From positions 1 to 35,900 of the forward strand of contig JAUVKT010000018.1 of the NCBI GenBank assembly GCA_030596125.1: DNA of 35,900 nt, in the 5' to 3' direction. Position 1 is the stretch's first letter, and each line of letters starts with the position of its first letter. The translations under genes and the position numbers were made by a program. The notes under the pieces were generated by a model. That model saw only the letters and a program-made list of their open reading frames with translations, was not told the origin of the DNA and searched no databases. Positions 1-35,900 of this stretch are shown here, one piece after another. The DNA comes from Bacteroidales bacterium. GTDB taxonomy: Bacteria > Bacteroidota > Bacteroidia > Bacteroidales > VadinHA17.

Positions 1-101
1 AATAGCGATTTATGATTTTTGGATTTGTGTTTTGGGTGTCCCGCTATCTTTATGGTATATTTGTTTTAGTCTTAGCCCCAAGGGGGGCGGTAATCAACAG
101 C

Positions 102-120
102 CCCGAGCGCAGCTCGGGGT
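102..120. repeat. Perfect hairpin CCCCGAGC-GCA-GCTCGGGG
   Basis: 8-bp perfect inverted repeat with 3-nt loop in a non-coding region. Confidence 0.7.
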
Positions 121-142
121 TTGTGTAATGCAATATAACATA

Positions 143-285
143 GCGCCACAGGTGCGTAATCAATATTTTCAATATGCCTCAATCGTTTGGCATTAGTGAT
201 TCCGCACCCTTGGCGCTCTATCGGGTGAGACGTATCATTAACCCTGAGCTACGCACAGGGCTAATGATTTACGCACCTTTGGTGC
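143..285. repeat. Palindrome-rich intergenic element
   Basis: gcgccacaggtgcg (143-156) and cgcacccttggcgc (203-216) are near-inverted copies; further hairpins ccctg..caggg (242-260) and gcacc-ttt-ggtgc (273-285). Confidence 0.5.
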
Positions 286-477
286 TTGAAAATTTCAGAT
301 TGAAATTGATTTTATCTTATATATTCAGACTTCCCGAACTTTTATATATTTGTTAACCAGATAGTAGTGTTATTTTTTAAGGAAGGGTTCTGAAATATAT
401 TCATATTCTTAAGAATCGTATTATTCGGAAATAGAAAAGAATTAATAAAATAAACTAGTTGTGCATAATATGAAAAA

Positions 478-1188
478 ATGAAAAAAATTATTTTAGAGAT
501 TTACAATTTTATTGGATCAAAATATTTAAATCCACTTCTCAAATTGGAGCAAAAAAAGCGGCCCTTTCCAATTATCAATGAAAGAGCAACTGAATATGGT
601 TTTTCATTTAAGCATCTTAGAAAACTATGCACAGGCAAACTGCTTGATATCGGAACAGGAAGGTCCTCCTGGCCGCATATCTTATCAACCTGTGGTTTTG
701 AAGTCATGGCCATTGATAAGATGGAAGATTATTGGAGAAGTTATTTTAATCGTCATTATAAAATAGTAAATGATGACATTACTAATACAAAAACTAAAGA
801 AAAATTTCAGTTCGCAACATGTATTAGCGTTTTGGAACATATTCCGAATCACAAAGAGGCAATAATTAATATTCATAAATTACTTGAAAAGGAGGGATAT
901 TTAATTTTAACTTTTCCATATAATGAAACTGATTATCATGAAAATATATATAAACACCCTAAAGCATCTCATGGTCAAAATGCCAGTTTCGTCACGCAAG
1001 TTTTTTCAAGAAATGAAATTAACGATTGGTTAACAGTTACTTCCTTTAAAATTATTGATCAGGAGTATTATAAAGTATTTACCGGTGAATTTTGGGCTAT
1101 GGGTGAAAGAATTGTACCTTGTTTACAGACAAATGATATGGCAACACATCACTTAACCTGCATTCTTTTGCAGAAAAGCGAAAATTGA
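478..1188 (+). CDS. Class I SAM-dependent methyltransferase
   Basis: LLDIGTGRSSWP motif I, ATCISVLEHIPNHKEAI and LEKEGYLILTFPY typical of Methyltransf_11-like proteins. Confidence 0.8.
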   Translation: MKKIILEIYNFIGSKYLNPLLKLEQKKRPFPIINERATEYGFSFKHLRKLCTGKLLDIGTGRSSWPHILSTCGFEVMAIDKMEDYWRSYFNRHYKIVNDDITNTKTKEKFQFATCISVLEHIPNHKEAIINIHKLLEKEGYLILTFPYNETDYHENIYKHPKASHGQNASFVTQVFSRNEINDWLTVTSFKIIDQEYYKVFTGEFWAMGERIVPCLQTNDMATHHLTCILLQKSEN

Positions 1189-1240
1189 CTTATAAGTTAT
1201 TAAATTTGATATAATTAAAACAAAATGAGACTTTTGCACA

Positions 1241-1257
1241 GACTCCCACATGGAGTC
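1241..1257. repeat. Small hairpin GACTCC-cacat-GGAGTC
   Basis: 6-bp stem, 5-nt loop, followed by atttt; possible terminator of the upstream gene. Confidence 0.4.
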
Positions 1258-1323
1258 ATTTTCCATAATATAAACATCAAAAAAGGTGATAAAAAGAATG
1301 AAAATATATTTTAGTCGTAAAAA

Positions 1324-2403
1324 ATGAAACCAAAAGAGAGAGTTAAAGCTTCTTTAGAACATATCCAGCCTGACAGGCCTCCGGTATTTGCTTGCGTTAC
1401 GCCGCAGGTTGGTGATATGTTAAACCGGCATCTTGGTATTAATGATGATGGATTGGTTGATGCATTTTTTGCAAATCGTATCTCTTATACAAAAGCACTT
1501 ACTGCACTGGGAAACGATTGTATATGTGTTGCTGCCTGTTGGCCGGAGGGGTATGCAATTACAGATAACGGAAACGGATCGGTTACCGATGAGTGGGGTA
1601 TTACCTGGGGGAATACCGGAGTTTATTACGAGATGATCGATCATCCGTTGCGAAATATTGAAACAATAAACGATCTGAATAATTATGTCTTTCCCGACCC
1701 GTTAGCTTCGGGTAGATTCAGACATGCTGAAATGCAGATTAAAGAATATGGTTCAGATTATGCAATAATTGCCGAGCAGGAGTGTACTATTTTTGAACTG
1801 TCCTGGTATCTGGTTGGACTCGAAAAATTCCTGATAGATATGATGCTCGGTAAACCATATGCTAATGAACTGCTCGACAGGATAATGGAATATAGTCTTA
1901 AGCAAGTATGCCAGCTGGTTGAGCTGGGTGCAGATATTGTATGGACAGGGGATGATATTGGAAATCAAAATGGTATGATGATCGATCCTGGTCAGTGGAG
2001 GCTGATTTTTAAACCACGGATGAAATATGTTTTTGATACTCTTAAAAAGTTAAATCCGGACATAAAGATTGCCTATCATAGTTGTGGTTCAATCAGACCA
2101 GTGATTAATGACCTGGTAGAGATAGGACTTGATATACTTAATCCGATCCAGCCTATGGCTTATGATATGGATGCCGCATCATTAAAGGAGATGCATGGCA
2201 GGGAGTTATCTTTTTTTGGAGGGATAGATATTCAGGATGTGCTTCCAAACGGGACACCTGAAGAGGTTAGAAAACATGTGAGAGAGAAGAAAAAAATTCT
2301 GGGCAAAAACGGAGGTTTTTTACTGGCGCCGGCACATAATATTCAGCCCGATACATCCCTGGAAAATATCCTGGCATTTTTTGAAGAGGCAACTAAAATA
2401 TAA
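1324..2403 (+). CDS. Uroporphyrinogen decarboxylase-family protein (MtaA/CmuA-like methyltransferase fold)
   Basis: MKPKERVKASLEHIQPDRPPV start, YHSCGSIRPVINDLVEIGLDILNPIQP and FFGGIDIQDVLPNGTPEEVRKHV motifs. Confidence 0.85.
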   Translation: MKPKERVKASLEHIQPDRPPVFACVTPQVGDMLNRHLGINDDGLVDAFFANRISYTKALTALGNDCICVAACWPEGYAITDNGNGSVTDEWGITWGNTGVYYEMIDHPLRNIETINDLNNYVFPDPLASGRFRHAEMQIKEYGSDYAIIAEQECTIFELSWYLVGLEKFLIDMMLGKPYANELLDRIMEYSLKQVCQLVELGADIVWTGDDIGNQNGMMIDPGQWRLIFKPRMKYVFDTLKKLNPDIKIAYHSCGSIRPVINDLVEIGLDILNPIQPMAYDMDAASLKEMHGRELSFFGGIDIQDVLPNGTPEEVRKHVREKKKILGKNGGFLLAPAHNIQPDTSLENILAFFEEATKI

Positions 2404-2411
2404 CTAATCAA

Positions 2412-2567
2412 TCGGCCCTCCTTCGCTCTCCACTTCATTTCGAGCTTCGGAAGGGCAAAGCAGTCGGCCCTCCTTCGCTCTCCACTTCATTTCGAGCTTC
2501 GGAAGGGCAAAGCAGTCGGCCCTCCTTCGCTCTCCACTTCGTTTCGAGCTTCGGAAGGGCAAAGCAG
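2412..2567. repeat. Three tandem 52-bp repeats
   Basis: tcggccctccttcgctctccacttc(a/g)tttcgagcttcggaagggcaaagcag repeated at 2412, 2464 and 2516, nearly identical. Confidence 0.95.
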
Positions 2568-2718
2568 TCGGCAGTCGGCAAAAGAACAATAAGCAAACTT
2601 AAGACACTGAATAGTTACAAATATATTAATACTGAAACAGAGAGGATAGTAACAATATTTAACAGATGGCTGAACGAATATGATTGGTAAACATATTAAT
2701 TTGGTATATTTTTGATGG

Positions 2719-3525
2719 ATGGGGAAGAAAAATTTTAATACTGAATGGCGCAAAGTGGCTGCGGCCATGTATATCAAGCCGGTTGATTCCAAGATACTTG
2801 GCTCGGTGGATATTGATGTAACAGACCTGGAGGTATTTATTAACCGAAAGAGAAAAAAGGGAGTAAAAATAACTCTTACACATTGTGTTACACTGGCGCT
2901 TGCAAGAGGAATCAGGACAGAAGTTCCAGAACTTAACTGTTATGTAAAAAGGGGTAAAATTGTTGAGCGTGATTATGTTGATGCAATGATAAGTGTCTTA
3001 CTGAAAAGGGAAGAGATGGGTTCGGTAAGGGTGCCCGGCGCAGACAAAATGACACTTGTTGAATTATCGGATTTTTTAAGTCTGAAAATAAAGGAGGCAC
3101 GCACCGGTAATGAGAGTAAAGAGATGAAAAAAAAGGGAATGATAGCTGCAGTCCCCTGGCCCTTCAGAAGATGGCTTTTTAAGCTGATAAAACTTATTAC
3201 AATTACCTGGGGATTTTCAGTGGCAGGTATTTCTGCCAATAATTACGGTTCGTTTGTGGTAGCAAATATCGGAACCCTGGGTCTTGACACCGGCTATCCC
3301 GCTCTCTTTCCAACTTCTAACGTAGCAATGGTGGTGACAATGGGTGGGGTTTTCAAAAAGCCGGCGGTAGTTGGGGATAAAGTATTGCCGAGAAAAATAT
3401 TAACAATAAGCGTGGCACTTGATCATCGTGTTGTTGATGCATCGCATGGGGGCAAAATGTTTCGCTATGTTAAAAATGTTGTTAGAAATCCTGAAATTCT
3501 GGATCAGAAACCGGAATATGCATAA
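2719..3525 (+). CDS. 2-oxoacid dehydrogenase E2-like acyltransferase catalytic domain, standalone
   Basis: TEWRKVAAAMYIKP, NIGTLGLDTGYPALFPTSNVAMVVTMGGV and DHRVVDASHGG match the E2/CAT catalytic fold; no lipoyl or E3-binding domain. Confidence 0.8.
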   Translation: MGKKNFNTEWRKVAAAMYIKPVDSKILGSVDIDVTDLEVFINRKRKKGVKITLTHCVTLALARGIRTEVPELNCYVKRGKIVERDYVDAMISVLLKREEMGSVRVPGADKMTLVELSDFLSLKIKEARTGNESKEMKKKGMIAAVPWPFRRWLFKLIKLITITWGFSVAGISANNYGSFVVANIGTLGLDTGYPALFPTSNVAMVVTMGGVFKKPAVVGDKVLPRKILTISVALDHRVVDASHGGKMFRYVKNVVRNPEILDQKPEYA

Positions 3526-3541
3526 CCATAAACTCTTAAAC

Positions 3542-5068
3542 ATGAATATTAACAGACGAAAATTTATAAAAACCGGAAGTGCGGCAGTGGCAGGATCAGT
3601 TTTGATACCTCCACTGATACAGTCATGTCAGAACCTAAAAGTATCCGAAAACGTGAAAAGTTATCTTGATCATTTTGAAGTAACTGTTGAAATGCTTCAG
3701 AAAGTTATTTCAACAGCAATGTCCAGGGGGGGTGATTATGCCGACCTCTTTTTTGAACATAAAATTAGTAACAGCCTTGGTCTTGAAGACGGGAAGGTAA
3801 ACCGGGCCTATTCCAATATTGATTATGGTGTGGGCATAAGGGTTCTGAAGGGCGATCAGACCGGTTTTGCTTATTCAGAGGATGTTACCATTAAAGCAAT
3901 GCTGAATGCGGCAAAAATGGCAGCAGCCATAGCTGATAATCCCGGAAAATTCGAAAAAGGAAATGTCGTGGAGAAAATGCCTGAGGAATTTTACAGGATT
4001 GATAAAAAATGGGAGGATGTGTCGGTTAAAGATAAAATACCGTTCGTGCAGAAAATTAACGACAGGGTATTTAGTCTCGACGAGAAAGTAATTAAGGTAA
4101 ATGCATTTCTGAATGATGAAACATCATATGTGATGTATTATGATTCTGAAGGTAAACTTACCTACGATTATCGACCGCTTGTAAGCTTTGGTGTAGTATC
4201 AATAATGCAACGAAACGAACAAATTGAGAATAATTATTCAGCCAGGTCTTTCAGGAAAGGTTTTGAGTGGTTATCAGACGATGTGGTTAATGAGCTGGCG
4301 CAGGAGACTGTTGATAAAACGAATATTTTGTTTGATGCTACGAAACCAAAAGCCGGCGAGATGCCTGTTGTAATGGGGGCAGGCGGCTCAGGAATATTGT
4401 TACACGAAGCTATAGGCCATACTTTCGAAGCTGATTTCAACCGTAAAGGAGAGTCGATTTTCAGTGATAAGATGGGTAAAAAGGTTGCCGAAAGCTTTAT
4501 CAATATTATAGACGACGGAACACTGATAAATAACAGGGGCTCGCTAAATATAGATGATGAGGGGAACGAAGTTCAGAAAACCTATCTTGTGAAAGATGGC
4601 ATACTTAACAGTTATATCCACGACAGAATTAGTTCAAATTATTATGGTGTTGATCCAACCGGTAACGGAAGGAGAGAATCATTCCGTCATATCCCGATAC
4701 CCAGGATGAGAGCTACCTATATGGAGACCGGACCGCATACCAGGGAAGAGATATTTGAGAATGTTGATTATGGTGTATATGTTGATAATTTTAGCAATGG
4801 CCAGGTCAAGATCGGCGCAGGAGATTTTACATTCTTTGTTAAGTCGGGTTACCTGATAGAAAAGGGAAAACTAACACAACCAATAAAGGATATCAATATT
4901 ATTGGTAACGGACCTCAGGCATTAGCTGATATTTCAATGGTTGCCAATGACTTCCTGATTGATAACGGAACATGGATGTGTGGTAAGGGAGGCCAGTCAG
5001 TACCTGTTACATGCGGACTCCCATCAGTACTGGTTAAGAAATTAACTGTTGGCGGAACAAGCGCTTAA
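3542..5068 (+). CDS. TldD-family metalloprotease subunit with Tat-type signal (copy 1)
   Basis: HEAIGH (HExxxH), TGNGRRESFRHIPIPRM and CGKGGQSVPV motifs; N-terminal NRRKFIKTGSAAVAGSVLIPP. Start moved to 3542 within the longer ORF 3419..5068. Confidence 0.88.
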   Translation: MNINRRKFIKTGSAAVAGSVLIPPLIQSCQNLKVSENVKSYLDHFEVTVEMLQKVISTAMSRGGDYADLFFEHKISNSLGLEDGKVNRAYSNIDYGVGIRVLKGDQTGFAYSEDVTIKAMLNAAKMAAAIADNPGKFEKGNVVEKMPEEFYRIDKKWEDVSVKDKIPFVQKINDRVFSLDEKVIKVNAFLNDETSYVMYYDSEGKLTYDYRPLVSFGVVSIMQRNEQIENNYSARSFRKGFEWLSDDVVNELAQETVDKTNILFDATKPKAGEMPVVMGAGGSGILLHEAIGHTFEADFNRKGESIFSDKMGKKVAESFINIIDDGTLINNRGSLNIDDEGNEVQKTYLVKDGILNSYIHDRISSNYYGVDPTGNGRRESFRHIPIPRMRATYMETGPHTREEIFENVDYGVYVDNFSNGQVKIGAGDFTFFVKSGYLIEKGKLTQPIKDINIIGNGPQALADISMVANDFLIDNGTWMCGKGGQSVPVTCGLPSVLVKKLTVGGTSA

Positions 5069-5112
5069 CCGGGGAAGATAATTAGTTTATTAAGAATACA
5101 AAAACGATAAAA

Positions 5113-6432
5113 ATGACTATAGCGGAAAAATACAAGTTAGCAAAATGGGCAATGCAACATGCACTTGATAACGGAGCTCAGGAAGTTAGTGTGAGCATTT
5201 TCGACAGTACCAGCAGCAGCGTAGAGGTACGTGATGAAAAAATCGATAAACTGGAACAGGCAAATCAGGCAGGCCTTTCAATAAGACTTATGGTCGATAA
5301 GAAGTATTCTGCACATTCCACCAACAGGCTTGGTAATAAGAGGGAGCTCCAAAAGTTCATTGAAGAAGCAATAAAGGGAACACGTTATCTGTCGGAAGAT
5401 GAGTTTCGTACATTGCCTGATCCTGACCTCTATTACAAAGGAGGAGGTGTTGATCTTAAAACATTTGATAATAATTTTACGGATATAGACCCTCAGCAAA
5501 AAATTGATGCAGCATTTGCTGTCGAAAAAGAGGTGGTGGGATCTGACGACAGGATCATATCTGTTACAGCAAGTTACTACGATGGTATAAATAATACCGT
5601 TATGGTAACGAGTAATAGTTTCGAAGGAGATACATCAAATACATATTACGGGATAAATGCATCTGTATCTGTTAGTGATGGAGATGCACGTCCGCAATCG
5701 TTCTGGGGCGAGAGTGCAATTTTTTACAATGAACTTAAAACTGAAGGTATAGGTGAAAAGGCCCTTAAGAGAGCACTCAGAATGATAGGCCAGGAAAAGA
5801 TCAAATCAGGCAGGATGCCAATGATAATAGAAAACAGACTTGCAAGCCAGAGCCTGGGTCCGATCATCTCTGCTCTTAACGGCTCTGCAATACAACAAAA
5901 GAACTCTTTCCTTATTGATAAGCTTGGGGAGAGGGTTGGTTCTGACAAACTCACCATTATCGATGATCCGTTTATTATTTCAGGCCGCGGATCAAGGCTC
6001 TTTGATGGCGAAGGCCTGGCCCTGAAAAAACGACCTGTTTTTGAAAAGGGCATTCTCAGGACATATTACATTGATACCTATTATGGCAAAAAGCTCGGGA
6101 TGGATCCCACAACGGGCGGAACTACAAACCTGGTGTTTGAACCGGGAGAAAGAAATTTGGAAGAGATGACAGCCTCTTTAAAGAGGGGTATTCTTATTAC
6201 GGGTTTTAATGGCGGTAATACAAACGGTACTACAGGTGATTTCTCATACGGGATAGAAGGATTTCTTGTAGAAGATGGTAAAATTATTCAGCCGGTATCC
6301 GAAATGAATATTTCAGGAAATATGAAGGAATTATGGATGAATCTTGCGGAAGTTGGCAATGATGTATATGAAAATTCATCATGGAGAACTCCGTCACTCA
6401 TGTTTAATGATGTAGATTTTAGCGGACTATAA
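5113..6432 (+). CDS. TldE/PmbA-family protein (copy 1)
   Basis: PmbA-like fold and C-terminal glycine-rich motifs, no HExxxH, directly downstream of TldD. Confidence 0.85.
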   Translation: MTIAEKYKLAKWAMQHALDNGAQEVSVSIFDSTSSSVEVRDEKIDKLEQANQAGLSIRLMVDKKYSAHSTNRLGNKRELQKFIEEAIKGTRYLSEDEFRTLPDPDLYYKGGGVDLKTFDNNFTDIDPQQKIDAAFAVEKEVVGSDDRIISVTASYYDGINNTVMVTSNSFEGDTSNTYYGINASVSVSDGDARPQSFWGESAIFYNELKTEGIGEKALKRALRMIGQEKIKSGRMPMIIENRLASQSLGPIISALNGSAIQQKNSFLIDKLGERVGSDKLTIIDDPFIISGRGSRLFDGEGLALKKRPVFEKGILRTYYIDTYYGKKLGMDPTTGGTTNLVFEPGERNLEEMTASLKRGILITGFNGGNTNGTTGDFSYGIEGFLVEDGKIIQPVSEMNISGNMKELWMNLAEVGNDVYENSSWRTPSLMFNDVDFSGL

Positions 6433-6457
6433 GATAAGAAAAAGTACGGGTCTTATT

Positions 6458-7117
6458 ATGAATAACAGAACAGCAGTTGTCTTTGGAGCTACCGGGCTTG
6501 TGGGATCATATCTTCTTGAGGAGCTTATCAAAAATATAAAGTATTCGGCAATTAAGGTATTTACCAGGAAGAAGCTGGCAATAGAGCACATTAAGATCAT
6601 AGAACACATAGTGGATGTTGAAAATATTGACAGCTATAAAGATGAAATAAGGGGTAATGATCTGTTTATCTGTATCGGAACAACATATCGGAAGGCAGGT
6701 TCGGTAAAAAGGGTTGAAGAGATCGACCGTGATTTACCATCAGCAATCGGAGAGATATCATTTAAGAAAGGGATAGAGAAGATAGCGGTTGTATCAGCGG
6801 TTGGGGCAAATATTAAATCCCGCAACTATTATAACAGGGTTAAAGGTGAGATGGAGCAGAAGATAACTGGCCTGGGTTTTAACCGGACAGTTATTGTAAG
6901 ACCATCATTACTACTTGGAAAAAGAGACGAATTCAGGTTGATGGAGTCGGCCGGAAAAATGTTTATGAAACTGCTTTCATTTATGATGGTTGGGCGGGTA
7001 AAAAAGTACAGGGCCATTCATGGGAGGGATGTTGCTACAGCAATGATTTATGCGCTGGGGGAATCTTCTGACAGAATTTTTTATGAATCAGACGATCTTA
7101 AAGCACTTTATACCTAA
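6458..7117 (+). CDS. NAD(P)-binding Rossmann-fold oxidoreductase (HTATIP2/YwnB-like)
   Basis: VVFGATGLVGSYLLEEL dinucleotide motif, VVSAVGANIKSRNYYNRVKGEME, VRPSLLLGKRDEFR. Confidence 0.8.
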   Translation: MNNRTAVVFGATGLVGSYLLEELIKNIKYSAIKVFTRKKLAIEHIKIIEHIVDVENIDSYKDEIRGNDLFICIGTTYRKAGSVKRVEEIDRDLPSAIGEISFKKGIEKIAVVSAVGANIKSRNYYNRVKGEMEQKITGLGFNRTVIVRPSLLLGKRDEFRLMESAGKMFMKLLSFMMVGRVKKYRAIHGRDVATAMIYALGESSDRIFYESDDLKALYT

Positions 7118-7174
7118 GGCACTGAGAAATTATTGATTTTTTCATACTTTTAGTGATTAATAAATTAAAAAGAG

Positions 7175-7738
7175 ATGACAACATTAATTATTATTATCGT
7201 TTTGGTCGTTTTAATCGGCCTGTTTCTTATTTCGGCATATAACCGGTTGGTAAGATTACGAAACAACCGTGAAAATGCTTTTGCAGATATTGATGTACAG
7301 CTCAGGCAGCGACACGACCTTATCCCAACACTGGTTGATACCGTTAAAGGATATATGAAGCATGAGAAAGAACTTCTGACCGAGATAACAAATGCGAGGG
7401 CACGCGCAATGAGTGCAGGATCTATTAACGAAAAAATTGCAGCCGAATCACAACTTACCAGCGCTCTTGGTGGTATTAAGGTAGCAGTGGAGGCTTATCC
7501 CGACCTTAAAGCAAATCAGAATTTCCTGAACCTGCAGGAGGAGATATCTGATGTTGAGAATAAGCTGGCAGCAGTAAGAAGATTCTTTAACTCTGCCACG
7601 AAGGAGTTAAATGTAGCAGTAGAATCTTTTCCTTCCAACATGGTGGCAGGCATGTTTGGTTTTATAAGGGAGCCAATGTTTGATCTTGGTGAGAAAAGAG
7701 AGACAATGGAAGAGCCTCCAAAGGTAAATTTTGAATAG
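7175..7738 (+). CDS. LemA family protein
   Basis: N-terminal TM helix followed by YNRLVRLRNNRENAFADIDVQLRQRHDLIPTLVDTVKGYMKHE. Confidence 0.95.
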   Translation: MTTLIIIIVLVVLIGLFLISAYNRLVRLRNNRENAFADIDVQLRQRHDLIPTLVDTVKGYMKHEKELLTEITNARARAMSAGSINEKIAAESQLTSALGGIKVAVEAYPDLKANQNFLNLQEEISDVENKLAAVRRFFNSATKELNVAVESFPSNMVAGMFGFIREPMFDLGEKRETMEEPPKVNFE

Positions 7739-7746
7739 ATCTCTGA

Positions 7747-8670
7747 ATGAAGTACGTAGGGTTACAAACACAGATATGGCGGAATAATGTACTTTCAATA
7801 ATACTTCTTGTACTCTTTCCCCTGGTATTTTATGCTCTTGTTTTTATCTTTTTTACAGTAATAGACATTGCCGAACCGGATGTCGAAACAGATGTCGTAA
7901 ATAGTTTTTTACGTACAATACCATGGATAACAATCGGGGTGGGAATATGGTTTATTATAGCCTGGTTTTCTCATACTTCGATGATACAAAAAGCCACCGG
8001 ATCAAAATCGCTTGAACGAAAAGAGAACAAGCGGGTTTATAACCTGGTTGAAAATCTATGTATGACGGCAGGCCAGAAAACACCTAAAATAAATATTATT
8101 AATGACGATAGTCTGAACGCATTTGCCAGCGGGATTAACGAACGAACATATACAATTTCATTATCACGGGGTATTATTAATAAGCTTGATGATGAAGAGC
8201 TGGAATCGGTTATTGCTCATGAACTCACTCATATTCGTAACAGGGATGTAAGGCTTCTGATAGTATCTATCATTTTTGTCGGCATTTTTGCATTTGTAAC
8301 CACGACAATGCTTCACTCGTTAAGATTTAGCGGAAGAGGCAACAAGAAGAACGGGGGAGCGATTATTGTGATCATTATCCTTGCGGCAATAGGATGGCTG
8401 CTTACTACGTTATTCCGGTTTGCACTATCGAGAAAAAGGGAATATCTGGCCGATGCAGGAGCTGTTGAGCTTACCCGCAAGCCGTTAGCCATGGCATCGG
8501 CACTTGAAAAGGTTTCTGCAGATTCAAGAATAGAAGCTGTAGAGCGTGAGGATGTTGCACAATTATTTATCGAGAATCCACAGAAGAAAAAGAAAAAGGT
8601 CTCATTTTCAACCATGTTTGCCACCCATCCGCCAATTAAGGATAGAATCAGGATATTAAAGCAAATGTGA
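7747..8670 (+). CDS. M48 family metallopeptidase (HtpX-like membrane protease)
   Basis: VIAHELTHIRNRD zinc motif, N-terminal TM pair, REYLADAGAVELTR. Confidence 0.93.
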   Translation: MKYVGLQTQIWRNNVLSIILLVLFPLVFYALVFIFFTVIDIAEPDVETDVVNSFLRTIPWITIGVGIWFIIAWFSHTSMIQKATGSKSLERKENKRVYNLVENLCMTAGQKTPKINIINDDSLNAFASGINERTYTISLSRGIINKLDDEELESVIAHELTHIRNRDVRLLIVSIIFVGIFAFVTTTMLHSLRFSGRGNKKNGGAIIVIIILAAIGWLLTTLFRFALSRKREYLADAGAVELTRKPLAMASALEKVSADSRIEAVEREDVAQLFIENPQKKKKKVSFSTMFATHPPIKDRIRILKQM

Positions 8671-8692
8671 AGAGGAAAATTAACAACTTAAC

Positions 8693-10249
8693 ATGAGCTA
8701 CGATTACATAATTATCGGAAGCGGCTTCGGAGGTTCAGTGAGCGCACTTCGTCTTTCAGAAAAAGGGTATAAAGTACTTGTTATAGAAAAAGGAAAGTGG
8801 TTCAGCAAGGATGATTTTCCAAAATCAAACTGGCGTTTGCGTAAATGGTTATGGCTGCCTCGTCTTGGCTTCCATGGAATAATGAAGATAAGCTTCCTTC
8901 GTCATGCCTCAATACTTTCCGGAACAGGCGTTGGAGGCGGATCGTTGGTTTATGCAAACACTCTTCCTTTGCCAAAAAAGCAATTTTTTAAGACAGGTAG
9001 CTGGAGAAGTCTTGCCGACTGGAAAAAGGAATTGGAGTCTTTTTATAAGGAGGGGTGGCGTATGTTGGGGGCTGAACTTAACCCAAAACTTGAAACCGGT
9101 GATCTGGCACTCAGGGAGCTTGGAGAAAAGCTCGGAAGATCCGAATATTTCGAACCAACCACGGTAGCAGTTAATTTTGGAGAGCCGGATAAATTTGTTG
9201 CAGATCCCTATTTTAACGGAGAGGGCCCTGAAGTATCCGGTTGCACATTCTGTGGTGGTTGTATGACTGGCTGCAGACATGGCGCGAAGAATACACTTGA
9301 TCGTAACTATCTCTGGCTGGCTCAAAAAAGGGGGGCAGAGATCCTGGCTGAGTATAAGGTGGTTGATGTTGTTCCGGATGGAAAAGAGAATGGATCTGAA
9401 GGTTATCTTATCACATGCCGGAAATCTACAGGCATGGTTAGAAGAAAAAAAGAGTTCAGGACAAAAGGTGTGATTTTTGCAGGCGGCGTACTGGGAACCG
9501 TCAGTCTTATGCATGCACTTAAGAAGAGGTCGCTACCTGCAATATCCAATAAGCTTGGATATGATATACGAACAAATAATGAGAGCCTGATAGGGGTTGT
9601 GAGCCTCGACCGGGAGAAGGATTTTTCAAAAGGCGTTGCTATAGGATCTATTCTACACACCGACGATAACAGTCATCTGGAACCGGTAAGATATGCAGAG
9701 GGATCAGGCTTCTGGAGACTGGCAATGTTGCCCTTTACAATGGGGAAAAATATTTTTGTGAGACTGGGCAAAATGGTTGGCGTATGGTTTCGCCACCCGT
9801 GGAACACTCTCAAAATACTATTTGTTGGTAACTGGGCAAAAAGGACGCAGATACTGCTCTTTATGCAGACTCTTGACAGTACCCTGCGGTTATCAGTGGG
9901 CAGGTTCGGACTAAAAACATCAATTGATAAAGGTAAAAATCCAACTCCTTTTATTCCTGAAGCAAAAGAGGTGGCAGATAAGTTTGCAAAAATTACAAAC
10001 GGCCGGCCTCATGTTCTTGCACTGGAGCCCCTGTTTGGGATTCCCTCCACCGCACATATACTGGGAGGTGCTGTAATGGGAGAAAGTCCTGCAGAGGGTG
10101 TAATAGACAAAAACAACATGGTATTCGGATACAGCAACATGATGGTGTGCGACGGATCAATGATATCAGCCAACCCGGGAGTTAACCCGGCACTCAGTAT
10201 TGTAGCTATTACCGAGAGAGCAATGAACCTGATAAAGGAAAAGAGTTGA
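8693..10249 (+). CDS. GMC family oxidoreductase (cholesterol-oxidase-like)
   Basis: YIIIGSGFGGSVSALRLSEKGYKVLVIEKG FAD motif, ILSGTGVGGGSLVYANTLP, C-terminal NPGVNPALSIVAITERA. Confidence 0.9.
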   Translation: MSYDYIIIGSGFGGSVSALRLSEKGYKVLVIEKGKWFSKDDFPKSNWRLRKWLWLPRLGFHGIMKISFLRHASILSGTGVGGGSLVYANTLPLPKKQFFKTGSWRSLADWKKELESFYKEGWRMLGAELNPKLETGDLALRELGEKLGRSEYFEPTTVAVNFGEPDKFVADPYFNGEGPEVSGCTFCGGCMTGCRHGAKNTLDRNYLWLAQKRGAEILAEYKVVDVVPDGKENGSEGYLITCRKSTGMVRRKKEFRTKGVIFAGGVLGTVSLMHALKKRSLPAISNKLGYDIRTNNESLIGVVSLDREKDFSKGVAIGSILHTDDNSHLEPVRYAEGSGFWRLAMLPFTMGKNIFVRLGKMVGVWFRHPWNTLKILFVGNWAKRTQILLFMQTLDSTLRLSVGRFGLKTSIDKGKNPTPFIPEAKEVADKFAKITNGRPHVLALEPLFGIPSTAHILGGAVMGESPAEGVIDKNNMVFGYSNMMVCDGSMISANPGVNPALSIVAITERAMNLIKEKS

Positions 10250-10302
10250 ACTAACGATTCAACAAATGAAGTCGTTCGCCCTTCGCCGTTCGTCGTTTGC
10301 CG

Positions 10303-11955
10303 TTAATAATATAGGTACCTTTTAATCTTATGTGTTGCTGTCTTCTGGAACGGAACAGACTGTAGCACAACTTTATTAAGCCTTGAAAACTTATTAATCC
10401 TCATATTTACCTGTGTCTGCAATTCTGAGAGCATCTCTTCAATCTTCTCTTCCACAACACGTGACATCTCCTCTTTAAGGTATTGGTATTTTGTCTCAAG
10501 CTCTTCCTTGTTTATATGGACAAGGGCAACAATTTTTCCTTTTTGTTCAATAACAAGAGATTCAACAACATGTTTAAAATTATTGATCACTGATTCAATC
10601 TCCTCAGGATAAATGTTCTCACCACTTGCTCCTACGATTACATTTTTCAGACGACCCTTAATAAACAGGAAGTTATCTTTATTAAAAATGCCTAAATCTC
10701 CGGTTTTAAACCAGCCATCATCTGTAAGAACCTTTTTAGTGAGTTCGGGCTCTTTAAAATATCCTTTCATTACATTCGGACCCTTAGCCCAGATCTCTCC
10801 CTCGCCGGTTTTGGGATCAGGATTGGCAATTTTCAGCTTAACGCCATTAACAGCCGGGCCGGTTGATTCCAACACGGCTTGCGATGGTGGAGCGCCGGCC
10901 AGAAGAGGTGATGTTTCCGTAAGGCCGTATCCGATCGAATAAGGGAATTTGCCTTCTTTAAGAAATCTTTCAACATTAAAGTTCAGCTTTGCCCCGCCAA
11001 TACCATAGAAATGCAATTCACCACCAAATGTTTGAAACAGTTGTTTGCCTGCTGCCCGGTGTAATATTTTTCTTACAGGAGCAATTTTATAAAGGGTGGC
11101 AAGGAGCTTGTTTGCAGTTAATGTGGGCCTGATCTTACTATAATAGATCTTTTCAATTATTAACGGGACAGAGACCATAACAGTTGGTTTTACCTCTTTG
11201 AGTGCCGGAAGAAGCACCGGTGCGGTAGGAGGTTTACGGAGGTAGTAAACTGTGGAACCGCTCATGAACGGAATTATCATTCCTATTGTGTTCTCCAGGG
11301 TGTGTGACAGAGGCACAAGTGAAAGAAATCTGTCGTTGTTGCCAATATCATGTATCTGTTTAGCAGCTATAGCATTAGAACAAATATTACGGTGGAGTAA
11401 CATTACACCCTTAGACTTCCCGGTGGTTCCGGAAGTGTAAATAATTACTGCAAGATCTTCAGGATCAACAGGATAATCTGTAGAAGAACTAAGTGATGAA
11501 TCAAATACCGGGGATGATTCATTTCCATTCCTGAGGCAGAAATCCTCAATGTTAATAATATTTTTAAGCCCCTTAACCTCAATACCTGTTAGTTTATGAG
11601 CCAGGTTATCTGAAACAAAAATGGTAGTTGCCTCGGAATGAACAAGGATATTGGTGATCTCTTCTGTAGAAAAATCCGGCAGTATTGGAATAGCCACAGC
11701 CCCCATTGATGTAACTGCAAAATACACAGAAGGCCAGTTTGGCATATTGGTACTGTATATCGCGATCTTATCACCTGGCTTTATTCCAAGTTTTTCCAAA
11801 AAAAGGTGCAGGGAGGAAACGGTTCTCCCGACTTCGCTATATGTAATTGCTTTTTCACCAACAAAACTGAATGCCTTGTTTTTGCCAAATATTTCGACAG
11901 AGTTATTTAGCATTCCTTTAAAAGTCAATAAGTTATCGCTCATATTTCCTCCCAT
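10303..11955 (-). CDS. AMP-dependent long-chain acyl-CoA synthetase
   Basis: IIYTSGTTGKSKGVMLLHRNI, YGLTETSPLL, GWFKTGDLG, KGRLKNVIV; actual start may be the internal Met at 11943. Confidence 0.92.
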   Translation of the reverse strand: MGGNMSDNLLTFKGMLNNSVEIFGKNKAFSFVGEKAITYSEVGRTVSSLHLFLEKLGIKPGDKIAIYSTNMPNWPSVYFAVTSMGAVAIPILPDFSTEEITNILVHSEATTIFVSDNLAHKLTGIEVKGLKNIINIEDFCLRNGNESSPVFDSSLSSSTDYPVDPEDLAVIIYTSGTTGKSKGVMLLHRNICSNAIAAKQIHDIGNNDRFLSLVPLSHTLENTIGMIIPFMSGSTVYYLRKPPTAPVLLPALKEVKPTVMVSVPLIIEKIYYSKIRPTLTANKLLATLYKIAPVRKILHRAAGKQLFQTFGGELHFYGIGGAKLNFNVERFLKEGKFPYSIGYGLTETSPLLAGAPPSQAVLESTGPAVNGVKLKIANPDPKTGEGEIWAKGPNVMKGYFKEPELTKKVLTDDGWFKTGDLGIFNKDNFLFIKGRLKNVIVGASGENIYPEEIESVINNFKHVVESLVIEQKGKIVALVHINKEELETKYQYLKEEMSRVVEEKIEEMLSELQTQVNMRINKFSRLNKVVLQSVPFQKTATHKIKRYLYY

Positions 11956-12034
11956 AATAAATGTTATTATAACTATTCAGTGTCTTGTGTTTGAAATGGT
12001 TAATTTTATTATTCTTTGCATCTTTAAGTCGGCA

Positions 12035-12093
12035 ATCTTCAGTCGGCAGTCAGCCCGTCCGACCGGAGTCATCCGGGCGGGCAATCTGAAGAT
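12035..12093. repeat. Compound inverted repeat
   Basis: outer stem atcttcag/ctgaagat and inner stem gcccgtccg/cgggcgggc (one G-U). Confidence 0.7.
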
Positions 12094-12114
12094 AAGGCTA
12101 TATACACTTTTCAG

Positions 12115-12130
12115 TCCCGATTTATCGGGA
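12115..12130. repeat. Perfect hairpin TCCCGAT-tt-ATCGGGA
   Basis: 7-bp stem, 2-nt loop in intergenic DNA. Confidence 0.7.
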
Positions 12131-12443
12131 ATATGATTAAGCAATCGTCCGATTTTTTCAGATCGTTTATTAAAATAATCAAACCTTTCTTTTATATACA
12201 GTTAACGAAAATTCAATTGTCATAGTGTATTAATTGTTTGATTGTTATTTGCTTTTTTGCCGACTGTGGACTGATTAGTTATATATTTTTTATCTGCTAT
12301 ATATTTGCAATATTAATTATTATTTCACTAAATGTATGATGCTAAATATGAAATTTTATTTAAATGTGACCACACTGCACACTATTTATATGCCGATTTT
12401 TTTCAGGCATGCCGGGTAGAGGCCAAAGGAGTCACTTTCAACT

Positions 12444-13667
12444 TTACCTCTTTTTTGGATGATTTTTGTGCCTCCCCTTGAAATATTTTTTTTTGCCGGT
12501 ACGGTAATTATGTTTTGGCACTTTCCATTCGGGCTCCGGTCCAAATCCCGGAGGTAAAGGAATTTTATAAACCTCTTTTTCAATTAACTGTTCTATCCTG
12601 TGAAAATAATAGATATCATCAGGACTGATAAATGTAAGAGCTACCCCTGTTGAGTCTGCCCTTGCAGTACGGCCTACCCTGTGTACATAATCTTCAGCAT
12701 CCTGTGGTACATCGAAGTTGATGATAAGGTTGATATCCTTAATATCTATTCCGCGGCTAAGGACATCTGTTGCAACAAGGATCCTGGTTTTTCGGGCTTT
12801 AAACCTGAGAAGAACTGCTTCTCTCTCTTTCTGTTCAAAGTCTGAGGAGATAGCCTCTGTATTTTTTTCTGTTTTTTTCAGCAATCGTGCAACTTCATTT
12901 ACCTTCCTTTTTGTCGAACAAAAAATCAAAATACTATGATAATCAGGCTTATCAGTGACAAGGTGATCAACGAGAGCCGTTTTTTGGTTGTCATAAGCCA
13001 TATAGGCAGCCTGCAATACTCCTTCGGCCGGTTTTGCTATTGCAATATTTATTTCAGCGGGAGAGGTAAGTATCTTTTCGGCAAGACTTCTGATCTTGTG
13101 CGCCATAGTGGCACTGAACATCAGGGTTTGCCTTTTTTTCGGCAGATAGGAGATTATCTTTATTATATCATTAATAAAGCCTATATCCAACATCCGGTCA
13201 GCCTCATCAAGAATAAGATATTTAACAGAATCGAATTTCACATATCCCATATTAAGATGTGATATCAGCTTTCCGGGTGTTGCAACAATAATATCGGCTC
13301 CCTCGGTAAGGGCTCTCTTTTGCTGACCCCAATCATCTCCTGCCCCACCACCATATATAGAGATAGAATGAATATTCATGGTATACGCAACACCCTGTAT
13401 ATGCTGATCTATCTGGATAGCAAGCTCGCGGGTCGGAACTATTATCAGGGTTGTTGTTTTTCCCCTTGGGAGGTTAGCCAGCCCGTTAAGGATGGGGATA
13501 AGAAAAGCAGCCGTTTTCCCTGTTCCTGTCTGTGCACAGGCAATAAGATCTTTCCCCGCAAGGATTTCCGGGATAGCCTGTTCCTGTATCGGGGTAGCCT
13601 CATTAAACCCCATATATGATATTGCGTTAAGCAGATCATTATTTATTCCGAATTCATCAAACTTCAT
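12444..13667 (-). CDS. DEAD-box RNA helicase (RhlE/DeaD-like)
   Basis: AQTGTGKTAAF, LILDEADRMLD, FSATM, ATDVLSRGID, HRVGRTAR. Confidence 0.95.
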   Translation of the reverse strand: MKFDEFGINNDLLNAISYMGFNEATPIQEQAIPEILAGKDLIACAQTGTGKTAAFLIPILNGLANLPRGKTTTLIIVPTRELAIQIDQHIQGVAYTMNIHSISIYGGGAGDDWGQQKRALTEGADIIVATPGKLISHLNMGYVKFDSVKYLILDEADRMLDIGFINDIIKIISYLPKKRQTLMFSATMAHKIRSLAEKILTSPAEINIAIAKPAEGVLQAAYMAYDNQKTALVDHLVTDKPDYHSILIFCSTKRKVNEVARLLKKTEKNTEAISSDFEQKEREAVLLRFKARKTRILVATDVLSRGIDIKDINLIINFDVPQDAEDYVHRVGRTARADSTGVALTFISPDDIYYFHRIEQLIEKEVYKIPLPPGFGPEPEWKVPKHNYRTGKKKYFKGRHKNHPKKR

Positions 13668-13692
13668 AATACAGCATCAATAATATGTGCCG

Positions 13693-13721
13693 CAAAAATA
13701 GCTAAAATGTTTAGAATCAAA
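13693..13721 (-). promoter_or_regulatory. Predicted Bacteroidota-type promoter for the DEAD-box helicase
   Basis: on the minus strand TTTG-N17-TATTTTTG, matching TTTG/TAnnTTTG, about 25 nt upstream of the start codon at 13667. Confidence 0.55.
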
Positions 13722-13779
13722 TTAAAATAGCTTCTAATTAATTGTTCGACCCTGCTTAACAAAACTCCTTTTTATTGGT

Positions 13780-13787
13780 TACTTTTG
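13780..13787 (+). promoter_or_regulatory. Possible -7 element TACTTTTG upstream of queD
   Basis: TAnnTTTG match about 20 nt before the ATG at 13809; no clear -33 TTTG at the expected spacing. Confidence 0.35.
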
Positions 13788-13808
13788 TATAAATCATTTT
13801 GTAAAGAG

Positions 13809-14258
13809 ATGGGAAAGATACGAGTGACAAAGGAATTTCGGTTTGAAACAGCTCACACACTGCTGAATTATGATGGTCCGTGCCGTAATATACACGGGCA
13901 TTCATATAAACTGTTTGTGACTATTATTGGAGAACCTGTTGATGATATTAGTAACTCCAAGTACGGGATGGTTATCGATTTTAGTGATTTAAAGAGTATG
14001 GTAAACAGGGAAGTTGTTGACCGGTTTGACCATACTGTTGTTGTAAGCAGCAAGGTTGAAGGAGAAAAGTTACGGGCCATAGATAAGATGTTTGGGAATG
14101 TGCTGGTTGTTGATTATCAGCCAACATGTGAAAATATGGTTGAAGATATAGCCGGCAGGGTAATACCACACCTTCCTGAAGGGGTTACCCTTCATAGTGT
14201 GAAGCTCTATGAGACCACAACCTCTTATGCAGAGTGGTTTGCCGGAGATAATATCTGA
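13809..14258 (+). CDS. queD: 6-pyruvoyl-tetrahydropterin synthase / 6-carboxytetrahydropterin synthase (QueD family)
   Basis: FRFETAHTLLNYDGPCRNIHGHSYKL, FDHTVVV, LYETTTSYAEW. Confidence 0.88.
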   Translation: MGKIRVTKEFRFETAHTLLNYDGPCRNIHGHSYKLFVTIIGEPVDDISNSKYGMVIDFSDLKSMVNREVVDRFDHTVVVSSKVEGEKLRAIDKMFGNVLVVDYQPTCENMVEDIAGRVIPHLPEGVTLHSVKLYETTTSYAEWFAGDNI

Positions 14259-14356
14259 TTGGAGTTAGAAGTGACTAAAGTTAAAAGTGTCTAAAGTGAC
14301 TAAAGTTAGAAGACTGCTTGCCCTGTGAAATACGACGCAGGAGTTATTTCTACAGG

Positions 14357-14420
14357 GAAGACTGTCGACTGAAGACTGCCGACTGGAGACTGCCGACTGA
14401 AGACTGCCGACTGAGGACTG
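14357..14420. repeat. 14-bp tandem repeat GAAGACTGCCGACT, about 4.5 copies
   Basis: copies at 14357, 14371, 14385 and 14399 plus a partial copy at 14413. Confidence 0.95.
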
Positions 14421-14468
14421 AATACAAACCACCTTCTTAAAGTGTGGATATTTAATTAATAATGAATA

Positions 14469-17270
14469 ATGTCTGAGACTAAAACCAGGAAACTTTTTCT
14501 ATTGGATGCGTATGCCCTTATATACAGGTCATACTATGCGTTTATTAAAAACCCGAGGATCAATTCAAAAGGTTTTAACACCTCCGCCGTATTCGGGTTT
14601 GTTTTAACATTGGATGAGTTGTTGCAGAAACAGAATCCCTCTCATCTGGGTGTTGTTTTTGACCCGCCTTCGCCAACTTTCAGGCACAAGATGTATAAAG
14701 AGTACAAGGCAAACCGTGATGCCACCCCTGAAGACATAAAACTTTCGGTACCCTATATTAAATCTCTTCTTGAGGCATATAATATTCCTGTTTATGAGGT
14801 TGATGGTTATGAGGCAGACGATGTAATCGGAACATTATCATGGAAAGCATCTGACAGTGGATTTGATACCTATATGATGACACCGGATAAAGATTTTGCA
14901 CAACTTGTACGGGATAATGTAAAGATGTTCAAGCCGTCAAGGGGAGGGGCTGATCCGGTTGTGTGGGGACCGGCTGAGGTGTGTGAAGAGTTTAATATAG
15001 ATGACCCGTTAAAGGTGATTGATATACTTGCCCTGATGGGAGATACGGCAGATAATATTCCGGGAGCCCCGGGGATAGGTCCCAAGACGGCCAAAAAACT
15101 GATCTCAGAATATGGGAGTGTAGAAAAACTGATTGAAGATACTTCTGCCCTGAAGGGAAAACAGAAAGAGATAATTGATAATAATGGTGAACAGATCATG
15201 TTCTCAAAAAAGCTGGTCACTATTGAAACAGACGTGCATGTAGATCTGGTGGAGGATGACCTGGTGCGAAAAGAACCTGACAAAGACAAACTGAAACAGA
15301 TCTTTGAGGAGTTGGAATTCAGGGCTATGGCTGCAAAGTTGAATCTGGTTAAAACAACAGTTGCCGGAAATGTATCACCCGTTGTAACACAGCCTATTGC
15401 TGGTGATCATGTACAGGGATCACTTTTTGGCGACTACGAACCGGCTGCCGTAGAGAATAGAAATACACTTACAAGTATATCACACGATTACCAGGTTGTT
15501 GAGTCTGAAGAAGATATTCTGATACTTAAAGAAAAACTTGACCTGCTCGATGAATTTTGCTTTGATACAGAGACAACATCGCTCGATTCGCTCGACACAG
15601 AACTTGTAGCAATTGCTTTTTCGTGGGAGAAAGGCAAAGGGTATATGGTTTGGTTTCCGGAGGAGAGGACAGAAACAGAGAAAAGACTGGAGATTTTAAA
15701 ACCAGTGTTTGAGAATGAATCTGTTTTAAAGATCGGACACAATCTGAAGTTTGATATGCAGGTGCTTGAAAATTATGGGGTAGAGGTTAAAGGGAAGAAG
15801 TTTGATACAATGATAGCACATTATCTTCTTGAGCCGGATATGCGTCATAAGATGGATTACCTGGCAGAAACATTCCTTAATTATAAACCCGAGCCAATTG
15901 AGAATCTTATTGGCGAAAAGGGTAAAAGCCAGCGTACCATGAGAGGCGTACCGGTAGAAAAGCTGACGGAATATGCAGTGGAAGACGCAGATATAACCTA
16001 CAGGCTGAAACAGGTTTTTGAGGTTATGTTACATGATGAACAACTTGACAAACTGGCTGAAAATATAGAGATGCCCCTGATCAGCGTGCTGGGCGATATG
16101 GAGAGATATGGGGTGGCACTTAATGAGCAGAGTCTTAAAGATTATGCAGGTAAGTTACGTGAAGATATTATTATCCTTGAGAAGGATATCTATAACATGG
16201 CAGGTACCGAATTTAATATCTCATCACCAAAACAGCTTGGAGATATTTTGTTTATCAGGCTTAGGCTTGATGATAAGGCAAAGAGGACCAAAACCAGGCA
16301 GTTCAGTACTGGCGAGGAGGTGTTGGTACGACTGGCTGACAGGCATCCGATTATTAATAAGGTGTTGGAATACCGGGGCTACAAAAAGCTGCTTACAACA
16401 TATGTTGAGGCGCTGCCAGAGTTGATAAACAAGAAGACAGGAAGAATCCATACTTCATATAACCAGGCAATTACTGCAACGGGACGTCTGAGTTCCAATA
16501 ACCCTAATCTTCAGAACATACCTGTACGCGATGAGAGAGGCAGAGAGATGAGAAAGGCATTTATTCCCGACACCGGGAAGGTCTATCTATCGGCCGACTA
16601 CTCCCAAATAGAGCTGAGGTTAATGGCACACCTGAGTGGTGATAGAGGGATGATTAATGATTTTTTAAGCGGAGAGGATATTCATGCAATAACTGCCTCA
16701 AAGATATTTGGTGTTGCTTCCGATAGCGTTACAAGGGAGATGCGAACCAGGGCCAAGACTGCCAATTTCGGAATTATTTACGGAATCTCGGCCTTTGGCC
16801 TGTCACAACGCCTGAATATATCACGACCCGATGCTAAAGAGTTGATCGATGGATACTTTAACAATTACCCCGGTGTAAAAAGTTATATGGATGAGAGCAT
16901 TCAAAAGGGACGCGATAACGGTTATGTAACAACTATGTTCGGGCGTAAACGGTATCTGAGGGACATTAATTCGCGTAACTCACTGCTAAGGAGTAATGCA
17001 GAACGTAATGCGATAAATGCACCAATACAGGGCACAGCGGCAGATATTATAAAGATAGCGATGATCAATATTCATAAAAGGTTAAAGGAGGGCAACCTTG
17101 ATGCAATGATGATCCTTCAGGTGCACGACGAATTGATATTCGAGGTGGCTGAAAAAGATATTGAACCTCTTAAGGATATTGTTATTAATGAGATGGAAAA
17201 TGCTACCAGACTGGATATTCCACTGGTTGTTGACTATGGAACGGGATATAACTGGCTGGAAGCACATTAA
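14469..17270 (+). CDS. polA: DNA polymerase I
   Basis: N-terminal 5'-3' exonuclease (LLDAYALIYRSYYAF), 3'-5' exonuclease DxE (FDTETTSLD), family A polymerase (LSADYSQIELRLMAHLSGD, LQVHDELIFEV). Confidence 0.98.
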   Translation: MSETKTRKLFLLDAYALIYRSYYAFIKNPRINSKGFNTSAVFGFVLTLDELLQKQNPSHLGVVFDPPSPTFRHKMYKEYKANRDATPEDIKLSVPYIKSLLEAYNIPVYEVDGYEADDVIGTLSWKASDSGFDTYMMTPDKDFAQLVRDNVKMFKPSRGGADPVVWGPAEVCEEFNIDDPLKVIDILALMGDTADNIPGAPGIGPKTAKKLISEYGSVEKLIEDTSALKGKQKEIIDNNGEQIMFSKKLVTIETDVHVDLVEDDLVRKEPDKDKLKQIFEELEFRAMAAKLNLVKTTVAGNVSPVVTQPIAGDHVQGSLFGDYEPAAVENRNTLTSISHDYQVVESEEDILILKEKLDLLDEFCFDTETTSLDSLDTELVAIAFSWEKGKGYMVWFPEERTETEKRLEILKPVFENESVLKIGHNLKFDMQVLENYGVEVKGKKFDTMIAHYLLEPDMRHKMDYLAETFLNYKPEPIENLIGEKGKSQRTMRGVPVEKLTEYAVEDADITYRLKQVFEVMLHDEQLDKLAENIEMPLISVLGDMERYGVALNEQSLKDYAGKLREDIIILEKDIYNMAGTEFNISSPKQLGDILFIRLRLDDKAKRTKTRQFSTGEEVLVRLADRHPIINKVLEYRGYKKLLTTYVEALPELINKKTGRIHTSYNQAITATGRLSSNNPNLQNIPVRDERGREMRKAFIPDTGKVYLSADYSQIELRLMAHLSGDRGMINDFLSGEDIHAITASKIFGVASDSVTREMRTRAKTANFGIIYGISAFGLSQRLNISRPDAKELIDGYFNNYPGVKSYMDESIQKGRDNGYVTTMFGRKRYLRDINSRNSLLRSNAERNAINAPIQGTAADIIKIAMINIHKRLKEGNLDAMMILQVHDELIFEVAEKDIEPLKDIVINEMENATRLDIPLVVDYGTGYNWLEAH

Positions 17271-17374
17271 AAAAAAAGCGTAGGGCGTAGGGCGTAAGGC
17301 AAAGGGAAGAAGGCATAAGGCGTAAGGTGAAATTGGGAGAATCTGAGTTGGCGTGGTTCTCCACCTCGGAGCTG

Positions 17375-17396
17375 GCGCGGTTCTCCAGAACCGTGC
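17375..17396. repeat. Hairpin GCGCGGTTCT-cc-AGAACCGTGC
   Basis: 10-bp stem with one non-Watson-Crick pair, just upstream of moaD. Confidence 0.65.
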
Positions 17397-17418
17397 CTTA
17401 ATGTAAACTATAAAAAAA

Positions 17419-17652
17419 ATGAAAACAGACATACTATTCTTCGGAATCCTTGCTGAGATTGCCGGAACCGACTCAATAAACGTTAAAGATCAACCGGATC
17501 TAAAACATCTTACAGAGTTAGTATTGAATAAATTCCCGGAGATCAGACATTATAACTACCGTGTTTCGGTTAACAGGGTTCTGGTTGATGGAAATCCCAA
17601 CCTTAACGATGGTGATGAAGTGGCATTTTTACCGCCATTTGCCGGAGGATGA
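17419..17652 (+). CDS. moaD: Molybdopterin synthase small subunit (MoaD/ThiS family)
   Basis: 77 aa beta-grasp protein ending in FLPPFAGG. Confidence 0.92.
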   Translation: MKTDILFFGILAEIAGTDSINVKDQPDLKHLTELVLNKFPEIRHYNYRVSVNRVLVDGNPNLNDGDEVAFLPPFAGG

Positions 17653-17654
17653 AA

Positions 17655-18092
17655 CTATTTCTTATTTTCTCTCCACTGGTGGGAGTCGTCTTCGAATATC
17701 TCTTTTTTCCAGACCGGGTAGTCGGCTTTGATCATCTCAAGAATATGACGACAGGCCCGGGTTGCCTGATCCCTGTGTCCGGCTGCAACGAGAACCAGCA
17801 GTGAGATCTCGCCAACCTTTACCAGACCTGTTGAATGAATTATAACAATATGTTTTACATCGCTAAAGGCGTTGATTGTAACATCGATAATTTTCTTAGC
17901 CTGGGTAGCAACCATCTCATTATAGGCTGAATACTCGATCGCCTTAACTCTTTTATTATCTTTTATATCGCCTCTGACCTGACCAAGGAAAATAGAATGA
18001 CCGCCTGTATCATCTCTTTTCCCCAGAGCATTGATATGCCCGGAGATCAAACCGGTTGTAACCGGACCGTCAACAAGGAATGTCTGTTCCAT
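17655..18092 (-). CDS. moaE: Molybdopterin synthase catalytic subunit
   Basis: GGHSIFLGQVR, IEYSAYNEMA-like, HSTGLVKVGEISLLVLVAAGHRDQA, PVWKKE. Confidence 0.93.
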   Translation of the reverse strand: MEQTFLVDGPVTTGLISGHINALGKRDDTGGHSIFLGQVRGDIKDNKRVKAIEYSAYNEMVATQAKKIIDVTINAFSDVKHIVIIHSTGLVKVGEISLLVLVAAGHRDQATRACRHILEMIKADYPVWKKEIFEDDSHQWRENKK

Positions 18093-19818
18093 GTAAAAAT
18101 TCTAATGAATTATTATCGTTGTAATCTGTTGATGATAGAGGACCTGATGAAAGGGTGCCTGATTCACCTTTAAGTGTTAATGAATATATTATCTTGTCAC
18201 TGACCACTTCAATGGCTTTTGCTATCTGTTTGTCGTCATTAATAGTGTGTTTAATGACACCATCTTCATAATAATATCGGCCGATTATCTCGTCTTCCAA
18301 TAGTTTTGAAATCTCATCTCTGAACAATTTCAGGTCATTATCGAGACTGTGTTCAAGTTTATCTTTTAGCTGGTCAAAAAGATCCCGGTTTATTTCATAG
18401 TACTTCTCTTTTTTTGCTGTTGTGGTAAGCGCATTAAGAGCTCTTTCCGTTGAGTTGTTATAACTAAACTCCCGGGTTTTTAAATAGTTGGCAAAATCAA
18501 TGCAATCCTGGTCTGTCAGGGAGAATTTTTGGGGAATATCTATTGTTTCATGATCCCAGAAGTATTCAGTAGCAAAATCAAAAATAAATGAACGAAGATA
18601 TAGTTCGGTTGCGATCTGGCTAAGCTGCATTGATTCAACGCTGTAGTCAGGGATCAATCCACCCCCGTCTTTTACGATCCGTCCATTTTTTGTTTTAAAC
18701 TCGGAGATAAGTGAATCGGGGATATAACCTACAGAGCCATCTTCGTTACGATGCGAAAAATCGAGGGCCTGGATACACCTTCCACTTGGTATATAATACT
18801 TTGCAGTGGTTACTTTAAGTGTGGTATTATAACTCAGAGGCCGGCTTATTTGTACAAGACCTTTTCCGTACGAACGTTGTCCGACAACAATACCCCTGTC
18901 AAGATCCTGGATTGCTCCTGCTACTATTTCAGATGCAGATGCAGAGTTACTGTTGATCATTACAACAAGGGGAATATCTTCATCAACTGCCTGCCTGGTA
19001 GTTGTATGGGTAGCATCATACTGATTAACTTTGCCTTTGGTGCTTACAACTTCCTGTCCGGATCCGACAAACAGATTGACAATTTCAACAGCCTCGGTAA
19101 GCAGCCCCCCCGGGTTACTTCTCATGTCAAGTATAATCTTGTTGGCTCCGTGATCGTTTTTCAAAGTGACAAGTGCATGTTTAACATCCCGGGTGCAGTT
19201 TTGTGTGAAGTTTGTAAACCGTATATAACCAATATCTTCTCCGATCATCCCATAATATGGTACAGGGGGAATGGCAACCCTTTTGCGGGTAAGTTTCTTT
19301 TCAATATCTGCACCTTGTCGTTCGATAGTTAGTGTAACTTCGGTATTCGGATCACCTTTAAGTTTCTCACTTATTTTGGTAATCGAGAGTCCTTTTAATG
19401 ATTCGCCGTTAATACTTTTTAGAATATCACCTGCTTTAAGCTCAGCAAGATCTGCAGGAAATCCCTTATAGATCTGAGTTAATACAGCATAATCACCTTT
19501 TACCCTGATCAGGGAACCAATACCCCCGTACTTTCCGGTTGTCATGAACTGAAAATCGTCTATATCCTGTTCCGAGTAGTAAACCGTATATGGGTCAAGT
19601 GTTTTTAACATCTCATCTATGGAAGTTTTTACAAGCCTGTCGGGATCAATATCATCAACATAAAAAGCATTAAGCTCCCGGAACAATGAATAATAGATAT
19701 CAAGATTTTTTACAAGCTTGAAATCTTTGGATTCATTTTTGAGAAACGCAGCCGAAAATGTTCCGGCTATCACTATCATAGCAATAATAATTGCTTTTTT
19801 AACCATCATCCTGTTCAT
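18070..19818 (-). CDS. S41 family carboxy-terminal processing peptidase with PDZ domain
   Basis: PDZ KAGDILKSINGESLKGLSI, DMRSNPGGLLTEAVEI, NSNSASASEIVAGAIQDLDRGIVVGQRSYGKGLVQ; N-terminal TM/signal. Confidence 0.96.
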   Translation of the reverse strand: MNRMMVKKAIIIAMIVIAGTFSAAFLKNESKDFKLVKNLDIYYSLFRELNAFYVDDIDPDRLVKTSIDEMLKTLDPYTVYYSEQDIDDFQFMTTGKYGGIGSLIRVKGDYAVLTQIYKGFPADLAELKAGDILKSINGESLKGLSITKISEKLKGDPNTEVTLTIERQGADIEKKLTRKRVAIPPVPYYGMIGEDIGYIRFTNFTQNCTRDVKHALVTLKNDHGANKIILDMRSNPGGLLTEAVEIVNLFVGSGQEVVSTKGKVNQYDATHTTTRQAVDEDIPLVVMINSNSASASEIVAGAIQDLDRGIVVGQRSYGKGLVQISRPLSYNTTLKVTTAKYYIPSGRCIQALDFSHRNEDGSVGYIPDSLISEFKTKNGRIVKDGGGLIPDYSVESMQLSQIATELYLRSFIFDFATEYFWDHETIDIPQKFSLTDQDCIDFANYLKTREFSYNNSTERALNALTTTAKKEKYYEINRDLFDQLKDKLEHSLDNDLKLFRDEISKLLEDEIIGRYYYEDGVIKHTINDDKQIAKAIEVVSDKIIYSLTLKGESGTLSSGPLSSTDYNDNNSLEFLHGTDIPC

Positions 19819-20279
19819 GTTAATTTTGCTTTAGATATTGTTTTATCTCCATGGTTTTCCGGGTCTGATAAAAGTAGTGAAATTTTTGAAATGACATTTT
19901 TAATATGGTTGTTAACATCATAAAAATCAGGAATCTTTTTACCTGTAAAAACCAGCATAATAATTATTTGCTTCTCTTTTTCTTTCAGAAGGTCGTACAG
20001 GTTGTTTTTGTTTAACCGCCAGGCCTCTCTTACCAATCGTTTTATCTTGTTCCTGTCTACAGCTCTTTTAAATGATTTTTTTGTAACACTTACTGCCATT
20101 TGTGCCGGGAATGGTATAGGACGATCGCTGTAACACCAGACAACACTGAATGAGTGTAACCAAAATGAATTTCCCTTTTCAAAAAGCAGGGCAATTGATT
20201 TTTTATTACTGAGCCGCTCTTTTTTACTGAAGCTGTAAATATTCTGTGACATAAATAAAAAATCCCGAAAGTATATCAA
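19815..20279 (-). CDS. rnpA: Ribonuclease P protein component
   Basis: FSKKERLSNKKSIALLFEKG, VDRNKIKRLVREAWR (RNR-like motif); likely start Met at 20252. Confidence 0.92.
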   Translation of the reverse strand: MIYFRDFLFMSQNIYSFSKKERLSNKKSIALLFEKGNSFWLHSFSVVWCYSDRPIPFPAQMAVSVTKKSFKRAVDRNKIKRLVREAWRLNKNNLYDLLKEKEKQIIIMLVFTGKKIPDFYDVNNHIKNVISKISLLLSDPENHGDKTISKAKLT

Positions 20280-20316
20280 AAATAGACACTCCCGGGATAA
20301 TGATATTATTAAATAC

Positions 20317-21069
20317 CTATTTTTTTACCTTCCTGCTTGCCTGAATAAAACTATCAAGGGCCATAGTCATAGACGGAGCCTGTGGATTGGGAGCATCAAT
20401 ATCAAGCCTTAAGCCCATACTTCTGATGGAATTAGCTGTGGTCGGACCGAATGCTGCAATCCTGGTGTTATTTTGTTCAAAATCAGGAAAATTTTCAAGG
20501 AGCGATTTTGGTCCGGACGGACTGTAAAATACCAGAATATCATAATATACATCAGCAAGATCTGAAAGATCGGCACTTATGGTTTTGTACAGGTTTCCTA
20601 TCTTATATTTGATATTGTTGTCATCCAGCAATTCAGGTATCTCAGCTTTATGAGGAATGGACAGAGGAACGAAATATTTATCTTCCTTATGTTTGTTGAT
20701 AATTGTTACAAGTTCCTGAAATTTCGCCTTACCATGAAATATTTTTCTCTTACGATAAACAATATATTTCTGCAGGTAGAAAGCAATATTCTCGGTTACA
20801 CAGAAATACTTCATTGCATCAGGCACAGTGATCCTTAACTCTTCGCAAATCCTGAAAAAATGGTCAATCCCAGTTTTACTGGTAAAAATAACGGCAGTAA
20901 AATCCAGGATATTAATTTTTTGCTGTCTGAACTCTTTGGAGGAGACGCCCACCACCTCTATAAATGGCCTGTAATCAATTTTCAGGTTATACTTCCTTGC
21001 AAGTTCAAAATAGGGAGATTTTGGGTTCTGGGGCTCCGGCTGTGAAACTAAAATACTCTTTATCTTCAA
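20317..21069 (-). CDS. hemD: Uroporphyrinogen-III synthase
   Basis: HEM4-like sequence including VFYSPSGPKSLLENFPDF and AAFGPTTANSIRSMGLRLDIDAPNPQAPSMTMAL; typical Bacteroidota neighbourhood. Confidence 0.85.
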   Translation of the reverse strand: MKIKSILVSQPEPQNPKSPYFELARKYNLKIDYRPFIEVVGVSSKEFRQQKINILDFTAVIFTSKTGIDHFFRICEELRITVPDAMKYFCVTENIAFYLQKYIVYRKRKIFHGKAKFQELVTIINKHKEDKYFVPLSIPHKAEIPELLDDNNIKYKIGNLYKTISADLSDLADVYYDILVFYSPSGPKSLLENFPDFEQNNTRIAAFGPTTANSIRSMGLRLDIDAPNPQAPSMTMALDSFIQASRKVKK

Positions 21070-21108
21070 AACGCCACAATTTAAATTTCCAACTTCAACA
21101 CCTTCTGA

Positions 21109-21828
21109 CTAGAGAGCTCCCGACAGAAACTTAATAGTAATCAACATCGGGATAAATTCCAGTGTGCAAAGATATAAAATCATATTCAATAATGAAAAAC
21201 TCCTTTTCAGAAAGATGTTAGCTAATCGTAATATTCTTAGAATGAGCAATATAGCCGCCAAAACTACTGTGAAACCAATCAGAAAAATGTCCGGGATAAT
21301 TACCAGATATGGTATTAAAAAGTTAATAAATAAGAGAATAACAGACAAAAACATATAAAAGCGGGAGATGTTATAGTAATATTCATTAAAGGTTTCCCGG
21401 CTGTTGGTCACCCCTCCGGTAATAACAGATACAATATACCTGAAAAGAATAAAGAAGCTGATAACACCCAGATTAAAGAGCCAGAGAAAAAAATCTGAAA
21501 ACCCAAAAAAGAAGACATTAAAGGTTATTTCGGTAAAATAGCTGAATGTAGCGATGTTAATCAGAGAAATGATCCCCAGCATTATACCGGATATTTTTCT
21601 TCCAGCTCCTTTACTTCTGAATTGGGCGGATGCGTACCTGTTACTTAATACTATTCTGGTAAGTATTGTGAACACCTGTTTTTCTGTTACTGCAATAACC
21701 AGGTATAAAATTAAAGGTACCATAATGATCACAAGTATCCAGTCTTTTCTGAACAGATCGGCAGGTATTGTCTCTGCAATAAGCTGAAAACTTCTGATGA
21801 TGTTATGACCTGATAATGTTATCAGCAT
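21109..21828 (-). CDS. DUF4271-like multi-TM membrane protein
   Basis: multi-TM protein directly upstream of hemD, an arrangement common in Bacteroidota; family call from position and topology. Confidence 0.65.
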   Translation of the reverse strand: MLITLSGHNIIRSFQLIAETIPADLFRKDWILVIIMVPLILYLVIAVTEKQVFTILTRIVLSNRYASAQFRSKGAGRKISGIMLGIISLINIATFSYFTEITFNVFFFGFSDFFLWLFNLGVISFFILFRYIVSVITGGVTNSRETFNEYYYNISRFYMFLSVILLFINFLIPYLVIIPDIFLIGFTVVLAAILLILRILRLANIFLKRSFSLLNMILYLCTLEFIPMLITIKFLSGAL

Positions 21829-21847
21829 TTTCGGTTATTTGAACAGG

Positions 21848-22693
21848 TTAGAAATATTTTATTTCCCTTCCTTCAATATCTGAAAGAAGGTCATCGGCAA
21901 GTCTGCTTGCACCAATCCTGAAATGATCGGGATGCAGCCAATCACTACCCAGAACGGTTTTAACAATAGCATAGTAAAGTGCTGCATCTTCACTTACTGA
22001 TATTCCTCCGGCAGGCTTAAATCCAACCATCCTGTTGTTGCTCCCGGAGTAGTCCTTAATTGCTTCACACATTACCCATGCTGCTTCGGGTGTTGCAGAA
22101 ACTGGTGCTTTCCCTGTTGATGTTTTAATAAAATCTGTTCCTGCCTCCATTGCCAGCATCGATGCAGAATAAATTTTGTCGGGATCGGCAAGAATACCGG
22201 TCTCCAGTATTACCTTAAGATAGGTACATCCTATAGTATCCTTAATAACTGAGATCTCATCAGATACTAAAGTACTATTTCCGGCTAGAAATTCTCCAAC
22301 AGAGATAACTATATCAATTTCATCGGCACCACTGTCAATGATCATTTTACACTCTTCGATCTTGTTCTTCAAAAAAGTCTGCGATGAAGGGAACGAGGCA
22401 CCGACCGAAGCGATATTTACTTCCTGAATATTGAGAGTGTCTCTGACCAGAGGAATAAATCTCGGGTAGACACATATAGCAGCAACACCTTTAAGATCGG
22501 GAAACAGATAGGGAAAGTTGTTAATTTTCTCACATAGTTCACCAATATTTTTTTCATTATCTGTAATATTGAGTGAAGTAAGATCAAGGAAACTTAATAT
22601 CCTTCTTAGTATTGTTGAGTCTGTTGCCGGCTTTATCTCATCAATTTTTTCCCTTATTGTACTGTTTGTTATTCCGGAAAATCTGTTTTCCAT
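21848..22693 (-). CDS. deoC: Deoxyribose-phosphate aldolase
   Basis: AAICVYPRFIP, GADEIDIVISVG, YLKVILETGIL, DFIKTSTGKAPVSATPEAAWVM, GFKPAGGI. Confidence 0.95.
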   Translation of the reverse strand: MENRFSGITNSTIREKIDEIKPATDSTILRRILSFLDLTSLNITDNEKNIGELCEKINNFPYLFPDLKGVAAICVYPRFIPLVRDTLNIQEVNIASVGASFPSSQTFLKNKIEECKMIIDSGADEIDIVISVGEFLAGNSTLVSDEISVIKDTIGCTYLKVILETGILADPDKIYSASMLAMEAGTDFIKTSTGKAPVSATPEAAWVMCEAIKDYSGSNNRMVGFKPAGGISVSEDAALYYAIVKTVLGSDWLHPDHFRIGASRLADDLLSDIEGREIKYF

Positions 22694-22799
22694 TTGACTG
22701 TTTTTAGCTTAGGGTTGATAATGTATATGGAATAGTTTTGTTCATTTCATTTGCCGGGTCAATAACAGGCTTTTCCGGTGTCTCTTTATTTCTCATGGT

Positions 22800-24053
22800 T
22801 TATTTATCATAGTTTATTATTGAGTTCAATTTTTTGTTTCTTGCAAGTGATGCGAAAACCGCAGGTATACATATTATTGCAAAGATAAGCAGTCCTGTCC
22901 TAATGGTTTTAAGAAGTGCAGGATAAGTATCCGGAGAAATTTTCTCTTTGCCAATAAACAAAGCGATCAGAAGCATGGCAATACCAAGGCTCATGGTCTG
23001 ACCTACCATTCTCATTGTTCCCAGCATACCGCTGGCAACCCCTAAGTGTCTTTTTTCTACAGAGCTCATGATGGCATTTGAATTTGGAGTGCTGAAAAGT
23101 GCATATCCAAAGCCGTTAAATGCGAGGATCGAAATAATATAGAACAGCGAAGTTGACTGTTGTATGAATGTTAATGCGAAAATACCGATAGCTGTCATTC
23201 CAATACCCAAACTGGCAATATAGCCCGGGTTAATTCTGTCTGAAAGTTTTCCGGCAGGGATCGAAAAGATAGTCATCATAACCGGTTGTGTCATTAGAAT
23301 AAACCCGGCTGTCCTTGCATCTAACCCTTTCAGATACTGAAGGTACAGACTCAGAAAAAACCCGATTGCCGAAGTAGCTGAATAGTGGATCATAGCTGCA
23401 AGGTTTGAATAGCTGAATACCCTGTTTGAACGAAGAAGGTTAATATACAGAAGAGGAAATTTTATTCTCTTCTCACTGTTTGCTTCAGCCCATTCTACAC
23501 GTATTTTATGAAATGTGAGAAATGCTGCTGTGGCACCTATCGGTATAAGTACGATAAAAATAGATCTCCAGCCAAAATATTCAGTTAACAATCCACCAAG
23601 AAACGGCCCGCTCGAAAGGCCTGCATAAACAGCAGTAATATTTATCCCCATTGCTTTTCCCCTTTCGCCGGGAGGGAAGACGGAGGTAATTATTGCCATA
23701 CTGTTTCCAAATATCATGGCACTTGACAAACCCTGTAACGATCTGAAAAATAAGAAATAACCTATACTCTTTGAAAATGTTATTGCCGAAGTAGTTAAGG
23801 TGAACATAACGAGGCCGTACATAAATACTTTTTTTCTCCCCATAATATCTCCAAGCCTGCCAAAAGGAAGCATAAATACGGCAGTAGTGAGCAGGTATAT
23901 GCTTACAACCCAGTTTAACTGTATAGCGTTTGCGTCAAGATCTTTACCAATAGCCGGAAGAGCAAGATTTATTGCAGCTCCCATAAAAGGTGTGCAAAAG
24001 GAAGCAAAAGCTGTGATAAAGAGAATTGATCGTTTAAACTGTCTGGTGTACAT
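22800..24053 (-). CDS. MFS transporter (DHA2/EmrB-like)
   Basis: 12-14 TM pattern, LPFGRLGDIMGRKKVFMYG MFS loop motif, GPFLGGLLTEYFGWRSIF. Confidence 0.9.
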   Translation of the reverse strand: MYTRQFKRSILFITAFASFCTPFMGAAINLALPAIGKDLDANAIQLNWVVSIYLLTTAVFMLPFGRLGDIMGRKKVFMYGLVMFTLTTSAITFSKSIGYFLFFRSLQGLSSAMIFGNSMAIITSVFPPGERGKAMGINITAVYAGLSSGPFLGGLLTEYFGWRSIFIVLIPIGATAAFLTFHKIRVEWAEANSEKRIKFPLLYINLLRSNRVFSYSNLAAMIHYSATSAIGFFLSLYLQYLKGLDARTAGFILMTQPVMMTIFSIPAGKLSDRINPGYIASLGIGMTAIGIFALTFIQQSTSLFYIISILAFNGFGYALFSTPNSNAIMSSVEKRHLGVASGMLGTMRMVGQTMSLGIAMLLIALFIGKEKISPDTYPALLKTIRTGLLIFAIICIPAVFASLARNKKLNSIINYDK

Positions 24054-24076
24054 CAGGAGAGATAAATAAACCGGGG

Positions 24077-24529
24077 TTATTCTTTGTTTTTTGTATCTAT
24101 AATAATTGTAACCGGACCATCGTTGATCAGAGAGATCTCCATTTTAGCACCAAACTGACCTGACCCGACACTGTTTCCGGTTAACTTTTCAATAGTTGAA
24201 ATAAATTGTTCATATAATGGAACCGCTATATCAGGACAGGCAGCCCTGATATAGGAAGGCCTGTTACCTTTTTTAGTTTTTGCATGAAGGGTAAACTGGC
24301 TTACAACAATAATGTTACCACCAACATCCTGAACCGAAAGATTCATCACGTCATTTTTATCGTTAAAGATCCTGAGCTGAATAATCTTGTTACACAACCA
24401 ATCCACATCCTCATTTGTGTCCGAATCTTCTATCCCAAGCAGAACAAGCAGGCCTTGCCGGATCTCAGCCATAATCCTGTTTTCGACAGTTACCGAGGCC
24501 CTGCTTACTTTTTGTATTACTGCTCTCAT
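24077..24529 (-). CDS. dtd: D-aminoacyl-tRNA deacylase
   Basis: MRAVIQKVSRASVTV start, VVSQFTLHAKTKKGNRPSYIRAA, SGQFGAKMEISLINDGPVTIIID; start trimmed from the ORF track's 24619. Confidence 0.95.
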   Translation of the reverse strand: MRAVIQKVSRASVTVENRIMAEIRQGLLVLLGIEDSDTNEDVDWLCNKIIQLRIFNDKNDVMNLSVQDVGGNIIVVSQFTLHAKTKKGNRPSYIRAACPDIAVPLYEQFISTIEKLTGNSVGSGQFGAKMEISLINDGPVTIIIDTKNKE

Positions 24530-24661
24530 GCTCTTTAGTTGAAATTTCAAAGATAGTAATAATTGAGGCATAAGGCGTAGGGCATATGGCATAAGGAGAA
24601 ATGTTCCACAATTTGTCACAAATAAATATTCCTGTTATTTTTACCGGACTAAAACCGGAGG

Positions 24662-25225
24662 ATGGATATATTTACCTTGTTGGCATTAGCTGTTGGATTA
24701 TCGTTTGATACATTTGTTGTCTCCCTGTCTTTTGGTGTTGTTCAATCACGGATTAAATTTTTTAAGGCTTTAAATATAGCCCTGGTAATGGCTCTCTTTC
24801 AGGGTGGATTACCTGTGGCAGGATATTTTCTGGGATCTGTGATCCACCAATATGCCAGCATGATGGATCACTGGATAGCCTTTGTACTACTTGCAATTCT
24901 TGGTGGCCGGATGGTATATGAAGGAATAAAGGGTGATGTAGCTGTAAATTCACGTGATATTACAAAATTTTCAATTGTTCTGGCTATGGCAATCGCGACC
25001 AGCATTGATGCTTTTGCCGTTGGTGTAAGCTTTGCATTTATAAAGACTGATATATGGATTGCAGCTGTTATAATCGGGGCGGTTACATTAATTGCTTCAA
25101 TGACAGCAATAAGGATTGGTAAATCGGCCGGACCAAAACCAGGATCATGGGTTGAAATATCAGGCGGAATAATTCTTATAGCTATTGGAGTGAGGATACT
25201 GTTTGAGCATACAATTCTTGCATGA
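24662..25225 (+). CDS. mntP: Manganese efflux pump MntP family protein
   Basis: GLSFDTFVVSLSFG, ATSIDAFAVGVSFAF, 6 TM segments. Confidence 0.93.
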   Translation: MDIFTLLALAVGLSFDTFVVSLSFGVVQSRIKFFKALNIALVMALFQGGLPVAGYFLGSVIHQYASMMDHWIAFVLLAILGGRMVYEGIKGDVAVNSRDITKFSIVLAMAIATSIDAFAVGVSFAFIKTDIWIAAVIIGAVTLIASMTAIRIGKSAGPKPGSWVEISGGIILIAIGVRILFEHTILA

Positions 25226-25255
25226 CTCTATTTTCATGATCCTATTTTCATGAAC

Positions 25256-26044
25256 CTATTTTATTGAGACCATTTTTCTTTTTCTTTTTTCGAAGGTTGC
25301 CATCTCTTTGTACCCGGCTTTTTTCACCAATGCATAGGCATCATCAAAATATTGGGCAGTATCTCCGGGACGGTGTGAATCGGAGTTTACACACACCGGA
25401 ACACCCTCTTCACTGAAAATATGCAGATAGGCAGGATCGGGATAAAAATCTGAAAGAGGTTTATTCATGCCATTAGTATTTATCTCAATGGCTACGTCAC
25501 TCTTTTTGAGGTTTTGGGCAAGCGATCTGTAGAGCTGTTCAGGATTATTAGCAGGGAAATATCTGAATATTCTCACCAGGTCGGGATGTCCCATTATATC
25601 AAAAAGCTCTGTCTCCGCAGCACGTGAAACAAGCTCAAAATATGATTCATATAATTTATCAAGATCCTTTTTTTCATAAAATTCGGGTCCGAGATCAACA
25701 CTTCCGTTATTCATATAATGAACAGACCCTATCAGGTAATCAAGTGGTAGATTTTCTGTTACCCTCGCAATCTCTTCCTCTTTTCCCGGAAGATAATCAA
25801 CCTCAAGCCCGATTCTGATAATGATGTTCCTGTTTTTATTCTTCAGGTCAAGAATCTTATCACAATATTCATTAAGCAGACCAGGAATTATACTCCATTT
25901 TTGCTGCGTTTCGGTAAGTGTAAGATGATCAGAAAACCCTATCTCATTTATACCCTTTTTCATGGCATGTCCCAGGTAATCTTCAAAAATACCCTGCCCG
26001 TCACTGTAAATGGTGTGAATATGATAGTCTGTCCGGTAGATCAT
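25256..26044 (-). CDS. PHP-domain histidinol-phosphatase
   Basis: DYHIHTIYSDGQG, IGFSDHLTL, IGLEVDYLPG, YLIGSVHYM, GHPDLVRIF, NSDSH. Confidence 0.9.
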   Translation of the reverse strand: MIYRTDYHIHTIYSDGQGIFEDYLGHAMKKGINEIGFSDHLTLTETQQKWSIIPGLLNEYCDKILDLKNKNRNIIIRIGLEVDYLPGKEEEIARVTENLPLDYLIGSVHYMNNGSVDLGPEFYEKKDLDKLYESYFELVSRAAETELFDIMGHPDLVRIFRYFPANNPEQLYRSLAQNLKKSDVAIEINTNGMNKPLSDFYPDPAYLHIFSEEGVPVCVNSDSHRPGDTAQYFDDAYALVKKAGYKEMATFEKRKRKMVSIK

Positions 26045-26176
26045 AAATTTTTATTTGTAATGCTGATTCCTGCCTGCCAAAATAGTCAGAATAAAAAGAA
26101 TACCATAAATTTTAGGTTAATTACTCTGTCTCCGATTTGGGAATTCCGGACAGCAGACATGTTAAGTACTATTTGT

Positions 26177-26184
26177 TACCTTTG
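26177..26184 (+). promoter_or_regulatory. Possible -7 element TACCTTTG upstream of the FNR-like regulator
   Basis: exact TAnnTTTG match about 17 nt before the ATG at 26202; no obvious -33 element. Confidence 0.4.
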
Positions 26185-26201
26185 TGTAAAAACAGACTGG
26201 T

Positions 26202-26891
26202 ATGATAGAAAATAACTGTGAATGTACGGAGTGCCAGTTCCGTAATGTAGCGTTTTCAACTCTTAAATCCGGACAGGTAAATGATCTCTGTACGTTCAGG
26301 AAAGAATTTTTATATCAGAAGGGAGGAATAATCCACAGGGAGGGAGATCCGATCAATGATTTTAAATACCTCAGGAGCGGCCTGGTAAAAGTTTTCAAGA
26401 GCACAAGCAATGGGTCGGAGCAGATAATTGCCATTACAAAACCTTTTGATTTTGTAAGTAATATCAGTATTTTCTCGGAGGATAGATATAAATATTCAGT
26501 ATCGGCTTTGGAGGAGTCTGAAGTCTGTAATATCAGGCTGGATTACATAAAAGAGCTTGTGGCGGGCAACGGCAAATTTGCACTTGAACTAATGACCAAA
26601 TTATCCAGGATAAGTGATAAAATTATACTACAGTCACTTGATATAAGAAAAAGAAACCTTATTGGCAGAGTGGCCTATATTTTACTCTATTTTTCCAGCG
26701 ATATATATAGTTCCAATGTTTTTGATCTGCCTGTTTCAAGGAAAGAGATAGCCGACTATATCAGTATGAGTACGGCCAATGTGATAAGAACATTGTCGGA
26801 TTTCAGAAAAGAAGGAATTATCAGACTTTATGGAAAAACAGTAGAGATTGTTGATATTGATAAACTTAAATTAATCTCCGCAAAGGGATAA
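26202..26891 (+). CDS. Crp/Fnr family transcriptional regulator with N-terminal cysteine cluster
   Basis: cNMP-binding-like fold (REGDPINDFKYLRSGLVKVFK), C-terminal HTH (SRKEIADYISMSTANVIRTLSDFRKEGII), C6/C8/C11/C30 plus C109. Confidence 0.92.
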   Translation: MIENNCECTECQFRNVAFSTLKSGQVNDLCTFRKEFLYQKGGIIHREGDPINDFKYLRSGLVKVFKSTSNGSEQIIAITKPFDFVSNISIFSEDRYKYSVSALEESEVCNIRLDYIKELVAGNGKFALELMTKLSRISDKIILQSLDIRKRNLIGRVAYILLYFSSDIYSSNVFDLPVSRKEIADYISMSTANVIRTLSDFRKEGIIRLYGKTVEIVDIDKLKLISAKG

Positions 26892-26966
26892 CATTATGTT
26901 ATTTCGAGTCCGGCTATTGACGGGAGAGAAATCTTTTCATTTCCGGTTATAATCAATCATATTAAA

Positions 26967-28892
26967 ATGAAAAAGAGTTGCTTATTAATTGCAGTGCTGT
27001 TGTTTTCAGCGGTCGTTATGTCTCAGAACTATAAAGAGCTGAATGTCAAAACATGGCCGGAATCAGATAATAATGATTCGCTGTATACTGTTGCCGGTTA
27101 CAGGCACGGTGTAAGCTTTTTCCCCCAGGTGAAACACAGCGATGTTGAGTATGAAACCGGCGACAGTCTCACTTTTGACAAGTATCATTCCTGTGAAGTG
27201 ATTGATAGCTGGCTTATTAAATGGGCGGCAAGGTATCCCGGAATAACCGAACTTTACCAGGTTGCAGAGAGTTTTGAAGGACGCCCGATCCTGCAGATGA
27301 CCATTACCAATAAGGAAATGGGTAAAGAGACCGATAAGCCTGCTGCATTTTTTGAGGGCAACAGGCATAGTGGTGAAATAACCTCTGCCGAGTCGGCATT
27401 ATGGCTGATTGATTATCTTCTTTCAGGCTATGGGAATGATCCGGAGATAACGGCTATTGTTGATGATATAACTATTTATGTAAGGCCTGTTAACAATCCT
27501 GATGGCCATAATCTTTATATTCATACAGCACAAAGCAACAGGAGTACCGTAAGGCCAACAGATAATGACCGGGATGGTTTACTGGATGAGGATGCATATG
27601 ACGATATCGATGGTGACGGCATTATTCTTTACATGAGATGGCCTGATATAGAAACCGGGAATGCAATCCCCGATCCGGAGGATCCGACAGGAAGAATTAT
27701 GAAAAGGGTGCCTGAAGGTGAAGGAACATACCGCTTAGAGTCGGAAGGATTGGATAATGATAACGACGGCCGTATTAACGAAGATGGGATAGGAGGGCTT
27801 GATCTGCACCGTAATTATCCTGAAAACTGGAGACCGGAAAGACATGTCGAAGCAACAGGCCGGGGTTTTACACAGTACGGAGCAGGAGAGTATCCTTTAA
27901 GTGAAACAGAAACCAGGTCGGTTGTAACATTTTTGCTTTCACATCCGAATATATATGTTGTTAATTCTATGGATACAAGCGTACCAATGCACCTTCGTCC
28001 GCCATCAACTTCACCTTCGGAGGAGAGAATGTACCCCGAAGACCTGGAGTGGTATAGGTATTTTGATGAGCTGGGGAAAAGTATTACAGGTTATGAAAGG
28101 GCAGGTGATGTTTACCAGGATTATGGCAAAGGCAATCCCCTGTTTGGTCATGGTCCGGATTTCGGATACTGGTATTACGGATCTATATGGTATGGCGATG
28201 AGTTGTGGAACGGAGCAAAATTTAAAAATTATGACGGAGATGATGATATTGACCAGATCGACATGTTAAGGTGGGACGATGAGGAGAATGACGGCGATGG
28301 TTTTATTGAATGGAAAGAGGCTGTTCACCCGGTGTATGGAAAAGTTGAGACAGGTGGGTTTCATCCTAAATTCTTTTCTCAGAATGCTCCGGCCAAACAT
28401 CTTCTGCCCTGGGCTAAAAACCAGGCTCTTTTTAATATTGAGATGGTGAAACACCTGCCACAGATTGAGTGGGATAATATAAGTGTTAAGAAGGAGAAAT
28501 CATATAAGAATGATTCAGTCGATTACAGGGTAACAGTAGTATTCGGGAACAGTGGTAAACTGCCAACCGCTCTTAAACAGGCACATCTTGTGAAGATTGT
28601 ACATGAAGACCAGGTAACGATCTCTTTCGACAAGTCCCTGGTACAAGGTGATACTCCCGCAATAAAGATACTTACCGAAGGAAGCAGACAAGGCAGAAGT
28701 TATAATAGACGAATGATGTCTCCGGAAGCTGCCTCATCGGTTACCCTTAAAGCAGGTTTTACAAATGGAGGAGAATCGACAGAGATAGAGTTTGATATTC
28801 GGGTATATGGAGAGCAGGAGATAAAGGGGAAAGCAAGTGTTTCATCTACAAGAGGTGGAGTGCTTAAAGCAAAGGAGTTTGTAGTTAAATAA
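26967..28892 (+). CDS. Secreted M14 family zinc carboxypeptidase-like protein
   Basis: signal peptide MKKSCLLIAVLLFSAVVMSQ, FEGNRHSGEITSAES (HxxE), YVRPVNNPDGHN, DLHRNYPENW, DELW. Confidence 0.88.
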   Translation: MKKSCLLIAVLLFSAVVMSQNYKELNVKTWPESDNNDSLYTVAGYRHGVSFFPQVKHSDVEYETGDSLTFDKYHSCEVIDSWLIKWAARYPGITELYQVAESFEGRPILQMTITNKEMGKETDKPAAFFEGNRHSGEITSAESALWLIDYLLSGYGNDPEITAIVDDITIYVRPVNNPDGHNLYIHTAQSNRSTVRPTDNDRDGLLDEDAYDDIDGDGIILYMRWPDIETGNAIPDPEDPTGRIMKRVPEGEGTYRLESEGLDNDNDGRINEDGIGGLDLHRNYPENWRPERHVEATGRGFTQYGAGEYPLSETETRSVVTFLLSHPNIYVVNSMDTSVPMHLRPPSTSPSEERMYPEDLEWYRYFDELGKSITGYERAGDVYQDYGKGNPLFGHGPDFGYWYYGSIWYGDELWNGAKFKNYDGDDDIDQIDMLRWDDEENDGDGFIEWKEAVHPVYGKVETGGFHPKFFSQNAPAKHLLPWAKNQALFNIEMVKHLPQIEWDNISVKKEKSYKNDSVDYRVTVVFGNSGKLPTALKQAHLVKIVHEDQVTISFDKSLVQGDTPAIKILTEGSRQGRSYNRRMMSPEAASSVTLKAGFTNGGESTEIEFDIRVYGEQEIKGKASVSSTRGGVLKAKEFVVK

Positions 28893-28899
28893 ATGATTT

Positions 28900-28987
28900 C
28901 CCAACCCCGAAGGGGTGACAATATTAAAGAGATAAATTATAAAGATCCCAACCCTGAAGGGGTGATATTATTAAAGATTAAATTGAC
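28900..28987. repeat. Two imperfect tandem copies of an approximately 47-bp repeat with CCCCGAAGGGG-type core
   Basis: cccaaccccgaaggggtgacaatattaaagag... at 28900 and cccaaccctgaaggggtgatattattaaag... at 28947. Confidence 0.85.
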
Positions 28988-30232
28988 ATGGCTGGTTCGG
29001 GAAAATATAGATTAACATTCTGGATATTCGGTGGGTTTTTCCTTGGAATAATTGTGGGGTCTTTGGTTGGTGAACCCTCAATACCCTGGGTCAAACCTCT
29101 TGCCAATATATTCCTCAGGCTGCTCAGGATGGCCATAATACCTCTTGTTATAACATCCATTGTAAGTGCAGTGATCCAGGTTGGTTCTGCGTATGGACTG
29201 GGCAGGATTGGTATGCGTACTTTTGGCTATTATATCAGTACCAGCCTGCTTGCAATTATTACCGGTCAAGTGCTGGTAAATATATTTAAGCCGGGTGTGG
29301 GCGCTAATATCGGACTCGAAGCTGCTCCCGAAAGCATTGAAGCCGTTGAGCGGGGTATTGGCGAAATCCTGCTGAACATTATTCCCGAAAATCCTTTCAG
29401 GGCTATGGCTGACGGAGATGTGCTGCCCGTAATATTTTTCTCGATACTTTTCGGTTATTTTATTACAAGGCTAAAAAAAGATCAAAGAAACCTGTTGGGA
29501 AATATTTTTGATGCCTCCTTTGAAGCGATGATGAAAATGACCACTTTTATTATCTGGTCAGCCCCCCTGGGCGTTTTTGGCATAATAACAGAGATAGTTG
29601 CAGAAACCGGTTTTTCTTCATTTCGTGCCCTTGGTTTCTATTTTGTAATTGTTCTGGCCGGCCTGGCCATACATATGCTTTTTACACTTCCAATGTTGGT
29701 GTGGGGACTTGGAAAAATCAGTCCGGTTAAACATTACAGGGGAATGATACCGGCACTTTTTACTGCTTTCTCAACCTGTTCAACTATTGTTACCCTGCCT
29801 CTTACAATGAAGGCAGCCACCGAAAATTCAGGGGCTTCAAAAAGAGCCGCCGGATTTGTGTTACCTATTGGCGCTACCATGAATATGGATGGAACGGCTC
29901 TTTATGAGTGTGTTGCGACTATATTTATTGCACAGGTGTATGGCTTTGATCTTTCGTTCACCGCCCAGGTAACAATAGCTATTACAGCGGTTCTTGCATC
30001 TATAGGGGCTGCCAGTATTCCTATGAGCGGAATGGTTATGATGTCGATTATTCTGAGTGCGGTTGGCCTGCCCCTTGAGGGTGTTGCAATTATACTGGCT
30101 GTCGACAGGATACTTGATATGTTCAGAACCACCGCAAATGTATTTAGTGATAGTTGTGGAGCAGTTATAATATCACGATTCGAGGAGATCAGTGAACAAA
30201 AAGGCAAATCAGAAAACAGAGAAATTATTTAA
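28988..30232 (+). CDS. Dicarboxylate/amino acid:cation (Na+ or H+) symporter, DAACS family
   Basis: FLRLLRMAIIPLVITSIVSAV, FSTCSTIVTLPLTMKAA, PIGATMNMDGTALYECVATIFIAQVYG, VDRILDMFRTTANVFSDSCGAVII. Confidence 0.97.
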   Translation: MAGSGKYRLTFWIFGGFFLGIIVGSLVGEPSIPWVKPLANIFLRLLRMAIIPLVITSIVSAVIQVGSAYGLGRIGMRTFGYYISTSLLAIITGQVLVNIFKPGVGANIGLEAAPESIEAVERGIGEILLNIIPENPFRAMADGDVLPVIFFSILFGYFITRLKKDQRNLLGNIFDASFEAMMKMTTFIIWSAPLGVFGIITEIVAETGFSSFRALGFYFVIVLAGLAIHMLFTLPMLVWGLGKISPVKHYRGMIPALFTAFSTCSTIVTLPLTMKAATENSGASKRAAGFVLPIGATMNMDGTALYECVATIFIAQVYGFDLSFTAQVTIAITAVLASIGAASIPMSGMVMMSIILSAVGLPLEGVAIILAVDRILDMFRTTANVFSDSCGAVIISRFEEISEQKGKSENREII

Positions 30233-30251
30233 CAATAAAAAATCTTTAAGC

Positions 30252-31784
30252 ATGAAGAATGACCGATATTTTGTCAGAGATATTCCGCGACGGAAATTTC
30301 TGGAGATGAGTATGAAAGGAGGATTGTTAATGGCAACAACACCGGTTCTGCTTTCACAGTTGGTATCATGTAAATCCATGGGAGCTTCAGCTGCCGGTCT
30401 TGATATTGACAAGGCAACTCTCGATAAGGTAATTTTTACTGCTCTGGAAAAAGGTGGTGATTTTGCTGAAGTTTACCTCGAAAATCGTGTTTCAAGAAAC
30501 ATTGTGATGGAGGAATCAAAATTTAAAAGCGGTCTGTATGGCGTTAGTCAGGGTGCGGGAGTAAGGGTAATATCAGGTAATAAAACAGGTTATGCCTATA
30601 CTGATGATATTACAACGGAAAACCTGATGAGAGCAGCTAAAGTGGCCTCTTATGTGGCAAGGGAGGGTAAGAGTATAGCTCCTGTCAATATCAGCGATGC
30701 TGAGCGAGAGTCGTTTATTACCGTTGGTCAGCCACTGCAGGAGATTGCAGATCCCAAACGGATTGAGATTATGGAAAGGGCCGATCAGGCGGCAATGGGT
30801 TATGATGCCAGGATCAAAATGGCAATGATCGATTATTATGATGAGATAAGAGGTCGTGTGATTGCAAACTCGGAAGGTTTGTATCTGCGTGATGAATTGC
30901 CTCTTTTGTTCTTTATTGTTCAGACGATGAGTGAAGAAGGTAATGCCCGCCATCTTTCGAGGGAGAGACTGAGCAGGCATAGCGGGTTTGAAATGTTTGA
31001 TGAGGTAACACCAGAAGAGGTGGCTGAAAAAGCTGCCAGGGAAGCTGTTGCAATGCTTGATGCAGAGGATGCGCCGGCAGGAATAATGGATGTAGTTATG
31101 CAGAACGGATGGGGCGGAGTGCTTGTGCATGAGGCAGTCGGACATCCGCTTGAGGCTGATAATATTGCCAAGGGAATAGGAGCATTTACTGGTAAGGTGG
31201 GACAGAAAGTTGCAAGCGACCTGTTTACTATGGTTGATGACGGGTCTATTCCAAATGCAAGAGGTACAATAAATTATGATGACGAAGGAACACAGGCAAA
31301 ACGTAATGTGTTAATAGAGAAAGGTGTTCTGAAGGGCTATATGACCGATATTCTGAGTGCCAGACAGCTTGGTCTGGAACGGACAGGAAACGGAAGGCGG
31401 GAGTCATTCAGGTATATACCGATACCGAGAATGACAAATACTTTTATTGATCAGGGAGAGTCTGATCCTGAAGAGATCCTTTTATCTACCAGGAAAGGTA
31501 TTTATGTGCAGAGCCTGAGCGGTGGGAGCGTAAATCCTGTTACGGGTCAGTTCAATTTTACCTGCCGTGAGGCTTATATGATCGAAAAAGGTAAAAAGAC
31601 CAAACCTATAAAAGGAGCTACTCTTATCGGCTCATGTCTTGAGGTAATATCAAATATTGATGCTGTAGGTAATGATCTTGAGTTTGGTCCGGGTATCTGT
31701 GGTAAAGGCCAGATGGCAGAGGTAGATGCCGGTCAGCCGACAGTAAGGATAAGAGGAATTAATGTAGGTGGTAGCAGGGGATAA
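30252..31784 (+). CDS. TldD-family metalloprotease subunit with Tat/lipoprotein-type signal (copy 2)
   Basis: HEAVGH, TGNGRRESFRYIPIPRM, CGKGQ; N-terminal IPRRKFLEMSMKGGLLMATTPVLLSQLVSC. Start trimmed from 30192. Confidence 0.9.
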   Translation: MKNDRYFVRDIPRRKFLEMSMKGGLLMATTPVLLSQLVSCKSMGASAAGLDIDKATLDKVIFTALEKGGDFAEVYLENRVSRNIVMEESKFKSGLYGVSQGAGVRVISGNKTGYAYTDDITTENLMRAAKVASYVAREGKSIAPVNISDAERESFITVGQPLQEIADPKRIEIMERADQAAMGYDARIKMAMIDYYDEIRGRVIANSEGLYLRDELPLLFFIVQTMSEEGNARHLSRERLSRHSGFEMFDEVTPEEVAEKAAREAVAMLDAEDAPAGIMDVVMQNGWGGVLVHEAVGHPLEADNIAKGIGAFTGKVGQKVASDLFTMVDDGSIPNARGTINYDDEGTQAKRNVLIEKGVLKGYMTDILSARQLGLERTGNGRRESFRYIPIPRMTNTFIDQGESDPEEILLSTRKGIYVQSLSGGSVNPVTGQFNFTCREAYMIEKGKKTKPIKGATLIGSCLEVISNIDAVGNDLEFGPGICGKGQMAEVDAGQPTVRIRGINVGGSRG

Positions 31785-31809
31785 TGTATAACGAACAAAT
31801 CAGGAAATA

Positions 31810-33144
31810 ATGAATTATAAAAATCTAACAGATAAATTGGTTAAAAAGTGCCTGCAAAATGGAGCCGATGAGGCTGAAGTTTACCTGCAGACAACCAGGA
31901 ACCTGAGCATACAGATACTTAACGGCGAAATAGAAACTATTAAGGAGGCCTCTTCCCATGGAGTTGGATTCAGGGTCTATGTAGATGGCAGAATGGGATT
32001 CAGCCATTGTAATGACTTTGGTAACAGGTCGCTTGAAGAGACACTGAAAAAAGCAATAGCCTTTGCACGCCTGACTACTCCCGATGAAAATAATATTCTG
32101 ACAGCCAATCACGGTGTAACAAACATAGAAGGGCTTTATGATCCGGAGATTGCAACCATCGCTATGGAGAAAAAGATTGATATGGCTATGGAGCTTGAAA
32201 AGCTGGCAATGACCGATCCGCGTATCACAAAAAGCTCGGGATCGGGTTTTGGTGAGTCTGAAGCGGAGATCTATATCTCCAACTCGCAGGGGATTTCAAA
32301 GAGTTATAAATCATCAGGATGCTCAATTGGAGTAAGTGTAGTTGCCGAAAAGGGCGAACAGAAGAATACAGGAGGTGAATACTGTTCCCGCAGGTTTTTT
32401 TCTGATCTTAAACCGTTGGAAGAGGTTGCGGCCAAGGCATCCCGGGAAGCATGGGAGCTGCTCGACCCCAAAATGATAAAGACACAAAAAGCAGCCGTAA
32501 TATTTGGTCCGGATGTGGCAAGGTCCCTTCTTGGAGGTGTTATCGCTGCCGTTAACGGAGAGCGGGTTCTTCAGGGAGCAAGCTTTCTTAAAGACTCTAT
32601 GGATAAACAATTTGCCTCAACTCTTCTAACCATAATTGATGACGGAACCAAAGCTAAAGGATTGAGTAGTAGCCCATTCGACGGAGAAGGTGTCCCTACC
32701 CAAAAACGTACACTGGTGGAAAAAGGAGTGCTTAAAGGATTTATTTATAATGTAGCATCAGCAGGGAGGGCGGGGACAGAGAGTACAGGTAATGGTAGCA
32801 GGGGTGGTTTTACAAGACTGCCAGGGATAGGCACTCATAATATTTCTGTTGAGCCGGGCAGGCACTCGCGAAATGAGATTATTGCAGGTACGTCGCGCGG
32901 ACTGCTTCTTAAAGTAGTGACGGGATATGGAATAAACCCTGTTAATGGTAATTTCAGCGGCGGAGCTACCGGGTTCTGGATCGAAAAGGGAGAAATTGTT
33001 CATCCGGTAAAAGGAGTAACCATTGCCGGCAGTGCCGATGATATCCTTAATAATATAGATATGATGGGGAACGATCTCGATCGTAACCGGACATTTGCAG
33101 CACCTACCTTCAGGGTTTCTGAAATGCAGATAGGGGGGAGGTAG
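31810..33144 (+). CDS. TldE/PmbA-family protein (copy 2)
   Basis: PmbA-like sequence (TESTGNGSRGGFTRLPGIGTHNISVEPG), no HExxxH, directly downstream of TldD copy 2. Confidence 0.88.
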   Translation: MNYKNLTDKLVKKCLQNGADEAEVYLQTTRNLSIQILNGEIETIKEASSHGVGFRVYVDGRMGFSHCNDFGNRSLEETLKKAIAFARLTTPDENNILTANHGVTNIEGLYDPEIATIAMEKKIDMAMELEKLAMTDPRITKSSGSGFGESEAEIYISNSQGISKSYKSSGCSIGVSVVAEKGEQKNTGGEYCSRRFFSDLKPLEEVAAKASREAWELLDPKMIKTQKAAVIFGPDVARSLLGGVIAAVNGERVLQGASFLKDSMDKQFASTLLTIIDDGTKAKGLSSSPFDGEGVPTQKRTLVEKGVLKGFIYNVASAGRAGTESTGNGSRGGFTRLPGIGTHNISVEPGRHSRNEIIAGTSRGLLLKVVTGYGINPVNGNFSGGATGFWIEKGEIVHPVKGVTIAGSADDILNNIDMMGNDLDRNRTFAAPTFRVSEMQIGGR

Positions 33145-33212
33145 GAAGTATGGAGTATGGAGTAGGAAGAAAAGAGAGAGGCTAAAGGCGTAGGGCGTAA
33201 GGCATAGGTACC

Positions 33213-33275
33213 GGGCGGTAAATAGTAAGGAGTAAGAATATGACAAATGGCAAATGTCAGAGGTCAAATGTTTTT
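33213..33275 (+). repeat. Direct repeat, left copy, flanking the DUF1566 gene
   Basis: ggtaaatagtaaggagtaag..aatatg..ggcaaatgtcagaggtcaaatgttttta, also at 35313-35375. Confidence 0.85.
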
Positions 33276-33372
33276 AGATGACACTCCCTACTTTTCTCCC
33301 TCTTGCGATAACAATTTCCAGATTAAGGGCAATATCAGGAAACCCAATAAATAGATTGTCATTGCGAACCAC

Positions 33373-33386
33373 CCGGCATTTGCCGG
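33373..33386. repeat. Hairpin CCGGCA-tt-TGCCGG within an attgcgaacc...gaagtaatcc element
   Basis: perfect 6-bp stem; resembles the dispersed 'cattgcgaa...gaagcaatcc' repeat type. Confidence 0.55.
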
Positions 33387-33534
33387 ATGGTGAAGTAATC
33401 CATTGAGCCATCCTCTTCACTTAATTATGGCATTAAATAGCAAGTAATATAAAAGTTGGGTAAGTGGGGACAATTACTTAAATTTGGTATTGCGATAAAG
33501 AAGATGATACTAATCATAAAAAAGTAGTATTCAC

Positions 33535-33562
33535 GTAAAGACGCAATGCATTGCGTCTCAAC
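33535..33562. repeat. 28-bp repeat containing a perfect 20-bp palindrome AGACGCAATGCATTGCGTCT (copy 1)
   Basis: gtaaagacgcaatgcattgcgtctcaac; reverse complement recurs at 35544-35571. Confidence 0.95.
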
Positions 33563-33587
33563 ATTTATTATCATTCAAATAAAAATC

Positions 33588-35297
33588 ATGAAAAAAATCT
33601 ACACATTATTTGTAGCATTGATCATTATGGGTTGCCTTATGGCACAGTCACCGGAGCGTTTTAATTACCAGGCTGTGGTACGTGGCTCCGGCGGAAGTCT
33701 GATCGTAAACAGTGAAGTTGGAATAAAGATCTCAATACTGCAGGGAAGCACGTCTGGCACAGCAGTGTGTATAGAGGAGTTTAGTCCGACCACAAATGAT
33801 TACGGACTTGTAACACTTGAGATAGGCAGTGTTAACAGTGTTGATTTTGAATTGATTGACTGGTCTGCTGGTCCGTACTTTATAAAAATTGAGTTAGATG
33901 AAAACGGCGGAATATCATACAGTGAGATGGGCACCAGCCAGTTGTTAAGCGTACCATACGCACTGCATGCAACAACGGCCGGTAGAACAACAGGAGATTC
34001 GATATGGAAGAAATCAGCTGGCGATATATATTTTGTTGAAGGAAAGGTTGGTATTGGAAGAGATAATCCGACATCAAAATTATCAATTTTTAATGATCCT
34101 CTAGGAGAGCTACTTGATGACAAGATAGACTGGTTTCGACTAGAAGGAAAAAGTGGAGGAAACTCTGACAATCTATACCTGTTTCATAGAAGGCACATGG
34201 ATGGTACAAACTGGAATTCATCTGAAATAAAAATACAAAAACAGGTTGATTCATCCCCAATGCATTATATCTCTTTTATGGGCCTACCTGGCAATATCAG
34301 TCGGTTGGAATTTGGATATAGTACAATTCCTTATATGTCAATTGATAGATATGGCAAGGTAGGGATTGGAACAACTTCTCCCACTAAACCACTTGATGTC
34401 GTCGGTGATATAAAGATGGGAAATGACATAACTATCTGGGAAGGAACCAGGGCCCTTAGTCTCAGGCAGGACAACTTGAATTCCTATGTATCAAATAAGG
34501 AAAATTTTGTAGGCAATGGGTCAACAGACAACGGATCGCTTAATTTGCATGGACAGGGAGGCCTTTCATTGCGTTATGGTAATGCAGGGAGTGCGGGTAC
34601 TATTGGTCTATACCTGAGTACTGCCGGGAATATTGGTATAGGTACGACAAGCCCTAATGCGAGTGCAGTTCTTGATGTACAATCCACTACTCAAGGCTTT
34701 TTACCACCTCGTCTGTCATTTGAAGAAATAATAGCTATTTCAAATCCTGCTGAAGGTTTGGTAGTTTATAACACAGATTCAAAATTATTGAATTTATATA
34801 ACGGGACAAAATGGCTAAATATGGATGGAAGTTCGGCTATGCGTATAGGCATGAGTTACGCCGGCGGAATTATCTTTTACGTTGACGGTACTGGGATTCA
34901 CGGTTTGGTATGTGCAGCAAACGACCAAAGCACAGGAGCCGAGTGGGGCTGTTACGGAACAGGAATACCGGGAGCGGATGGAACAGCAGTAGGAACGGGA
35001 GCACAAAATACAATTGATATTGAAGCCGGATGTACAACAGCTGGAACGGCAGCAGATATTTGTGCAAACTTATCTTTAAACGATTACAATGATTGGTTTT
35101 TACCTTCAAAAGATGAATTAAATCTAATGTACACAAATCTGCACTTGGCTGCACTTGGCGGTTTTGCTAGTGCCTGGTATTGGAGTTCTACCGAGAGCTC
35201 TAGCGGCTTAGCATGGAGGCAGTACTTCGGCAGTGGCCTGAAGAGCACCACCAATAAGGGCTTCCACCAAGATGTACGTGCAGTTCGGGCTTTTTAA
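33588..35297 (+). CDS. Secreted tail-fibre-like protein with C-terminal DUF1566 (C-type-lectin-like) domain; candidate DGR variable protein
   Basis: signal peptide MKKIYTLFVALIIMGCLMAQ, 'GIGTTSP' repeats, AVLDVQSTTQGFLPPRL, GGIIFYVD...DYNDWFLPSKDELNLMY...WYWSSTE...VRAVRAF. Start trimmed from 33546. Confidence 0.85.
   Translation: MKKIYTLFVALIIMGCLMAQSPERFNYQAVVRGSGGSLIVNSEVGIKISILQGSTSGTAVCIEEFSPTTNDYGLVTLEIGSVNSVDFELIDWSAGPYFIKIELDENGGISYSEMGTSQLLSVPYALHATTAGRTTGDSIWKKSAGDIYFVEGKVGIGRDNPTSKLSIFNDPLGELLDDKIDWFRLEGKSGGNSDNLYLFHRRHMDGTNWNSSEIKIQKQVDSSPMHYISFMGLPGNISRLEFGYSTIPYMSIDRYGKVGIGTTSPTKPLDVVGDIKMGNDITIWEGTRALSLRQDNLNSYVSNKENFVGNGSTDNGSLNLHGQGGLSLRYGNAGSAGTIGLYLSTAGNIGIGTTSPNASAVLDVQSTTQGFLPPRLSFEEIIAISNPAEGLVVYNTDSKLLNLYNGTKWLNMDGSSAMRIGMSYAGGIIFYVDGTGIHGLVCAANDQSTGAEWGCYGTGIPGADGTAVGTGAQNTIDIEAGCTTAGTAADICANLSLNDYNDWFLPSKDELNLMYTNLHLAALGGFASAWYWSSTESSSGLAWRQYFGSGLKSTTNKGFHQDVRAVRAF
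35175..35297 (+). other. Candidate DGR variable region (VR)
   Basis: WYWSSTESSSGLAWRQYFGSGLKSTTNKGFHQDVRAVRAF; 14 of 26 codons between 35190 and 35267 are NNC. Confidence 0.6.
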
Positions 35298-35312
35298 TTA
35301 GTTTCCAGGTTA

Positions 35313-35375
35313 GCGGGTTGGTAAATAGTAAGGAGTAAGGAGAATATGGCAAATGTCAGAGGTCAAATGTTTTTA
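35313..35375 (+). repeat. Direct repeat, right copy, flanking the DUF1566 gene
   Basis: gtaaatagtaaggagtaaggagaatatggcaaatgtcagaggtcaaatgttttta. Confidence 0.85.
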
Positions 35376-35424
35376 TTCACTGAACCCGCCAACTTCTTCA
35401 ACATCAAAATCAAAAATTGTCTGT

Positions 35425-35438
35425 CCGGCAGTCGCCGG
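35425..35438. repeat. Hairpin CCGGC-agtc-GCCGG
   Basis: 5-bp stem in the region downstream of the DUF1566 gene. Confidence 0.5.
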
Positions 35439-35543
35439 ATTAATGGATATTTATTTCCGAAGATATATGGTTGATAAGGTGAAGAAGAGGTTTAATCGTT
35501 GAATTGTGTAATCGTGTAATTGGTTCAACGGACGCAGTGATTC

Positions 35544-35571
35544 GTTGAGACGCAATGCATTGCGTCTTTAC
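35544..35571. repeat. 28-bp palindromic repeat (copy 2, inverted relative to copy 1)
   Basis: gttgagacgcaatgcattgcgtctttac is the exact reverse complement of 33535-33562. Confidence 0.95.
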
Positions 35572-35806
35572 TTGTATGTCATTAATATTGTAATCTTTTC
35601 TTTTGCTTTCAGCAAAATCACACAGCTCGGTTGGATTCTTCCCTAAGCCTTACGCCTTTTGCCTTTTTCCATACGCCTTACGCCGTTTGTCTTTCGTCAT
35701 TCGTCGTTGGTCGCCCTCCGTTTATCAAATAAACTTGCTTTCTAAAACCATTTTTCCTAAATTATGTGACTAATAATAATTCCATACCATTAAAAACCAA
35801 TTTGTC

Positions 35807-35900
35807 ATGAAAACTAAATTGTTCTTTTCGGTTACGTTATTGCTTTTTGCTATGTTGTCTGTGTTCGGTCAGTCACCGGGTAAAATAAACTACCAGGGTG
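35807..35900 (+). CDS. N-terminus of a second secreted tail-fibre-like protein, paralogous to 33588-35297 (truncated by window edge)
   Basis: MKTKLFFSVTLLLFAMLSVFGQSPGKINYQG, similar to ...MGCLMAQSPERFNYQAV of the preceding gene. Confidence 0.8.
   Translation, partial: MKTKLFFSVTLLLFAMLSVFGQSPGKINYQG

Follow-up and report, generated by a model that had tools for sequence, protein, structure and literature searches.

The window analysed here is the entire contig C125 (35,900 bases) of genome G000, whose assembly comprises 2.70 Mb in 165 contigs and is 96.3% complete. Near its 3' end lies a gene for a predicted fibre protein laid out as an apparent signal peptide (MKKIYTLFVALIIMGCLMAQS), an N-terminal domain, a fibre-like middle and a C-terminal Lcl_C/DUF1566 head, and the last 41 codons form a candidate variable region (VR) of a diversity-generating retroelement (DGR), a genetic system by which the tip of a binding protein is made to vary at random (Table 1). 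The open reading frame, taken from 33546, carries an earlier in-frame ATG ahead of the start codon adopted here. NCBIfam models matched both ends of the protein weakly, with Bdello_MAT_N (mosaic adhesive trimer N-domain) below its cut-off at the N terminus and adhesin_Lcl at the C terminus. The whole assembly holds one Lcl_C domain, and the fibres of G000 look like a surface-fibre family with exchangeable heads. Nine more genes with the N-terminal fibre domain were observed on contigs C15, C27, C37, C39, C48, C63, C67, C86 and C129, and their C termini differ from Lcl_C.

By inspection of open reading frames, the neighbourhood of the fibre gene looks chromosomal and of housekeeping type, with a TldD/PmbA-like pair, a symporter and a protein of 933 aa that resembles DNA polymerase I at its start. 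The earlier note had called the protein tail-fibre-like; in the phage sense this description did not hold, because the chromosomal neighbours and the apparent signal peptide make a cell-surface fibre likelier than a phage tail fibre. A phage neighbourhood was not found at the gene, and 50,697 phage records gave distant protein matches only. A phage or plasmid origin was set aside, as close support was absent from annotated phage and plasmid collections. One Porphyromonas phage record (L196) contains a distant, intact DUF1566 protein with no RT annotated nearby, and a viral-protein structure library holds many DUF1566 folds. On the 3' side of the VR, 600 bp of contig remain. A second fibre-like gene, with an N terminus similar to that of the VR gene, begins there 510 bp past the latter, and occupies the spot where Avd, template repeat (TR) and RT would normally stand; its C terminus could be another VR. 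In addition, a 20-bp palindrome (AGACGCAATGCATTGCGTCT) is present exactly twice in the window (33539-33558 and 35548-35567), one copy to each side of the VR gene, in a 28-bp context that is inverted between them. We dropped it as a mobility mark since the same repeat lies near other genes of the genome, on C27 and C86, and it therefore looks like a dispersed intergenic repeat.

Table 1. Features of the candidate DGR target gene and its 3' flank (positions in the window)
Feature	Position	Strand	Remark
Candidate DGR target gene, predicted surface fibre, 569 aa	33588..35297	+	ATG at 33588
N-terminal fibre domain	33645..33971	+	nine further copies elsewhere in the genome
C-terminal head, Lcl_C/DUF1566 (PF07603)	34845..35294, best stretch 34923-35288	+	Pfam 8.8e-10, 39.3 bits, cut-off 34.9
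Putative variable region (VR), 123 nt	35175..35297	+	gap-free against the G163 DGR template
Variable codons, block 1: AGC TCT AGC GGC TTA	35196..35210	+	template AAC AAT AAC AAC AAC
Variable codon TAC	35223..35225	+	template AAC
Variable codons GGC AGT	35229..35234	+	template GAC AAT
Variable codon CTG	35238..35240	+	template AAC
Variable codons AGC ACC ACC AAT	35244..35255	+	template AAC AAC AAC AAT
Variable codons GGC TTC	35259..35264	+	template AAC AAC
Variable codon CAA	35268..35270	+	template AAC
VR-type motif resembling an initiation-of-mutagenic-homing site, GTTCGGGCTTTTTAA, 15 nt, over stop codon	35283..35297	+	identical at VRs of L056, L131, L132 and L133
Second fibre-like gene, start (MKTKLFFSVTLLLFAMLSVFGQSPGKINYQG...)	35808..35900	+	cut by contig end

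Homologs of the head domain occurred in 84 of 294 genomes of the order, and 29 of the 294 matched a DGR-type RT (E<=1e-20). With RTs at homolog loci sought by tblastn, parts of a one-strand cassette consisting, in this order, of target gene, Avd, Asn-rich TR and RT were recovered at seven loci; all four parts were detected at L056, L131, L132, L133 and L134, and the cassette was partial at L087 and L135. The L056 locus (contig C122 of G163, 5.3 kb) carries the complete cassette on a single strand, including an Avd (PF22296, 7.7e-22; NCBIfam DivGenRetAVD, 1.2e-18) and an RT (PF00078, 5.3e-20). Avd starts roughly 55-200 bp past the target stop in complete cassettes. In two gap-free true VR/TR pairs, mismatches affected 21/44 and 15/44 template adenines versus 0/61 and 1/61 other positions. 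The G000 head is homologous to those of the five complete loci, and its VR aligns without gaps to the L056 VR/TR pair, but in the five the target is immediately followed by Avd, TR and RT, and in G000 it is not. A protein template running from WYWSSTENSN to VRAVRAF, which the earlier note had guessed from the window, turned out close to real templates beside the DGR RTs of relatives, for example YYWSSTENNNNNAWIQNFDNGNQNNNNKNNTNYVRAVRDF. Elsewhere in the order, genome G026 (L066 and L067) carries at least 13 Lcl_C heads, some with strong third-base agreement (10/11), and no DGR RT match at E<=1e-20; L046 has three Lcl_C domains in a 4.7-kb contig, with varying third-base agreement.

The frame, residues, stop and coordinates that had been reported for the last 41 codons proved exact (TGG at 35175, TAA at 35295-35297), as did the 14 NNC codons listed among the 26 from ACC (35190) to CAC (35265-35267). 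C-ending codons made up 13/27 of the variable core versus 86/529 elsewhere in the gene (binomial p=1.1e-4). Earlier 27-codon stretches of the fibre gene never exceeded 10, and 13 was reached by 1.3% of such stretches in the long open reading frames of the window. We rejected this count by itself as evidence of a DGR, because some fixed homologs reach 11-12/26. As no template was found in G000, the bias at adenines was scored against a foreign one, from G163: the VR mismatched 27/50 adenines of this template versus 11/73 other bases (p=5.4e-6), and at the mismatched adenines it had G 11 times, T 8 times and C 8 times. Six templates all gave the same direction of bias (p from 5e-6 to 0.006), and mismatches are thus concentrated at the adenines of foreign templates. 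The 11 mismatches at other bases exceed those of the two true pairs. The third base agreed with the G163 template at 12/15 AAY codons. At the varied AAY codons it was kept in 11 of 14 (p=2.6e-6 versus the codons just upstream; p=2.8e-4 with third bases shuffled within the VR) while positions 1 and 2 varied; T was kept at both varied AAT sites, and the three departures were TTA, CTG and CAA. Among homologs, third-base agreement graded from 10/10 to 12/12 beside intact cassettes to chance level in L013, L023, L043 and L192-L195.

Comparison with the nearest relative, L036 of genome G305 (73% protein identity, another genus of the same taxonomic family), placed the variation between the two genera at the same codons. 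DNA identity was 0.857 upstream of the VR and 0.859 in VR framework codons, versus 0.378 at the 15 AAY-homologous codons (p=1.7e-11). Positions 1 and 2 of these codons differed at 24/30 sites, a proportion near the 75% expected of two independent randomisations. At L036 (7733-8430) an intact VR is followed by a fragmented Avd and by 31 residues of an RT, 90% identical to the G163 RT, so that the cassette there has decayed. The earlier note had asked whether non-DGR homologs share the residues at the variable sites. Such sharing did not occur: the fixed homologs L192-L195 carried other residues, their third-base agreement was at chance, and the 3' motif had diverged in three of the four.

The 3' motif was present in the window in its VR form, GTTCGGGCTTTTTAA, with zero mismatches, and the VRs of L134 and L087 were one or a few bases off. 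It is distinct from the template version, which reads GTTCGGGATTTTAAA at the same place in L056, L131, L132 and L135; the template version of the 15-nt motif was also given as GATTTTAAA, in place of GTTCGGGCTTTTTAA. Mismatches to GTTCGGGCTTTTTAA fell as third-base agreement rose (Spearman -0.74, p=4e-8, n=41 homologs, the homologs being interrelated and p-values of this correlation hence optimistic). Among homologs ending in RAF the correlation was -0.87, which argues for a constraint at the DNA level and not only at the protein level. Its position, its conservation and what is known of other DGRs suggest that GTTCGGGCTTTTTAA may be a functional IMH. Fourteen homologs had a perfect motif, and the genomes of 13 of them were searched for an RT. 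Seven of these genomes gave a strong match to a DGR-type RT (G163, G079, G012, G246, G298, G242 and G192; a few of the matches hold an internal stop codon), and six gave none or only short debris (G000, G047, G172, G305, G295 and G300). G172 is 94% complete in about 20 contigs, which makes it probable that some of these absences, at least, are genuine. Bias at adenines, kept third bases and the 3' motif together identify 35175-35297 as the putative VR of a DGR target gene, which agrees with the proposal that the C-type-lectin-like DUF1566/Lcl_C head bears a VR of a DGR lineage.

The window itself is free of RT, Avd and TR, as had been noted before, and none of the parts of a complete DGR (an RT in the genome, a template repeat, an adjacent Avd) was found in the G000 assembly; the idea of a working DGR in this genome thus gained no support. 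The RVT_1 profile, which scored 72 bits on the L056 DGR RT, had zero matches across the assembly, and the L056/G163 DGR RT used as query returned nothing at E<=10. A near-copy of the VR beside a DGR RT, which had been suggested as a check, was sought and not found in the assembled part: the VR matched only itself, the next best matches being of 14-17 bases, and a second protein-level copy was not found either. The lack of a template copy and of a DGR RT, which the earlier note had named among the observations that would speak against its proposal, therefore holds for as much of the genome as was assembled. The template of G000, if present, is expected to resemble GGTATTGGAGTTCTACCGAGA...AATAAGAA...CGTGCAGTTCGGGATTTTAAA. 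No Avd was found next to the target. Six bAvd-like matches, four of them clear, occurred elsewhere in the assembly; the best (C164, 45 bits) was rejected as a DGR part because the open reading frames of its 4.4-kb contig include no RT or TR, and the others fell below the family cut-off. A search for overlap that would join the end of C125 to another contig found none.

Since the cassette is neither beside the gene nor in the assembly, an orphan target with a frozen variant is the likeliest reading, and we put the probability that the gene encodes a chromosomal surface fibre orphaned through cassette loss at about 0.6. Besides the missing cassette, the non-Avd gene at the place of Avd, the decayed cassette of L036 and the three third-base departures point to this reading. 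The cassette may only be unassembled, because the contig ends 600 bp downstream, inside a fibre-like gene, and the assembly is in 165 contigs; the target would then still be active, with Avd, TR and RT in the unassembled part, just past the contig end or acting remotely. The perfect VR-type motif and the high third-base agreement would suit an active target, and Treponema denticola provides examples of remote DGR targets (PMC4891356), but we consider this explanation unlikely, though the strongest of the alternatives. Against it, the stop codon is followed by 510 bp without Avd-like coding and then by another gene, at a distance where the family would already have its Avd; the assembly yields no RVT_1 match; the nearest relative likewise has no intact RT; and the third-base departures weigh on the same side.

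Much less probable is that a DGR-bearing Bacteroidetes supplied the head alone and already diversified, by horizontal transfer or domain shuffling, and that the head was never mutated in this lineage. DNA similarity to all homologs does start in the C-terminal part (as a rule at 34856-34944, and never before 34671) and stops by about the stop codon, and the genome has a single Lcl_C against nine other fibre N-domains; the nearest homolog nevertheless belongs to the same family, so that the head may also have descended vertically. Ordinary divergence of lectin loops, by diversifying selection with C-ending codons arising by chance, could be imagined from the signature-free Lcl_C homologs in the same family (L192-L195, L171, L177, L179 and L182). 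We regard a history free of any DGR as very improbable, since it leaves unexplained why third bases were kept while positions 1 and 2 were randomised and why a DNA-level 3' motif is common to this VR and to those of complete DGRs, and it is contradicted by the bias at adenines, the L036 comparison and the motif correlation.

Under the preferred reading of an orphaned target, a DGR RT with Avd in an ancestor would have copied an Asn-rich template of AAC and AAT codons, introducing errors at adenines, and the resulting cDNA, primed at GTTCGGGCTTTTTAA over the stop codon, would have replaced the VR. Past mutagenic retrohoming at the fibre gene itself would thereby have randomised some 15 residues on the surface of the Lcl-type head of the secreted fibre, and presumably altered what the cell sticks to. 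Later the cassette would have gone from the side of the gene, by real loss instead of an assembly gap, leaving the last variant frozen in the orphan target.

The AlphaFold2 model of the head domain (mean pLDDT 96.1) was consistent with a C-type-lectin-like, Lcl-type domain. Its best fold match in the PDB was 8q4e, the Lcl C-terminal domain (E 2.3e-8), which is also its best sequence match among solved structures. According to PMC11162425, the C-terminal domain of Legionella Lcl is a trimeric glycosaminoglycan-binding head, and Lys369, Ser370, Ser371, Ala372, Asn373, Asn378, Lys380, Lys385 and Lys391 are named for charge or chondroitin sulphate binding. In an alignment ungapped over the VR, eight of these nine residues coincided with AAY codons of the template and the remaining one with GAC (p=7.5e-4), with Lcl numbering derived by placing Glu368/Lys369 on the sequence, a placement that fits the residues named in that paper. 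Pfam and fold thus indicate a C-type-lectin-like domain, and the alignment to Lcl binding residues suggests that the variable residues are exposed on its surface. Lcl (PDB 8q4e; PMC11162425) and the G000 fibre appear alike in head fold and may share the trimeric state, but the stalk of Lcl is collagen-like, unlike that of G000, and DGR diversification is not mentioned in the part of PMC11162425 used here. The protein is likely a surface fibre, possibly adhesive, with randomisation of its head serving ligand recognition, and the correspondence between variable codons and Lcl glycan-binding residues raises the hypothesis that such heads bind charged or sulphated glycans.

Among the Pfam domains of DGR targets in human microbiomes, DUF1566 is reported to be the commonest (PMC4159848). 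Known DUF1566/Lcl_C targets (PMC4159848, PMC6642488) likewise have, in a C-type-lectin-fold domain, a VR at the C terminus that extends to the stop codon, and the Asn-codon-rich template also seen in relatives of G000; G000 differs in that RT, TR and Avd were not found. Treponema denticola isolates without RT and TR keep their target genes, which were read as DGR remnants (PMC4891356). These orphans are alike in their A-site VR signature, in lacking RT and TR and in being judged on the templates of relatives, but belong to another phylum with another template; G000 is known from a fragmented assembly, and its cassette loss is therefore not proven. DUF1566 targets and targets without RT and TR being already known, the interest here lies in the orphaned target and in its correspondence with Lcl. 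Our results suggest that a DGR target is recognisable without RT or template when A-site divergence, kept third bases and a VR-type 3' motif occur together; standard DGR finders begin at an RT or a TR/VR pair and would miss the G000 target. Whether Lcl-type fibres of Bacteroidetes have repeatedly lost their DGR machinery, while target, randomised codons and intact priming motif persist, seems to us evenly balanced. If true, these fibres would form a graded series of fossil VRs, in which third-base decay could date the loss.
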